A stretch of 64,000 bases of DNA. Source: Klenkia taihuensis (GTDB lineage Bacteria > Actinomycetota > Actinomycetes > Mycobacteriales > Geodermatophilaceae). Within the stretch, counting starts at the first letter, position 1, and each line of letters starts with the position of its first letter. Location: assembly GCF_900112525.1 (NCBI RefSeq), contig NZ_FOMD01000003.1, forward strand, positions 248,001 through 312,000. Reading direction: 5' to 3'. Positions 1-64,000 of this stretch are shown one piece after another. Below the pieces are notes generated by a model. That model was given only the letters and a program-made list of their open reading frames with translations, was not told the DNA's origin and ran no database searches. A program made the translations under genes and the position numbers.

Positions 1-236
1 ACCAGCTCGGTGAGCTCGGGTCGGTCGGGCACCGGGAAGGACGTGTAGGCGCCGCGCCCGCCGGCGGTGGGCCGGCCGTAGGCCTTGGCGGCGGTGCCGC
101 CGTCGGGCAGCGGCCGCACGGTGAGGGTCTGCAGGGTGAACTCCTCGCCCCGCCGGACGTCGGTCCACCGCAGGTGCTCGGGGACCACCACGTTCAGCGC
201 CAGCGCGACCACCTCGACGTCCACGCCGCCCAGCAT
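1..236 (-). CDS. hypothetical protein, 3' end beyond window
   Basis: Only the first 78 or so codons are inside the window. Reading leftward from ATG at 236 gives MLGGVDVEVVALALNVVVPE and continues open to the edge. It lies 29 bp after the fadB stop in the same orientation, so it probably belongs to the same transcript. An in-frame GTG at 260 would lengthen it by eight residues. Composition is typical of the neighbours (GC-rich third positions, no stops). I do not recognise the family, and no signal peptide or membrane segment is visible. The fatty-acid-oxidation context is the only functional hint. Confidence 0.55.
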   Translation of the reverse strand, partial: MLGGVDVEVVALALNVVVPEHLRWTDVRRGEEFTLQTLTVRPLPDGGTAAKAYGRPTAGGRGAYTSFPVPDRPELTEL

Positions 237-265
237 GGCGCGCCCCGCAGCGGGGCGCACCGTGC

Positions 266-2281
266 TCAGAGCGCGCCGACCCGCCGCAGGTGGGGGCTGA
301 TGCCGCCGAGCCAGAACGGCCAGCCGGCACCCAGCAGCATGGCCAGGTCGATGTCCTCGACGGCCTGCACCACGCCCTCGTCCAGCATCAGCGCGATCTC
401 CTCGGCCAGCGCCCGCTCCGCGTTCGCCCGCAGCTGCCCGGCGTCCGGCCCGGTGCCCGAGGAGGTGAACGCCTCGGCCAGCTCGGGGTCGACCACGCCG
501 GGCTCGCTGAACACCGACGGCTTGCCGAGCTCGACCATCCGGCGCAGCCCGTCGCCGACGGCGAACCGGTCGGGGAAGGCCTCGTGCATCCGCTCGGCGA
601 CGTGCAGCGCCACCGGCGGGCCGACCAGCGACAGCAGCTCGAACGGCGTCATGGGCAGGCCCAGCGGGTCCAGGGCGCGCTCGGCGACCTCGACCGGGGT
701 CCCGGCGTCGACCGCCGCGGTGACCTCGCCGAGGAACCGGGTGAGCAGCCGGTTGACCACGAACGCCGGGGCGTCGGCGACCAGCACGCAGGACTTGCCC
801 AGCTGCCTGCCGACGGCGAAGGCGGTGGCCAGCGTGGCGTCGTCGGTCCGGGCGGCCCGCACGACCTCCAGCAGCGGCAGCACCGCGACCGGGTTGAAGA
901 AGTGCATGCCGACGACCCGCTCGGGGTGGCGCAGCTGCGCCGCCATGTCGGTGATCGACAGCGCCGAGGTGTTGGTGGCCAGTACGCACGTGTCCGACAC
1001 GACCGCCTCGACCTCGGCGAACACCTGCTGCTTGACCGACAGCTCCTCGAACACGGCCTCGACGACCAGGTCGGCGTCGGCGAACGCGGTCTTCTCCAGC
1101 GACCCGGTGACCAGGCCCTTGAGCCGGTTCAGCGCGTCGGGGGACAACCGGCCCCGGCCGGCCAGCTTCTCCAGCTCGCCGTGCACCCAGCCCACGCCCT
1201 TGTCCACCCGGGCCTGGTCGACGTCGGTGAGCACCACCGGCACCTGCAGCTTGCGCAGGAACAGCAGCGCCAGCTGGGAGGCCATCAGCCCCGCCCCCAC
1301 GACACCGACCTTCGTGACCTTCCGTGCCAGGGCCTTGTCCGGCGCCCCGGCCGGGCGCTTGGCCCGCTTCTGGGTGAGGTCGAAGGCGTAGAGCGAGCTG
1401 CGCAGCTCCGGCGTCGTGATCAGGTCGGCCAGCGCCTCGTCCTCCGCGGCGGTGCCGTCGGTGAACGCCGCGTCGCGCGACAGCTCGAGCAGGTCCACGG
1501 CCCGGACGGCGGCCGGCGAGGCACCGCGGGTCCGCGCGGCCACGACCTGCCGGGCGCGGGCGATCGCGTCGTCCCAGGCGGCCGTGTCGACGGCCGGGCG
1601 GTCGACCGTGACCGCACCGGTGAGCACGCCGGCGGCCCACTCCAGCGAGCGCTCCAGGAAGTCGGCCGGCTCGAACAGCGCGTCGGCGATGCCCAGCTCC
1701 GCCGCCCGCGGACCCGACGTCATCCGGTTCTGCGACAGCGCGTTCTCGACGACCACCGTGACGGCGGCGTCGATGCCGATCAGCCGGGGCAGCAGCTGGG
1801 TGCCGCCCCAGCCCGGCACCAGGCCGAGGAACACCTCGGGGAAGGCCACGAACGCGCCCGTCGAGACGGTGCGGTGGTCGGCGTGCAGGGCCAGCTCCAG
1901 CCCGCCGCCGAGCGCCGCGCCGTTGACGAACGCGAAGGTGGGAACGGCGGCGTCGCGCAGCCTGGCGAACACCCGGTGGCCCTGGCGGGCGATCTCCAGC
2001 GCCTCGTCGCGGCTGCCGATGCGCGGGACGCCGGAGAGGTCGGCGCCGACGGCGAAGACGAACGGCTTGCCGGTGACGGCGATGCCCGCGACGTCGGCGG
2101 CGAGCGCCTGGTCCAGCGCCGCGTCCAGCGAGGCCAGCCCGCCCGGGCCGAAGGTGGAGGGCCGGGTGTGGTCGTGGCCGTTGTCCAGGGTGATCAGCGC
2201 CAGCGGCTTGCCGACCCCGGGCAGGTGGACCTGCCGCAGCAGCGCCCGGGTGACGACCTCGTCGGGGAACTGCTCGCTCAC
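266..2281 (-). CDS. fadB: fatty-acid oxidation multifunctional protein (enoyl-CoA hydratase / 3-hydroxyacyl-CoA dehydrogenase)
   Basis: A 671-residue cytoplasmic enzyme for steps two and three of beta-oxidation: hydration of enoyl-CoA, then NAD-dependent oxidation of 3-hydroxyacyl-CoA. Residues about 25-210 form a crotonase domain with the oxyanion loop GKPFVFAVGADLSG and the expected glutamates near 129 and 149. A Rossmann domain starts near 322 with VGAGLMA; the last glycine of the usual GxGxxG is Ala. The dyad motif HFFNPV is at 460-465, followed by the C-terminal 3HCDH domain. The GTG start overlaps the thiolase stop (GTGA), so the two subunits of the trifunctional complex are translationally coupled. 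Length is somewhat below the roughly 700-730 of proteobacterial FadB. Confidence 0.93.
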   Translation of the reverse strand: MSEQFPDEVVTRALLRQVHLPGVGKPLALITLDNGHDHTRPSTFGPGGLASLDAALDQALAADVAGIAVTGKPFVFAVGADLSGVPRIGSRDEALEIARQGHRVFARLRDAAVPTFAFVNGAALGGGLELALHADHRTVSTGAFVAFPEVFLGLVPGWGGTQLLPRLIGIDAAVTVVVENALSQNRMTSGPRAAELGIADALFEPADFLERSLEWAAGVLTGAVTVDRPAVDTAAWDDAIARARQVVAARTRGASPAAVRAVDLLELSRDAAFTDGTAAEDEALADLITTPELRSSLYAFDLTQKRAKRPAGAPDKALARKVTKVGVVGAGLMASQLALLFLRKLQVPVVLTDVDQARVDKGVGWVHGELEKLAGRGRLSPDALNRLKGLVTGSLEKTAFADADLVVEAVFEELSVKQQVFAEVEAVVSDTCVLATNTSALSITDMAAQLRHPERVVGMHFFNPVAVLPLLEVVRAARTDDATLATAFAVGRQLGKSCVLVADAPAFVVNRLLTRFLGEVTAAVDAGTPVEVAERALDPLGLPMTPFELLSLVGPPVALHVAERMHEAFPDRFAVGDGLRRMVELGKPSVFSEPGVVDPELAEAFTSSGTGPDAGQLRANAERALAEEIALMLDEGVVQAVEDIDLAMLLGAGWPFWLGGISPHLRRVGAL

Positions 2282-3480
2282 TTCGCGCCCTCCCAGGCCG
2301 GGTTCTCCCAGATGACCGATCCGCCCATGCCGATGCCGATGCACATCGCCGTCAGCCCGTACCGGACGTCGGGGCGCTCGGCGAACTGCCGCGACAGCTG
2401 CGTCATCAGCCGGACGCCGGAGGAGGCGAGCGGGTGGCCCACCGCGATGGCCCCGCCCCACGGGTTGACCCGCGGGTCGTCGTCGGCGATGCCGAAGTGG
2501 TCCAGGAAGGCCAGCACCTGGACGGCGAAGGCCTCGTTGAGCTCGAACAGCCCGATGTCGTCGATGGTCAGGCCGGTGCGGGCCAGCGCCTTCTCCGTCG
2601 CCGGCACCGGGCCGATGCCCATCACCTCGGGCTCGACGCCGGTGAAGCCGAAGCCGACCAGCCGCATGCCGATCGGCAGTCCGAGCTCGACGGCGACGTC
2701 CTCGGCGGCCAGCAGCGAGGCGGTGGCGCCGTCGTTGAGCCCGGCCGCGTTGCCGGCGGTGACGTGGCCGTGCGGCCGGAACGGGGTCCTGAGGTCCGCC
2801 AGCGCCTCGACGGTCGTGCCCGGGCGGGGCGGCTCGTCGGCGGTGGCCAGGCCCCAGCCCTGCTCGGCCGAGCGGGTGGCCACCGGCACCAGCTCGGGGC
2901 CGATCTTGCCGGCCGCCAGCGCGGCGGCGTACTTGTCCTGGCTGCCGACGGCGAAGGCGTCGGCGCGCTGCTTGGTCAGGTGCGGGTAGCGGTCGTGCAG
3001 GTTCTCCGCCGTCGAGCCCATCACCAGCGCCGAGGAGTCGACGATCTTCTCGGACACGAAGCGCGGGTTGGGGTCGACGCCCTCGCCCATCGGGTGGTGC
3101 CCCATGTGCTCGACGCCGCCGGCGATGGCGACGTCGTAGGCGCCGAACGCGATGCCCGACGCGGTGGTGGTCACCGCGGTCATCGCGCCGGCGCACATCC
3201 GGTCGATCGCGAACCCGGGGACGCTCTTCGGCAGGCCGGCCAGCAGCGCGGCCGTGCGGCCGATGGTCAGGCCCTGGTCGCCGATCTGGGTCGTCGCGGC
3301 GATGGCCACCTCGTCGACCCGGTCGGGCGGCAGCTGCGGGTTGCGGCGCATCAGCTCGCGGATGCAGCGCACCACCAGGTCGTCGGCGCGGGTCTGGGCG
3401 TACATGCCCTTCGGGCCGGCCTTGCCGAACGGGGTGCGCACGCCGTCGACGAAGACGACCTCGCGCAGGGAGCGGGACAC
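2278..3480 (-). CDS. fadA: acetyl-CoA C-acyltransferase (thiolase)
   Basis: A 400-residue thiolase catalysing the last beta-oxidation step, thiolytic release of acetyl-CoA. The N-terminus REVVFVDGVRTPFGK is standard. The acyl-accepting cysteine is C96 in DRMCAGAM. The catalytic His lies in GGAIAVGHPLASSG near residue 355, and the second cysteine in MCIGIGMGG near the C-terminus. I chose GTG at 3480 because GGAGG lies four bases upstream; longer starts lack this and add a non-homologous leader. It is first of the fadA-fadB pair and overlaps fadB by 4 bp. The 120 bp upstream is noncoding and separates it from RNase D. Confidence 0.95.
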   Translation of the reverse strand: MSRSLREVVFVDGVRTPFGKAGPKGMYAQTRADDLVVRCIRELMRRNPQLPPDRVDEVAIAATTQIGDQGLTIGRTAALLAGLPKSVPGFAIDRMCAGAMTAVTTTASGIAFGAYDVAIAGGVEHMGHHPMGEGVDPNPRFVSEKIVDSSALVMGSTAENLHDRYPHLTKQRADAFAVGSQDKYAAALAAGKIGPELVPVATRSAEQGWGLATADEPPRPGTTVEALADLRTPFRPHGHVTAGNAAGLNDGATASLLAAEDVAVELGLPIGMRLVGFGFTGVEPEVMGIGPVPATEKALARTGLTIDDIGLFELNEAFAVQVLAFLDHFGIADDDPRVNPWGGAIAVGHPLASSGVRLMTQLSRQFAERPDVRYGLTAMCIGIGMGGSVIWENPAWEGAK

Positions 3481-3600
3481 GGGACCTCCGTGGGGGTGCG
3501 GGTCGCGGCGGGGACCGCGTCGCGCCACAAGTTACCCGTCGGTAACCCCGCGCCCGCCACCGCCCTCGGACCGCCCTCCGCGCCGGGGCGGGGTCCCGGG

Positions 3601-4830
3601 TCAGGCCAGCGAGGCGGCGTCCGCGAGCAGGTCGCGGGTCAGGTCGACCTGCCACTGCCGCGCCCCGCCGGCGCGCAGCGCGTCGGCGACCGTCCCCGGG
3701 GTGACCTCGGCGGGCGGGGACCACATGAGCCGGCGGACCAGGTCGGGGGAGAGCAGGTTCTCCACCGGCACCGACCACTGCTCGGCCAGCGCGGCGAGCC
3801 CGGCGCGGGCGGCCTTGAGGCGCTTGTCGGCGTCGGGGTCGCGGTCGGCCCAGCGGTTCACCGGCGGCGGTCCGTCGCCGGGCAGGCTGTGCGGCGGCAG
3901 CTGGTCCTCGGGGACGGCGCGGCCCTTCTGCAGCGCGCCGAACCAGGTGCCGGCGATCTTGCGGTTGGACCGACCGCGGAAGACCGGCAGGTCGGCCAGC
4001 GCCTCGACGGTCGCCGGGTCGGCGGCGACCGCGGCCACCATCGCGGAGTCGGGCAGCACCCGGCCGGGGGCCACGTCGCGGCGGCGGGCCAGCAGGTCGC
4101 GGGCCTCCCAGAGCGCCCGCAGCAGGGCCAGCTGGCGCCGGCTGCGCAGCGAGTGCATGCCGGAGGTGCGCCGCCACGGGTCGACCCGCGGGGCGGGCGG
4201 GCCGGCGGCGAGGATGGCCTCGAACTCCTGCCGCGCCCACTCGGTCTTGCCCTGCTCCTCGAGGATCGCGGCGAGGGCGTCGCGCAGCTCGACGAGCACC
4301 TCGACGTCCAGCGCGGCGTAGACCAGCCAGTCGGTGGGCAGCGGCCGGGTGGACCAGTCCGCCGCCGAGTGGCCCTTCTGCAGCGTGTAGCCCAGCAGCG
4401 ACTCCACGACCGCGCCCAGCCCGACCCGGGGCAGCCCGGCGAGGCGGGCGGCGAGCTCGGTGTCGAACAGCCGGGCGGGCACCAGGCCGATCTCGGCCAG
4501 GCAGGGCAGGTCCTGGTTGGCCGCGTGCAGCACCCACTCGACGTCGCCGATGGACGCCTGCACGGGGGAGAGGTCGGGCAGCGGGACGGGGTCGACCAGC
4601 CCGGTGCCCGAACCTGCCCGCCTCAGCTGCACCAGGTAGGCCTTCTGGCCGTAGCGGTAGCCCGAGGCGCGCTCGGCGTCCACCGCGACCGGGCCGCTGC
4701 CGGCGGCCAGCGCCGCGGCGTAGTCGACCAGGGCGGTGGAGGTCTCGATGACCGGGGGCAGGCCGTCGCGCGGTGCCAGCAGGGGCACCGCGGTCGACTC
4801 CGCGGCGGGGACCTCGGCCGGCTCGGTCAC
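3601..4830 (-). CDS. rnd: ribonuclease D (3'-5' exonuclease with HRDC domain)
   Basis: A 409-residue RNase D-family enzyme, expected to trim 3' ends of tRNA and other small RNAs. The DEDD exonuclease domain spans about residues 30-200: D51 and E53 lie in AVDAERASGYRY, the next Asp in AANQDLPCL, and the last Asp in YAALDVEVLVEL. An HRDC-like helical region follows at about 215-300, then an actinobacterial C-terminal extension. The GTG start overlaps the stop of the upstream regulator (GTGA), so the two are coupled. DUF3000, regulator and RNase D next to hemE is a layout I recall from other actinobacteria. Confidence 0.9.
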   Translation of the reverse strand: MTEPAEVPAAESTAVPLLAPRDGLPPVIETSTALVDYAAALAAGSGPVAVDAERASGYRYGQKAYLVQLRRAGSGTGLVDPVPLPDLSPVQASIGDVEWVLHAANQDLPCLAEIGLVPARLFDTELAARLAGLPRVGLGAVVESLLGYTLQKGHSAADWSTRPLPTDWLVYAALDVEVLVELRDALAAILEEQGKTEWARQEFEAILAAGPPAPRVDPWRRTSGMHSLRSRRQLALLRALWEARDLLARRRDVAPGRVLPDSAMVAAVAADPATVEALADLPVFRGRSNRKIAGTWFGALQKGRAVPEDQLPPHSLPGDGPPPVNRWADRDPDADKRLKAARAGLAALAEQWSVPVENLLSPDLVRRLMWSPPAEVTPGTVADALRAGGARQWQVDLTRDLLADAASLA

Positions 4831-5549
4831 GAGATCACCCCGCTCCGGATGCCCAGCGCCACCATGTGCGCGCGGTCGCCGGTGCCCAGCTTGCGCGCGA
4901 TGCGGGCCAGGTGGCTCTTCACCGTGAGGGCGGACAGGTCCACCAAGTCACCGATCTCCTTGTTCGTGTGCCCCTCGGCGACCAGCCGGAGGATGTCGAC
5001 CTCGCGGGCCGAGAGGTGGCCGGGGCCGTCGTCGGACGGGATCCGGGTGAGGCCGACGGCCAGGCTGCTGGCGATGCCGGGGTCGGCCCAGACCTCCCCG
5101 GCGATCGCGGCCCGCAGGCCCTCGGTCAGCACGGCCAGCGGCGAGGTCTTGAGCAGGTAGCCCTGCACCCCGGCGAGGAACGCCGCCCGCACCACGCCCG
5201 GGTCGGTGACCGCGGTCAGCGCCACCACCACCGGCCAGCCGTCGGCGCGCAGCACGGGCAGCAGCTCCAGGCCGCGGCCCGGTGGGCCGGGCACCGGGCC
5301 GGTGCCGTCGGGCAGGTCGACGTCGAGCACGCACAGCGCCCGTGGCCCGGAGACGTGCGCGCGCACCCGGGCCTCGTCCAGCCCGGCCGCCTCCTCGACG
5401 TCCCGGGCGCCCAGCGCGCGCAGCCGCCCGGCGAGCGCCTCGCGGACCAGGGGCGCCGGGTCGACGACGAGGGCGGTGGCGTCGGGGGGCAGCAGCGCAC
5501 CGTCGGCACGCGTGTGTCCCAGGGTCACCGGCGGTCGCTCCAGCGTCAC
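4827..5549 (-). CDS. orphan LuxR/NarL-type response regulator
   Basis: A 240-residue DNA-binding regulator. The receiver domain (about 22-150) has the phospho-acceptor Asp in VLDVDLPDG, the Thr in ALTAVTD and the Lys in YLLKTSP. The usual Asp pair after beta-1 is VVDPAP, so one acidic residue of the Mg2+ site is replaced by Pro and phosphorylation may be weak or absent. Residues 175-238 are a LuxR helix-turn-helix (LSAREVDILRLVAEGHTNKE). No histidine kinase is nearby. It starts with GTG at 5549, a TAGAGT hexamer lies about 65 bp upstream, and it overlaps the RNase D start by 4 bp. Confidence 0.88.
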   Translation of the reverse strand: MTLERPPVTLGHTRADGALLPPDATALVVDPAPLVREALAGRLRALGARDVEEAAGLDEARVRAHVSGPRALCVLDVDLPDGTGPVPGPPGRGLELLPVLRADGWPVVVALTAVTDPGVVRAAFLAGVQGYLLKTSPLAVLTEGLRAAIAGEVWADPGIASSLAVGLTRIPSDDGPGHLSAREVDILRLVAEGHTNKEIGDLVDLSALTVKSHLARIARKLGTGDRAHMVALGIRSGVIS

Positions 5550-5615
5550 GGCCGTCCCGTGCGTCGCCGCAGCCGGCCCATCCGTCGTTGCTCCGGATGG
5601 AGCAGCCAGCCCACT

Positions 5616-6257
5616 CTAGGAGGTCGCGCCGCCCGGTGCCCGCCCCTGCCCGAGCAGGTGCACCCCCGGAGGGGGGAGGCCGGCGGCGTTGCCGAGGACT
5701 TCGAGCCAGGCGCCGAGGTGGCGGTCGAGGTCGGTGCCGACCGCGGTCCAGGACGCCCGGATCTCCACGTCGACGGAGTGCTCGGGCCCGGCGATGTCGC
5801 CGAAGCGGGTGGAGGCCGTGCGGGTCACCGTGCCGCCGAGGGAGTGGTGGTCGGCGCCGTGGTCGACGAGGGCCTCGACCAGCCAGCTCCAGGCCACCGA
5901 CGAGAACATCTCGTCGTCGACCATCGTCTCGTCGGTGACCGCCGAGACGTAGCCGACGCAGCGGGTGGTGCCGTCCCAGGCCTCGTGCCCGGCGGGGTCG
6001 TACAGGACGATGAACCGGCCGCTGGCGATCTCCAGGTCGTCCTCGCCGGGGGCATCGCCGGCGGGTTCGGCCACCCGGGCACCGATGGCGTGCGACCAGG
6101 GGGCCAGCCGCTGCGGGGCGGGGATGTGCTCCAGCTGGACCTCGCGGCGGGCGCGGACGGTGGCCAGGGCGTCGAGGCCGGCCTGGAACTCGGCCGGCGG
6201 CGGGGGCCGTTCGGCGTCCCCTCCCGGCGCGCGCCCCGTGCTGCGCTGTGGATCCAC
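5616..6257 (-). CDS. DUF3000 family protein
   Basis: A 213-residue protein of actinobacterial family DUF3000, function unknown. Recognisable blocks are LAPWSHAIGARV, GRFIVLYDPAGHEAWDGTTR and GYVSAVTDETMVDDEMFSSV, in that order, followed by a segment containing WSWLVEAL. It has no signal peptide or membrane helix, so it is probably cytoplasmic. It is divergent from hemE. The start is GTG at 6257; TACCCT lies six bases upstream with no Shine-Dalgarno sequence, suggesting leaderless transcription. Its position next to hemE, a LuxR regulator and RNase D is characteristic, but no direct role in heme synthesis can be read from the sequence. Confidence 0.88.
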   Translation of the reverse strand: MDPQRSTGRAPGGDAERPPPPAEFQAGLDALATVRARREVQLEHIPAPQRLAPWSHAIGARVAEPAGDAPGEDDLEIASGRFIVLYDPAGHEAWDGTTRCVGYVSAVTDETMVDDEMFSSVAWSWLVEALVDHGADHHSLGGTVTRTASTRFGDIAGPEHSVDVEIRASWTAVGTDLDRHLGAWLEVLGNAAGLPPPGVHLLGQGRAPGGATS

Positions 6258-6263
6258 GCCCGA

Positions 6264-6269
6264 AGGGTA
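6264..6269 (-). promoter_or_regulatory. putative leaderless -10 (TACCCT) of the DUF3000 gene
   Basis: TACCCT on the minus strand is six bases before the GTG at 6257, matching the TANNNT spacing seen before several other genes here. No ribosome-binding sequence lies between. Inferred. Confidence 0.4.
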
Positions 6270-6420
6270 GGTCGCTGTACCGAGGCGGCGCCTGCGCGAC
6301 GCGCCAACCGGTCATGCACGCAGAGTGATGAGGTACGGCGTGTCGTGTTCGGCGGGTCGCTGACCGGCCCTCGCGGCACCCCGCGGCCGACCCGCACCGG
6401 GTCTGGGAGGATGGCTGGTC

Positions 6421-7530
6421 GTGGGCACAGCAGCAGGACCGGACACCGCCAGCACGCCGTCCCCGGCCGACTCGGCCCTCGTGCGCGCCGCGCTCGGCCG
6501 ACCGGTCGACCGCACCCCGGTGTGGTTCATGCGCCAGGCCGGCCGGTCGCTGCCCGAGTACCGCGCGCTGCGCGCCGGCACCGCCATGCTGCAGGCCTGC
6601 CAGGACCCCGACCTGGTCACCGAGATCACCCTGCAGCCGGTCCGCCGGCACGGGGTGGACGCCGCGATCCTCTTCTCCGACATCGTGCTGCCGCTGGTGG
6701 TGGCCGGGGTGGACATCGAGATCAAGGCCGGCATCGGCCCGGTGGTCGCGCAGCCGGTGCGCAGCGTGGCCGACGTCGACGCCCTGCCCGACCTCGAGCC
6801 CGAGGCCCTGGGGTTCCTCACCACCGCGGTCGGCCGGCTGGTCGGTGAGCTGGGCGCCACGCCGCTGATCGGCTTCGCCGGTGCGCCGTTCACCCTGGCC
6901 ACCTACCTCATCGAGGGCGGGCCCTCCAAGGAGCACGCCCGCACCAAGGCGTTCATGCTCTCCGAGCCCGAGGCCTGGCAGCGGCTGCTGGCCAAGCTGG
7001 CGGTCTCGGCGTCGGTGTTCCTGCGCGCCCAGGTCGACGCGGGCGCCTCCGCCGTCCAGCTGTTCGACTCCTGGGCCGGGGTGCTGTCGGCGGCCGACTA
7101 CGCCGCCCGGGTGCTGCCGCACTCGCGCGCGGTGTTCGACGGCCTGGGCGACCGCGCCGCCGGCGAGCGGGACGTGCCGCGGATCCACTTCGGCGTCGGC
7201 ACCGGGGAGCTGCTGCCGCTGATCGGGGACGCCGGCGCCGACGTCGTCGGGGTGGACTGGCGGGTGCCGCTGGACGAGGCCGCCCGCCGGGTGGGTCCCG
7301 GCTACTCGCTGCAGGGCAACCTCGACCCCGCCGTCCTGCTGGCCGACCGGGCCACCCTGGACGCCGAGGTCCGGCGCATCGTGCAGCAGGGCCGTGCAGC
7401 GCGGGGGCACATCTTCAACCTGGGCCACGGCGTGCTGCCCGACACCGACCCGGGCGCGATCACCCACGCCGTGGAGCTGGTGCACGAGCTGAGCGGGTCC
7501 GGGGACACCGAGCTGACGGCCCGGGCATGA
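6421..7530 (+). CDS. hemE: uroporphyrinogen decarboxylase
   Basis: A 369-residue cytosolic enzyme converting uroporphyrinogen III to coproporphyrinogen III by four decarboxylations. The N-terminal signature [16 protein letters not shown] is at 34-49 and includes the two substrate-carboxylate arginines (38, 42). The catalytic Asp sits in LFSDIVLPL, and the C-terminal [11 protein letters not shown] motif is present. The start is GTG at 6421 with GGGAGG about ten bases upstream; a conserved core begins some 20 residues later. The stop overlaps the ATG of hemY by four bases. First gene of a three-gene heme operon. Confidence 0.95.
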
Positions 7531-8897
7531 GCCGGCTGGTCGTCGTCGGGGCCGGCATCACCGGGCTGACGGCGGCCTGGGCCTGGCACCGGGAGCACCC
7601 CGACGGCGAGGTCGTGGTGCTGGAGGCCGGTGACCGGGTCGGCGGGAAGCTGGGCCGGGTCCGGCTGGCCGGCACCTGGTACGACACGGGCGCGGAGGCC
7701 GTGCTGGCCCGGGTGCCCGACGCGGTCGCGCTGATGGCCGAGCTGGGCCTGGAGACCGTCGTCCCGGCGACCACCTCGGCGTCCGTCGTGCTGCCCACCG
7801 GCCGGCACCGGCTGCCGGCCGGCACGCTGCTGGGCGTGCCCACCTCGCCCGACGGGCTGGACGGCGTGCTGTCGCCCGAGGGCGTCGCCCGGGTGCGCGC
7901 GGAGGCCTCGTTGCAGCCGCTGCACTTCGACGCCGACCGCACCGTCGGGGACCTGCTGCGCGAGCGCCTGGGTGACGAGGTGGTCGACCGGCTGGTCGAG
8001 CCGCTGCTGGGCGGGGTGTACGCCGGGCAGGCCGACCGGCTGTCGGTGCGGGCCACCATGCCGGCGCTGGCCGCGCAGCTGCCCCGGCACACCTCGGTGG
8101 TCGCCGCCGCCGCGGCCGCCCGCGACGCCGGGGCGCGCAGCCGGGAGGCCGCCGCGGGCACCCCGGACGGCCCGGTCTTCGTCACGCTCCCCGACGGCGT
8201 CGCCGGCCTGCCGCACGCGCTGGCCGCCGCGCTGCCCGGGGGCGCCGTCCGGCTGCGGACCCCGGCGCACACCCTGCGGCGCGATGGCGCGGGGTTCGCG
8301 CTCACCGTGGGTGCCGACCACGAGCCGGTGACCGCGGACGCCGTCGTCGTGGCGGTGCCGGCCGGCAAGGCCGCGAGGCTGCTGGCCGACGTCGCGCCGG
8401 GCGCGGTCGAGCCGCTGGGCGGCATCCCCTACGCCTCGATGGCGGTGGTCGCGATGGCGTTCCCCGGCCAGGAGGTCGCGGCCGGCTCGGGGTTGCTGGT
8501 GCCCCCGGCGACCGGCCGGCTGGTCAAGGGCGTCACGGTGTCCTCGCAGAAGTGGCCGCACCTGTCCGGCGACGGTCTGCTGCGGGTGCGCTCCTCGGTG
8601 GGCCGCTACCTGGAGGAGGAGCAGCTGCAGCGCAGCGACGCCGACCTGACCGCCGCGGTGGTCGCCGAGGTCGCCGAGCTGCTCGGGCTGTCCCGGCCGG
8701 AGCCGGTGGAGACCCACCTGGTCCGCTGGGGCGGCGGGCTGCCGCAGTACCTGGTCGGCCACCCCGAGCGGGTGGCCGCGGTGCGCGCCGCGGTGGCCGA
8801 CGTCCCCGGGCTGGCCGTGGCCGGTGCGGCCTACGACGGCGTCGGCGTGCCGGCGTGCATCGGCAGCGGCCGCCGGGCGGTGGCGACCCTCACCTGA
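7527..8897 (+). CDS. hemY: coproporphyrinogen III oxidase / protoporphyrinogen oxidase, FAD-dependent
   Basis: A 456-residue flavoprotein that oxidises porphyrinogen to porphyrin with O2. The N-terminal dinucleotide-binding motif is [16 protein letters not shown] at residues 4-19, followed by a glutamate-containing strand ([15 protein letters not shown]). The C-terminal FAD block is [20 protein letters not shown]. In an actinobacterium with HemQ next door, the expected substrate is coproporphyrinogen III (CgoX activity) rather than protoporphyrinogen IX; this is family knowledge. It is translationally coupled to hemE (ATGA overlap) and followed 32 bp later by hemQ. Confidence 0.92.
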
Positions 8898-8929
8898 CCG
8901 GCCCCGGTCGGCGGGGGAGAATGGCGGGC

Positions 8930-9646
8930 ATGACCGACCAGCCCGAGCAGAAGAGCATCGGCAAGCGGGCCAACGAGCTCAACGCCACCATCCGCTACAC
9001 CATGTGGTCGGTGTTCCGGCTCGCCCGGCCCTTCGGCGACGACGACCGGCAGGGCGCGGCCGACGAGCTGCAGTCGCTGGTCGAGGAGCTGGCCGGCAAG
9101 GACGTCGTCGTCCGCGGGCTCTACGACGTCGCGGGCCTGCGGGCCGACGCCGACGTCATGGTCTGGTGGCACGCCGCCGACGCCGAGGCCCTGCAGGAGG
9201 CCTACACCCGGCTGCGCCGGTCCGCCCTGGGCCGGCGCCTGGAGCCGGTCTGGTCGCAGATGGCCCTGCACCGGCCGGCGGAGTTCAACCGCTCGCACAT
9301 CCCGGCGTTCCTGGCCGACGAGGAGCCCCGCCGCTTCGTCTGCGTCTACCCGTTCGTGCGGTCCTACGAGTGGTACCTGCTGCCCGACGAGGAGCGGCGG
9401 GACATGCTCAAGGAGCACGGCATGCAGGCCCGGCCCTACCCCGACGTGCGCGCCAACACGGTCGCCTCGTTCGGCCTGGGCGACTACGAGTGGATCCTGG
9501 CCTTCGAGGCCGACGAGCTGCACCGCATCGTCGACCTCATGCGCGACCTGCGGGCCAGCCGGGCCCGGCGGCACGTGCGCGAGGAGATCCCGTTCTACAC
9601 CGGCACCCGTCGCTCAGCGGGGGAGCTGGTGGCCGGGCTGGCCTGA
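8930..9646 (+). CDS. hemQ: hydrogen-peroxide-dependent heme synthase (coproheme decarboxylase)
   Basis: A 238-residue chlorite-dismutase-fold protein, ChdC/HemQ, which decarboxylates coproheme III to heme b. Supporting motifs are the N-terminal RYTMWSVFR, the segment [12 protein letters not shown] near 140-151 carrying the reactive Tyr, and MLKEHG near 159-164 with the likely proximal heme His. I chose ATG at 8930, ten bases after GGGGGAG; an in-frame ATG at 8921 lies only one base after it. It ends the hemE-hemY-hemQ operon. Its last 33 bases overlap the convergent small membrane-protein gene. Confidence 0.93.
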
Positions 9647-9925
9647 GCGGCCGCGCAGCGCCAGGTCCAGCAGCCGGCAGCTGCCCCAGCCGACCAGCAC
9701 GGGGCCGGCGACGCACACCAGCAGGGCCGTCGAGCAGACCAGGATCGCGCCCCAGTCGGTCGGGCCGGGCTCGCCGGAGGAGATGTTGCGGCCGTCGATC
9801 CCGACCATCAGCCCGATGAGCATCCAGGGCGCGATCGCCAGGGCGGGCAGCGCGGCGAGGGCGCCGAGCACCCAGCCGGAGGCGATCGCGGCGCCGTGGC
9901 GGCGGGGACGGGGCGGGCGGTTCAC
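9614..9925 (-). CDS. small hypothetical membrane protein
   Basis: About 103 residues with two predicted membrane helices (around 15-40 and 55-80) separated by a short loop with [15 protein letters not shown], and a basic C-terminus. I chose GTG at 9925 because GGAGG lies eight bases upstream; an earlier GTG at 9934 would have no spacing. It follows the lipoprotein gene by 19 bp in the same direction, so the two are probably co-transcribed. It overlaps the 3' end of hemQ by 33 bp on the opposite strand. No family recognised. Confidence 0.6.
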
Positions 9926-9944
9926 GGGGTGCACCTCCGCACGC

Positions 9945-10925
9945 TCAGCCGGCGCTCAGGGTCGTCGACGGCCTGCTCCCCCACACCGGCCGGTCGGACA
10001 GCCAGACCAGCGCGACGTCGACCTCCTGCCCGGCGGTGTCGGTGTAGGTCAGCGACGGCCGCAGCGGCCCGGTCGCCGTCCCGGCCCCGCAGTCGACCCG
10101 GGGGTCCCCGCCGGGCGGCTCGTCCGGGTTGACCGGGCCGGTCGTGACCGACGAGCCCACGGCGGTGGTGGACGCCGAGCGGACCACCACCCGGGTGGGC
10201 CGCTCGCCGGGGGTGCACGACGCGGTCGCGGAGATCGCCGTCCCGGCCGGGACGGCGACCACGACCCGCTCGGGCGGTGTCGTCCCCGAGGTCACCTCCA
10301 CGGGCAGGACGGCGGCGACGCGGGTGAGCTCGGCGTCCCAGGCGGCCGCGTCGAAGGGCGCCAGCTCCTGGGTCCACGGCGGGATCGTGCTGGTGGTGTC
10401 CAGCGTGGCGTCGTCCAGCCGCACGGTCAGGGCGAGCATCTCGGCCCGGCCGTCGCGCTCGCGGCCGAGGGCCAGCTCGCCCTCCTCGGCCCACCGGCCG
10501 ACCGAGTCGGGAGACCCGGGCGTGGTCGACCAGCTGCCCAGTGCCAGGCCGCGGGCGCAGGTCTCGTCGGTCGCCCGCACCACGCCGGGGACCAGCGGCA
10601 GGACCCCGTAGGCCTGCACGTCCTGGCCGGCGAGGGCGTCGACGACCGCGTGGCAGCGGGCGGTGAGGGTCGCGGCGAGGAGGGGCGACGCCTCGGGGGT
10701 GTCCAGGCGGACGGGTGCGCTGATCGACCAGTGCTCGCCGATGCTGCCCCAGGCCTCGCCCTCGGGTTCACCGACGCCGAGCGCGTCGTGCACCTCGGCC
10801 GGCAGCGTGGCCCACTGGGCCCGGGCGGCTGCGACGTCCTCGGGCCGGGTCATGCACCCGGCGAGGGCGGTCAGCAGGACGGCGGAGGCGAGGGCACCGG
10901 CGACGGCGGTGGTGGTGGGGCGCAC
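9945..10925 (-). CDS. putative secreted lipoprotein
   Basis: About 326 residues. The N-terminus has a hydrophobic signal ending in LTALAGC, a good lipobox, so the mature protein should be anchored by a diacylated Cys on the outer face of the membrane. Remaining sequence is soluble and acidic, with several Cys (CHAV, CARG, CTPG, DCGAG). No enzyme motif is recognised. Start choice is uncertain: GTG at 10925 (preceded by AGGGTGGGCACC) or GTG at 10934. Both lie inside a GC-rich hairpin that also follows msrB. It forms a two-gene unit with the small membrane protein downstream. Confidence 0.75.
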   Translation of the reverse strand: MRPTTTAVAGALASAVLLTALAGCMTRPEDVAAARAQWATLPAEVHDALGVGEPEGEAWGSIGEHWSISAPVRLDTPEASPLLAATLTARCHAVVDALAGQDVQAYGVLPLVPGVVRATDETCARGLALGSWSTTPGSPDSVGRWAEEGELALGRERDGRAEMLALTVRLDDATLDTTSTIPPWTQELAPFDAAAWDAELTRVAAVLPVEVTSGTTPPERVVVAVPAGTAISATASCTPGERPTRVVVRSASTTAVGSSVTTGPVNPDEPPGGDPRVDCGAGTATGPLRPSLTYTDTAGQEVDVALVWLSDRPVWGSRPSTTLSAG

Positions 10926-10955
10926 GGTGCCCACCCTGGTGGGCGGGCACCGTGC
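10922..10955 (-). terminator. hairpin after msrB overlapping the lipoprotein start
   Basis: An 11-bp perfect inverted repeat (10922-10932 with 10945-10955) sits 20 bp past the msrB stop. It could terminate msrB. It also covers the lipoprotein start codon region, so it may limit translation of that gene when read through. Seen directly; function inferred. Confidence 0.45.
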
Positions 10956-10974
10956 CGCACCTGAGCAGGACTGC

Positions 10975-11409
10975 TCAGTTCTCCGCGGGGGCGAGCGAGA
11001 TCGACACGGAGTTGATGCAGTAGCGGTCGCCGGTGGGGGTCTGCGGCGCGTCGTCGAAGACGTGGCCCAGGTGGCTGTGGCAGGTGCCGCACAGCACCTC
11101 GGTGCGCACCATGCCCAGCGACCGGTCCGACTTCAGCACCACGTTGTCGCGCGCGGAGGGCTCGTAGAACGAGGGCCAGCCGCAGTGCGAGTCGAACTTG
11201 GTCTCCGAGCGGAACAGCTCGGCGCCGCAGGCCCGGCAGTGGTAGACGCCCACGGTCGTGGTGTCCACGTACTCCCCGGTCCAGGGCCGCTCGGTGCCGG
11301 CCTGGCGCAGGACCGCGTACTCCTCGGGCGAGAGCTGGGCCCGCCACTCCTGCTCGCTCCTGGTGACGGCGGGCTGCTTGTCGGTCGAGGTCCCGGGGTG
11401 CTGCGTCAT
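10975..11409 (-). CDS. msrB: peptide-methionine (R)-S-oxide reductase
   Basis: A 144-residue MsrB that reduces the R epimer of methionine sulfoxide in proteins. The four zinc ligands are present as CRAC (C58, C61) and CGTC (C107, C110). The catalytic Cys is C131 in [11 protein letters not shown], and C76 in [11 protein letters not shown] is in the position of a recycling Cys. ATG at 11409 is the natural start; a GTG nine bases earlier is possible. Cytosolic, thioredoxin-linked repair of oxidised protein. It sits alone between the nuclease terminator and the lipoprotein gene. Confidence 0.95.
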
Positions 11410-11433
11410 GCATGCCACGGTACGACCGGGCCG

Positions 11434-11465
11434 CCACCCCCGCCCCCGGCCGGGGGCGGGGGTGG
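11434..11465 (-). terminator. strong hairpin terminator after the secreted nuclease
   Basis: A perfect 14-bp stem (11434-11447 with 11452-11465) around GGCC, almost entirely G/C, begins 8 bp beyond the nuclease stop at 11473. Intrinsic terminators without a U-tract are usual in high-GC actinobacteria. Confidence 0.7.
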
Positions 11466-11472
11466 CCGGTGG

Positions 11473-14046
11473 TCAGCCGAACAGGCCCAGCAGCCGGTCC
11501 ACCAGCTCCTGCAGCAGCGACCGCAGGGTGATCGAGGTGCCGGCCGTGTCGCCGGAGGTGCCGGTCAGCACCACCGGCTGCTCGCCGGGGCCCAGCAGCA
11601 CCGGCACCCGCGGCTGGAGCACCACGGTGCCCTGCGCGTCGGCGGTGCCCGAGCCCGCCGAGCGGCCACCGATGGTCACCGTGACCCGCTCGCCCGGGGC
11701 GAACCCGGTGCCGGTGACGGTGACCCGGTCACCGCGGAAGGGCCGGTCCTCGTCCACCGCGGCGGTGGCCGGGGCGTCGAGGGTGAAGCCGATGACGGTC
11801 GGGTTGTGGTCGCTGGCCCGGTACGGGTCCGGCGCGTAGAGCGGGTCCACGCCCGAGTCGTACTGGTAGGCGAAGGACTCCACCGCGTTGGTCTCCCACA
11901 CCGTCAGCCCGGTGGCCTGGGCGGCCAGGGACGGGGTGGCGAAGGCGTGGTCCAGCGAGCCCGAGCCGCCGTCGAAGACGTAGCTGTACTCGTCGGGCGC
12001 GAAGGTCTCGCCGAGCTCGGTGTAGCCCGCGCCGCGGACGACGTCCAGCGGGTCCTCGTACCGGTAGGAGTTGAAGTCGCCGGTCAGCAGGACGTCGGGG
12101 TCGCCGCTGGTCTGCGCGACCTGCTGGGCGAAGGCGACCAGCTCGGTGGCCTGCTGGGTGCGGTCGCCGTTGCAGTTGCCCGCCCCGCCGACGGTGTCGT
12201 CGTTGCCGGTGGCGCAGGCGCTGCCCTTGGACTTGAGGTGGTTGGCGACCACGCTGAAGACCTCGCCGCCGTCGAGCGTGCGGAACGTCTGGGCGATCGG
12301 GCTGCGGGCGTTGTCGAAGGCCGGGCTGGTGTAGGCCACCGGCTCGCCGACGGGGGCCAGGACGTCGGTGCGGTACACGACCGCGTTGGTGATGACGTCG
12401 CTGTCCTCGTGGGCGGGGGCGTAGGCCCAGGTGTGCCCGTCGGCGGCCGACAGCGCGGCCAGCAGGGTCTCCACCGCGCGGTACGGGGTCGCCGGCGTGG
12501 TGATCGCGGAGTTCTCGATCTCGTGCAGGGTGATCACGTCGGCGTCCAGGGCGCGCAGACCGGCGACGATCTTCGCCTGCTGCTCGGCCAGCTCGGCCTC
12601 GTCCGCCGCCCCGCGGGAGGCCCCGCCGAAGGTGACGAAGTAGTTCAGCACGTTGTAGTCGGCCACCCGCAGGTCCCCACCGACGGGTGCGGGGGCCGCG
12701 GTGCGCGGGTTGGTCGGGGTGAACGTCGTCCCCGAGGTGTCGCCGCCGGCCGGCTGGAGGCGCCAGGTGCCGAAGCCGGCCGAGAGGACGACCGGGCCGA
12801 GGTCGGCGGTGTCGCCGATCCGGACCGGGTCACCGGGGGCCAGGTAGGGCGGGACGCTCCCCGAGGCGAGCCGGGTGGACCGGCCGTCGTCGAGGGTGAT
12901 CGAGCGCAGCACGTTCTCCGCGGCGACGGCCGCGGCGGGGGCACCGGGGTCGGCGGCCTGGGTGGGGGAGAGCAGGCGGCCGCCGGAGGACAGCAGCACC
13001 TCGCCGAAGCTGGTCAGGTCGAACAGCTCGGAGACGGTCAGCTCGGTGCCCGGGGTGACGAGCATGCCCTCGTACGCCTCGCGGGTGGCGTCGTCGCTGG
13101 GGATCGGCAGCACGGCGGGCTCGGGGAGCTCCGCGGTGCCGCACTCGCTGTAGGACGCCTGGGTCAGCTGGGTGACCGCCAGCGGGTCGTCCGCCGGGAA
13201 CTCCGCGGCGGTGCCGGTCACGGTGACGACGTCGCCGAGGTCGACCTGGCGGCCGCCGGGGGCGTAGACGAAGACGGCGTCGGAGGTGGCCGGGTCGCCG
13301 TCACCGGCGTCCTGGACGTGGAAGCCGTCGAGGCCGCCGTCCTGCAGGTCGGCGACGACGGTGCCGCGGACGGTCACCTGCTGGCCGGCGACCGGGGTCG
13401 CGGCGCCGGAGCCCTGCACGCTGCCGATCGGGACGGCCGTGGCGGTGCAGTCCGGGCCGGTCGGCTCGGGCTCGGGCTCGGGGTCGGTGCCGCCCCCGCC
13501 GTTCGGGCTGCCGAAGGTGGACGCCAGCGGTCCGGTCCAGGCGCCGTCGACGAGCTGGAGCGACTGCCCGGCGGGTTGGTCCCCGGTCTCCGAGACGCCG
13601 ATGTCGGTGCTGGTGAGGCCGGCGGCCGGGCCGTTGCTGGCGGTGACCACGCCTTCGTAGGACAGGAACTGCACCACGGTGCCGTCGGCGGCGACGAGCG
13701 CGACGCCGTCGGGGGAGCCGTTCTGGATGCCGTTGGCCGGGTAGGTCACGACGGCGATGCCGGTGTCGGAGGCCGGGACTGCCTTGGTGCCGTAGGTGGT
13801 GGCGGCCGCAGCGCTGTTCCCGTTGTAGAGCACCAGGGACAGGCCGGTCAGGTCCTCCGCGGACGGGGCGGTGACCTCGATCGCCTCGCCCGAGTCGGTA
13901 CCTGCGTTGTCGTAGTGGATCTCGGTGATCCGGGCGTCGGTGGGGGCGGCGGCGGCCGGGGCGGCGGTGGTCACCAGGCCGCCGGCGACCAGGGCGCCCA
14001 CCGCGACGCCGAGGACGGCGGGGCGGGCGGAACGGGAGTGGGACAC
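11473..14046 (-). CDS. secreted ExeM/NucH-type endonuclease with lamin-tail and OB domains
   Basis: About 857 residues, extracellular. A Sec signal ends near residue 33 (TTAAPAAAAP). Next is a lamin-tail-like domain (RITEIHYDNAG...) to about 190, a DPEPEPEPT linker and an OB-fold region (GQQVTVRGTVVADLQ). The endonuclease/exonuclease/phosphatase domain follows, with RVADYNVLNYF, TLHEIENSAI, LTGDFNSYR and ASDHNPTVIGF carrying the metal and catalytic Asn, Glu, Asp and His. A small Ig-like domain follows (about 100 residues) and the C-terminus is amphipathic (SLLQELVDRLLGLFG). GTG at 14046 has GGAGA upstream. Expected to degrade extracellular DNA for nutrients or biofilm turnover; substrate is inferred from family. 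Confidence 0.88.
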   Translation of the reverse strand: MSHSRSARPAVLGVAVGALVAGGLVTTAAPAAAAPTDARITEIHYDNAGTDSGEAIEVTAPSAEDLTGLSLVLYNGNSAAAATTYGTKAVPASDTGIAVVTYPANGIQNGSPDGVALVAADGTVVQFLSYEGVVTASNGPAAGLTSTDIGVSETGDQPAGQSLQLVDGAWTGPLASTFGSPNGGGGTDPEPEPEPTGPDCTATAVPIGSVQGSGAATPVAGQQVTVRGTVVADLQDGGLDGFHVQDAGDGDPATSDAVFVYAPGGRQVDLGDVVTVTGTAAEFPADDPLAVTQLTQASYSECGTAELPEPAVLPIPSDDATREAYEGMLVTPGTELTVSELFDLTSFGEVLLSSGGRLLSPTQAADPGAPAAAVAAENVLRSITLDDGRSTRLASGSVPPYLAPGDPVRIGDTADLGPVVLSAGFGTWRLQPAGGDTSGTTFTPTNPRTAAPAPVGGDLRVADYNVLNYFVTFGGASRGAADEAELAEQQAKIVAGLRALDADVITLHEIENSAITTPATPYRAVETLLAALSAADGHTWAYAPAHEDSDVITNAVVYRTDVLAPVGEPVAYTSPAFDNARSPIAQTFRTLDGGEVFSVVANHLKSKGSACATGNDDTVGGAGNCNGDRTQQATELVAFAQQVAQTSGDPDVLLTGDFNSYRYEDPLDVVRGAGYTELGETFAPDEYSYVFDGGSGSLDHAFATPSLAAQATGLTVWETNAVESFAYQYDSGVDPLYAPDPYRASDHNPTVIGFTLDAPATAAVDEDRPFRGDRVTVTGTGFAPGERVTVTIGGRSAGSGTADAQGTVVLQPRVPVLLGPGEQPVVLTGTSGDTAGTSITLRSLLQELVDRLLGLFG

Positions 14047-14185
14047 GGTTCTCCTCGCGGCCGGGTGCGGCCGTTCGCCGGTCAGGGGGTCTCCCGATCC
14101 TGTCAGCGAGCTGTGCCCAGGTCCATGAACAGCAGGTGACAATCTTCGCCGGGCTCATGACCCCGGCTCATGATCATGCGGCGCG

Positions 14186-14191
14186 TAGCGT
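14186..14191 (+). promoter_or_regulatory. putative leaderless -10 (TAGCGT)
   Basis: TAGCGT is six bases before the GTG at 14198. The direct repeat GGCTCATGA (14152-14160 and 14165-14173) lies just upstream and could be a regulator site. Confidence 0.45.
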
Positions 14192-14197
14192 GGCCCG

Positions 14198-14650
14198 GTG
14201 CCCGAACTCCTGCCCGACTCCTGGTTCACCCGCGACCTGCCCGTGCTGCGCGCCGTCGCCCGGCTCGTGGACAGCCCCGAGCACGGGGGAGCGCCCTACC
14301 TCGGCCAGGTCGTCCCCGCCAGCGGCCTGCCCCGCGCGGAGGTCGTCGCGTCGATCCGCGGGCTGGTCGACACCGGTTACGTCGCCGCGCTGACCAACGT
14401 CGCCGGCGACGTCGTCCGCGTCACCGGCATCTCCGGCGAGGCCCGCCGGCTGACCGGCCTCTGGCCCACCCCGCAGTCGGAGTGGGAGCGGCTCGGCGAG
14501 CAGCTGGAGGCCCGTGCCACCCACGCCCCGACCGACGTCGAGCGGGCCCGGTGGCGCGCGCTGGCCGACGCCGCGGCCGCGGTGGGCGAGCACGACGGGG
14601 CGCTGCTGATGAGCGCGCTCATCGGCGGCTACGTGCCCCGGGCGCACTGA
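14198..14650 (+). CDS. hypothetical protein, helical, winged-helix-like N-terminus
   Basis: A 150-residue soluble protein. Residues 12-75 contain alternating helices ending in SIRGLVDTGYVAALTN, reminiscent of a winged-helix fold in which a site is tested by a helix and wing, but similarity is only by eye. The C-terminal half is a helical bundle rich in Ala, Arg and Glu. It starts with GTG directly behind a TAGCGT hexamer (probable leaderless mRNA) and is divergent from the secreted nuclease. It ends at the bidirectional terminator shared with cspA. No function assigned. Confidence 0.7.
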   Translation: MPELLPDSWFTRDLPVLRAVARLVDSPEHGGAPYLGQVVPASGLPRAEVVASIRGLVDTGYVAALTNVAGDVVRVTGISGEARRLTGLWPTPQSEWERLGEQLEARATHAPTDVERARWRALADAAAAVGEHDGALLMSALIGGYVPRAH

Positions 14651-14669
14651 GCGCACCCCGTAGACGCAG

Positions 14670-14703
14670 CAGCGCCCCCCGACCGTGAGGTCGGGGGGCG
14701 CTG
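14670..14703. terminator. bidirectional terminator between convergent genes
   Basis: A perfect 15-bp stem (14670-14684 with 14689-14703) with loop GTGA lies between the stop of the hypothetical gene at 14650 and the cspA stop at 14745. It serves both strands. Confidence 0.85.
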
Positions 14704-14744
14704 CCGGTGGTTCAGGTGGCTGGGATCAGCCCCCGCTCAGTGGT

Positions 14745-14948
14745 TCAGAGCGGGTTGACGTTCGCAGCCTGCGGGCCCTTCTGGCCCTGCTCGACGTCGA
14801 ACGAGATGCGCTGACCCTCGTCGAGCGAGCGGTACCCGCTGGTCTGGATCGCCGAGTAGTGGACGAAGACGTCCGGGCCGCCGCCGTCAGGGGTGGCGAA
14901 GCCGAACCCCTTCTCCGCGTTGAACCACTTCACAGTTCCTTCGGGCAT
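14745..14948 (-). CDS. cspA: cold-shock protein, CspA family
   Basis: A 67-residue single-stranded nucleic-acid-binding protein. RNP1-like [10 protein letters not shown] and RNP2-like DVFVHYSAI are both present in the usual order, after the canonical start [17 protein letters not shown]. Length is standard for bacterial Csp. AGGAG lies six bases before ATG at 14948. Expected to act as an RNA chaperone. It is followed by the bidirectional hairpin; its leader reaches back toward the Prim-Pol gene and I could not fix a promoter with confidence. Confidence 0.96.
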
Positions 14949-15055
14949 TGCTCGCTCCTAGCTGAGGTCGTACGTCGGGGTCCTGCCACTTACAGAGCCT
15001 TCCCGACGTCTGAACCCTAACCACACCTGTCCAGTCCCCCGTGCACGGGCACCCC

Positions 15056-16144
15056 TCAGGAGGGTGTGTCGACCCGGTTGCCCTCGGCGTCCCAGTGCGC
15101 GGCGACCTTCTTGCTCGGCTGCACCCGCGGCGGCTCACCGGGCATCTTCGGGTAGTCCGGCGGGAAGTTGAGCTCGCCGCCGGGCAGGGTCTCCCACAGC
15201 CGCAGCAGCGGTGCCAGGTCGTGGGCGACGTCGTCCATCCCGGCCCACGGATCGCCGTCGGCCAGCCGCTCCGGGACGGTGGCCAGGTTCAGCTCGGCCG
15301 GGTCGTCCAGCTCGGCCAGCTGGGCCCAGGTCAGCGGGGTGCTCACCGGCGCCCCGGGCCGGGCGCGGGGGCTCCAGGCACCGGCGATGGTGCGGTCGCG
15401 GTTGTTCTGGTTGAAGTCGACGAACACCCGCTCGCCGCGCTCCTCCTTCCACCACGCGGTGGTGACCCCGCCGTCGCGGCGCTCCAGCTCCCGGCCGAAG
15501 CCGATCGCGGCGTGCCGGACGTCCTCGAAGCTGTGCCCGGTGGCGATCCGCACGTAGACGTGCACGCCCCGGTTGCCGCTGGTCTTCGCGTAGCCGGTGA
15601 GGCCCAGCTCCTCGAGCAGCTCGCGGGCGACACCGGCCACCCGGCGGGCGTCGGCGAACCCGGTGCCCGGCTGCGGGTCCAGGTCCAGCCGCAGCTCGTC
15701 GGGGGAGTCGACCTCGGGCACCCGGACCGGCCAGGGGTGGAAGGTCAGCGTCCCCATCTGCGCGGCCCAGACCAGGTCGGCGGGCTGGGAGGGGCAGAGC
15801 AGGTCTGCGGTGCGGCCGCTGGGGAAGGCCACCCGTGCGGTCGGCACGAAGTCGGGCGCGCCCCGGGGGAGGCGCTTCTGGTAGAAGCCGTCGGCGTCCT
15901 TGTCGCCGGGGCCGGTGGCCAGCCGCATGCCCTCGTGCCAGCCGTCGGGCCAGCGCTCCATGGCCGTCGGCCGGCCGCCGATGCTGGCCAGCCACACCGC
16001 GCCGACCTCGGCGGCGTACCGGCAGACGTCGAGCTTGGTGAACGCCGGGGTGCGGTCGGTGGCGTCGTAGACCACGCGGTCCGGGCTGGAGACCCGGACC
16101 TCGTGGTCACCGACCTCGAGGACGACGGGTGCGGTGCGGGCCAT
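15056..16144 (-). CDS. LigD-type polymerase domain protein (Prim-PolC-like)
   Basis: A 362-residue stand-alone archaeo-eukaryotic primase-polymerase domain. The metal-binding pair is D154/D156 in LRLDLDPQPG, the nucleotide-binding His is in NRGVHVYV (about 191-198), and the third Asp is in VFVDFNQNN. There is no ligase or nuclease domain. Together with ligC two genes upstream it matches the LigC-associated Prim-PolC of mycobacteria, which fills short gaps during excision repair. ATG at 16144 follows TAGGGT by six bases, suggesting leaderless expression, so it may be transcribed separately from its neighbours. Confidence 0.88.
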   Translation of the reverse strand: MARTAPVVLEVGDHEVRVSSPDRVVYDATDRTPAFTKLDVCRYAAEVGAVWLASIGGRPTAMERWPDGWHEGMRLATGPGDKDADGFYQKRLPRGAPDFVPTARVAFPSGRTADLLCPSQPADLVWAAQMGTLTFHPWPVRVPEVDSPDELRLDLDPQPGTGFADARRVAGVARELLEELGLTGYAKTSGNRGVHVYVRIATGHSFEDVRHAAIGFGRELERRDGGVTTAWWKEERGERVFVDFNQNNRDRTIAGAWSPRARPGAPVSTPLTWAQLAELDDPAELNLATVPERLADGDPWAGMDDVAHDLAPLLRLWETLPGGELNFPPDYPKMPGEPPRVQPSKKVAAHWDAEGNRVDTPS

Positions 16145-16150
16145 CCCGGA

Positions 16151-16156
16151 ACCCTA
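16151..16156 (-). promoter_or_regulatory. putative leaderless -10 (TAGGGT) of the Prim-Pol gene
   Basis: TAGGGT on the minus strand ends six bases before ATG at 16144, within the 42-bp gap after the peptidase gene. Confidence 0.45.
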
Positions 16157-16186
16157 GGGCCGGACGGGCGGGTGGGTGCGAGCCGG

Positions 16187-17755
16187 TCAGGCGGGGCAGG
16201 TCAGGTCGGCGGTGGGCGCGGCCAGGTCGACGAGGTAGGCGTTGACCGCGTCGGTGACGCACTGCGACTTCGGGTAGGCGGTGTGCCCGCTGCCCTGCCA
16301 GGTCAGCAGCACGCCCGAGGTCAGGTCCTCGGCCATGTCCACCGCACCGGGCAACGGCGTCACCGGGTCGCCCTGGGTGCCGATCACCAGGATCGGCGCG
16401 GCGCCCTCGGCGTCGCGGTCGGGCAGCGGGGTGCGCGGGGCGTCCCACGGGGTGCAGGTGTACAGCGACAGCGCGGCGTCGGCGCCGAACAGCGGGTACC
16501 GGGTGCCCCAGTCGGCGACCAGGGTGCGCACGTCGGACTGCGAGTAGTCCTCGTCGGTGTCCGCGCAGCTGACGGTGATGTTGGCGTCGATGGTGTTGGT
16601 GTAGGTGCCGTCGTCGGCCCGGCCGGTGAAGGTGTCGGCCAGGGTGAGGACGCCGGCGGAGTCGCCCTGCTGCGCGGCGGCCAGCGACTGGGCCAGCTGC
16701 GGCCAGGCGGCCGGGTTGTACAGCGCGGACCGGACGGCGGCCAGCACCAGGCCGGGGGTGGCCTGACGGGTCTCGCCCTCCCGGCTGGACGGGATGGGCG
16801 CGGTCTCGGCCTGGGTGAGCAGGTCGTTGACCGCCGTGCGCGGGTCGGCGCCGACCGGGCAGCCGCTGACCAGCGAGGTGCAGTTCGCGGCGAAGGCGTC
16901 GAAGGCCGCCTCGAAGCCCTGGGCCTGGGCCTCGGCGGCGTCCTGCCGGCTGGCGTCGGGGTCGACCGCGCCGTCGAGCACCAGCGCGCGGACCTCGTCG
17001 GGGAACAGCTCGGCGTAGGTGGAGCCGAGGGTGGTGCCGTAGCTGTAGCCCAGGTACGTCAGCTGCTCGTCGCCGACGGCCTGCCGGACGACGTCGAGGT
17101 CGCGGGCGGAGTCGACGGTGGAGAAGGCGCCCAGGCCCTCGCCGTACTCGTCCACGCAGCCGGCGGCGACGTCGTCGGCGAGCCCGAAGGCGGCGTCCAG
17201 CTGGTCGGCCGTGGTCGGCCGCGGCTCGGCGGCGGTGAGCTCGTCCTTGGTCGCGTCGTCGATGCACGTGACCGGCTGGGACAGACCCACGCCGCGGGGG
17301 TCGACGCCGACGACGTCGAAGCGGGCCAGCACGGCGTCGGGCAGGGTGAGCGCGGACTGCACGGCGGCGTCGGTGGCCGACAGGCCCGGGCCGCCGGGGT
17401 TGACCACCAGGGAGCCGATGCGGTCGGCCTGGGTGCCCGAGACGGCCCGCACGGCGAACAGCGACAGGGTGGGCCCGGTCGGGTCGTCGTAGGACAGCGG
17501 CACCTCGATCTGCCCGCAGCCGAAGGTCAGCGGCCGGTCGGCGCCGGGGCGCCCGGCGATGATCGGCGCGATGTCGGCGGTGCAGTCGGTCCACTCCACC
17601 GGCGCCACCGACGGCTCGGTCGGCGTGGTCGGCGCGGCCGAGGAGCTGGTCGCGGCGTCGTCGGGGGAGTCGGAGGACGAGCAGGCCGACAGCACCACGA
17701 GGACGACGGACAGCAGCGCCACCAGGACGGCGGGACGGCGGGACGGGGCACTCAC
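16187..17755 (-). CDS. alpha/beta-hydrolase lipoprotein, tripeptidyl-aminopeptidase-like
   Basis: A 522-residue exported hydrolase of the SlpD/SlpE (TAP-like) family, expected to release N-terminal peptides outside the cell. The lipobox LSAC is at 22-25, followed by a Ser/Asp/Thr-rich linker. The nucleophile Ser is in GYSYGTTLG, the Asp in IGTQGDPVTPL and the His in GSGHTAY. The oxyanion strand VVNPGGPG is present before them. GTG at 17755 was chosen because it gives a compact signal sequence; TAGGGT lies eight bases upstream. It is wedged between ligC and the Prim-Pol gene, with no obvious functional link. Confidence 0.9.
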   Translation of the reverse strand: MSAPSRRPAVLVALLSVVLVVLSACSSSDSPDDAATSSSAAPTTPTEPSVAPVEWTDCTADIAPIIAGRPGADRPLTFGCGQIEVPLSYDDPTGPTLSLFAVRAVSGTQADRIGSLVVNPGGPGLSATDAAVQSALTLPDAVLARFDVVGVDPRGVGLSQPVTCIDDATKDELTAAEPRPTTADQLDAAFGLADDVAAGCVDEYGEGLGAFSTVDSARDLDVVRQAVGDEQLTYLGYSYGTTLGSTYAELFPDEVRALVLDGAVDPDASRQDAAEAQAQGFEAAFDAFAANCTSLVSGCPVGADPRTAVNDLLTQAETAPIPSSREGETRQATPGLVLAAVRSALYNPAAWPQLAQSLAAAQQGDSAGVLTLADTFTGRADDGTYTNTIDANITVSCADTDEDYSQSDVRTLVADWGTRYPLFGADAALSLYTCTPWDAPRTPLPDRDAEGAAPILVIGTQGDPVTPLPGAVDMAEDLTSGVLLTWQGSGHTAYPKSQCVTDAVNAYLVDLAAPTADLTCPA

Positions 17756-17763
17756 GGTGGACC

Positions 17764-17769
17764 ACCCTA
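17764..17769 (-). promoter_or_regulatory. putative leaderless -10 (TAGGGT) of the peptidase gene
   Basis: TAGGGT on the minus strand ends eight bases before GTG at 17755, in the 65-bp gap after ligC. Confidence 0.4.
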
Positions 17770-17820
17770 GGAGGCCCCGGGCCGTCACGCCCGTCCCGTC
17801 GGTCCCTCGTGCCCCATCTC

Positions 17821-18909
17821 TCAGCCCCCCAGGACCTCCGCGAGGTCGTACCGGACCGGCACGTCGAGCTGGTCGTAGGTGCAGTCGGCGGGGTCCTTGT
17901 CCGGCCGCCAGCGCTGGAACTGCCCGGTGTGCCGCAGCCGCTGGCCCTCCAGCTGGTCGTAGCGGATCTCGACCACCAGCTCGGGTCGCAGCGGCACCCA
18001 GGACAGGTCCTTGCCGGCGTTCCAGCGGCTCTGCGCCCCCGGCATCCGCTGCCCGGGGTGGCCCTCGGACCACTCGGCCTGCGCGTTGGCCCAGCCGCCC
18101 CAGGGGTGCTCGTCCAGGGCGGTGGTGCGGTACGGGGCGAGCTCCTCGACCAGCTCGCCGCGGCGCTTGGTGGTGAAGGAGGCGGCCACGCCGATGTGCT
18201 GCAGCTCGCCGTCGCGGTGCAGGCCCAGCAGCAGCGACCCCACCAGCGGCTTCTCCGGCGTGGAGGTCTTGTGCCAGCGGAACCCGGCCACCACGACGTC
18301 CGCCGTCCGCACGTGCTTGACCTTGGTCATCAGGCGCTGGTCGGGGGCGTAGGGGGAGTCGGCGGGCTTGGCGACCACGCCGTCCAGACCCGCGCCCTCG
18401 AACTCGTCGAACCAGCGGCGGGCGACCTCGGCGTCGGTGGTCAGCGTGGTGACGTGCACGGGTGCCTGCACGCCGGCCAGCGCCTCGCGCAGCCGGGCCT
18501 GCCGCTCCCGGAACGGGGCCTCGAGCAGCGACTCGTCGCCCAGGGCCAGGACGTCGAAGGCCAGGAAGGACGCCGGGGTCTCCGCGGCCAGCTTGTCCAC
18601 CCGCGACTTCGCCGGGTGGATGCGCTGCAGCAGGGACTCGAAGTGCAGCCGGTCGCCGCGCGGCACGACGATCTCGCCGTCCACGACGCACCGCTCGGGC
18701 AGCTGCGCCTTGACCGCCTCGACCACCTCGGGGAAGTAGCGGGTGAGCGGGCGCTCGTTGCGGCTGCCCAGCTCCACCTCGTCGCCGTCGCGGAAGACGA
18801 TGCAGCGGAAGCCGTCCCACTTGGGCTCGTAGAAGAAGTCGCCCTCGGGCACCGTCGTCGCCGCCTTCGCCAGCATCGGCTTGACCGGGGGCATCACGGG
18901 CAGGTCCAC
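17821..18909 (-). CDS. ligC: ATP-dependent DNA ligase, LigC type
   Basis: A 362-residue ligase that seals nicks using ATP. The adenylated Lys is K30 in YEPKWDGFR (motif I), followed by SRNERPLTRYFPEV, VVDGEIVV (motif III) and the LDGVVAK block (motif IV). The OB-fold domain with a later lysine motif ends near WVPLRPELVVEIRYDQ. I chose GTG at 18909 because LigC homologues characteristically begin with DLPV before the MPP..PMLAK block. It lies 43 bp after the signal peptidase stop. The repair partner Prim-Pol is two genes downstream. Confidence 0.92.
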   Translation of the reverse strand: MDLPVMPPVKPMLAKAATTVPEGDFFYEPKWDGFRCIVFRDGDEVELGSRNERPLTRYFPEVVEAVKAQLPERCVVDGEIVVPRGDRLHFESLLQRIHPAKSRVDKLAAETPASFLAFDVLALGDESLLEAPFRERQARLREALAGVQAPVHVTTLTTDAEVARRWFDEFEGAGLDGVVAKPADSPYAPDQRLMTKVKHVRTADVVVAGFRWHKTSTPEKPLVGSLLLGLHRDGELQHIGVAASFTTKRRGELVEELAPYRTTALDEHPWGGWANAQAEWSEGHPGQRMPGAQSRWNAGKDLSWVPLRPELVVEIRYDQLEGQRLRHTGQFQRWRPDKDPADCTYDQLDVPVRYDLAEVLGG

Positions 18910-18952
18910 CCGTGCAGTCAAGCAGGCACGGGGCGATGGCGTAGCGGGCCGC

Positions 18953-19564
18953 TCAGACCAACCGCAGCGGCGGACGCACCTCGTCGGGTCGCTCGGCGTC
19001 GCCCGCAGGGTCTGCCGACTCCTGGAGGGACGGCCGACCGGGCGCCAGCGCGACGACGGCGCAGACCAGGAGGACCAGCGCGCCCAAGCCCTTCGGGCTG
19101 TGCAGCACGGCGGCCTGGCGCCCCAGTTCAGGCACCACCCAGCGAGGGGTACCCACCACCGCGGACGCCGGGACCGGCTCCAGGTCGGCCACGTCGTTGG
19201 CGTCACCCCGCGTCGTGAAGGCGGGTTCGAGGCCAGTGGTGTCCACCCCGACCACGCGGTGGGTGACCAGCTCGCCGGCGCCGCCGGGCCGCACGAAGGT
19301 GATGACCTGGCCGACAGCGACCTCGTCCGGGTCGACCGGTTGGGTGAAGACCATCCCGCCCACGGGGATGCCCGGCTCCATGCTCCCGCTCAGCACCGCC
19401 AGGGCCTGCCCGCCCGTCACCTGCGGGTAGACGGCCACACCGAGTGCGGTCGCGGTGGTGCCGAGCAGGACGAGACCCAGGACCCAGGCGAGGACCAGCC
19501 GGAGGTACCGCACGGCAGATCGCACGCCACGATGCTGGGCGACACCGGCGATCAACCGCATCAT
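18953..19564 (-). CDS. ER/archaeal-type signal peptidase I (SipW-like)
   Basis: About 203 residues, membrane bound. An N-terminal helix (about 20-45) precedes the catalytic Ser (S61) in LSGSMEPG. The general base is His (H102 in VTHRVVGV) instead of the Lys of bacterial LepB, and the Asp is D121 in TRGDAND. This Ser-His-Asp arrangement defines the S26B/SipW class, which processes TasA-type proteins in Bacillus. A second helix lies near 165-185, with a charged tail. Start is uncertain (ATG 19564 or 19561, or GTG 19525), since the divergent gene would begin only 11 bp away. Its presumed substrates are the neighbouring secreted proteins. Confidence 0.88.
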   Translation of the reverse strand: MMRLIAGVAQHRGVRSAVRYLRLVLAWVLGLVLLGTTATALGVAVYPQVTGGQALAVLSGSMEPGIPVGGMVFTQPVDPDEVAVGQVITFVRPGGAGELVTHRVVGVDTTGLEPAFTTRGDANDVADLEPVPASAVVGTPRWVVPELGRQAAVLHSPKGLGALVLLVCAVVALAPGRPSLQESADPAGDAERPDEVRPPLRLV

Positions 19565-19570
19565 CGAAAC

Positions 19571-19578
19571 TGACGATG
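19571..19578. promoter_or_regulatory. TGACGATG motif between divergent genes
   Basis: AAACTGACGATG here matches GAACTGACGATG at 23659-23670 upstream of the major TasA-like gene. It lies between the signal peptidase and TasA-paralog starts and overlaps the latter's ATG at 19576. Candidate operator for the locus regulator; inferred. Confidence 0.4.
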
Positions 19579-20484
19579 CCCGACCGGCTACTCGAGCACC
19601 ACCCTGTCGGGGTGCCGTCATGCCTCCCGGTCCGCGTGCTCGGGAGCCTGGTGTTGGCCGCGTCGGTCGTCCTCGTCCCCGTCCCCGCGCAGGCGGATGT
19701 CGCTCTGGTGCCGGGGGCGCAGTGGAGCACCACGGTCGACCTCCCCGATGCATGGGCGTCCCGCGCAGACCAGCTCGCCGTCTCGGTGGCCTCGCTCGAC
19801 CAGCAGGAGAACGGTTGCCTCCGGCCGGAGCTCGCGGCCGGCGACACCTCGTGCGACGACGACGGGGGCGATCTTGCCTCGATGGTGTCGGCCGCCGTCG
19901 CTGCCGGCCGGTACGAGGGTGGGTCGTGCGTACCGGCAACAGCGGCCCAGCCGCTGGACCTGATGGGGTCGGGTGCCGCCCGGGTGGACATCCTCGGCCC
20001 CGAGTGCCTGGTCCTGACGATCGACTTCCCGGGCGGGCCCGACGACGACCTCGCGCAGTCCGACGCGTTGGACATCTCTCTGTTCCTCGTGGCGGGCGGG
20101 CCGGGCGCGGAGGTCGGGGCCGCGGCCCCGCCGGTGGTGGCGACGGGCCCGGGGCAGCTGTCCTCGGGTGTTGCGTCCCCCGTCGAGGCCGGGAACGGTG
20201 ACGCCAGCACGGTCGCCGGTGGCCCAGGTGGCACGAGTCGGGTCGTCGGGGGTGCCGCCCCGGGCGCGGTGACCGACCGGTCCGCTACCGGATCCGTGGA
20301 ACGTCCGGTGGGCGAGGCGACCGCTGACGTCTCGGTCGGCGCGGAGGGCACCGACGTGCAGTCCGAGTCGGCTGAGCGGTTGCTCGACGACCCGTTGGCC
20401 CTGGCGGCCCTGCTGCTGGGGACCACCGTCCTGCTCTGGTTGCTGTTCCTGGTCCTGCGACGACGTCGGGGGGAGCGGGCATGA
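19576..20484 (+). CDS. TasA-like secreted protein with C-terminal membrane anchor
   Basis: Up to 302 residues. A Sec-type signal ends near VPVPAQA (about residue 38). The following domain (about 39-180) shares a pattern with the protein at 23766: NGC, then TSCDD, two further Cys, and DDLAQSDALDISLFL against NNLVQSDSVSFGIDY. I infer paralogy, although overall identity is modest. A Gly/Ala/Ser-rich linker (about 180-270) leads to a C-terminal helix (LAALLLGTTVLLWLLFLVL) and the basic tail RRRRGERA, so the protein should stay anchored with its domain outside. No LPXTG motif. GTG at 19612 is an alternative start. It overlaps the next gene by four bases. Confidence 0.72.
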   Translation: MPDRLLEHHPVGVPSCLPVRVLGSLVLAASVVLVPVPAQADVALVPGAQWSTTVDLPDAWASRADQLAVSVASLDQQENGCLRPELAAGDTSCDDDGGDLASMVSAAVAAGRYEGGSCVPATAAQPLDLMGSGAARVDILGPECLVLTIDFPGGPDDDLAQSDALDISLFLVAGGPGAEVGAAAPPVVATGPGQLSSGVASPVEAGNGDASTVAGGPGGTSRVVGGAAPGAVTDRSATGSVERPVGEATADVSVGAEGTDVQSESAERLLDDPLALAALLLGTTVLLWLLFLVLRRRRGERA

Positions 20485-21353
20485 GGGGCCGACAGATGGG
20501 TGTCCTGTCCGTCGGCGTGCTGGCGGTCGTCCTGGCCGGTGCCCCCGATGCGAACCGGTCGTCGACGCTGGCTCTGCTGTCGGACCAGGCGGTCGTCGAC
20601 GGCGCGGCGCAGGCCGCCGTCCTGTCCCTCGACGTCCAGCTCGACGGTGCGGACGGTCAGCCGACGTCGCCACCGGCACTGGAGGACGGCGGGGACGTGG
20701 AGGTCACGGTGACCGGGCAGCTCCGGTGGGAGCTCTCGGTGCAGCTGCTCCCGGTGAACGGGGAACCCGGCTGCGCCGGGGAGGCCGGCGCCATGAACGG
20801 CGTTGTGCTCGACGTCGCTTCCGGCGCCGTGGTCCGGTCGGTGGCCAAGTGCGCCCCGGCCCAGGTGATCGGGGCCGGGCAAGGACCCGGGGCGCACCGC
20901 CTCGCGGTCGCGGCCGCCGAGGGCGTCGGCACGGAGGATGTCCTCGGCCTGCTCCGCATCCGGGTCGCGCAGGTCCCCGGTGGGTTCTCCGACCTGGTCG
21001 ACGTGCCCGTCCGGCTGGTTGCCGAGGACGGGGGTGCGGACGAGGGGGGCCGCTCGACTGCCGACGACCCGGGTGCATCGGTGGGGGAGGAGCCGGTCGG
21101 GGGAGGCGGCTCCTCCTCGCCTGCAGCACCTCCGGTCAGCGGTGCGTCCCCCGGCGTCGAGACGGCGCCCGGGCCCGGCGCCGCGCCGGAGGCCGGGACC
21201 TCACCTCCGCCGGCTGCGGAGGAACCGAGGGCTGCTGAGACACCCGTCGGCGACGCGCCGCCCTCGACCGGGTCCGACGACGCAGGCGAGGAGCCCCCTG
21301 CCGAGACGGGGACGTCAGCGACCGAGGAGCCGGCGCCCGACCCGGCGAGCTGA
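20481..21353 (+). CDS. secreted protein with Pro/Glu/Ala-rich C-terminal tail
   Basis: A 290-residue exported protein. The N-terminal hydrophobic segment is followed by STLALLSDQAVV, which resembles the A-x-F-S-D box seen after SipW-type signals. Residues about 40-180 look folded and include two Cys (EPGCAGE, AKCAPA). From about 185 on the chain is low complexity, rich in Pro, Gly, Glu, Ser and Ala, with no membrane anchor, and probably spans the wall or is shed. Its ATG overlaps the upstream TasA-like gene stop. Its 3' end runs 39 bp into the convergent response-regulator gene. I do not recognise a family. Confidence 0.7.
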   Translation: MRGRQMGVLSVGVLAVVLAGAPDANRSSTLALLSDQAVVDGAAQAAVLSLDVQLDGADGQPTSPPALEDGGDVEVTVTGQLRWELSVQLLPVNGEPGCAGEAGAMNGVVLDVASGAVVRSVAKCAPAQVIGAGQGPGAHRLAVAAAEGVGTEDVLGLLRIRVAQVPGGFSDLVDVPVRLVAEDGGADEGGRSTADDPGASVGEEPVGGGGSSSPAAPPVSGASPGVETAPGPGAAPEAGTSPPPAAEEPRAAETPVGDAPPSTGSDDAGEEPPAETGTSATEEPAPDPAS

Positions 21354-22013
21354 GCCGGGCTCCGGCCGGTCCAGCCAGCCGGCTCGCCGGGCGGCGGCCA
21401 CGGCCTGCAGCTGGGACTGGACACCGAGCTTGCTCAGCACAGCCCTGATCTGCGTCCGCACGGTTGCCTCGCTCACGTGCGCCGACGAGGCGATCGCGGC
21501 GGCCGGTAGACCGGCAGCGAGGTGGCGGAGCACCTCTGCCTCGCGCGGTGTCAGGTGCTCGAACACCGCGAGGCGCTCGGCGACTCCGGCGCGGGTGTGC
21601 CGAGCGGCGGCGAGCAGGGCATGCCTGCGCCCGGGGTCGACGACGTCTTCCCCGGTCTGCACACGCCGCACGGTGCGGGCGAGCTCGTCGACGTCCACGT
21701 CCTTCGGCAGAACCACCGATGCGCCCTGCTCGAGCGCCGTCCCCCAGACGTCGTCCCCCTGCTCGCCGGTGAGGACCAGGACCCTGCAGCCGACGGAGAC
21801 GATGGGTTCGATGAGGTCCAGGCCGTCGAGGTCGTCGCCCAGGTGCAGGTCCAGCAGCACGGTCGCGGGCGCGGCGGAGCGGCAGGCGTCCAGCACTGCG
21901 GCTGCCGAGGAGGGGGTCACCACCTCGACGACTGCGCCGCCGGTCTCGAGCGCGTAGGAGACCGACTGCGCGAACAGCACGTGGTCGTCCACCACGAGCA
22001 CCGACCCGGTCAC
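21315..22013 (-). CDS. LuxR/NarL-family response regulator
   Basis: A 232-residue two-component regulator. The receiver has the acidic pair in VLVVDDHVLF, phospho-acceptor D55 in VLLDLHLGD, Thr in VLTGEQG and Lys in VLPKDVD. A LuxR helix-turn-helix lies at about 155-215 (LTPREAEVLRHLAAGLPAAA). GTG at 22013 overlaps the kinase stop by four bases, so the pair is co-translated. Placement inside the SipW/TasA locus suggests that it controls those genes, possibly through the TGACGAT repeats; that link is inference. Confidence 0.9.
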   Translation of the reverse strand: MTGSVLVVDDHVLFAQSVSYALETGGAVVEVVTPSSAAAVLDACRSAAPATVLLDLHLGDDLDGLDLIEPIVSVGCRVLVLTGEQGDDVWGTALEQGASVVLPKDVDVDELARTVRRVQTGEDVVDPGRRHALLAAARHTRAGVAERLAVFEHLTPREAEVLRHLAAGLPAAAIASSAHVSEATVRTQIRAVLSKLGVQSQLQAVAAARRAGWLDRPEPGSARRVGRRLLGR

Positions 22014-23572
22014 CCGGCCAGCCTCAGCCCGGTGCGGCCGTCGACCACGCCGGTGCCCGGCAGCGGCTCGACGGGGACGGGTAGCGGATGGACCGGCAGG
22101 GTGAGCCGGAACGTCGCGCCGGCGGTCGCCGGCCGCGAGACGAGGTCGCCGCCGTGCCGGCGGGCGAGGTCGCGGGACAGGGCGAGGCCGATGCCCTCAC
22201 CCGGGCTGCCGTCCCGCCGTGCGCCGGCCTCGAACGCACCGAGCCGCTGCAGGTCGGTCAGGCCGGGGCCGTCGTCGCTGACCTGGATGGTCAGTACCTC
22301 TGCTACGCGGACCCGGACCTCCACCAGGGCGCCCGGGGCATGCACCAGCGCGTTGCCGAGGAGGTTGCCGACGATCACGGCGACGGCGTCGCCATCGGTG
22401 CGCACCGGCGTGCCTGTTCCGCCGTCCCACCGCACCCGCAGGCCGCGTTCGCGGTGCACCGTCACCAGGCTGGACAGGAGGACGTCGAGGTCCACCTCGG
22501 CCACGGCTGCAGGGCGCTCGGGCATGCGCAGCATGCGTTGGAGCCGGCGCATCTCGTCGGCGGTCGCGCGTTCCAGCTGCTGGCGCCGTCGGGGATCGGA
22601 CCGGACGGCGGGGTGGTGGGACGCGGACGTGGCTGCCTGGATGCCGGCCAGGGCGGCGCGCGCGTCGTGCAGGCAGCCCCTCGTCTGCTGCAGCACGAGC
22701 TCGTGCTGTGCCAGCTGCTCGACCAGCCCGGCAACGTACCGCTCCTGCCCGTCCAGGGCGTCCCCGATGCGACGGAGGGCCGCTGCGGCGGCGAGGACGC
22801 CGGCCCCGAGGAGCAACAGGTCGACCAGGCCACCCACCAGCGGACCGGGCGGGACAACGGCCGACACCCCGGTGCACGCGGTGCCGATGGCGAGGGCAGC
22901 AGCGACGAGCGCGACCGCTTGCGACGACGCCCGTCCGCTGTCGCCGAGGGGGTCGGCGCGGTCGGCGACCACGGCGACGGCCGCCCAGAGCAGGGCCGCG
23001 CCGAGGAACCCGGCCGCCAATGCGCCACGTACGGTGCCGGGGTCGGACGAGCCGAGCAGCCCCAGGAGCAGGACGGCGATGCCGGTCACGGCGGCGACGA
23101 GTCCTCGCCGCAGCACGGCCGGGGCCCGGGGGACGAGGGCGCGGAGCGCGCACACCGCGGCCGCCGCGACCATGGCGGCCTCGGTGGCCCGGGCGAGGAC
23201 GGCTGCGTCGCCGTCGAGGAGGACGCGGACGACGAAGGACGCAGGCAGGTGCAGCCCGAGGATCACCAGCGCGGCACCGAGCTGGCGGCTGCTGCCGCTC
23301 CCGGTCAGCCGGCCCCGCATCAGGTGGGCTGCCCCGGCGGCGAGGAAGGCCAACGAGGCAGCCAGCACGAGCAGCTGGTGCCGGTCGTCCCACGGCGCGA
23401 CCACCAGGAGTACCCCAGCGACACCGAGGACGGCCCCACCGCGCCCGGCGACGACTTCGCCGGCGCGCACCGCTGCGCGACGGACCGAGCTCGACGAGCG
23501 GCCGCGCACCCCGCGCGACCTCCAGCTTCCCCGCATCAACCGACCCCCCGTGGTCGGTGCGAACCACATCAC
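22010..23572 (-). CDS. membrane sensor histidine kinase
   Basis: About 520 residues. Residues 45-260 contain some seven or eight hydrophobic helices with short loops, so sensing is probably intramembrane. A coiled segment leads to CLHDARAALAGI, whose His is the likely phosphorylation site; this HDAR form differs from the common HELRTPL. The ATPase domain follows with NLLGNALVHAP (N box), SDDGPGL (G1) and GEGIGLALS (G2). Starts possible are GTG 23572, ATG 23569 and ATG 23536. Cognate regulator overlaps downstream. It is divergent from the major TasA-like gene. Confidence 0.88.
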   Translation of the reverse strand: MMWFAPTTGGRLMRGSWRSRGVRGRSSSSVRRAAVRAGEVVAGRGGAVLGVAGVLLVVAPWDDRHQLLVLAASLAFLAAGAAHLMRGRLTGSGSSRQLGAALVILGLHLPASFVVRVLLDGDAAVLARATEAAMVAAAAVCALRALVPRAPAVLRRGLVAAVTGIAVLLLGLLGSSDPGTVRGALAAGFLGAALLWAAVAVVADRADPLGDSGRASSQAVALVAAALAIGTACTGVSAVVPPGPLVGGLVDLLLLGAGVLAAAAALRRIGDALDGQERYVAGLVEQLAQHELVLQQTRGCLHDARAALAGIQAATSASHHPAVRSDPRRRQQLERATADEMRRLQRMLRMPERPAAVAEVDLDVLLSSLVTVHRERGLRVRWDGGTGTPVRTDGDAVAVIVGNLLGNALVHAPGALVEVRVRVAEVLTIQVSDDGPGLTDLQRLGAFEAGARRDGSPGEGIGLALSRDLARRHGGDLVSRPATAGATFRLTLPVHPLPVPVEPLPGTGVVDGRTGLRLAG

Positions 23573-23600
23573 ACGATCAGGGGACAGTCCATGAGCCCAG

Positions 23601-23670
23601 AGTGACGATGCGGAACTGTTGCGTAGCGACTCTCGACACGGACGGCTGACGATCCTCAGAACTGACGATG
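23601..23670. promoter_or_regulatory. three TGACGAT repeats upstream of the TasA-like gene
   Basis: TGACGAT occurs at 23603, 23647 and 23663 in the 193-bp gap between the kinase and the TasA-like gene, all in one orientation. The last copy is embedded in GAACTGACGATG, almost the same as the site at 19567-19578. These are candidate binding sites for the adjacent response regulator. Confidence 0.45.
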
Positions 23671-23765
23671 TGGGTGTGCTGTGCGTGAGGCGAACCTCGA
23701 CGCATTCGCCGAGCAGGGGCCGGCGAGCAGGCGTCGCAGAGCGGCGAACACGTCAGGAGAGCACC

Positions 23766-24386
23766 GTGAAGAAGATCGTCCTCGCCTCGGCCGCCATGGG
23801 TGGCGCGGCCCTCGTCGCCTTCGGCGCCAGCGGCACCTTCGCCGCCTTCAGCGACCAGGACTCCAGCGATGTCTCGGGCGCTCAGGCCGGGACCCTGTAC
23901 CTCCAGCGCGATGGCAACGTCGTCAGCGACGAAGCCGTGATCGAGAACCTCGCCCCGGGTGACACCGTCGACTACCAGTTCTACGTGGAGAACGCGGGAA
24001 ACCTCCCGGGCACGGTGACGGCCACCTTCCGCATTCTGTCCGACCTGGAGAACGGCTGTGTCCCGGCCGAGCAGCGCAACGGTGCCAACGACACCTCGTG
24101 CGACGACACGCAGCCGGGTGCGGGGGAGCTGGTCGACCAGCTGACCGGTTCTGCGATCTACGGTCCGGCGACCCGTGAAGAGTGCGAGGACCGCGATGTG
24201 CCCAGTTCCTTCAGCCCGCCGACCTTCGCTCAGTTCGACGGCGCGGTCGCGCGGGACCAGGCCGTTCCTGCCGGTGAGGGCTTCTGCGCCGTGGTCACGG
24301 TGACCCTGCCGGATCGGGCGGACAACAACCTGGTGCAGTCGGACTCGGTAAGCTTTGGGATCGACTACCGGCTTGACCAGGCCTGA
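23766..24386 (+). CDS. TasA/camelysin-like secreted structural protein
   Basis: A 206-residue exported protein. The signal is KKIVLASAAMGGAALVAFG, followed by GTFAAFSDQDSSD, a typical SipW-type cleavage region. The mature domain matches the TasA/CalY pattern: an early strand after AGTLYL, the NLAPGDTVDYQFYVENAGN motif, and a C-terminal strand with NNLVQSDSVSFG. It has four Cys (NGC, TSC, EEC, GFC), which could form two disulfides. GTG at 23766 has AGGAGA five bases upstream. It is monocistronic, ends at a strong terminator and has its own long control region, so it may be the abundant product of the locus. By analogy it may form extracellular fibres. Confidence 0.82.
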   Translation: MKKIVLASAAMGGAALVAFGASGTFAAFSDQDSSDVSGAQAGTLYLQRDGNVVSDEAVIENLAPGDTVDYQFYVENAGNLPGTVTATFRILSDLENGCVPAEQRNGANDTSCDDTQPGAGELVDQLTGSAIYGPATREECEDRDVPSSFSPPTFAQFDGAVARDQAVPAGEGFCAVVTVTLPDRADNNLVQSDSVSFGIDYRLDQA

Positions 24387-24404
24387 TCGCACGCGCGCAC
24401 GACA

Positions 24405-24440
24405 GGGCGGGTGGTCCGGCTCCGGCCGGACCACCCGCCC
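24405..24440. terminator. bidirectional terminator
   Basis: A perfect 15-bp stem (24405-24419 with 24426-24440) and six-base loop separates the TasA-like gene from the convergent reductase gene. Confidence 0.85.
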
Positions 24441-24446
24441 GTGCCG

Positions 24447-25172
24447 TCAGCGGGTGAGGGCGTAGCGGGCGACGAGGACGCCGTCCTCCTCGAGCAGCTG
24501 CACCAGGCGGGCCTGCACCGGGGCGGGCAGCGCGTTCCCGCCGAGCACCCCGGGTGCGCCGCCGGTCAGCAGGGGCGCGGTGGTCAGGCACAGCTCGTCG
24601 ACCAGCCCGGCGGCGACCGCGTCGCGGAACAGCGACGGCCCGCCCTCGCAGAGCACCGACTCGATGCCCTCGGCGGCCAGCGCGTCCAGGGCCGCGGCCA
24701 GGTCGACGTCGTCGTCCCCGCTGACCAGCACCCGGACGCCGGCGTCGGTCAGCGCCGCGCGCCGGTCGGCGTCGGAGGAGCCGCAGGTGACCAGCCAGGT
24801 CCCGGGTACCGCGAGGCGGTCACCGGGGGACAGCGAGGCCCGTTTCGACACCACCACGACCGGGGCGGTGGCCGGGCGGCCCAGTGCGGTGCGCAGCCGG
24901 CCGACGTCGGAGTCGGCCTCCAGCGGGCCGTACCCCTCCGCCGCGGCGGTGCCGTGCCCGACGAGGACGGCGTCGCACCACGCCCGCAGCACGGTGAACA
25001 CGCGCTGGTCGGCGTCCGAGCCCAACCCGGCCGAGACGCCGTCGACGCTGCTGGCGCCGTCCAGGGCGTGCACGAAGTTCGCCCGGACGAACCGGCCGTC
25101 CGGCGGCCGGTACGCCTCGGTGACCGCTGTGTCGTCCAGCCGGGACCCGCTCGGCGGGACCAGACCCCTCAC
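24447..25172 (-). CDS. RibD C-terminal-type (pyrimidine) reductase
   Basis: A 241-residue NADPH-dependent reductase of the RibD_C/dihydrofolate-reductase-like fold. Blocks are [16 protein letters not shown] (substrate loop), [29 protein letters not shown] and [17 protein letters not shown] with the GGPSL nucleotide loop. The deaminase half of RibD is missing, as in many actinobacterial stand-alone members whose role is not always riboflavin synthesis. GTG at 25172 overlaps the treZ stop by four bases, an unexpected coupling to a sugar enzyme. Substrate uncertain. Confidence 0.85.
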
Positions 25173-26929
25173 CGGGTGGCCAGCACGGCCGCCGAGTGCG
25201 CGGGCAGCGTGACCGTCGCGCCGTCCAGGCCGGGCAGCTCACCGGTGGCGAACAGCACCTCGGTGGGGGCGGCGTCCAGGTCCACGGTGCGCGGCTCGTC
25301 GGCCAGGTTGGCCACCACGCGCAGCGAGCCGCGGCGGACCACCAGCCAGCGCTCGGCCTCGTCGTGGTCGACCGCGACCCGGGTGAGGTCGGCGTCGACC
25401 AGCTCCGGGTGGGCCCGCCGCAGCGCCAGCAGGTCGGTGTGCACCCGCAGCAGCCCGGCGTGCGGGTCGCGGTCGAGCTCGGACCAGTCCAGCTTCGAGC
25501 GGGTGAAGGTCTGCGGGTCCTGCGGGTCGGGCACCTCCGCGGCGTCCCAGCCGTGCTCGGCGAACTCCCCGATCCGGCCCTCGGCGGTGGCCTTGCCCAG
25601 CTCGGGCTCGGGGTGGCTGGTGAAGAACTGCCACGGGGTGCTCGCGCCCCACTCCTCGCCCATGAACAGCATCGGGGTGAACGGGCTGGTCAGCGTGATG
25701 GTGGCGCCGACGGCGAGCTGCGCGGGGGACAGGGTCGCCGAGATGCGGTCACCGGTGGCCCGGTTGCCGATCTGGTCGTGGTCCTGCAGGTAGGCCAGGA
25801 ACTTCCAGCCGGGCAGCCGGGTGGTGTCCACCGGCCGGCCGTGGTGCCGCTTGCGGAACGACGACCAGGCGCCGTCGTGCAGGAAGGCACCGGTGAGCAC
25901 CTTGGCCAGCCCGGCGAGGCCGGCGTCGGCGAAGTCGCGGTAGTAGCCCTGGCCCTCTCCGGTGAGAACGGCGTGCAGGCTGTGGTGGAAGTCGTCGCTC
26001 CACTGCGCGGTCATGCCCAGCCCGCCCGAGGCGCGCGGGGTCACCATCCGCGGGTCGTTGAGGTCGCTCTCGGCGATGAGGGTCAGCGGCCGGCCGACGG
26101 CGACCGACAGCGCGTCGACCTCGGCGGCCAGCTCCTCCAGCACGTGCGTGGCGCGCTCGTCGACCAGGGCGTGCACGGCGTCCAGCCGCAGGCCGTCGAC
26201 GTGCATGTCGCCCAGCCACATCAGCGCGTTGTCGATGATGTACCGGCGCACCTCGTCGGAGTGCGGGCCGGACAGGTTGACCGAGTCGCCCCAGGTGTTC
26301 GCCCCGCCCTCGCTGAAGACCGGGAAGAACTCGGGCAGGTAGTTCCCCGACGGGCCGAGGTGGTTGTAGACGACGTCCTGGATGACGCCCAGCCCCCGCT
26401 GGTGGCAGGCGTCGACGAACCGCTGGTAGGCCGCCGGCCCGCCGTAGGTCTCCTGCACCGCGTACCAGGCGACGCCGTCGTAGCCCCAGTTGTGCGTTCC
26501 GTTGAACCCGTTCACCGGCAGCAGCTCGACGAAGCCGACGCCGAGGTCGACCAGGTGGTCCAGCTTCGCCGCGGCGGCGTCGAGGGTGCCCTCGGGGGTG
26601 AAGGTGCCCAGGTGCAGCTCGTAGACGCTGCTCCCGGCCAGCGGCCGGCCGGTCCACGCCCGGTCGCCCCAGGTGTGCGCGGCCGGGTCGAAGCGGCGGG
26701 AGAGCCCGTGCACGCCGTCGGGCTGGCGGCGACCGCGCGGGTCGGGCCGGGCCGGGGTGGTGTCGTCGAGCAGGAAGCCGTAGTCGGCCTCCGGCGCGGC
26801 GTCGACGACGGTGCGCCACCAGCCGTCGTCGTCCCGGGTCATCGGGTGGACCTCGTCGTCGAGCTGGAGGCGGACCCGTTCGGGGAGGGGTGCCCAGACG
26901 GCGAACTCGGTGGGCTGGGCCGGGGGCAT
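25169..26929 (-). CDS. treZ: malto-oligosyltrehalose trehalohydrolase
   Basis: A 586-residue GH13 enzyme that releases trehalose from maltooligosyl-trehalose made by TreY. An N-terminal CBM48-like domain ([15 protein letters not shown]) is followed by the barrel: [26 protein letters not shown] with the nucleophile Asp, [11 protein letters not shown] with the acid/base Glu, and [14 protein letters not shown] at 26929 was chosen because GGAGG lies about eight bases upstream; longer starts add a non-homologous leader. Its partner treY is on the far side of an exporter locus. It is translationally coupled to the downstream reductase. Confidence 0.94.
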
Positions 26930-27117
26930 GCGGGGTCCTCCAGAGGTGCACGGGGTGGTCGGGGCGTCCATGCCCGGGACGGCGACGGCCAACCGTGGGC
27001 CTGGTCATCCCCGGGGACGACCCGACACGGCGTCGTATCGGACTCCGGGAGGACCCCAAGGCCTCGCCGGGCGGCTAGCTTGCTGCGCAGCCGACCCGCC
27101 GACCGAGACGAGCCGCG

Positions 27118-28146
27118 ATGAGAGCCCTGCGTTCCGTGGTCCTGCCGACCCTCCGACTGCTGGTGTGGGTGGTGATCGCCGTCGCCCTCGCGGTGCTGGC
27201 CTTCCGCGGCCCGGCCACCGAGCAGGCCTCGGGCCCCTCGGAGGCGCCGCCGGTCGACCTGGCCAGCCCGCTGGTGCCGGTGTCCCTGGGCACGGTGAGC
27301 AACGTGGTGTCGGTGCAGGGCACCGTCGCCGCCGACCCGGCCACGCCGGTGCGGGCCACCGCGGCCGGCACCGTCCGCCGGGTGCTCGCCGCCCAGGGCG
27401 CCGCCGTCACCGCCGGCCAGCCGGTGCTGGAGATCCGCTCGGAGACCGAGCGCGACCCGGTGACCAGCACCGACGCCGACGGCAACACCGTGGTCACCCC
27501 GCGCGAGCCGCTGGTCACCACGACCACGGTCAAGGCCGCCTCGGCCGGCACCCTGACGGCGATGACGGCGCTGGTGGACCAGGTGGTGGCCGTCGGCGAC
27601 ACCGTGGGCGAGCTGTCCCCGGGCACGCTGTCCATCACCGCGACCCTCACCCAGGACGAGCAGTTCCGGCTGCTCGCGCCGCCGACCACCGCCGAGGTGA
27701 CCGTGCAGGGTGGCCCGGCCCCCTTTACCTGCGCCGGGCTGGCCCTCGGCGCCGCCACGTCGACGTCGGGCACCGACCCGTCCACCGGCGGGGACCCCTC
27801 GGGCGGCACCTCCGGCGCCCCCGGCACCACCGCCCGCTGCTCGGTGCCCGCCGGCACCGCGGTGTTCCCCGGTATGGCGGCCACCGTCGACGTCGACGCC
27901 GGCACCGCCGCCGACGTGCTCACCCTGCCGATCACCGCCGTCCAGGGCTCGGTGCAGAACGGCACCGTCTGGCTGGCCGGCCCCGACGGCGGGGACCCGG
28001 TCGAGACGCCGGTGACCCTGGGCCTCAACGACGGCAGCCTGGTGCAGATCACCGGCGGGGTCGCCGAGGGCGACCAGGTGCTGGAGTTCGTGCCGGTGCC
28101 CGACGACACGGTCGTGGACGGCGGCATGGGCGGGTTCGGCGGATGA
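27118..28146 (+). CDS. membrane-fusion (HlyD/MacA-like) adaptor of an ABC exporter
   Basis: A 342-residue protein with one N-terminal membrane helix (about 12-31) and the rest outside. Residues 55-110 form a biotinyl-lipoyl-like half (VRATAAGTVRRVLAAQGAAV, AGQPVLEIRSE); the second half (TVKAASAGTLTAM) follows a short insert rather than a long hairpin. A beta-barrel region then contains a Gly/Thr/Ser-rich insert near 220-240 flanked by two Cys. The tail is Gly-rich. ATG at 27118 overlaps downstream genes as a three-gene unit. TAGCTT at 27076 is a possible -10. Cargo unknown. Confidence 0.82.
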   Translation: MRALRSVVLPTLRLLVWVVIAVALAVLAFRGPATEQASGPSEAPPVDLASPLVPVSLGTVSNVVSVQGTVAADPATPVRATAAGTVRRVLAAQGAAVTAGQPVLEIRSETERDPVTSTDADGNTVVTPREPLVTTTTVKAASAGTLTAMTALVDQVVAVGDTVGELSPGTLSITATLTQDEQFRLLAPPTTAEVTVQGGPAPFTCAGLALGAATSTSGTDPSTGGDPSGGTSGAPGTTARCSVPAGTAVFPGMAATVDVDAGTAADVLTLPITAVQGSVQNGTVWLAGPDGGDPVETPVTLGLNDGSLVQITGGVAEGDQVLEFVPVPDDTVVDGGMGGFGG

Positions 28147-28832
28147 GCCAGCTCGAGCTCACCGGGGTCGGCCGCGAGGTCCGGCTCCCCGACGGCGGGG
28201 TGCTGCCCATCCTCACCGGCGTCGACCTCGCCGTGGACGCCGGCGAGCACGTCGCCGTCGTCGGCCGCTCCGGCTCGGGCAAGTCCACCCTGCTCAACGT
28301 GCTGGGCCTGCTGGACTCCCCGACGTCGGGGGCCTACCTGCTCGACGGCCAGGACACCGCCCGGCTGCGGGGCCGGCGCCGGGCCCGGCTGCGCGGGGAG
28401 TGCTTCGGCTTCGTCTTCCAACAGTTCAACCTGCTGCCCCGCCGCACCGCGGTCGAGAACGTCGCCGCACCGCTGCTCTACGCCCGCGGCCGGGCCTTCC
28501 TCACCCGCCGCCGCACGGCCGCCGAGATGCTGGACCGGGTGGGTCTCGGCGCCCGCCTGGACACCATCCCGGAGAAGCTGTCCGGTGGGGAGCAGCAGCG
28601 GGTGGCCATCGCCCGCGCGCTGGTCCGCCGTCCTCGGGTCGTGCTCGCCGACGAGCCCACCGGCGCGCTGGACGTCGAGACCGGCCGCGCCGTCATGGCC
28701 CTGCTCGCCGAGGCGACCGCCGAACAGGGGGCGGCGCTGATCACCATCACCCACGACCCGGCCATCGCCGCGCTCGCCGACCGGCAGCTGAGGCTGGCGG
28801 CCGGCCGGCTCACCGCCGGGGTGCCCGCGTGA
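28143..28832 (+). CDS. ABC transporter ATP-binding protein (MacB/LolD-like)
   Basis: A 229-residue ATPase. Walker A is GRSGSGKST at 41-49, the Q-loop is in FVFQQFNLLPRRTAVENV, the signature is LSGGEQQRVAIARAL, Walker B is VVLADEPTGALD and the H-loop is TITHDP. The Q-loop context and short length place it in the MacB/LolD group of mechanotransmission exporters. ATG overlaps the adaptor stop by four bases, and the permease GTG overlaps its own stop. Confidence 0.94.
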   Translation: MSQLELTGVGREVRLPDGGVLPILTGVDLAVDAGEHVAVVGRSGSGKSTLLNVLGLLDSPTSGAYLLDGQDTARLRGRRRARLRGECFGFVFQQFNLLPRRTAVENVAAPLLYARGRAFLTRRRTAAEMLDRVGLGARLDTIPEKLSGGEQQRVAIARALVRRPRVVLADEPTGALDVETGRAVMALLAEATAEQGAALITITHDPAIAALADRQLRLAAGRLTAGVPA

Positions 28833-30037
28833 TCGGCCTGCTGGGCACGCTCGCCGAGGCGTGGAGCGAGGTACGGGTGCACAAGGCCCGCGTCGTGCTC
28901 TCCCTGGTCGGGGTCTTCCTGGCCGTGTTCGCGATGACCGGCGTGACCGCGCTGGGCCTGATCGTCACCCAGGTGCAGCAGGAGCAGGCCGAGCGGTACG
29001 GCGGCCGCTCGGCCACCGTGTCGGTGTCGGCCTACGACGTCGCGACCGGCACGGCGGCCGACGGCGCCGAGTGGGACACCGCGGTCGGCGACCTGCTCAC
29101 CCGCTACGGCATCACGCAGTACGCCTCCATCGCCTACACCGACGCCCTGGTGCGGTTCCCGGCCGGCACCCAGCAGCTGCAGACGATGGACGTGTCGCCG
29201 TCCTACGGGTTCCTGCACCGCATCGAGCCGATCGCCGGCCGCTGGTTCGTCGACGCCGACCGCAGCTCGCTGTCCCCGGCGCTGGTGGTCAACGAGTTCG
29301 TCCTGGACCAGCTCGGCGGGGGACCCTTCACCGGACCGCGCGCGGTCGTCCTCGGCGGCGCGGAGCCGGTGACCGCGACCGTCGTCGGGGTCGTGAAGAA
29401 CGACGGCGGCGACTACCCGGTCGTCTACCGGATCGACGAGTCCGGGACGCCGGGTCGCGGCCAGGGCCCGGGTGGCTACGGGGGCGGCAGCTCGCTGGAG
29501 CTGTGGGTGCCGCCGGCCCAGGTGGACGACGTCGTCACCGCGCTGACCAACGACCTGGGCCGGGTGCTGCCCGGGTACCAGGTCAGCGCCTACCGGCTGG
29601 ACTCACCGGGGGTCGCCGACGGCCTGGCCACCCTCCGGCTGGCCATCCGCGGCGCGGGCGCGGTCGTCCTGCTGCTCGGTGGGCTCGGCGTCTTCAACGT
29701 CGGGATGATGGCCGTGCGCCAGCGCATCCGGGAGATCGGCATCCGCCGGTCCTTCGGCGCCACCTCCGGCCGGGTGTTCGCCGCGATCATGCTCGAGTCG
29801 GTCGTCGCGACCCTGCTCGCCGGGGTCGTGGCCGTGGGGCTGGCCGTGGTCGTGGTGCGCAACCTGCCCGTCGCCGACTGGTTCAACGGCGGCGTCCCGC
29901 TGGCCGACGTCCCGGGCTTCCCCGTCCAGGCCGCAGTCGAGGGCCTGGTCGCCGCGGCCGGGGTCGGGGCGCTGGCCGGTCTGCTGCCGGCCCTGGTCGC
30001 CGTCCGCGTCAAGGTCATCGACGCCATCCGCTACTGA
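28829..30037 (+). CDS. ABC transporter permease, MacB/FtsX type
   Basis: A 402-residue permease with one N-terminal helix (about 22-45), a large external MacB-core domain (about 46-270) and three C-terminal helices in an FtsX region (GAGAVVLLLGGLGVFNVGMM, then MLESVVATLLAGVVAVGLA and a last helix before AIRY). The motif RIREIGIRRSFGAT between helices is typical of MacB. The external domain has a Gly-rich insert (GRGQGPGGYGGGSS). GTG at 28829 overlaps the ATPase stop. With the adaptor and ATPase it forms a complete exporter for an unknown substrate such as a peptide or antibiotic. Confidence 0.9.
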   Translation: MIGLLGTLAEAWSEVRVHKARVVLSLVGVFLAVFAMTGVTALGLIVTQVQQEQAERYGGRSATVSVSAYDVATGTAADGAEWDTAVGDLLTRYGITQYASIAYTDALVRFPAGTQQLQTMDVSPSYGFLHRIEPIAGRWFVDADRSSLSPALVVNEFVLDQLGGGPFTGPRAVVLGGAEPVTATVVGVVKNDGGDYPVVYRIDESGTPGRGQGPGGYGGGSSLELWVPPAQVDDVVTALTNDLGRVLPGYQVSAYRLDSPGVADGLATLRLAIRGAGAVVLLLGGLGVFNVGMMAVRQRIREIGIRRSFGATSGRVFAAIMLESVVATLLAGVVAVGLAVVVVRNLPVADWFNGGVPLADVPGFPVQAAVEGLVAAAGVGALAGLLPALVAVRVKVIDAIRY

Positions 30038-30040
30038 CGG

Positions 30041-30071
30041 CGCTCCGCCCGCCCGGTGGGCGGGCGGAGCG
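30041..30071. terminator. bidirectional terminator between permease and treY
   Basis: A perfect 14-bp stem (30041-30054 with 30058-30071) with loop GGT, four bases after the permease stop and ending six bases before the convergent treY stop. Confidence 0.85.
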
Positions 30072-30076
30072 TCGGC

Positions 30077-32388
30077 TCAGTCCTGGACGAGCAGGGCGAC
30101 CGGGAGGTGCGCCAGGACGTCGGCGAGGCGGGCGCCGGCGGCGTCGCTCACGGTGCGGGTGCCGGTGAGCAGGTCCCGCCAGCCGCCGCCGGGCAGCGCC
30201 AGCGCGGTGTCCCGCCAGCCGCCGTCGGCCTCGAGCCGGACCGGCAGCCGGGTGGCGACGGCGACGACCCCGCCGCGGTCGAAGGCGACGACGTGGTCGG
30301 CGGCCGGGCCGGTGGCCTCGACCGGGGTGTGGCCGGCGAAGGCCTCCGGGTGGTCCCGGCGGTGCCGCAGCACCCGGGAGACCACCAGCAGCTTCGCCGC
30401 GCCCGAGTCGTCCACGGCCGGGACCTGCCCGCCGTCGAGGTCGGCCAGCAGCTGCCGGCGCTGCGCGTAGTCCACCGGACGGCGGTTGTCCGGGTCGACC
30501 AGCGACAGGTCCCACAGCTCGGTGCCCTGGTAGACGTCGGGGACGCCGGCGATCGTCAGCTGCAGCAGCTTCTGGGCCAGCGAGTTCGACCGGCCGGGCG
30601 CGGTGATCCGCTCGACGACGCGGTCCACCTCGGCGCGCGTGGTGGGGTCGTCGAAGGCGGCGTCGACCAGCGCGTGCAGCGACGCCTCGAACTCCTCGTC
30701 CACCGCGGTGTAGGTGGTCGACGTCCCCGCCTCGCGTGCGGCCTTCTCGGCGTAGGCGTGCGCCCGCTCCCGGCTCAGCGGCCAGGCGCCGACCAGGTTC
30801 TGCCACACCTGGTGGGCCAGCGGCCGGTCGGTGAGCGGGTGCCGGTCCAGCCAGCCGCGCACCAGCCCGGCCCACTCCTCGGGCAGCTCGGCCAGCACGG
30901 CGAGGCGGGCCCGCACGTCCTCGCTGCGCTTGGTGTCGTGGGTGGACAGCGTCGTCATCGAGACCGCGCGCTCGGCGGCCCGCTGCTGCTGCGCGGCGTG
31001 GAAGTCCGCGACCGGCAGGCCGAAGCGGGTGGGGTCGCCGCCCACCTCGTTGAGCGCGACGAAGCGCGACCACCGGTAGTAGGCGCTGTCCTCGACGCCC
31101 TTGGCCATCACCGGGCCCGACGTCTGCTCGAACCGGGTGGCCAGCTCCGTGCCCGGCGTGCCGAGCAGGGGGTGCAGACCGTCCAGCGCCGCGGTCAGGT
31201 CCGGCCGGCGCTCCCGGACGGCGGTGACGGTGGCGTCCAGGTGCGAGCGGCCGTCGGGCAGGTAGGTGCGGTAGACGTCGAAGGAGGCCAGCAGCTCGGC
31301 CAGCGCCTCGGTGACCTCGTCCGCGGTGGTGCCCGGCAGCTCGCCGACCAGGCGGGCCAGCCGGGCGACCTCGGAGCCCAGGATGCCGTCGGTGACCTCG
31401 CGCTTGCTGTCGTGCACCAGCTGCGCGTAGTCGACCGGGTGCCCGGCGACCTCGGTGTCCAGCGCGGTGAACGCGGCCTCGCCGGCCGGGTCGACCAGGA
31501 CGCCGTCCACCTCGGCGAGCGCGTCGTACCCCGTCGTCCCGGCGGTCGCCCAGCTCTCGGGCAGGTCCTCGCCGGGCTCCAGGATCTTCTCCACCACGGT
31601 CCAGCGGTGCCCGGACAGCTCGGCGAGCCGGTCCAGGTAGCCGCGCGGGTCGGCCAGGCCGTCGGGGTGGTCGATGCGCAGGCCGTCCACGTACCCGGCG
31701 TCGAGCAGCTCGCGGACCAGGGCGTGGGTGGCCTCGAAGACCCGCTCGTCCTCGACCCGGAGCCCCGCCAGGGTGTTGATGGCGAAGAACCGGCGGTAGT
31801 TCAGCTCGCGGTCCGCGCGGCGCCAGCCGACCAGCTCGTAGTGCTGGCGGGCGTGCACCTCCTGCGGGGTGCCCTCGCCGGTGCCGGGTGCGACCGGGAA
31901 GCGGTGGTCGTAGTAGCGCAGCTCGCCGTCCTCCACGCGGAGCTCGGCGACGTCGTCGTCGGAGCCCAGGACGGGCACCCGGACCTTGCCGCCGCCGGCC
32001 TCCCAGTCGACGTCGAAGGCATGCGCGTGCGGGCTGTCGGGGCCGAGCTCGAGCAGGGACCACCACCAGCCCGAGGCGTGCGCGTCCTCGACGCCCATGT
32101 GGTTGGGCACCAGGTCCAGCACCAGGCCCAGGCCGTGCTCGTGCAGCGCCGAGACCAGCCGCTCGAGGCCCTCGCGGCCGCCGCGCGCCTCGTCGACGTG
32201 GGCGTGGTCGGTGGTGTCGTAGCCGTGGTTGGAGCCCTCGGCCGACCGCAGCAGCGGCGAGGCGTAGGCGTGGCTCACCCCGAGGTCGGCCAGGTAGCCG
32301 GCGAGCTCAGCGCCCTGGTCGAGGGTGAAGTCGGCGTGGAACTGCAGCCGGTAGGTGCCCGAGGGCACCCCGCGGGGGGCGCTCCCGG

Positions 32389-32392
<4 letters not shown>
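30077..32392 (-). CDS. treY: malto-oligosyltrehalose synthase
   Basis: A 771-residue GH13 transglycosylase that converts the reducing-end alpha-1,4 bond of maltooligosaccharides to alpha,alpha-1,1. Motifs are TYRLQFHADFTLDQGAELA at the N-terminus, SPLLRSAEGSNHGYD, LDLVPNHMG, GLRIDHPDGLADP carrying the nucleophile Asp, and WTVVEKILEPGE with the acid/base Glu. TTLSTHDTKRSEDVRAR is the third catalytic region. GTG at 32392 overlaps the glgX stop by four bases, so debranching and trehalose formation are co-translated. The stop is followed by a terminator. Confidence 0.95.
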
Positions 32393-34500
<2,108 letters not shown>

Positions 34501-34706
34501 GAGGTCGTGGATCCTCCTGCGCTGGTCGGCCGCGGTCGATCCGGGCCGGGGGGCGGTGGTGCTCGGGCGTCGGTGCCCCGCGGGACGGGGGCGCACACCC
34601 TGTTCTCCGGCGGCCCCCGCGTGGAGTCTGCCGCTCCCCGCCCGCGCCCGCCGGGTGGCCGGGGGTGCTGCTGCCCACGTCGACTGGAATTGTCGGTGGG
34701 CCGTCC

Positions 34707-34712
34707 TACATT
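34707..34712 (+). promoter_or_regulatory. putative leaderless -10 (TACATT) of uvrB
   Basis: TACATT ends six bases before the GTG start of uvrB at 34719 and no Shine-Dalgarno sequence is present between. Spacing fits a transcription start at the start codon. Confidence 0.5.
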
Positions 34713-34718
34713 CGGGAC

Positions 34719-36845
<2,127 letters not shown>

Positions 36846-36910
36846 CCCGTCCGGCCTTTCCCTGCCCGTCGCGGCTCGCGTCGGCCGGCATTGATCAGCT
36901 GGGTTGACCA

Positions 36911-36954
36911 GAGTCCGTCCTGGCTCACCGGTGCCGGTGAGCCAGGACGGACTC
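36911..36954. terminator. 20-bp perfect palindrome, probable uvrB terminator
   Basis: Positions 36911-36930 pair perfectly with 36935-36954 around loop GTGC. The hairpin begins 66 bp after the uvrB stop. The stem is unusually long and not purely G/C, so it may also be a dispersed palindromic repeat copy. Confidence 0.65.
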
Positions 36955-37512
36955 CGGTGAGCTCCGCCGGCGTCCGGCAGCTCGCCGACGTCGACGCGCT
37001 GGCCCGCGACACCTCGCTGCGGGCGCCGGGCCTCCGGCGTCCCGGCTGAGCGCCGGCCGGTCTCGTGATGGTGGCTGGCGGCTCAGGGGCTCGCCGCACA
37101 TCTCGCACGGTCGCCGTCCGTTGCGCTGCGCGGCCACCGTGCACGACGTCCGGCCACCCCGCCGGCCCGCCGCACCCGCCAGCCCGTCCCGCCCGGTGAA
37201 CCGCCGCGCCCGCCGGCCCGTCCCGCCCGCCGAACCGCTGCGCCCGCCGGCCCGCCGCGCCCGGCCGGGCCGGGCATCGTGCCTGCTCGCCGGCCGGGGT
37301 GGTCGGTGAACGCCCACGGTGGGAGGTGGTTGCGCTGGCCTCCCACCGTCGGAGATCACCTCCCACCCTCGCGCGGGAGCCGCCGCGGCGCTGCGGACGG
37401 CAGCAGATCCGGCCACCGCCGAGGCTGCCGCAGGGGCCGGTCCAAGTAGTAACGGATTGGTCGATGTCCCCGTGCGCCGCGAGAGGGGTGGGGCCGAGCC
37501 GACCCATGGACG
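36955..37512. other. repeat-rich noncoding stretch
   Basis: No convincing gene. The plus strand has a possible 30-codon GTG ORF (36957-37049) and the minus strand a short cysteine-containing stretch near 37080-37120; both are too short and isolated to support. The region holds a 34-bp tandem repeat (37170-37268) and an 11-bp inverted repeat (37316-37326 with 37339-37349) related to a third copy of CCTCCCACC nearby. Confidence 0.5.
37170..37268. repeat. 34-bp tandem repeat, nearly three copies
   Basis: Units at 37170-37203 and 37204-37237 differ at only a few bases (both end AACCG); a partial third copy follows from 37238. The unit length is not a multiple of three, consistent with noncoding DNA. 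Confidence 0.7.
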
Positions 37513-37549
37513 CCCACGGCCCGTTCCGGGTGCCGGAACGGGCCGTGGG
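37513..37549 (-). terminator. terminator after the Gly-rich membrane-protein gene
   Basis: A perfect 17-bp stem (37513-37529 with 37533-37549) with loop GTG begins 15 bp past the minus-strand stop at 37565. Confidence 0.85.
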
Positions 37550-37564
37550 TGTTCGAGCTCGCGG

Positions 37565-38161
37565 TCAGCCGCCGGGGCCCCGCCCCGGTCCGCCGCCACC
37601 GGGGCCGCCTCCGCCGCCGGGGCCCCCGCCCCCGCCCGGGCCGTCCTCGCCGGGGCCGCCACCGCCGGGGCCGCCACCGGGGCCGTTGCCGCCCCCGTGC
37701 CCGCCGCCGGGGCCCGGACCCTCCTCCGTCGTCGGCGACGGCTCGGTCGTGGACGGCTCGGTCGTGGACGGCTCCGTCGGGCTGGTCGGCGCCGTCGTGG
37801 TGTCGTCGGCGCTGGAGGGGGCCGCCGAGCTCGGGGCGGGCGCGGTGGTGCCGGCCGGCTCACCCGCCGACGACCCGCTGTCGCCGAGCGTCGCGCCCAG
37901 GACCACACCCACGACCAGCACCACGGCCAGCGCCGCGACCGCGGCGACCAGGGCACCCACCCGCCGGCGCGGCCGCTGCTCGCGGGGTGCCGGCGCGACC
38001 GGCTCGTCGGCGACCGGGTCCGCCTCGACCGCCGGGAAGGCCGTCGTCTCGTCCCGGGTGCCCAGCGCCCACGGACCCACCACGTGCGTTGGCCGGCGGC
38101 TGCCGGGCAGGTCCGACCCGACCGCCGGGAACTCCGACGTCTCCCCGTCCCGCGCGTTCAC
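37565..38161 (-). CDS. single-pass membrane protein with Gly/Pro-rich external tail
   Basis: A 198-residue protein. The first 70 residues are soluble and contain two related segments (SEFPAVGSDL and TAFPAVEADP). A basic stretch PREQRPRRR precedes one membrane helix (about 75-98). The external part is Ser/Thr/Pro-rich (TEPSTTEPS repeats) and ends in about 50 residues of GPGGG repeats with almost no other residues. Topology is inferred as N-in. GTG at 38161 overlaps the CvpA gene stop by four bases. No family recognised; the low-complexity tail may span the wall. Confidence 0.7.
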   Translation of the reverse strand: MNARDGETSEFPAVGSDLPGSRRPTHVVGPWALGTRDETTAFPAVEADPVADEPVAPAPREQRPRRRVGALVAAVAALAVVLVVGVVLGATLGDSGSSAGEPAGTTAPAPSSAAPSSADDTTTAPTSPTEPSTTEPSTTEPSPTTEEGPGPGGGHGGGNGPGGGPGGGGPGEDGPGGGGGPGGGGGPGGGGPGRGPGG

Positions 38162-38694
38162 CCAGGTCCTCCCGTCGGCAGGTGCAGGTCGGGAGTCTGC
38201 ACCCGGACCACCTGCAACGCCTGGTCGGCGGCGTCCGCGGCCCAGCCGCCCAGCTGCGAGTCCCGGGCCGCGGACAGCCACGGACCGACCCCACCGGGAC
38301 CCCAGCCGGGGGCGCCGCCGACCAGGGCCAGGCCCAGCCCGACGACCACCAGGGCGAGCACGGCCCCGCCGACCGCGCCCGCCAGCCGGTCCAGCACCCC
38401 GAGGTGCAGCCGGGCGACCAGTGCCGCCAGCAGCCCACCGGCCGCGCGGCCCAGGCCGGAGCCCAGCGCCGCCACGACCAGCACGCCGAGGGCGGTGACC
38501 GCCACGCGGGTCCCACCCTGCAGCGACCCGGTGAGCACCGGCACCAGGGCGGTGCCGACGGCCAGGCCGACCACCAGCCCGACCACCGAGCCGGCCAGCC
38601 GCAGTCCGCCGCGCCGCCAGCCGGCGACCGCGCCGAGCACGAGCAGCAGCACCAGCACCAGGTCCACCCAGCCGGTGCCCACCGCGGGGGTCAC
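38158..38694 (-). CDS. CvpA family membrane protein
   Basis: A 178-residue protein with four predicted helices, the first beginning GWVDLVLVLLLVLGAVAGWR, followed by the RGGLRLAGSVVGLVVG motif typical of CvpA/colicin-V-production-like proteins. The fourth helix ends near LVGGAPGWGPG, then a short external tail. In actinobacteria such proteins often adjoin periplasmic proteases, but none is present here. GTG at 38694 overlaps the DUF5666-like gene stop and its own stop overlaps the next start, making a three-gene coupled unit. Confidence 0.8.
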   Translation of the reverse strand: MTPAVGTGWVDLVLVLLLVLGAVAGWRRGGLRLAGSVVGLVVGLAVGTALVPVLTGSLQGGTRVAVTALGVLVVAALGSGLGRAAGGLLAALVARLHLGVLDRLAGAVGGAVLALVVVGLGLALVGGAPGWGPGGVGPWLSAARDSQLGGWAADAADQALQVVRVQTPDLHLPTGGPG

Positions 38695-39533
38695 CGGTCG
38701 GCGTCGGCGACGACCGTCCGGCCGTCGTCGGTCACCGAGCCGTGCAGGTGCACCTCGTCGCCCACCGCGGGCAGCTCGGACAGCGACGCGGCGTCGACGT
38801 CCACCCGCAGACCCGGGGTGGTCACCACGGTGAGGTCGGTGCCGTCGACCGAGACCACGGTGCCGTCGACGTGCGCGTCGACCTCACGGACCTCCAGCGC
38901 GGCGCCGTCGGACACCCGGACCTCGACCCGGTCGCCGACCGCGATGTCCCCGGCCGACCCGGCGTCGGGTGCGTCCCCCGCGGGCGGCGCCGGCGCGTCC
39001 CCCTCGGCGGGGGTGCTGCCGTCGGCCGGGGGAGCGGGGGCGTCGGAGGGCGCGCTGCCGTCCGAGGGCGCGGATGGCGCTGCGGGGGTGTCCCCCTCGG
39101 AGGGCGTGGCTGGGGTGCTGCTGTCCGAGGGCGCGGTTGGGGTGCTGCCGTCGGCCGGGGCGTCGGGGGCACCGCCGCCGGGCCCGGGACGACCCTCGCC
39201 CGGGCCGCCCGGTCCACGGCCCGGCCCGCCGGGGCCACCGCCCGGGCCGCCGTAGCGGGTCTCGTCGGACAGCGTCAGCTCGTGCGTGGCGCCGGTGTCG
39301 TCGGTGACGGTCAGGGACGAGTCCGACACCGCGGTCACGGTGCCGACCACGCGCTCGCCGGCGGGGCCGCGGTCGCCGGGGGCCTGGTCGGTGGACGGGG
39401 CGTCGGCAGAACCGGAGCCGGAGCCGTCGGCGAGCGCGATGCCGCCGCCGAGCAGCACCGCGCCGGTGGCGGCGCCGCCGACGACGGCCGCGGTCCAGCG
39501 GCGGGAGCGGGGGGTGCGGGCGGATCGGGACAC
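38691..39533 (-). CDS. secreted DUF5666-like protein
   Basis: A 280-residue exported protein. The Sec signal (about 12-36) ends near GIALADG. Two beta-rich DUF5666-like modules are seen: residues about 60-95 (RVVGTVTAVSDSSLTVTDD) and 190-280 (GDRVEVRVSDGAALEVREV, then HVDGTVVSVDGTDLTVVTT). Between them lies a roughly 100-residue linker of Pro, Gly, Ala, Ser and Asp. GTG at 39533 begins a unit with CvpA and the Gly-rich protein. It diverges from an OmpR/kinase pair across a shared control region, so it is a likely target of that regulator. Function unknown. Confidence 0.78.
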   Translation of the reverse strand: MSRSARTPRSRRWTAAVVGGAATGAVLLGGGIALADGSGSGSADAPSTDQAPGDRGPAGERVVGTVTAVSDSSLTVTDDTGATHELTLSDETRYGGPGGGPGGPGRGPGGPGEGRPGPGGGAPDAPADGSTPTAPSDSSTPATPSEGDTPAAPSAPSDGSAPSDAPAPPADGSTPAEGDAPAPPAGDAPDAGSAGDIAVGDRVEVRVSDGAALEVREVDAHVDGTVVSVDGTDLTVVTTPGLRVDVDAASLSELPAVGDEVHLHGSVTDDGRTVVADADR

Positions 39534-39600
39534 GGGTCCTCCTCGGGTCGGTGCCGTCCCGTGGTCCGGGGCGGCGCTGTCCCCACCGTGTGCGGCGACC

Positions 39601-39655
39601 CTGAACCCACCCTGAAGCGACCGCCGACCGCCCCGTTCTTCAGCGCGCCTTCAGG
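39601..39655. promoter_or_regulatory. symmetric pairs of CTTCAG half-sites, putative OmpR-type operators
   Basis: Plus strand: CTTCAG at 39638 and CTTCAGG at 39649, spaced 11 bp. Minus strand: CTTCAGG (39611-39617) followed by TTCAG (39601-39605), also 11 bp apart. The two pairs face opposite genes. Eleven-base direct repeats are the usual binding arrangement for OmpR/PhoB-family dimers. Confidence 0.6.
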
Positions 39656-39678
39656 CTGGGGGAGGCACCATCGCTGCC

Positions 39679-40359
39679 GTGCGCAGCGACGGAACCCCCC
39701 GGCCACGGGTGCTGGTGGTGGAGGACGAGGCAGCCATCCGGGACGGCGTGGTCACCGCGCTGGCCGACGAGGGCTGCGCGGTGGAGGGCCGCCCCGACGG
39801 CAGCACGCTGGCCGCCGACCTCGCCGGCTTCCGGCCCGACCTCGTCGTCCTCGACGTGATGCTGCCCGGTCGCGACGGGCTCGCGCTGGCCGCCGACGTC
39901 CGCCGGGCCGGGGACGCCGGCGTCGTCGTCCTCACCGCCCGCGACGCCGTCCCCGACCGGCTGGCCGGGTTCGCCGCCGGCGCCGACGACTACCTGGTCA
40001 AGCCCTTCGCCATGGCCGAGCTGGTCGCCCGGGTGCGCGCGGTGCTCAACCGGCGCGGCCGCTGGCCCGGCGCGGTCGAGGTCGGCGACCTCGTGGTCGA
40101 CGAGCCGGCCGGCACCGCCACCCGCGCCGGCGCCGACCTCGAGCTCACGGCCACCGAGCTGCGGCTGCTGGGCTACCTGGTGGGCAACCGCGGCCGCACC
40201 GTGTCCAAGACCCAGATCCTCACCCAGGTCTGGGGCTACGGGGACTACGACCCGAACCTGGTCGAGGTCCACGTCAGTGCGCTGCGCCGCAAGCTCGAGG
40301 CGCACGGCCCGCGGCTGGTGCACACCGTCCGCGGGCTGGGCTACACGGTGCGGGCGTGA
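39679..40359 (+). CDS. OmpR/PhoB-family response regulator
   Basis: A 226-residue regulator. The receiver has the acidic pair in VLVVEDEAAI, phospho-acceptor D59 in LVVLDVMLPG, Thr in VVLTARD and K108 in YLVKPF. A winged-helix DNA-binding domain occupies about 125-224 (LELTATELRLLGYLVGNRGR, then VEVHVSALRRKLE and VRGLGYTVR). The start GTG at 39679 follows GGGGGAGG by about 11 bases. It is co-translated with the kinase (GTGA overlap). The CTTCAG repeats just upstream suggest autoregulation. Confidence 0.93.
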   Translation: MRSDGTPRPRVLVVEDEAAIRDGVVTALADEGCAVEGRPDGSTLAADLAGFRPDLVVLDVMLPGRDGLALAADVRRAGDAGVVVLTARDAVPDRLAGFAAGADDYLVKPFAMAELVARVRAVLNRRGRWPGAVEVGDLVVDEPAGTATRAGADLELTATELRLLGYLVGNRGRTVSKTQILTQVWGYGDYDPNLVEVHVSALRRKLEAHGPRLVHTVRGLGYTVRA

Positions 40360-41735
40360 CCGCCCCCGCCCTGCGCACCGCGTCCCTGCGCCGCCGGCTG
40401 AGCCTGTGGGTGCTCGGCCTGCTCGCCGTGCTGCTCGTCGTCCTGGGCGTCACCGTCGACCTGGTGCTCGGCGCCAACCTGCGCAGCGACCTCCGGCAGC
40501 GGCTGGTCGACCGGGCCGAGATCGCCGCCGAGCTCGTCGCCCAGGGCCGCTCGGACGAGGAGGTGCTCGACGCGGTCACCGGGGACACCGTGCAGGCGCA
40601 GATCGAGACCGCCGACGGCGCCCAGGTCGGCGAGCTGGAACCACCCCGCCCGGGCGCCGGGCCCCCCGCCCGGCCCGGGCCACCGCCGCGGCAGGACGCC
40701 GTCGTCGACACCGGCGACGCCTACGTGCTGCAGACCGGGCTGGACGACGGCTCGCGGCTCACCCTGCTGGCCGACCAGGGCCCGATCACCGACGCGGTGC
40801 ACCAGCTGCGGTGGGTGCTGGTCGTCGGCGCCGCGCTCACCCTGGTGCTGGCCGCCGTCCTGGTCAGCGCCACCGTCGGCCTCGGGCTGCGGCCGCTGGG
40901 CCGGATGACCGCGCTGGCCCGGTCGATCACCTCCGGCGACCGCGGACGGCGGCTGCGCCCCGACCGCCCGCACACCGAGCTGGGCAGCACCGCGGCCGCC
41001 TTCGACGACATGCTCGACGAGCTGGAGGGCGCCGAGCGCACCGCCCGCCGCGCCGAGGCGGGCATGCGGGACCTGCTCGGCGACGCCGCCCACGAGCTGC
41101 GCACGCCGCTGGCCGCCGTCCAGGCGTCGGTGGAGACCGTGCTGCGCACCGACCCGAACCGCGACCGCCGCGAGGAGCTGCTGGCCGGCGCGGTCCGGGA
41201 GCTGCAGCGCTCCGGCCGGCTGGTGGCCGACCTGCTCGACGTCGCCCGGTTCGACAGCGGCGACCCGCCCGCGCTGGAGCGGCGTCCCACCGACCTGCTC
41301 GGGCTGGCCCGGGGGAGCGCCCACCGCGTCGGCGGGCCGGTCGAGGTCGCCGGCGACGCGGTCACGGCCGACGTCGACCCCGACCGGGTCGGCCAGGTGC
41401 TGGACAACCTGCTGCGCAATGCCGTCCGGGCGGCGGGGCCGGACGGCCACGTGCAGGTGGTGGTCCGCTCGGAGGGGGAGCACGTGCGGCTGGACGTCGT
41501 CGACGACGGCCCCGGCGTCCCGGCCGACCAGCGGGAGCGGGTCTTCGACCGGCTGGTCCGCCTGGACGCCGCCCGCACCCGGGACGGCGGGGCAGGGCTG
41601 GGCCTGCCGATCGCCCGGGCGCTGGCCCGCGCGCACGGGGGCGACGTGCTGTGCCTGCCCGCCGACCGGGGCGCCTGCTTCCGGGTGCAGCTGCCGGTGA
41701 CGGCCGTCACGCAGCCGCCCGGGAACCCCGGGTAG
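40356..41735 (+). CDS. OmpR-partner sensor histidine kinase
   Basis: A 459-residue kinase. Two helices (about 17-40 and 152-176) enclose a sensor loop of some 110 residues, which contains a Pro-rich stretch (EPPRPGAGPPARPGPPPR). A HAMP domain follows (LRPLGRMTALARSITSGD), then the dimerisation His H246 in AHELRTPLAAVQ. The ATPase domain has NLLRNAVRAA, DDGPGVP and GAGLGLPIARALA. GTG at 40356 overlaps the regulator stop. The loop is small, so it probably senses a simple ligand, charge or envelope state. Confidence 0.93.
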   Translation: MTAPALRTASLRRRLSLWVLGLLAVLLVVLGVTVDLVLGANLRSDLRQRLVDRAEIAAELVAQGRSDEEVLDAVTGDTVQAQIETADGAQVGELEPPRPGAGPPARPGPPPRQDAVVDTGDAYVLQTGLDDGSRLTLLADQGPITDAVHQLRWVLVVGAALTLVLAAVLVSATVGLGLRPLGRMTALARSITSGDRGRRLRPDRPHTELGSTAAAFDDMLDELEGAERTARRAEAGMRDLLGDAAHELRTPLAAVQASVETVLRTDPNRDRREELLAGAVRELQRSGRLVADLLDVARFDSGDPPALERRPTDLLGLARGSAHRVGGPVEVAGDAVTADVDPDRVGQVLDNLLRNAVRAAGPDGHVQVVVRSEGEHVRLDVVDDGPGVPADQRERVFDRLVRLDAARTRDGGAGLGLPIARALARAHGGDVLCLPADRGACFRVQLPVTAVTQPPGNPG

Positions 41736-41819
41736 GGCCCGTTCGTTCACCCCCACGAGCTGGTCGCAGCAATGGTTGCCGTTTGCACTCGGTCTCCATC
41801 GCGCACAACCGGCTCGCGT

Positions 41820-41945
41820 GGAGGGGAGTATCCCCCGCGGCAGCTGTCGTCAGCACGAGGTCGCCATCGACCTCCGGCACTGCCGGCCGGTCCCCTCGGG
41901 GGTCGGTGGGAGAGACCTCCGGCGTTCTGCAGCAGACACCGGAGG
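41820..41945 (+). promoter_or_regulatory. yybP-ykoY (Mn2+) riboswitch candidate upstream of terC
   Basis: The leader contains GGGGAGTA at 41823-41830 and GGGAGAGACCTCC at 41908-41920, which resemble the conserved elements of yybP-ykoY aptamers, with GTCGTCAGCACG between. GGAGG (41820-41824) can pair with CCTCC (41916-41920) to close the aptamer. The same CCTCCGG (41916-41922) can instead pair with CCGGAGG (41939-41945), hiding the Shine-Dalgarno sequence of terC. Mn2+ binding would favour the first helix and free the ribosome site. TerC genes are common targets of this class. No covariance model was run. Confidence 0.75.
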
Positions 41946-41951
41946 CACACG

Positions 41952-43091
41952 TTGGACGTCCCGTTCTGGGTGTGGGCAGTCACGGTGGCCGCGATCGTCG
42001 GGATGATCGTCTTCGACTTCGTCGGCCACGTGCGCACCCCGCACGCCCCCTCGCTCAAGGAGTCGGCCACCTGGTCGGCCATCTACGTCGGCATCGCGAT
42101 CCTGTTCGGGATCGGGGTGTTCATCTTCGCCGGCGGCCAGTTCGGCGGTGAGTACTTCGCGGGCTACGTGACGGAGAAGGCCCTGTCGGTCGACAACCTC
42201 TTCGTCTTCGTGATCATCATGGCCAGCTTCGGCGTCCCGCGGGAGCTGCAGCAGAAGGTGCTGCTGTTCGGCATCGCGTTCGCCCTGGCGCTGCGCACGG
42301 TCTTCATCTTCGTCGGCGCCGCGGCCATCGAGAACTTCAGCTGGGTCTTCTACCTCTTCGGCGCCATCCTCATCTACACCGCGATCGTGCAGGCCCGCAG
42401 CGGCGGCCACGACGAGGACGAGGAGTACAAGGAGAACGCCGTCCTCCGGTTCGTCAAGAAGGTCGTCCCGACGACCGAGGAGTACCACTCCGACAAGCTG
42501 ACGACGAAGATCGACGGCAAGCGGTTCATCACCCCGCTGATGATCGCGCTGATCGCCATCGGCACCGCCGACATCATCTTCGCCGTCGACTCGATCCCGG
42601 CGATCTTCGGCCTGACCCAGGAGACCTTCCTGGTCTTCACCGCCAACGCGTTCTCGCTGCTGGGCCTGCGCCAGCTGTTCTTCCTCATCGACGGCCTGCT
42701 GGACCGCCTGGTCTACCTGGCCTACGGCCTGGCCGTGATCCTGGGCTTCATCGGCATCAAGCTGGTCATCCACGCCCTGCACACCAACGAGCTGCCCTTC
42801 ATCAACGGCGGTGAGCACATCACGCTCATCCCGGAGATCCCGACGTGGCTGTCGTTGCTGGTGATCCTCGCGACCCTGTTGGTCACCACCGTGCTCAGCC
42901 TCCGCAAGAACAAGAAGGACGCCGAGCGCGGCATCACCAGCCCGACCGGCGCCGCGGACAAGGGCGCCGGCCGCGACGGCCTGCACGCCCAGGGCCCCGG
43001 CGACCGCGACGGCAGCCCGGCCGGTGCCCGCGCCGACGCCCCGCCGTCGGGCCGCACCGCCGCGGTGACCGACAGCAGCCGCGAGGGCTGA
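41952..43091 (+). CDS. terC: TerC family integral membrane protein
   Basis: A 379-residue membrane protein with about nine helices, of the TerC/Alx family linked to manganese export and metal homeostasis. Signature blocks are EKALSVDNLFVFVIIMASF with the acidic metal-site residues, then FAVDSIPAIFGLTQETFLV and NAFSLLGLRQLFFLI. The start is TTG at 41952, six bases after GGAGG; the long in-frame leader upstream is the riboswitch. A charged C-terminal tail of about 65 residues is cytosolic. A strong terminator follows, so it is expressed separately from the second TerC gene. Confidence 0.92.
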   Translation: MDVPFWVWAVTVAAIVGMIVFDFVGHVRTPHAPSLKESATWSAIYVGIAILFGIGVFIFAGGQFGGEYFAGYVTEKALSVDNLFVFVIIMASFGVPRELQQKVLLFGIAFALALRTVFIFVGAAAIENFSWVFYLFGAILIYTAIVQARSGGHDEDEEYKENAVLRFVKKVVPTTEEYHSDKLTTKIDGKRFITPLMIALIAIGTADIIFAVDSIPAIFGLTQETFLVFTANAFSLLGLRQLFFLIDGLLDRLVYLAYGLAVILGFIGIKLVIHALHTNELPFINGGEHITLIPEIPTWLSLLVILATLLVTTVLSLRKNKKDAERGITSPTGAADKGAGRDGLHAQGPGDRDGSPAGARADAPPSGRTAAVTDSSREG

Positions 43092-43105
43092 CCCCGCACC
43101 ACCCA

Positions 43106-43138
43106 GGAGCCCCACCGGACACCGTCCGGTGGGGCTCC
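43106..43138 (+). terminator. terminator between the two terC genes
   Basis: A perfect 15-bp stem (43106-43120 with 43124-43138) with loop ACC, 15 bp after the first terC stop. Confidence 0.85.
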
Positions 43139-43188
43139 GTGCGTCGGACACCACTGCGGGGCGCACAGCGGGGCCCCAGGTCCGCCCG

Positions 43189-43194
43189 TACTGT
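43189..43194 (+). promoter_or_regulatory. putative leaderless -10 (TACTGT) of the second TerC gene
   Basis: TACTGT ends eight bases before the GTG at 43203. No Shine-Dalgarno sequence and no riboswitch-like leader fit between it and the preceding terminator. Confidence 0.45.
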
Positions 43195-43202
43195 GGCGCG
43201 AC

Positions 43203-44228
43203 GTGGAGCTCCCCGTCTGGTTCGAGATCGGCACCTTCGTGGGACTCACCGTCCTGCTGCTGGCCGACCTCGCCCTCGTCGCCCGCCGCCCGCACGAGCC
43301 GTCGGTGCGGGAGGCCAGCATCTGGGTGACGTTCTACGTCGCGCTCGCCCTGGTCTTCGGCCTGGTGCTGCTGCTGGTCACCAACGGCGACTTCGCCACG
43401 CAGTTCTACGCGGGCTGGCTGACCGAGTACTCGCTCTCGGTCGACAACCTCTTCGTCTTCGTGATCATCATGGCCCGCTTCCAGGTGCCCCGGAAGCTGC
43501 AGCAAGAGGTCCTGATGGTCGGGATCATCATCGCCCTGGTCCTGCGCGGGGTCTTCATCCTGCTCGGCGCCGCGGTGATCGAGCGCTTCACCTGGGTCTT
43601 CTACATCTTCGGCGCCTTCCTCGTGTACACCGCGATCAACCTGGTCCGGAACCGCGGCGAGGACGAGGACTACGAGGAGAACGCCCTCATCCGGCGGCTG
43701 CGCAAGGTGCTGCCGCTGACCAAGGACTTCGAGGGCAACAAGATCCGCGTCCAGCGGGACGGCAAGAAGCTCTGGACGCCGATGATCGTGGTCTTCCTGG
43801 CCCTGGGGACGACGGACCTGCTGTTCGCGCTGGACTCGATCCCGGCCATCTTCGGCCTCACCCGCGAGGCGTTCATCGTCTTCACCGCCAACGTCTTCGC
43901 CCTGATGGGCCTGCGGCAGCTGTACTTCCTGCTCGGCGGGCTGCTCAAGCGGCTGGTCTACCTGTCGCTGGGCCTCGCGGTCATCCTGGCCTTCATCGGC
44001 GTCAAGCTGGTGCTCGAGGCCGTCCACGAGAACACGCTGCCGTTCATCAACGGCGGCGAGCCGGTCGAGGCGGTCCCCGAGATCCCGATCTGGCTGTCGC
44101 TGGCGGTCATCCTCGGCGTCCTGGTGGTCGCCACCGTCGCCTCCCTGCTCAAGACCCGCGGCCAGCTGCCGCCTGCCGAGGGCACCGGGGTGGGCCCGGA
44201 GCAGCCCGCGGAGCGCACCGAGCAGTAG
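43203..44228 (+). CDS. TerC family integral membrane protein (second paralog)
   Basis: A 341-residue TerC/Alx-like protein with about nine helices. It shares TEYSLSVDNLFVFVIIMARF, FALDSIPAIFGLTREAFIV and NVFALMGLRQLYFLL with the gene just upstream, so the two look like a tandem duplication. The cytosolic loop (RGEDEDYEENALIRRLRK) corresponds to the acidic loop of the first protein. The C-terminal tail is much shorter. It starts with GTG at 43203 and lacks the riboswitch, implying constitutive or differently controlled expression. It converges with the amidohydrolase, the two stops being only 4 bp apart. Confidence 0.9.
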   Translation: MELPVWFEIGTFVGLTVLLLADLALVARRPHEPSVREASIWVTFYVALALVFGLVLLLVTNGDFATQFYAGWLTEYSLSVDNLFVFVIIMARFQVPRKLQQEVLMVGIIIALVLRGVFILLGAAVIERFTWVFYIFGAFLVYTAINLVRNRGEDEDYEENALIRRLRKVLPLTKDFEGNKIRVQRDGKKLWTPMIVVFLALGTTDLLFALDSIPAIFGLTREAFIVFTANVFALMGLRQLYFLLGGLLKRLVYLSLGLAVILAFIGVKLVLEAVHENTLPFINGGEPVEAVPEIPIWLSLAVILGVLVVATVASLLKTRGQLPPAEGTGVGPEQPAERTEQ

Positions 44229-44232
44229 CGGC

Positions 44233-45468
44233 TCAGGCGGCCGGGTCGGCCACCCGGCCGCCGGCCGCCACCCGCTCGCCGTCCAGCCACACCTCGCGGA
44301 CGCGACCGGCCAGGCCCGACAGGTCGGCGGCGTCGCCGTCCAGCACCACGACGTCGGCCCGCTTGCCCGGCTCCAGGGAGCCCAGCTCGTGGTCCACCCG
44401 CAGCAGCCGGGCCGCGGACAGCGTGGTGGCGTGCCACACCTCCTCGACCGACATGCCGCGGTCGCGCATCAGCTGCAGCTCGCCGAGGTTCTCCCCGTGC
44501 GGGCCGACGCCGGAGTCGGTGCCCATCGCGATCCGCACCCCCGCCTCGTGCGCCCGGGACACCGACGCGTCGTGCTGCGCCTGCACCGCGATCGCCTTGT
44601 CCACCACGGCCTGCGGCAGCGCGGCACCGGCGGCCACCGCGGCGAGCACCGCCCGCGGCGCGGACAGCGTCGGCACCAGCCAGGTGCCGTGCTCGAGCAT
44701 GAGCTCGATCGCCTCGTCGTCGAGGAAGATGCCGTGCTCGATCGACCGGATGCCCGCGCGGACGGCGTTCTTGATGCCGTCGGCGCCCTGCGCGTGCGCC
44801 ATCACCGCCAGCCCGGCGGCGGTGGCCTCCTCGACCAGCACCGCGAGCTCGGCGGGGCGGAAGTGCGCGTGCCGCGGGTCGTCCCGGGGCGAGAGGACGC
44901 CGCCGCTGGTGGCCACCTTCAGCACGTCGGCGCCGGCCCGGACCAGCGTGCGGACGGTGCGCCGCACCTCGTCGGGGCCGTCGCAGATGCCGTTGGGCCG
45001 GCCCGGCGTGGGCGGCAGCAGCGGGGTCTCCGCACCGCAGACGTGCCAGTCGTCGGCGTGCCCGCCGGTCTGGCTGATCATGGTCAGCGAGATCTGCATC
45101 CGCGGTCCGCGGACCAGGCCCGACCGCACGGCCTCGGCCACGCCCAGGTCGGCGCCGGCGGCGTCGCGCACCGAGGTGATGCCCAGCGCCAGCGTGCGCC
45201 GCAGGTTCCGGGCGGCCTCGAAGTAGACCTGGCTGTAGGGGGTCTGCAGCTGGCGCAGGGTGTCCACCCCGCTCATCAGCACGTGCACGTGGCAGTCGAA
45301 GAGGCCGGGGAGCACCGTGGCGCCGGTGCAGTCGACCACCTCGTCGCCGTCCAGGCCGGTGCCGACCTCGACCACCCGGCCGTCCTGCACCGCCACGTCG
45401 GCCCGCGCGGCGGGGGCCCCGGTGCCGTCGAGGACCTGCCCACCGGTGAACACGCGCCGCGTCGTCAT
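44233..45468 (-). CDS. metal-dependent amidohydrolase (imidazolonepropionase-like)
   Basis: A 411-residue TIM-barrel hydrolase of the amidohydrolase superfamily. Metal ligands are HVH in LFDCHVHVL, a probable carboxylated Lys in ADVLKVATSGG, His in MAHAQGADG, His in SIEHGIF and Asp in MGTDSGVG. The small beta domain is built from the N-terminus (TGGQVLDGTGAP) and C-terminus (PGKRADVVVLDGD). Nearest relatives by pattern are the Xaa-Pro dipeptidase/organophosphate-acid group; substrate not predictable. ATG at 45468 is preceded six bases earlier by TAGGCT. It is divergent from the S9 peptidase, with a 70-bp gap. Confidence 0.88.
   Translation of the reverse strand: MTTRRVFTGGQVLDGTGAPAARADVAVQDGRVVEVGTGLDGDEVVDCTGATVLPGLFDCHVHVLMSGVDTLRQLQTPYSQVYFEAARNLRRTLALGITSVRDAAGADLGVAEAVRSGLVRGPRMQISLTMISQTGGHADDWHVCGAETPLLPPTPGRPNGICDGPDEVRRTVRTLVRAGADVLKVATSGGVLSPRDDPRHAHFRPAELAVLVEEATAAGLAVMAHAQGADGIKNAVRAGIRSIEHGIFLDDEAIELMLEHGTWLVPTLSAPRAVLAAVAAGAALPQAVVDKAIAVQAQHDASVSRAHEAGVRIAMGTDSGVGPHGENLGELQLMRDRGMSVEEVWHATTLSAARLLRVDHELGSLEPGKRADVVVLDGDAADLSGLAGRVREVWLDGERVAAGGRVADPAA
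44236..44262. terminator. hairpin at the convergent TerC / amidohydrolase ends
   Basis: An 11-bp perfect stem (44236-44246 with 44252-44262) lies in the last codons of the amidohydrolase gene and just beyond the TerC stop. It probably terminates the plus-strand transcript. Confidence 0.5.
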
Positions 45469-45474
45469 GGGCGC

Positions 45475-45480
45475 AGCCTA
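45475..45480 (-). promoter_or_regulatory. putative leaderless -10 (TAGGCT) of the amidohydrolase gene
   Basis: TAGGCT on the minus strand ends six bases before ATG at 45468; no ribosome-binding sequence intervenes. Confidence 0.45.
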
Positions 45481-45525
45481 GGTACTGAGCCCGGCTCACG
45501 GAATCGCCCCCGGGTGGCGCTGGGT

Positions 45526-45531
45526 TAGCGT
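45526..45531 (+). promoter_or_regulatory. putative leaderless -10 (TAGCGT) of the S9 peptidase gene
   Basis: TAGCGT ends seven bases before ATG at 45539, mirroring the divergent TAGGCT 45 bp away. Confidence 0.5.
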
Positions 45532-45538
45532 CTGCGCC

Positions 45539-47557
45539 ATGCGGCCCGACGACCTCGCCTCCCTGCGCACGCCCGGTGCGGCCACGGTGACCCCGGACGG
45601 GTCGACCGCGGTGGTCGCGGTGACCCGGCTGGACCTCGACGGCGACCAGTACCGCAGCCAGCTCTGGGCGGTGCCCACCGACGCCTCCGCCCCGGCCCGG
45701 CCGCTCACCCACGGGCACCGCGACTCGGCGCCGGTCTTCTCCCCGGACGGTCGCTGGCTGGCCTTCCTGGGCGCGGAGAGCGGCGGGAAGCCGCAGCTGC
45801 ACCTGCTGCCCACCGGGGGCGGGGAGGCCCGCCGGCTCACCGACCACCCGCTCGGTGCCGGCGCCCCGGTCTGGGCACCGGACTCGCGGCGGATCGCGTA
45901 CACCGCCCGGGTCCCGGAGGAGGGCCGCTACGGCACCGTCGAGGGCGTCGACCCGGCCGCCGAGCCGCCCCGGCTGATCACCACGCTGAAGTACCGGTCC
46001 GACGACGTCGGGTTCACCACCGACCGCCGGCAGCACGTGTTCGTCCTCGACCTGCCCGACGACGACGCCGACGACGAGGTGCCGGTCGCCGAGCCGGTGC
46101 AGGTCACCTCGGGCGACCACGACGACACCGACGTCGCCTGGCACCCGGCCGGCACCGAGCTGGTCTTCGTGTCCGCCCGCCACCCGCGTGCCGACCGCGA
46201 CCTGGTCAGCGACGTGTGGGCCTGCCGGCCCGACGGCTCGCACCTGCGGCGGGTCACCGAGAGCCGCTCCTCGTGCTCGGCCCCCACCTACGACCCCGAC
46301 GACCTCGAGGGCCGCACCGTCTACCTGGCCGCCCAGCCCGACCTGGGCCCCGAGGGGCTGGACTTCGTCGGCCGCGGCACCGTGCCGTGCCGGGTGGACG
46401 CCGCCGGCGGCCACCCCCAGCCGCTGCTGGACCCGGCCAAGCACGACCTCGGCCACGACTTCGGCCGCGTCGTGGTGGCCGGCGGCGACCTGTTCGTGGC
46501 CGTGCAGAAGCAGGGCGCGGTCGAGCTGCTGCGGGTGCCGCTGGCCGGCGGGGAGCCCGAGGCGCTGGTCGACGGCCCGTACACCACCCGCGGCATCGGG
46601 GTGGGCGGCGGTGTCGTCGTCGCCACCGTCGCGCACGACCGCTCGGCGGGGGAGCTGCTGGCGATCACCCCGGGCCGCCGCCGGCTGCTCACCGGCTTCG
46701 GCAGCCTGCTGCAGGGCACCGGGCGGCTGCACGCGATGCGGGAGAAGACGGCCACCGCGCCCGACGGCTACCCGGTGCACGGCTGGATCACCGTGCCCGA
46801 CGGGCCCGGCCCGCACCCGGTGCTGCTCACCGTGCACGGCGGGCCGCACAGCCAGTACGGCTGGTCGCTGTTCGACGAGACCCAGGTCTACGTCTCGGCC
46901 GGCTACGCCGTCCTGCAGTGCAACCCGCGCGGGTCGTCGGGGTACGGCGAGGAGCACGGCCGCGCGGTCAGGGAGCGCTTCGGCGAGGTGGACGCCGACG
47001 ACGTCGTCGCCTTCCTGGACGAGGCCCTCCAGGAGCCCGAGCTCGACGACACCCGGGTCGGCCTCATGGGCGGGTCCTACGGCGGGTACATGACCACCCT
47101 GCTGGTCGGGCGCACCCAGCGGTTCGCCGCCGCGATCAGCGAGCGGGCGTTCAACGACCCGGTGAGCTTCGTCGGCTCCTCCGACATCGGGTTCTTCTTC
47201 CCCGACCAGTACCTGGGCACCGACCCCGAGCGGGTCGCCGCCCAGTCGGCGATGGCCGGGGCGCACCGGATCACCACCCCCACCATGGTCATCCACTCGG
47301 AGGAGGACTGGCGCTGCCCGCTGGAGCAGGGCACCCGGCTGTTCGTGGAGCTGAAGCGGCGCGGGGTGCCCAGCGAGCTGCTGCTGTTCCCCGGCGAGGG
47401 CCACGAGCTGTCCCGCACCGGCCGGCCGCGGCACCGCCTGGCGCGGCTGGAGCACGTGCTGCGCTGGTGGGGCCGCTGGCTGCCGACCGCGCAGAACAGC
47501 ACGGCGGCGGCGCTGCCGGCCGGTCCGACGGCGGGGGAGCAGCAGCCCGCCGGGTGA
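45539..47557 (+). CDS. S9 family (prolyl-oligopeptidase-like) peptidase
   Basis: A 672-residue serine peptidase, probably an acylaminoacyl- or dipeptidyl-peptidase. Residues about 1-380 are a beta-propeller with repeated blades (APVFSPDGRWLAFLG, APVWAPDSRRIAYTA, VAWHPAGTELVFVS). The alpha/beta-hydrolase domain begins near 400: TVHGGPHSQYG oxyanion strand, nucleophile Ser in MGGSYGGYMT, Asp in IHSEEDWRCP and His in PGEGHELSR. No signal peptide, so it is cytosolic, degrading short peptides. It is followed after 82 bp by the DUF4178 gene. Confidence 0.92.
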   Translation: MRPDDLASLRTPGAATVTPDGSTAVVAVTRLDLDGDQYRSQLWAVPTDASAPARPLTHGHRDSAPVFSPDGRWLAFLGAESGGKPQLHLLPTGGGEARRLTDHPLGAGAPVWAPDSRRIAYTARVPEEGRYGTVEGVDPAAEPPRLITTLKYRSDDVGFTTDRRQHVFVLDLPDDDADDEVPVAEPVQVTSGDHDDTDVAWHPAGTELVFVSARHPRADRDLVSDVWACRPDGSHLRRVTESRSSCSAPTYDPDDLEGRTVYLAAQPDLGPEGLDFVGRGTVPCRVDAAGGHPQPLLDPAKHDLGHDFGRVVVAGGDLFVAVQKQGAVELLRVPLAGGEPEALVDGPYTTRGIGVGGGVVVATVAHDRSAGELLAITPGRRRLLTGFGSLLQGTGRLHAMREKTATAPDGYPVHGWITVPDGPGPHPVLLTVHGGPHSQYGWSLFDETQVYVSAGYAVLQCNPRGSSGYGEEHGRAVRERFGEVDADDVVAFLDEALQEPELDDTRVGLMGGSYGGYMTTLLVGRTQRFAAAISERAFNDPVSFVGSSDIGFFFPDQYLGTDPERVAAQSAMAGAHRITTPTMVIHSEEDWRCPLEQGTRLFVELKRRGVPSELLLFPGEGHELSRTGRPRHRLARLEHVLRWWGRWLPTAQNSTAAALPAGPTAGEQQPAG

Positions 47558-47639
47558 TCCTGTGGGTCCCCTGAGCGGGAGCTGGACCGACCGGTTACCG
47601 TCCCCCCGATCCGTCGACCGGACCGGGAGGTTCCGCCAG

Positions 47640-48245
47640 GTGACCGAGTTCGTGCTGGTCGTGCTGCTGCTGGCCGCGGTGGCCGCCGTGGTGGTGCTCG
47701 TCCTCCGGCAGCGGCGCGCCCGGCGGCCCGCCGCCCGCCGCACCGACCCGCTGGCCGGCCAGCCCGACACCTGGGACCCGATGCGGATCGGTCCCGGCGA
47801 CGTCATCACCTACGCGGGCATCGACCACGTCGTCCGCGGCACGATCACGCTCACCGAGGCCGGCGTCAGCTGGTACGAGCACCTGCTCGACGGCTCGACC
47901 GGCCGCCGCTGGCTGACCGTCGAGGACGACGAGGGCGACCTCGAGCTCACCCTCTGGCAGCGCGCCGAGGGCACCGGGCTGACCCCGGACGGCGACGTCG
48001 TCCTGCGCGACGTGGTGCACCGGCAGGTCGAGCGGGGCCGCGCGCAGTACCGGGCCGAGGGCACCACCGGCACCGCGCCCAGCGGGACCGTGGACTACGC
48101 CGACTACCGCACCCGCGACGGCCTGGGCCTGCTCGCCTTCGAGCGCTGGGCCGACACCCAGTCGTGGGAGGTCTCCACCGGCCGGCGGGTCACCCCGGCC
48201 GAGCTGACCGTCTACCACGCCCAGCCCGGTCAGCCCGGCTCGTGA
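47640..48245 (+). CDS. DUF4178 protein with N-terminal membrane anchor
   Basis: A 201-residue protein. One helix near the N-terminus (EFVLVVLLLAAVAAVVVLVL) is followed by basic residues and a soluble DUF4178 domain (about 45-190) with GDVITYAGIDHVVRGTITL, YEHLLDGSTGRRWLTVEDD and DYADYRTRDG. I chose GTG at 47640 because GGGAGG lies nine bases upstream and it places the helix at the start; a longer frame begins at 47562. First gene of a tightly coupled cluster with DUF2617, DUF4247, DUF350, an aminopropyltransferase and a K+ channel. Function unknown. Confidence 0.85.
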   Translation: MTEFVLVVLLLAAVAAVVVLVLRQRRARRPAARRTDPLAGQPDTWDPMRIGPGDVITYAGIDHVVRGTITLTEAGVSWYEHLLDGSTGRRWLTVEDDEGDLELTLWQRAEGTGLTPDGDVVLRDVVHRQVERGRAQYRAEGTTGTAPSGTVDYADYRTRDGLGLLAFERWADTQSWEVSTGRRVTPAELTVYHAQPGQPGS

Positions 48246-48751
48246 GCACGCTCGACCTCGCCGTCCCCACCCGCGACGTGGCCGCCGACGCGCTGGGCCT
48301 GCTGCTGGACGCCCCGGCCCCGCCGGCCCTGGCCTCGCTGCTGCTGCGCGGTGCCCACGGCGGCGAGCTGGAGCTCGGCGTCCTCGGCGCCTCGCACGTC
48401 GTCCGCGCCAGCGCGGGCGGCCGGTCGACCACCGAGCAGGTCTCCTGCGACGCCGTCGCCGCCGGCGGCGACCCGCTGCCGCCCACCGCCGGGCGGCCGG
48501 GCTACGCCTTCACCGCCACCGTGGAGCACCTCCCGGCCGCCGAGCTCGACCGCCGGGCGGTCGAGCTGCGGGCCTGGGCCGCCGCGGCCGACGACCGGCT
48601 GTGCGCCGGCTTCCCCGGCCACGACGCGGCGCTCACCGCGGTCACCGGGGCGGCCACCGCCACCGGCTGGACCTGGACCACCTGGCACCTCTACCCCGGG
48701 GCGCCCACCGGGCAGCTCGTCACCACCGCCAGCGACTGGAGGCCGGCATGA
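48242..48751 (+). CDS. DUF2617 family protein
   Basis: A 169-residue soluble protein. The order LELGVLGASHVV, FTATVEHLPAAELDRRAVEL, LCAGFPGHDAALTAVTG and TGWTWTTWHLYPG matches actinobacterial DUF2617. GTG at 48242 overlaps the DUF4178 stop, and its own stop overlaps the ATG of the DUF4247 gene, so all three are co-translated. No catalytic motif or signal is visible. Cytosolic by sequence; function unknown. Confidence 0.85.
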   Translation: MSTLDLAVPTRDVAADALGLLLDAPAPPALASLLLRGAHGGELELGVLGASHVVRASAGGRSTTEQVSCDAVAAGGDPLPPTAGRPGYAFTATVEHLPAAELDRRAVELRAWAAAADDRLCAGFPGHDAALTAVTGAATATGWTWTTWHLYPGAPTGQLVTTASDWRPA

Positions 48752-49152
48752 CCCCCCGACCCGCGTGGGCGGCGCTGCTCGCCGCCGGCCTGCTGCTGAC
48801 CGGCTGCGGATCGGGCGGCGACCCGGAGGACTTCATCCGCGACACCTACCGCTCGACGGGCACCGACGCCGACGGCGACACCTACGAGTCGTCCGACCCG
48901 GTCGGCACCACCGCCGGGGACATCGCCGCGGCCGTCGCGCCCGCGGCCCGGCAGAGCGACGGCGGCTCGGAGTACCTGCGCTACGACGACGACATCGTGG
49001 TCGTCACCGCCGCCAGCGCCGGCAGCACCGTCCGGGTCGAGGACGTCGACGGCCGCTACAGCCGCGGCTACTACTCCTACCTCGGCTCGGGCTTCCGGCC
49101 CGGCTCGCCCGCCGCCGGCGGGGGCGACGGCGGCCCCGGCGACGGCAAGTGA
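48748..49152 (+). CDS. DUF4247 lipoprotein
   Basis: A 134-residue exported protein with lipobox LLTGCGSGG (Cys about 20), followed by a small domain with DDDIVVVTAASAGSTVRVED and RYSRGYYSYLGSGF, typical of DUF4247. The C-terminus is Gly-rich. Membrane attached on the outside. ATG at 48748 overlaps the DUF2617 stop by four bases. Part of the conserved cluster around the aminopropyltransferase. Confidence 0.85.
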   Translation: MTPRPAWAALLAAGLLLTGCGSGGDPEDFIRDTYRSTGTDADGDTYESSDPVGTTAGDIAAAVAPAARQSDGGSEYLRYDDDIVVVTAASAGSTVRVEDVDGRYSRGYYSYLGSGFRPGSPAAGGGDGGPGDGK

Positions 49153-49183
49153 CCACCCACCCCACCCCCGGCAGGAGCACCCC

Positions 49184-49627
49184 GTGACCTTCGGTTCCCT
49201 GGACGGCAGCGAGCTCGGCGACGGCGTGGTCGCGACGCTGCTGTACTTCGTCGTCGGCGTCGCCGTGCTCGGCCTGGGCTTCCTCGCCCTGGACGCACTG
49301 ACCCCGGGCAACCTGCGCACGCAGGTCTACACCGACCGCAAGCCCAACGCGGCGATCCTGCTGGGCGCCAACCACCTGGCGCTGGCGGTCATCGTGGTCA
49401 CCGCGATCATGACCAGCTCCGACGAGCTGCTGCAGGGCCTGGTCGACTCCGCGGTCTACGGAGTCCTCGGCGTGGTGCTGCAGGGCGTCGCGCTGCGGGT
49501 GCTCGACGCGTTCGTGCCCGGCCACCTGCGGGCGATCGTGGACGAGGACCGGATGAGCGGCGCAGCCTGGGCGGTGGCCACGAGCCTGGTCGCCATCGGC
49601 GTGGTCAACGCCGCCGCCCTCTCCTGA
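49184..49627 (+). CDS. DUF350 membrane protein
   Basis: A 147-residue protein with four helices arranged as two DUF350 repeats: TLLYFVVGVAVLGLGFLALD with the amphipathic TPGNLRTQVYTDRKPNAAIL, then VYGVLGVVLQGVALRVLDAF with VPGHLRAIVDEDRMSGA. The internal duplication is clear by eye. GTG at 49184 follows GGAGCACCCC. It starts 31 bp after the DUF4247 gene and is followed by the aminopropyltransferase after 8 bp. Function unknown. Confidence 0.87.
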   Translation: MTFGSLDGSELGDGVVATLLYFVVGVAVLGLGFLALDALTPGNLRTQVYTDRKPNAAILLGANHLALAVIVVTAIMTSSDELLQGLVDSAVYGVLGVVLQGVALRVLDAFVPGHLRAIVDEDRMSGAAWAVATSLVAIGVVNAAALS

Positions 49628-49635
49628 GCCCCGCC

Positions 49636-51189
49636 GTGGCGGTGCTCGAGCAGCAGCGGCCGGCGGCGCGCTGGTACCGGCCGCTCCTGCTGGCCGCCGT
49701 CGGGGTCTGCGCGGCCTGCGGGCTGGTGTACGAGCTGGTGCTGCTCACCCTGTCCGCGTCGCTGGCCGGCGGCGGGATCACCCAGACCTCGCTCATCGTG
49801 GCCGGGTTCGTCGCCGCCCTCGGCGCCGGCGCGCTGCTGGTCAAGCCGTTCCTGGGCCACGCGGCGGCCACCTTCGTCGCGGTCGAGATCCTGCTCGGCG
49901 TGGTCGGCGGGCTGTCCGCCGTCACCCTCTACGTGACGTTCAGCTTCTACGGGGCCAGCGGGTGGGTGCTGGTCGCCGGCACCGCGGTGATCGGCGTGCT
50001 GGTCGGCGCCGAGGTGCCGCTGCTGATGACCCTGCTCCAGCGCGGTGCCGACGACGTCGACGCGCAGGGCAGCGGCCGGATCCTGGCCGACCTCAACGCC
50101 GCCGACTACGCCGGCGCCCTGCTCGGCGGGCTGGCCTGGCCGTTCCTGCTGCTGCCGCTGGCCGGGCAGGTGCGCGGCGCCGCGCTGACCGGCCTGGTCA
50201 ACCTGCTGGCCGCCGCCGTCGTCGCCGGGGTGCTGCTGCGCGCCCAGCTCGGCCCGCGCGCCCGGCGGACGGCGACCGCTGCCCTGCTGGCCGCGGCCGC
50301 GCTGCTCGGCGTGCTGCTCTGGCGGGCCCAGGACATCGAGGTCGACGCCCGGCAGCGGCTCTACGACGACCCGGTGGTCTCGGCCGAGCGCTCCCGCTAC
50401 CAGGAGGTCGTGGTCACCCGGCGTGGGGACGACGTCCGGCTCTACCTGGACGGCGACCTGCAGTTCTCCAGCCTCGACGAGCACCGCTACACCGAGTCGC
50501 TGGTGCACCCCGTGCTGGCCCGGGACCCCCAGCGGGTGCTGGTGCTCGGCGGCGGCGACGGCCTGGCCGCCCGCGAGCTGCTGCGCCACCCCACGGTGAC
50601 CGAGGTGGTGCAGGTCGAGCTCGACCCCGCCGTCCTGGACCTCGCCCGCACCCGGCTGGCCGACCTCAACGACGACGCCCTCGCCGACCCCCGCGTGCAG
50701 GTCGTCGTCGCCGACGCCTTCACCTGGCTGCGCGACCCGCCCGGGGCGCCCTTCGACGCCGTCGTGGTGGACATGCCCGACCCCGACACCCCGGCACTGG
50801 GCCGGCTCTACTCCACCGAGTTCTACGGCCTGGTCGGCAGCGTGCTCGCGCCCGGCGGGCTGGTCACCGTTCAGGCCGGCAGCCCCTACTCCACGCCCGC
50901 CGCCTACTGGCGCACGCTGGCCACCGTCGACAGCGCCGGGCTGACCGGCACGCCGTACCACGTGGACGTGCCCAGCTTCGGCGACTGGGGCTTCGTGCTG
51001 GCCCAGGCCGGCGACGCGGCCCCGCCGCTCGCGCTGTCGGCGCAGCGGCCCCCCACCCGGTTCCTGGACGAGGCGGTGCTCGCCGCGGCGGGGGTCTTCC
51101 CGCCCGACCGGTCGCGTCAGGAGCTCGCACCCAGCACGCTCGACCAGCCGCTGGTCGTCGACGACATGCGGCAGGGGTACCAGGGATGA
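49636..51189 (+). CDS. membrane-embedded spermidine-synthase-like aminopropyltransferase
   Basis: A 517-residue protein. The first 235 residues hold seven or so membrane helices; the rest is a cytosolic spermidine-synthase fold. It contains the SAM-type loop VLVLGGGDGLAARELLRHP, the acidic strand VVQVELDPAVLDLAR, ALADPRVQVVVADAF and the active-site stretch VVVDMPDPDTPALGRLYSTEF. This long membrane version occurs in actinobacteria beside DUF350 and DUF4247. Substrate has not been established and may not be putrescine. GTG at 49636 lies 8 bp after the DUF350 stop. Confidence 0.88.
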   Translation: MAVLEQQRPAARWYRPLLLAAVGVCAACGLVYELVLLTLSASLAGGGITQTSLIVAGFVAALGAGALLVKPFLGHAAATFVAVEILLGVVGGLSAVTLYVTFSFYGASGWVLVAGTAVIGVLVGAEVPLLMTLLQRGADDVDAQGSGRILADLNAADYAGALLGGLAWPFLLLPLAGQVRGAALTGLVNLLAAAVVAGVLLRAQLGPRARRTATAALLAAAALLGVLLWRAQDIEVDARQRLYDDPVVSAERSRYQEVVVTRRGDDVRLYLDGDLQFSSLDEHRYTESLVHPVLARDPQRVLVLGGGDGLAARELLRHPTVTEVVQVELDPAVLDLARTRLADLNDDALADPRVQVVVADAFTWLRDPPGAPFDAVVVDMPDPDTPALGRLYSTEFYGLVGSVLAPGGLVTVQAGSPYSTPAAYWRTLATVDSAGLTGTPYHVDVPSFGDWGFVLAQAGDAAPPLALSAQRPPTRFLDEAVLAAAGVFPPDRSRQELAPSTLDQPLVVDDMRQGYQG

Positions 51190-51199
51190 GGAGACTGCG

Positions 51200-51607
51200 A
51201 TGTCGAAGGTGACCGACGGGCTGATCAGCTGCGCGAACCGCACGCCGCTGGCCGTCGCGCTGTACCTGACCACGGTGGTGCTGTCGGCCACCGGCGTGTG
51301 GGCGCTGGAGGGCTGGGGGTTCGGCGACTCGGTGTGGTGGGCCTTCGTGACCACCACGACGACCGGCTACGGCGACCTGTTCCCGGTGACCGTCGCCGGG
51401 CGGGTGATCGGCGTGCTGACGATGTTCGCCGGCATCATCGGCATCGGCGTCATCGTCGGCCGGATCGCCGCGGTGGTCATCCGCACCCACGACGACTTCA
51501 CGCACGAGGAGCAGGTGGACCTCCTCGAGGAGTCCGACGAGCAGCTGCGGCTGCTGCGCGAGATCCGGGCCGAGCTCGGCACCCGCCGTCCCGACCACGC
51601 AGGCTGA
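51200..51607 (+). CDS. two-helix potassium channel
   Basis: A 135-residue ion channel subunit. Two helices (about 17-36 and 68-92) flank a pore loop with selectivity filter TTTTTGYGD at 51-59, diagnostic of K+ channels. The C-terminus is a charged helix (EEQVDLLEESDEQLRLLREI) likely to tetramerise. No RCK/NAD-binding domain. ATG at 51200 has GGAG about six bases upstream, and the gene starts 10 bp after the aminopropyltransferase. It completes the cluster; coupling of a K+ channel to a polyamine-type enzyme suggests pore modulation by a polyamine, which is speculation. Confidence 0.9.
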   Translation: MSKVTDGLISCANRTPLAVALYLTTVVLSATGVWALEGWGFGDSVWWAFVTTTTTGYGDLFPVTVAGRVIGVLTMFAGIIGIGVIVGRIAAVVIRTHDDFTHEEQVDLLEESDEQLRLLREIRAELGTRRPDHAG

Positions 51608-51659
51608 GAGTTCGCCGGGACGGCGTGCCGGCAGAGGGCGGTCGCCGCATGATCGGCCC

Positions 51660-53474
51660 GTGACCGCGATCGAGGACCTGGCCGTGATCGGCGACCTGCA
51701 GACCGCCGCGCTGGTGGACGCCGAGGGGTCGGTGGTCTGGCTCTGCCTGCCCCGCTTCGACTCCCCGGCCTGCTTCGCCGCGCTGCTGGACACCGACGCC
51801 GCCGGGCACTGGCGGATCGCCCCCGCCGACGGCGGGCGGTGCACCCGGCGGCGCTACCGCGGCGACACCCTGGTGCTGGAGACCGAGTGGGAGACGCCCG
51901 ACGGCACCGTGCGGGTGGTCGACCACATGCCGCTGCGCGGCCGCTACCCGGACGTGGTGCGCATCGTCGAGGGCGTCACCGGCGAGGTGGCGGTGCGCGG
52001 CGAGCTCGCCGTCCGGTTCGACTACGGCCGGGTGGTGCCCTGGGTGCGCCGCGTCGGCGACCGCTGGCAGGCCCTCGCCGGCCCGGACGCGCTGTGGCTG
52101 TCCACGCCCGCCCCGCTGGAGGGCCGCGACCGCACCACCGTCTCGGAGTTCACCGTCCGCGCGGGGGAGCGGGTGCCCTTCGTGCTGACCTGGACGCCGG
52201 GCCACCACGACGCCCCGCCCGAGGTCGACGCCGAGCGGGCGCTGGGCGAGACCGTCGCCGCGTGGGAGCGCTGGGTGGCCGACGGCCGGGCCGTCGGCGG
52301 CCGGTGGGCCGGTGCCGTCACCCGGTCGCTGGTCACCCTGCGGGCACTGACCCACGCGCCCACCGGCGGCATCGTCGCCGCCGTCACGACCTCGCTGCCC
52401 GAGCAGCCCGGGGGCCCGCGCAACTGGGACTACCGGTACAGCTGGCTGCGCGACTCCACCTACACCCTGCAGGCGCTGCTGGCCGCCGGGCACACCGAGG
52501 AGGCGCAGGCCTGGCGGCGCTGGCTGCTGCGCGCGGTCGCCGGTGACCCCGCGGACCTGCAGATCATGTACGGCGTCGACGGCACCCGGCGGCTGCCCGA
52601 GGCGGAGCTGGACTGGCTGGCCGGCTGGGAGGGGTCCCGGCCGGTGCGCACCGGCAACGCCGCAGCCGCCCAGCTGCAGCTCGACGTGGTCGGCGAGGTG
52701 CTCGACGGCCTGCACCTGGCCCGGGCCGCCGGCCTCGGCGCCCCGGAGGAGGCCTGGGACCTGCAGTGCGCGCTGCTGGACCACCTCGAGGGCCAGTGGC
52801 AGCAGCCGGACTCCGGGCTGTGGGAGCAGCGCGGCGAGCCCCGGCACTTCGTGCACTCCAAGGTGATGGCCTGGGTCGCCTTCGACCGCATGGTCCGCGG
52901 CGCGCGGGAGCACGGCCTGCCCGGTCCGGTCGAGCACTGGGCGCGAGTGCGCGACACCATCCGCGCGGAGGTGCTCGAGCACGGCGTCCACGACGGCCAC
53001 CTGGTGCAGTCCTACGGGTCCACCGAGCTCGACGCCGCGCTGCTGCTGGTGCCCCGGGTCGGCTTCCTGCCCGCCGACGACCCGCGCGTGGTCGCCACCG
53101 TGGAGGCCGTGCAGCGCGACCTCACCCGCGACGGCCTGGTGCTGCGCTACCGCCCCGACAGCAGCGGCGACGGGCTGCCCGGCACCGAGGGCGTCTTCCT
53201 GGCCTGCTCCTTCTGGCTGGTGGACGCCCTGCACGGCGCCGGCCGGCGGGACGAGGCCGAGGCGCTGTTCGAGCGGCTGCTGGGGTGCGCCTCCGACCTG
53301 GGTCTGCTCAGCGAGGAGTGGGACCCCGACGCCGGCCGCCAGCTCGGCAACACCCCGCAGGCCTTCAGCCACTTCGCGCTGGTGGTCACCGCCGTCCAGC
53401 TCGACGAGGGCCGGCACGCCCGCAGCGACCACCCGGTGGGCGCTGCCCGCGCGGGTGCCCCCCGGCTGCCCTAG
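51660..53474 (+). CDS. glycoside hydrolase family 15 protein (trehalase/glucoamylase-like)
   Basis: A 604-residue cytosolic enzyme. An N-terminal beta-sandwich (to about 230) begins [17 protein letters not shown], as in mycobacterial GH15 trehalases. The (alpha/alpha)6 barrel has [20 protein letters not shown], with the substrate-binding Arg and Asp, and [21 protein letters not shown], with the catalytic Glu. Both trehalase and glucan glucohydrolase activity are possible. It lies next to pgi, which would take glucose 6-phosphate onward. GTG at 51660; its last 20 codons overlap only the pgi leader, not the pgi start. CATGAT six bases before the GTG is a weak leaderless -10 candidate. Confidence 0.88.
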
Positions 53475-53511
53475 CGTCGTCGGCGTCCCCGACCGACCCC
53501 AGGAGAGCTCC

Positions 53512-55185
53512 GTGGCCGCCCCTTCGCACGACCCCACCTCCACCGCCGCCTGGTCGGCCCTGCTGGCCCACCGCGACGCCACCACCCCCGACCTGCGCGG
53601 CTGGTTCGACGCCGACCCGGGCCGTGCCGAGCGCCTGACGATGGACGTCGCCGACCTGCACGTCGACCTGTCCAAGAACCTGGTCACCGACGAGACGCTC
53701 GCGCTGCTGCGCGACCTCGCCGAGCAGACCGGCGTGACCGACCGGCTGCAGGCCATGTTCGCCGGGGAGCACATCAACGTCACCGAGGACCGCGCCGTGC
53801 TGCACACCGCGCTGCGCCGCCCGGCCGGGCTGGACCCGCTCACCGTCGACGGGCAGGACGTCGACGCCGACGTGCAGGCCGAGCTGGCCAAGGTCTACGA
53901 GTTCGCCCGGGCCGTCCGGTCGGGGGAGTGGACCGGCGCCACCGGCCAGCGCATCACGACGGTGGTCAACATCGGCATCGGCGGCTCCGACCTCGGCCCC
54001 GTGATGGCCTACGAGGCGCTGCAGGCCCACCGCCAGGCGGGGCTGACCTGCCGGTTCGTCTCCAACATCGACCCCACCGACCTGGCCGAGACCACCGCCG
54101 ACCTCGACCCCGCCAGCACGCTGTTCATCGTGGCGTCGAAGACCTTCGGCACGCTGGAGACGCTGACCAACGCCCGGCTGGCCCGGCAGTGGATGTGGGA
54201 CGGCCTGGCCGGCGAGATCGAGGACAGCGACGCCGGGCGCCGCGAGGCCGTCGCCCGGCACTTCGTGGCCGTCTCCACCGCGCTGGACAAGGTGGCCGAC
54301 TTCGGCATCGACCCGGACAACGCCTTCGGGTTCTGGGACTGGGTCGGCGGCCGCTACTCCGTCGACTCGGCCATCGGCACCTCGCTGGCCGTGGCGATCG
54401 GCCCGGAGCGGTTCGCCGAGTTCCTGGCCGGCTTCCACGCCGTCGACGAGCACGTGCGCACCACCCCGCTGGAGCGCAACGTCCCGCTGCTCATGGGCCT
54501 GCTCAACGTCTGGTACGTCAACTTCCTCGGCGCGCACACCCACGCCGTGCTGCCCTACAGCCAGTACCTGCACCGGTTCCCTGCCTACCTGCAGCAGCTG
54601 ACCATGGAGAGCAACGGGAAGTCCGTGCGCTGGGACGGCCAGCCGGTCACCTGCGACACCGGCGAGGTGTTCTGGGGCGAGCCCGGCACCAACGGCCAGC
54701 ACGCCTTCTACCAGCTCATCCACCAGGGCACCCGGCTGATCCCGGCCGACTTCGTGGCCTTCGCGACCCCGCAGCACGCGCTGACCGACGGCGACACCGA
54801 CGTGCACGCCCTGTTCATGGCGAACTTCTTCGCGCAGACCAAGGCGCTGGCCTTCGGCAAGACCGCCGAGGAGGTCCGGGCCGAGGGGACGGCGGAGGAC
54901 GTCGTCCCGGCGCGGGTGTTCCCCGGCAACCGGCCGACCACCTCGATCATGGCGGAGTCGCTCACCCCGTCGGTGCTCGGCCAGCTGATCGCGCTCTACG
55001 AGCACATCACCTTCGCCGAGGGCGCCGTCTGGGGCATCGACAGCTTCGACCAGTGGGGCGTCGAGCTGGGCAAGCAGCTGGCCCTGCAGATCGCCCCCGC
55101 GCTGACCGGGGACGACGACGCCCTGCAGTCCCAGGACCCGAGCACGAAGGGCCTCATCGGCTGGTACCTGGCCCACCGCGCCTGA
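53512..55185 (+). CDS. pgi: glucose-6-phosphate isomerase
   Basis: A 557-residue cytosolic enzyme interconverting glucose 6-phosphate and fructose 6-phosphate. Motifs are [58 protein letters not shown] (with the catalytic Glu) and the C-terminal signature [16 protein letters not shown] at 53512 has AGGAGAG five bases upstream and gives normal length. Thirty-seven bases after GH15, so probably co-transcribed. It is followed by a terminator-like hairpin shared with the convergent MBL gene. Confidence 0.95.
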
Positions 55186-55188
55186 GCG

Positions 55189-55224
55189 GGCGCGCCCGCG
55201 GCCGTCACCAGCCGCGGGCGCGCC
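55189..55224. terminator. hairpin between pgi and the convergent MBL gene
   Basis: A 14-bp perfect stem (55189-55202 with 55211-55224) begins three bases after the pgi stop. It overlaps the last codons of the MBL-hydrolase gene. Confidence 0.7.
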
Positions 55225-55864
55225 ACTCCGCGAGGTGGGGGCGCTCGGCGCCGATGGTGGTGTCCTTGCCGTGGCCGGGGTAGACCCAGGTCTCGTCGGG
55301 CAGGGTGCCGAACAGCCGCTCCTCGACGTCGTCGAGGAGCTGGGTGAACCGGTCGGGGTCCTGCTGCGTGTTGCCGACGCCACCGGGGAAGAGGCTGTCC
55401 CCGGTGAACACGTGCGTGCCGGCCTCGCCGCCGCGCCAGACCAGCGCGATCGAGCCGGGCGTGTGGCCGCGCAGGTGGACCACCTCGAGCACCTGGTCGC
55501 CCACCGGCACGGTGTCGCCGTGCTCCACCGGGTGGGTCACCGGCACCGGGAGGTCGGGGGCGTCGGCCGGGTGCGCCATGGTCGCCGCGCCGCTGGAGGC
55601 GACCACCTCGGGCAGGGCCCGGTGGTGGTCCCAGTGCCCGTGGGTGGTGACGACGCCGGTCAGCCGGGTGTCGCCGACCAGCTGCCGCAGCGCGTCGGGC
55701 TCGGCCGCGGCGTCGACCAGCACGCCGTCGCCGGTGGCCGCGCAGGTGAGCAGGTAGGCGTTGTTGGCCATCTCGCTGACCGCGAGCTTGCGCACGGTCA
55801 GGGCGCCCAGCTCGCGGGTGTCCGCGGGCCCGCCGACCTCGACGTCGCCGGTGTACTGGCTCAC
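55205..55864 (-). CDS. MBL-fold metallo-hydrolase (glyoxalase II-like)
   Basis: A 219-residue hydrolase. Zinc ligands are H75, H77, D79 and H80 in TTHGHWDHH, a His in LRGHTPGS, Asp in TGDSLFPGG and His in YPGHGKDTT. The layout is that of hydroxyacylglutathione hydrolase-like thioesterases; in actinobacteria without glutathione the thiol would be mycothiol or similar, which is inference. GTG at 55864, 51 bp from the divergent amidase gene. Cytosolic. Confidence 0.9.
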   Translation of the reverse strand: MSQYTGDVEVGGPADTRELGALTVRKLAVSEMANNAYLLTCAATGDGVLVDAAAEPDALRQLVGDTRLTGVVTTHGHWDHHRALPEVVASSGAATMAHPADAPDLPVPVTHPVEHGDTVPVGDQVLEVVHLRGHTPGSIALVWRGGEAGTHVFTGDSLFPGGVGNTQQDPDRFTQLLDDVEERLFGTLPDETWVYPGHGKDTTIGAERPHLAEWRARGW

Positions 55865-55902
55865 GCTGCACGCTCCGATCTGAGAGTGTCGGTGGGTCCG
55901 TC

Positions 55903-55908
55903 TAGGTT
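55903..55908 (+). promoter_or_regulatory. putative leaderless -10 (TAGGTT) of the amidase gene
   Basis: TAGGTT ends seven bases before the GTG at 55916. CTGAGA at 55880-55885, seventeen bases upstream, is a weak -35 candidate. Confidence 0.5.
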
Positions 55909-55915
55909 CGACGGC

Positions 55916-57361
55916 GTGGACGCCAACCTAGCCACGGAGGGCGCCGGGGGCGCGCGGGAGACCACCCGGCGGCTGGTCGGCCTGCCCGCGGTCGAGCTCG
56001 CCGCCCGGGTGCGCAGAGGCGACGTCAGCGCGGTCGAGGTGGTCCGCGCGCACCTGGCGCACATCGCCGCCGTCGAGGCCCGCGTCGGCGCCTACCGGGT
56101 GCTGCGCACCGAGGCCGCGCTGGCCGAGGCGGCCGAGGTCGACGCCCGGCCCGACCGCGCCCGGCTGCCGCTGGCCGGGGTGCCGGTCGCGGTCAAGGAC
56201 AACGTCGAGGTCACCGGCGAGGTGGCCACCGACGGCACCGCCCGCACCGGCCCGCCCGCCACCGCCGACCACCCGGTGGTGGCCCGGCTGCGTGCCGCGG
56301 GCGCCGTCGTGGTCGGCATCACCCGGGTGCCCGAGCTGTGCGTCTTCGCCACCACCGACGGCCCCGGCACGGTCAGCCGCAACCCCTGGGACACCGCGCT
56401 CTCCCCGGCCGGCTCCTCGGGCGGCAGCGCGGCTGCGGTGGCCTCCGGCGGCGTCCCGCTGGCCCAGGGCAACGACGGCCTGGGCTCGCTGCGGCTGCCC
56501 GCGGCCGCCTGCGGCCTGGTCACCCTCAAGCCCGGCCGCGGCGTCGTCCCCGCGCTGCTGGGTGCCGACTCGTGGTCGGGCATGGCCGAGAACGGGGCGC
56601 TGGCCACCACCGTCGCCGACCTGGCCCTGGCGCACGCGGTGCTGGCCGACGGCGCGGCCACCGAGCCGGCCGACGACGACGGCGCCGCGCTCACCGTCGC
56701 GCTGTCCACGGCCACCCCGGTGCCCGGTGCGCGGCTGGACGCCGAGGGCCGGGCCGCGCTGGAGGCGGTCGCCGCCCGGCTGACCGCGATGGGCCACACC
56801 GTGGTGCGCCGCGACCCGCCGGTGCCGCTGTCGGCCGGGCTGGCCGTGGTCGCCCGGTGGTTCGCCGGTGCCGCCGCCGACGCCGAGCACCTGGGCCTCG
56901 ACCCCCGCGCGCTGCAGCCCCGCACCCGCGCGCACGCCCGGCTGGGCCGGTGGGCGCGGCGGGCGGGGCTGGTGCGCCCGGCCGGCGCCGAGCGGTTCCG
57001 GGCGCAGGTGGCCCGCTGGTTCGCCGGCTCCGCGGCCACCGCCGACCCCGGCGTCGACGTGCTGCTCACCCCCGTCGTCACCGGCCCGCCGCTGGCCGCC
57101 CGGCCCTGGCACGAGCGCGGCTGGCTGGCCAACGTGACCGCCAACGCGCGGTGGGCGCCGTGGGTGTCGGCGTGGAACCTCGCGGGGCTCCCGGCGCTCG
57201 TGCTGCCCGCCGGGATGCGTTCCACGGGCACCCCGCTGGCGGTCCAGCTGGTCGGCCCCCCGGGGGCCGAGACGCGACTACTCTGGCTGGCTGCGGAGCT
57301 GGAACGCCACGGACCCTGGCGTCGGCACGCCCCCGTCTTCGACCCCGCCGCCGGCGGCTGA
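55916..57361 (+). CDS. amidase signature family hydrolase
   Basis: A 481-residue amidase. The Ser-Ser-Lys triad is visible as K94 in VAVKDNVEV, the cis-Ser in [12 protein letters not shown] (S167/S168) and the nucleophile S191 in [11 protein letters not shown]. It lacks GatB/GatC neighbours and the GatA-like length, so it is an independent amidase rather than the tRNA amidotransferase; substrate unknown. GTG at 55916 was chosen because of the TAGGTT hexamer just before it; the frame is open far upstream but those codons are antisense to the MBL gene. Cytosolic. Confidence 0.87.
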
Positions 57362-57446
57362 GCCCGCCCTTCGCGGAGCTCCGCCCCGCGGCACCCCCGC
57401 ACGCCCTCCCACGACCACCCTCGTGACCACACAGACAGGGACCCAC

Positions 57447-60341
57447 ATGGACCGGCTCGTCGTCCGCGGCGCCCGCGAGCACAACCTCAAGGACGTCCAC
57501 CTCGACCTGCCCCGCGACGCGATGATCGTGTTCACGGGGCTCTCCGGGTCGGGCAAGTCCAGCCTGGCCTTCGACACGATCTTCGCCGAGGGGCAGCGCC
57601 GCTACGTCGAGTCCCTGTCGGCCTACGCCCGCCAGTTCCTGGGCCAGATGGACAAGCCCGACGTCGACTTCATCGAGGGCCTCTCGCCGGCGGTCTCGAT
57701 CGACCAGAAGTCGACCAACCGCAACCCGCGCTCCACGGTCGGCACGATCACCGAGGTCTACGACTACCTCCGGCTGCTCTACGCCCGCGCCGGCCAGCCG
57801 CACTGCCCCAACTGCGGCAAGCCGATCGCCCTGCAGACCCCGCAGCAGATCGTCGACCAGGTGCTGGAGATGCCCGAGGGCACCCGGTTCCAGGTGCTGG
57901 CGCCGGTCGTGCGGGCCCGCAAGGGCGAGTACGTCGACCTGTTCTCCTCGCTGCAGACCCAGGGCTTCTCCCGCGTCCGGGTCGACGGCACGGTGCACCC
58001 GCTGACCGAGCCGCCCAAGCTCAAGAAGCAGGAGAAGCACACCATCGAGGTGATCGTCGACCGGCTGACGGTCAAGGACAGCGCCAAGCGGCGGCTCACC
58101 GACTCGGTGGAGACCGCGCTGGGTCTGGCCGGCGGCCTCGTGGTGCTCGACTTCGTCGACCGCGAGGAGGACGACCCCGAGCGCGAGCGCACCTTCTCCG
58201 AGCACCTGGCCTGCATCGACGACGGCCTGAGCTTCGAGGCCCTGGAGCCCCGCTCGTTCTCGTTCAACTCGCCGTTCGGCGCGTGCCCGGAGTGCACCGG
58301 CATCGGTACCCGCAAGGAGGTCGACCCCGAGCTGGTCGTCCCCGACCCGGAGAAGAGCCTGGCCGAGGGCGCCATCGCGCCGTGGGCTGGCTCGATGAGC
58401 AACGAGTACTTCATCCGGCTGCTCGGCGGGCTCGCCGACCAGATGGGGTTCTCCATGAAGGACCCCTGGGAACGGCTGCCGGCCAAGGTGCAGAAGGCCG
58501 TGCTGCACGGCTCGCCCGACCAGGTGCACGTCCGCTACAAGAACCGCTACGGCCGCGAGCGCAGCTACTACGCCGCCTTCGAGGGCGTGCTGCCGTTCCT
58601 GGAGCGCCGGCACGAGGACACCGACTCGGACTTCATGCGGGACAAGTACGAGGGCTACATGCGCGACGTCCCGTGCCCGGTGTGCCACGGCACCCGGCTC
58701 AAGCCCGAGATCCTCGCCGTCAAGCTCGACGGCCGCTCCATCGCCGAGGTCACCGGGCTGTCCATCGGCGACGCCTCCGAGTGGCTGGGTGCCCTGACCC
58801 TGGGCGAGCGCGAGCGGGCCATCGCCGACCGGGTGCTGAAGGAGATCCAGGCCCGGCTGTCCTTCCTGGTCGACGTCGGCCTGGACTACCTCTCCCTCGA
58901 CCGGCCGGCCGCCACCCTGGCCGGCGGCGAGGCCCAGCGCATCCGGCTGGCCACCCAGATCGGTTCCGGGCTGGTCGGCGTCCTCTACGTGCTCGACGAG
59001 CCCTCGATCGGGCTGCACCAGCGCGACAACATCCGGCTGATCGAGACGCTGGTCCGGCTGCGCGACATGGGCAACACGCTCATCGTCGTCGAGCACGACG
59101 AGGACACCATCAAGCAGGCCGACTGGATCGTCGACATCGGCCCGGGCGCCGGCGAGCACGGCGGCGAGGTCGTGGTCAGCGGCACGCTGCCCGAGCTGCT
59201 GGCCAGCGAGCGGTCGCTGACCGGGGCCTACCTGTCCGGCCGGGCCGAGATCGCGATCCCCGAGGTGCGGCGGGTGCCCACCCCGGGCCGCGAGCTGGTG
59301 GTCAAGGGCGCCCGCGAGCACAACCTGCGCGGGGTCGACGTCACGTTCCCGCTGGGCATGCTGGTCGCCGTCACCGGCGTGTCCGGGTCGGGCAAGTCCA
59401 GCCTGGTCAACGACATCCTCTACACGGTGCTGGCCAACCAGCTCAACCGTGCCCGGATGGTCCCCGGCCGGCACCGCACGGTCACCGGCCTGGAGCACCT
59501 GGACAAGGTGGTCGGGGTCGACCAGTCGCCGATCGGGCGCACCCCGCGGTCCAACCCGGCCACCTACACCGGCGTCTGGGACCACGTGCGCAAGCTGTTC
59601 GCCTCCACCGAGGAGGCCAAGATCCGCGGCTACCAGCCCGGTCGGTTCAGCTTCAACGTCAAGGGCGGCCGCTGCGAGGCGTGCTCCGGCGACGGAACGC
59701 TGAAGATCGAGATGAACTTCCTGCCCGACGTCTACGTGCCCTGCGAGGTGTGCAAGGGCGCCCGGTTCAACCGGGAGACCCTCGAGGTGCACTACAAGGG
59801 CAAGACCGTCGCCCAGGTGCTGGACATGCCGATCGAGGAGGCCGCGGACTTCTTCGCCGCCATCCCGGCCATCGCCCGGTACCTGCGCACGCTCACCGAG
59901 GTGGGGCTGGGCTACGTCCGGCTCGGCCAGCCGGCCACCACGCTGTCCGGCGGCGAGGCCCAGCGGGTGAAGCTGGCCAGCGAGCTGCAGAAGCGGTCCA
60001 ACGGCCGCACCGTGTACGTCCTCGACGAGCCCACCACCGGGCTGCACTTCGAGGACATCCGCAAGCTGCTGCTGGTCATCCAGGGCCTGGTCGACAAGGG
60101 CAACTCGGTCATCGTCATCGAGCACAACCTGGACGTCATCAAGAGCGCCGACTGGCTCATCGACATGGGCCCGGAGGGCGGCTTCCGCGGCGGCACCGTC
60201 GTCGGCCAGGGCGCGCCGGAGGTCATCGCCGGGATCCCGGAGAGCCACACCGGCCGCTTCCTCGCCGACATCCTCGACCCGGAGCGGATCGCGGCGGCCG
60301 CGGCACCGCCGAAGCGGGCGTCCCGGCGCAAGGCGGGGTGA
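57447..60341 (+). CDS. uvrA: excinuclease ABC subunit A
   Basis: A 964-residue damage-recognition ATPase. Two ABC modules: first Walker [10 protein letters not shown] at 31-39 and second GVSGSGKSS later, each with its signature ([32 protein letters not shown]). Zinc-binding motifs include [17 protein letters not shown] and the insertion [23 protein letters not shown] at 57447 fits the usual [14 protein letters not shown] start and has AGGGA upstream; GTG at 57423 is possible. Three bases separate it from uvrC, so the two are co-expressed. Confidence 0.96.
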
Positions 60342-60344
60342 CCC

Positions 60345-62318
60345 GTGCCCGACCCGTCCACCTACCGGCCGGCGGTCGGCAGCATCCCGGAGTCGCCGGG
60401 GGTCTACAAGTTCCGTGACCCCGGCGGCCGGGTGATCTACGTCGGCAAGGCCAAGAGCCTGCGGCAGCGGCTGAACAGCTACTTCGCCGACATCGCCGGG
60501 CTGCACCCCCGCACCCGGCAGATGGTCACCACCGCCGGGTCGGTGGAGTGGACCGTGGTCGGCACCGAGGTCGAGGCCCTCCAGCTCGAGTACAACTGGA
60601 TCAAGGAGTTCGACCCGCGGTTCAACGTCCGCTACCGGGACGACAAGAGCTACCCGTCGCTCGCGGTGACCCTCAACGAGGAGTTCCCGCGGCTGCAGGT
60701 CATGCGCGGTCCCAAGCGCAAGGGCGTGCGGTACTTCGGGCCCTACGCCCACGCGTGGGCGATCCGGGAGACGCTGGACACCCTCACCCGGGTGTTCCCG
60801 GCCCGCACCTGCTCCACCGGGGTGTTCAAGCGGCACGGCCAGATCGGCCGGCCCTGCCTGCTGGGCTACATCGGCAAGTGCTCGGCCCCATGCGTCGGCA
60901 AGGTCTCCGCCGAGGAGCACCGCGACATCGTCGACGACTTCTGCGACTTCATGGGCGGCCGCACCGAGCAGATCATCCGCCGGCTGGAGCGGGAGATGGC
61001 CCGCGCGGCCGAGGACATGGAGTACGAGCGCGCCGCCCGGCTGCGCGACGACCTCGGTGCGCTGCGCCGGGCGCTGGAGAAGCAGGCGGTCGTGCTCGGC
61101 GACGGCACCGACGCCGACGTCGTCGCCTTCGCCCAGGACGAGCTCGAGGCCGCGGTGCAGGTCTTCCACGTCCGCGGCGGCCGGGTCCGCGGGCAGCGTG
61201 GCTGGATCATCGACAAGGTCGAGGAGGTCACCACCGGCCAGCTCGTCGAGCAGTTCCTGCTGCAGGTCTACGGCGGCGGCGAGACCGGCGACGCCAGCGC
61301 CGACGCCGTGCCGCGCGAGGTGCTGGTGCCCGAGCTGCCCGCCGAGTCCGAGGTCTACGCCGAGCTGCTCACCGAGCTGCGCGGGTCGAAGGTGTCGCTG
61401 CGGGTGCCCCAGCGCGGGGACAAGCGGTCGCTGATGGAGACCGTCGAGCGCAACGCCCAGGAGGCCTTCGCCCGGCACCGGGTCAAGCGCGCCGGCGACC
61501 TGACCGCCCGCTCGCTGGCGCTGTCGGAGCTGCAGGAGGCCCTCGACCTGCCCGACGCCCCGCTGCGCATCGAGTGCATGGACGTCAGCCACGTGCAGGG
61601 CACCAACGTGGTGGCCAGCATGGTCGTCTTCGAGGACGGCCTGGCCAAGAAGAGCGACTACCGCCGCTTCCAGGTCGCCCAGGGCACCGACGACACCGCG
61701 GCGATGGCCGAGGTCGTGCGGCGCCGGTTCGCCCGGCACCTCAAGGAGGAGGAGGACCGCAAGGACGAGCAGGGCGTCGCCGCCGAGGAGGGCCGGCCGC
61801 GCCGGTTCGCCTACCCGCCCAACCTGCTCGTCGTCGACGGCGGCCAGCCGCAGGTCGCCGCCGCGGCCCGCTCGCTCGCCGAGCTCGGCGTGCACGACGT
61901 CGCCGTCTGCGGGCTGGCCAAGCGGATGGAGGAGGTGTGGCTGCCGCACGACCCCGACCCGGTCATCCTGCCGCGCACCTCCGAGGCGCTGTACCTGCTG
62001 CAGCGGGTCCGCGACGAGGCGCACCGGTTCGCGATCACCTACCACCGGCAGAAGCGCTCGGCCGGGATGCTGGTCTCCCTGCTCGACGACGTCCCCGGGC
62101 TGGGCGACACCCGCCGCAAGGCGCTGATGAAGGAGTTCGGGTCGCTCAAGCGGCTGCGGGCGGCCACGGTCGAGGAGCTGACCCGGGTGCCGGGCATCGG
62201 CCGGCGCACCGCCGAGGCCGTGCTGGCGGCGGTGGCCGAGCCACCCACGGCCGACGCCGACGTCGCGGCGGGCGATGATGGCAGCTCGACCCCGCTGACC
62301 ACCGGAGCCGCCTCGTGA
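60345..62318 (+). CDS. uvrC: excinuclease ABC subunit C
   Basis: A 657-residue nuclease making both incisions in nucleotide-excision repair. The GIY-YIG domain (about 15-100) has [19 protein letters not shown] and [19 protein letters not shown] Cys cluster follows ([17 protein letters not shown]), then the UVR domain for UvrB ([18 protein letters not shown]). The RNase-H-like endonuclease half contains [12 protein letters not shown] and [14 protein letters not shown]-terminal tandem helix-hairpin-helix ([31 protein letters not shown]) is present. GTG at 60345. Its stop overlaps the rapZ start by four bases. Confidence 0.96.
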
Positions 62319-63229
62319 CCGACCTGCCCGGGCCCGCGCCGCAGGCCGACCCCGCCGAGCCCCTGGACCCCGGCCCCCTCGAGGTCGTCGTGGTCACCGG
62401 CCTGTCCGGCGCCGGCAAGAACAGCGCCGGCCGGGTGCTGGAGGACCTCGGCTTCTTCGTCGTCGACAACCTGCCGCCGGCGCTGCTGGCCCCGATGGTC
62501 GAGCTGGGCTCGCGGGGTGACGTCCGCCGGTTCGCCGCCGTCGTCGACGTGCGCAGCCGGGCCTTCTCCAGCGACCTGGCCGAGTCGATCCGGTCGCTGT
62601 CGGACGCCGGCCACCGGCCGCGGGTGGTGTACGTGCACGCCCGCGACGAGGTGCTGGTGCGGCGCTACGAGTCCAACCGCCGGGAGCACCCGCTGCAGGG
62701 CTCGGGCCGGCTCTCCGACGGCATCGCCGCCGAGCGCGCGCTGCTGACCGGCATCGCCGGGGACGCCGACCTGTGGGTGGACACCTCCGACCTCAACGTG
62801 CACCAGCTGCGGGCGACGCTGGAGGCGGCGTTCCTGCGCGAGGGGGCGGTGCCCGAGCTGACCGCCACGGTGCTCAGCTTCGGGTTCAAGTACGGCCTCC
62901 CGCTGGACGCCGACCTGGTGGTCGACGCCCGGTTCCTGCCCAACCCGCACTGGGTGCCCGAGCTGCGCCCGCTGACCGGCCGCGACGCCCCGGTGCGCGA
63001 CCACGTGCTCGGCGCCGCCGACGCGGCGGAGTTCCTGGACCGCTACCAGGACGTGCTGCGGCTGCTGGTCCCCGGCTACCGGCGGGAGGGCAAGAAGTAC
63101 CTGACCCTGGCGGTGGGCTGCACCGGCGGCAAGCACCGCTCGGTGGCCATCGCCGAGGAGTTCGCCCGGCGGCTGAGCGCCGACGGGGTCACCGCCGCCG
63201 CTCGCCACCGCGACCTGGGCCGCGAGTGA
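62315..63229 (+). CDS. rapZ: RapZ/YvcJ family nucleotide-binding protein
   Basis: A 304-residue regulator. In E. coli RapZ guides sRNA decay; in actinobacteria the role is less clear, and the gene is conserved with uvrC, yvcK and whiA. The P-loop is GLSGAGKN at 29-36, with Asn where Ser or Thr is usual. Further RapZ blocks are [62 protein letters not shown] and [20 protein letters not shown] at 62315 overlaps the uvrC stop; the stop overlaps the yvcK start. Confidence 0.94.
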
Positions 63230-64000
63230 CCGACGGGGCGGGCACCGCGTCCGGGCCCGCGGTGGTCGCGCTGGGCGGCGGGCACGGGCTCGCCGCGTCG
63301 CTGGCCGCCTGGCGTCCGGTGGCCGGGGAGCTCACCGCGGTGGTCACCGTCGCCGACGACGGCGGCTCCTCGGGCCGGATCCGGCGCGAGATGCCGGTCC
63401 TCCCGCCCGGCGACCTGCGGATGGCGCTGGCCGCGCTCGCCGGCGACGACCCGCGCACGCAGGAGTTCGCGACCCTGCTGCAGCACCGGCTGGGCGGGAA
63501 CGGGGTGCTGGCCGGCCACCCGGTGGGCAACCTGGTCCTCACCGGGCTGACCGAGGTGCACGACGGGGACGCCGTGCGGGCCCTGGACACCCTGTGCGCG
63601 ATGCTCGGCGCCCACGGGCGGGTGCTGCCCATGGCCGACGTCCCGCTCGACCTGGTGGCCATCGTCGACACCGTCGACCCCGACGACCCGCAGCGGTCCC
63701 GGCACATCCGCGGGCAGGTGGCCATCGCGACCAGTCCCGACCGGGTGCGCTCGATCCGGGTCACCCCGGCCGACCCCCCGGTGCATCCCGACGTGCTGGC
63801 CGCCATCGCCCGGGCCGACGTCGTCTCGCTGGGCCCGGGGTCCTGGTACACCTCCGTGCTGCCGCACCTGCTGGTGCCGCGGCTGCGGGCGGCGCTGGCG
63901 GAGACCCGGGCGCACGTGGTCGTCGTGCTCAACCTCGAGCCCCAGGCCGGCGAGACCGACGGGTTCTCCCCGGAGGAGCACCTGCGGGTCCTGGTGGACC
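63226..64000 (+). CDS. yvcK: YvcK/CofD-like gluconeogenesis factor, 3' end beyond window
   Basis: The first 258 codons are present. The start is GTG at 63226, overlapping the rapZ stop. Diagnostic blocks are VVALGGGHGLAASLAAW, VTVADDGGSSGRIRREM, PPGDLRMALAALAGDD, GHPVGNLVLTGL and VVSLGPGSWYTSVLPHLL. The protein binds UDP-GlcNAc in other bacteria and is needed for cell shape or growth on gluconeogenic carbon sources. A whiA gene is expected just past the window, as this order (uvrC, rapZ, yvcK, whiA) is common in Gram-positive bacteria. Confidence 0.93.
   Translation, partial: MTDGAGTASGPAVVALGGGHGLAASLAAWRPVAGELTAVVTVADDGGSSGRIRREMPVLPPGDLRMALAALAGDDPRTQEFATLLQHRLGGNGVLAGHPVGNLVLTGLTEVHDGDAVRALDTLCAMLGAHGRVLPMADVPLDLVAIVDTVDPDDPQRSRHIRGQVAIATSPDRVRSIRVTPADPPVHPDVLAAIARADVVSLGPGSWYTSVLPHLLVPRLRAALAETRAHVVVVLNLEPQAGETDGFSPEEHLRVLVD

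Follow-up and report, generated by a model that had tools for sequence, protein, structure and literature searches.

The window, i.e., the analysed stretch of 64,000 nucleotides from a soil actinobacterium, contains a conserved six-gene module encoding an S26B signal peptidase (S26), a membrane-anchored TasA paralog (TasA2), a Pro/Glu-rich protein (PE), a LuxR-type regulator, a kinase and a TasA-like protein (TasA1). In our view the module probably encodes a TasA-type surface fibre that is switchable, exported via SipW and equipped with an anchor of its own; we consider this the best explanation. The original prediction of a regulated SipW/TasA-like surface-protein locus is supported, while the formation of a fibre, its anchoring and the binding of the regulator to DNA are what we infer.

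A conserved six-gene module

All six reading frames were recovered where they had first been placed. Together with the candidate regulatory sites, the features of the locus are as follows.

18953..19564, minus strand: S26, SipW-like S26B signal peptidase (Ser-His-Asp); based on TIGR02228, catalytic residues and hydrophobic segments
19559..19578, no strand: operator 1 (candidate), CATCATCGAAACTGACGATG, in the S26/TasA2 divergent promoter; based on its genome-wide match
19576..20484, plus strand: TasA2, membrane-anchored TasA paralog; based on hhalign to TasA1, AlphaFold core and transmembrane (TM) segment
20481..21353, plus strand: PE, TapA-like protein; based on hhalign to TasA1, Cys conservation and tail composition
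21315..22013, minus strand: NarL/LuxR-type response regulator; Pfam Response_reg and GerE over cut-off, module clade 100/99
22010..23572, minus strand: membrane histidine kinase (HK); based on HATPase_c, hydropathy and H-box
23603..23609, plus strand: extra TGACGAT half-site in the HK/TasA1 intergenic region; based on sequence
23651..23670, no strand: operator 2 (candidate), GATCCTCAGAACTGACGATG, in the HK/TasA1 divergent promoter; based on its genome-wide match
23766..24386, plus strand: TasA1, presumed major subunit of the fibre, carrying a SipW-type signal and a donor strand (AFSDQ...); based on PF12389, TIGR04088, 8aur alignment and fold

In 9 of the 112 genomes of the family (Geodermatophilaceae) the module occupies the same chromosomal place, with synteny of TasA1, S26, regulator and kinase in all nine; TasA2 is present in eight of these loci and missing from one. 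The module genes are thus grouped beyond chance. The expected conservation of the peptidase beside the secreted proteins in related genomes is found. The kinase (HATPase_c with 61.7 bits in Pfam, H-box LHDARAALAG, about 8 TM segments by hydropathy) and the regulator had been assigned to the locus as well, which the same family synteny bears out. Beyond the family, both accompany TasA2 in 10/10 TasA2-bearing loci having enough flanking sequence. Among the order-level loci, L188 and L189 yielded nothing usable, and L190 shows weak matches to kinase and regulator that could not be placed. With regard to plasmid spread, a search of 72,556 plasmid records with the kinase of one distant module (L155), as its single representative, gave no match.

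The peptidase and the secreted proteins

S26 reaches 91 bits against TIGR02228 (cut-off 51.85) and carries His in place of the catalytic Lys, i.e., it belongs to the SipW/ER-type S26B peptidases; hydrophobic segments are found at its N- and C-terminus. The catalytic Ser-His-Asp claimed for it is confirmed, since S61 (SGSM), H102 (THR) and D121 (GDAN) are unchanged in 8/8 aligned sequences (locus L041, the ninth of the family, is not included, as it had no match to the search string). A motif scan of 14 copies including the window finds the Ser motif in 13, [VI]THR[VI] in 14 and GDAN in 13. S26 is a relative and not the Bacillus SipW equivalog itself (NF046067: 68.3 bits vs. a cut-off of 190).

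TasA1 falls into the TasA/CalY (camelysin) superfamily with 36.2 bits for PF12389 (gathering cut-off 22.5) and narrowly passes TIGR04088 (cognate_SipW; 19.8 vs. 19). Within its family (n=9, E<=0.01), PF12389 is detected in eight members and TIGR04088 in four. The predicted fold has TasA, i.e., the respective jelly-roll, as its top match by a narrow margin, such that the proposed TasA-likeness of this protein holds at the level of the superfamily; it is not a TasA equivalog (NF046066: 26.9 bits vs. a cut-off of 450). From its mature residue 1 onwards, TasA1 aligns to the TasA fibre chain 8aur (residues 1-51) and, judged by sequence, carries a donor strand at its mature N-terminus. In the monomer model this N-terminal strand is disordered.

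PE consists of a SipW-type signal (STLALLSD), a two-Cys domain and a disordered Pro/Glu/Gly tail. The N-termini of PE and TasA1 are homologous (hhalign probability 95.2, E 2.5e-8, 82 columns), and both Cys are invariant in 9/9 aligned sequences. Signal, N-terminal strand and tail would match the layout of TapA, while TapA is absent from the two matches (E<=10) of a PDB profile search with PE. The initial description as a Pro/Glu-rich secreted protein thus stands for signal and tail composition in the window; the long tail itself is short in 2/9 aligned sequences, i.e., not conserved, such that signal and folded domain are the parts that matter.

TasA2 combines a classical signal peptide (assigned by eye) with a TasA-like core that lacks a donor strand, a low-complexity linker and a C-terminal TM segment followed by RRRR. 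Profile comparison identifies it as a homolog of TasA1 (hhalign probability 97.8, E 1e-12), and its core is modelled with a pLDDT of 84.3. Of the two TasA-like proteins that had been postulated, TasA1 is identified by family models, and TasA2 is probably one by its profile homology to TasA1; TasA2 has no donor strand.

These data also bear on a regulated coat or adhesin without fibres: TasA1, TasA2 and PE would be exported and shown on the surface singly or as small oligomers, with the unusual signal as the sole reason for the peptidase. Neither signal nor fold is proof of polymerisation, the predicted folds are monomers only, and TIGR04088, NCBI's model of the SipW signal, is a domain model not restricted to fibre proteins. 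On the other hand, TasA1 retains a donor-strand region that aligns with the TasA fibre chain, and the genes found with it encode a paralog lacking this strand and a partner resembling TapA. We thus regard the non-fibrous coat as unlikely.

A palindrome in both divergent promoters

Both divergent promoters contain a palindrome, CATCATC-N5-TGACGATG, in 9/9 syntenic loci, which is new in this analysis. For the pattern CATCNTCN5TGACGATG, operator 1 is the sole exact match genome-wide, and operator 2 is one of three matches with one mismatch. Further TGACGAT half-sites are located at 23647 and, within operator 2, at 23663. Most distant modules tested hold similar sites, an assessment that is partly post hoc. 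At locus L119, the highest palindrome score falls within a coding region and is reached by 7/200 shuffles. For controls without the module regulator (L117, L120, L121), the palindrome score is reached in 46, 8 and 23 of 200 shuffles, respectively.

The palindrome is likely the site of the module regulator. It could instead be a core-promoter element or another protein's site, present in both promoters: judged by eye, -35 positions may fall within it, and the first start codons do overlap with it. We consider this quite unlikely, given that the palindrome is too rare genome-wide (at most one mismatch) for a general promoter element and that similar sites occur near TasA genes in distant modules with the same regulator clade. 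The overlap also concerns gene annotation. The first ATGs of S26 (annotated start 19564) and the first start codon of TasA2 (19576) lie within the palindrome; since first start codons inside a conserved palindrome point to starts further in, S26 probably begins at a GTG near 19525 and TasA2 at the GTG at 19612.

An RNA leader 5' of TasA1 (23698-23765) was considered and rejected: it forms two short hairpins with 3/11 pairs compensated and a covariation term of only -0.09.

TasA2 as putative base of the proposed fibre

The eight aligned family copies of TasA2, including the window, show no LPxTG/LAxTG-type motif before the TM segment and carry only TM segment and basic residues. Of the 12 distant C-termini listed, 11 contain LPxTG or LAxTG, and one (L196) reads LPVSG. 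Lack of a donor strand combined with a membrane anchor or sorting signal suggests that TasA2 is a base subunit able to accept a donor strand but unable to give one.

TasA2 counts exclude matches that cover the C-terminal part only (2 genomes in one search, 5 in another). In a third search, the match begins at model position 123 or beyond (mostly at least 190) in 63/70 matching genomes, which were set aside as a group; in a fourth, 225/226 are without a full-length match among the matches listed. Some of the partial matches of the fourth search (G984, G1048, G1058 and G1111) overlap part of the core and were left aside; those retrieved are from G1060, G1072 and G1302.

TasA2 might also act as a membrane-bound assembly chaperone or platform that holds the donor strand of TasA1 until TasA1 passes on. 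Its C-terminal TM segment, the missing strand of its own and the lack of a sorting motif in the family copies agree with such a role, but the sorting signals of the distant proteins fit better with permanent wall attachment, and we judge a chaperone to be very unlikely. The Pfam name of PF12389, Peptidase_M73, would suggest a secreted metalloprotease system akin to camelysin. This reading is scarcely credible and was rejected, because the TasA1 match is limited to residues 7-80 and the protein has zero histidines and no HExxH.

Comparison with known systems

The tapA-sipW-tasA operon of Bacillus subtilis comprises a SipW-class peptidase, a TasA-fold subunit and TapA under SinR control (PMC9674648, PMC10151520; excerpts). 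The module shares the SipW-class peptidase and, from sequence and prediction, a TasA-fold subunit with a mature N-terminal donor strand; in layout, PE would correspond to TapA, i.e., to another protein with a SipW-type signal that consists of an N-terminal strand, a folded domain and a disordered tail. As originally proposed, gene order, membrane-anchored paralog and two-component control set the module apart from this model: the gene order is divergent, the added TasA2 is donor-less, and the two-component system is the module's own, in place of SinR. All three secreted proteins have conserved cysteines.

In Clostridium perfringens, two-component control of the sipW-bsaABCRSD operon is already known, and the regulator binds the sipW promoter (PMC7395162; excerpts). 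As described, both systems combine SipW, a TasA-like protein (polymerising in C. perfringens) and a locus-encoded two-component system. They differ in that C. perfringens has a single operon, whereas the two promoters of the module are divergent and its regulator is of the NarL/LuxR type; the excerpts mention no anchored paralog. The suggestion of an undescribed system therefore stands in part: literature searches (open PMC papers) gave no actinobacterial SipW/TasA module among the matches listed, but two-component control of sipW has its precedent.

Bacillus cereus TasA-CalY-CapP likewise has several TasA/CalY-type proteins plus a chaperone-like partner (PMC13082335; excerpts). There, the disordered C-domain of the chaperone-like protein keeps it at the wall and serves as the anchor, while here a TasA-like protein of its own, bearing a TM segment, would be the anchor. 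Unlike donor-strand pili of the chaperone-usher type (FimA, CfaE), the module has no usher or chaperone gene, and its subunit without donor strand would be placed at the membrane and not at the tip.

Proposed mechanism and implications

For the SipW-exported, anchored fibre we propose the following order of events. Kinase and regulator would act on the conserved palindrome at both promoters and jointly control S26, TasA2-PE, their own genes and TasA1. S26 would cut the SipW-type signals of TasA1 and PE, while TasA2 would be exported via its classical signal peptide. TasA1, with its predicted TasA fold and free N-terminal strand, would polymerise by donor-strand exchange as TasA does, the first strand possibly being given by PE, as by TapA. 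Finally, membrane-held TasA2 would take the last TasA1 strand and so fasten the fibre to the cell; the TasA2 proteins of distant relatives would be wall-linked, given their LPxTG/LAxTG-type C-terminal signal.

More tentatively, and slightly short of an even call, the module may represent a so far unnamed actinobacterial class of donor-strand pili. At the base of such a fibre, a donor-less TasA-fold subunit fixed to membrane or wall would be indispensable as acceptor, and a co-inherited pair of kinase and LuxR-type regulator, acting through a conserved operator of its own, would turn the entire fibre on or off.

No Pfam or NCBIfam family reaches its cut-off with TasA2 or PE from the window, nor with the five distant TasA2 proteins scanned against both libraries. 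The precise candidate DNA site opens the regulon and the inducing signal of the regulator to direct search. The module would carry the TapA-SipW-TasA principle from Firmicutes into several actinobacterial families, and the locus offers a testable answer to how TasA-type fibres are held to the cell.

Results

Module genes and related loci

The reading frames of the window bear out the noted clustering of an S26B peptidase, two TasA-like proteins, a Pro/Glu-rich protein and a kinase/LuxR pair. Six genes occupy 18953-24386, in the order and with the two candidate operators listed here.

Gene order over 18953-24386 and candidate operators
minus strand, S26, SipW-like S26B signal peptidase
19559-19578, candidate operator palindrome between S26 and TasA2
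plus strand, TasA2, membrane-anchored, donor-less TasA paralog
plus strand, PE, Pro/Glu-rich secreted protein
minus strand, LuxR-type response regulator
minus strand, membrane histidine kinase
23651-23670, candidate operator palindrome between kinase and TasA1
plus strand, TasA1, presumed main fibre subunit

Pfam and NCBIfam profiles are consistent with these assignments: S26 matches TIGR02228, TasA1 matches PF12389 and TIGR04088, the regulator carries Response_reg and GerE domains and the kinase HATPase_c, while nothing exceeds the cut-off for TasA2 and PE. By hydropathy, the kinase shows about eight hydrophobic segments and no long extracellular domain; TasA2 has a single such segment near the C-terminal end, and RRRR comes directly after it. 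The PE gene converges on that of the response regulator, and their 3' ends share 39 bases (21315-21353).

Elsewhere in the same genome, a second TasA-like protein adjoins a second S26 peptidase (35% identical; region G000:C10:345654-346788, i.e., 5655-6788 of the fetched locus L124), and no kinase or regulator matches were found in the 12 kb around this pair. In two other loci of the family (L120, L121), TasA and S26 stand in another arrangement, next to a single-domain receiver and a histidine kinase other than that of the module.

Conservation within the family

The TasA1 search hit 20/112 family genomes (E<=0.001), 9 of them with strong full-length matches and 11 with weak, mostly N-terminal ones. 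TasA2 was found in 8/112, all among the strong TasA1 carriers. The co-occurrence of peptidase and secreted proteins in relatives is observed: the module keeps its order and its place between the ligase genes and the ribD-like/treZ genes in 9/9 of the strong TasA1 carriers (9/112 genomes); in genome G077 the ribD-like gene gave no match. Named carriers from the genome-contig scan (9 loci) are Klenkia marina, Modestobacter sp. Leaf380, Trujillonella endophytica, Goekera deserti, Geodermatophilus africanus and four Blastococcus; seven of these probably correspond to carriers of the 112-genome search, and two, loci L067 and L072, are additional to them. PE was detected by BLAST in 5/9 loci and by reading frames in the others. 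At the Goekera module locus, TasA2 was not found and PE is truncated with its signal retained. Two genomes hold an extra large ORF between TasA1 and the ribD-like gene (L046 12781-14361, L042 12467-14323); by eye, the start of the former resembles a Ser/Thr protein kinase.

Of 14 genomes searched for the ribD-like gene, six that lack the module were inspected at this place. G076 shows a clean empty site with 84 bases from ribD to ligase, G007 has 214 bases, and G056, G110 and G024 have larger gaps filled with other sequence; the G083 contig carries no ligase. Since the module occupies the same chromosomal place in five genera, we infer that it was inherited and repeatedly lost, as this placement suggests.

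Modules beyond the family

Full-core TasA2 matches were found in G227 and G238 (298 order genomes), in G387, G497, G524, G516 and G461 (345 class genomes) and, in a further search of 345 genomes, in G958, G957, G784, G866 and three already-matched ones. In 396 genomes, only G387 had one among the matches listed. G156 was found via its TasA1, and its TasA2 via ORF reading. Ten loci, from nine full-core TasA2 genomes and G156, had enough flank for a neighbour check. Kinase and regulator are both near TasA2 in 10/10, and the peptidase is seen in 9/10; in the tenth (G497, locus L154) the contig begins within the module. In G227 the locus runs into a contig end, where the kinase is seen by its N-terminus alone (E 1.5e-9 to L154); the G238 contig is cut at both ends.

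Loci L198 and L200 contain kinase, regulator, TasA1 and S26, with no TasA2 seen. Neither kinase nor regulator was matched in the S26 or TasA-type loci L117, L185, L186, L187, L191, L192, L193 and L199, which counts against a general link of S26/TasA to this pair. The 12 distant TasA2 C-termini inspected carry LPxTG or LAxTG (11/12) or LPVSG (1/12), in each case preceding a TM segment. The third SipW-signal protein of L118, L119 and L153 combines calcium-binding RTX repeats with a Pro-rich tail; the cargo displayed by this partner may therefore vary.

Regulator and candidate operators

In a tree that includes ten LuxR-type regulators encoded by the genome of the window (13 tried, three dropped for shortness), 17 module regulators form one clade (support 100/99; 84/87 with more sequences and one 103-residue fragment).

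With the scored genome excluded from its own matrix, both palindromes are the two best-scoring positions of the 17-19 kb stretch in 9/9 loci. L067 and L072, never in the matrix, have their two top sites at the same promoters. The 4.3 Mb genome of the window has a single exact match to CATCNTCN5TGACGATG, at S26/TasA2, and three with one mismatch, among them the TasA1 site; some 50 more carry two. Searching 8 other genomes with CATCATCN5TGACGATG puts a module site alone at the top in 6; in the remaining 2 it shares the best rank, with two mismatches. Translation of S26 and TasA2 probably does not begin at their first ATGs, as these fall inside the candidate operator. The TasA1 leader (23698-23765) has two short predicted hairpins just 5' of the ribosome site, with weak covariation support (11 aligned genomes).

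For the distant loci, whole-locus shuffles matched the best site in 0/200 cases for L118, L122 and L154, in 9-14 of 200 for L153, L155 and L156, and in 56/200 for L157. The best site of the promoter segment is the best of the entire locus in 10/13 loci, and at most 4/500 segment shuffles match it in 11/13 (exceptions: L157 45/500, L194 12/500). This result is supportive of an operator in distant modules and not independent, because the segments were picked after the top sites had been seen. The L154 site lies 3' of the regulator and 5' of another secreted-looking protein; that of L198 overlaps the regulator's 3' end upstream of TasA1.

Discussion

The simplest reading of the module is a switchable TasA-type fibre. 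TasA1 would form the shaft, PE would act as initiator and TasA2 as anchored acceptor, S26 would be the dedicated peptidase, and kinase and regulator would provide the switch.

In C. perfringens, the sipW operon is controlled by a two-component system of its own, whose regulator binds the promoter directly (PMC7395162). The module resembles it as a SipW-type locus with its own two-component system, and because of this precedent such control is already known. What is new are the anchored donor-less paralog, the divergent layout with two candidate operators and the actinobacterial distribution.
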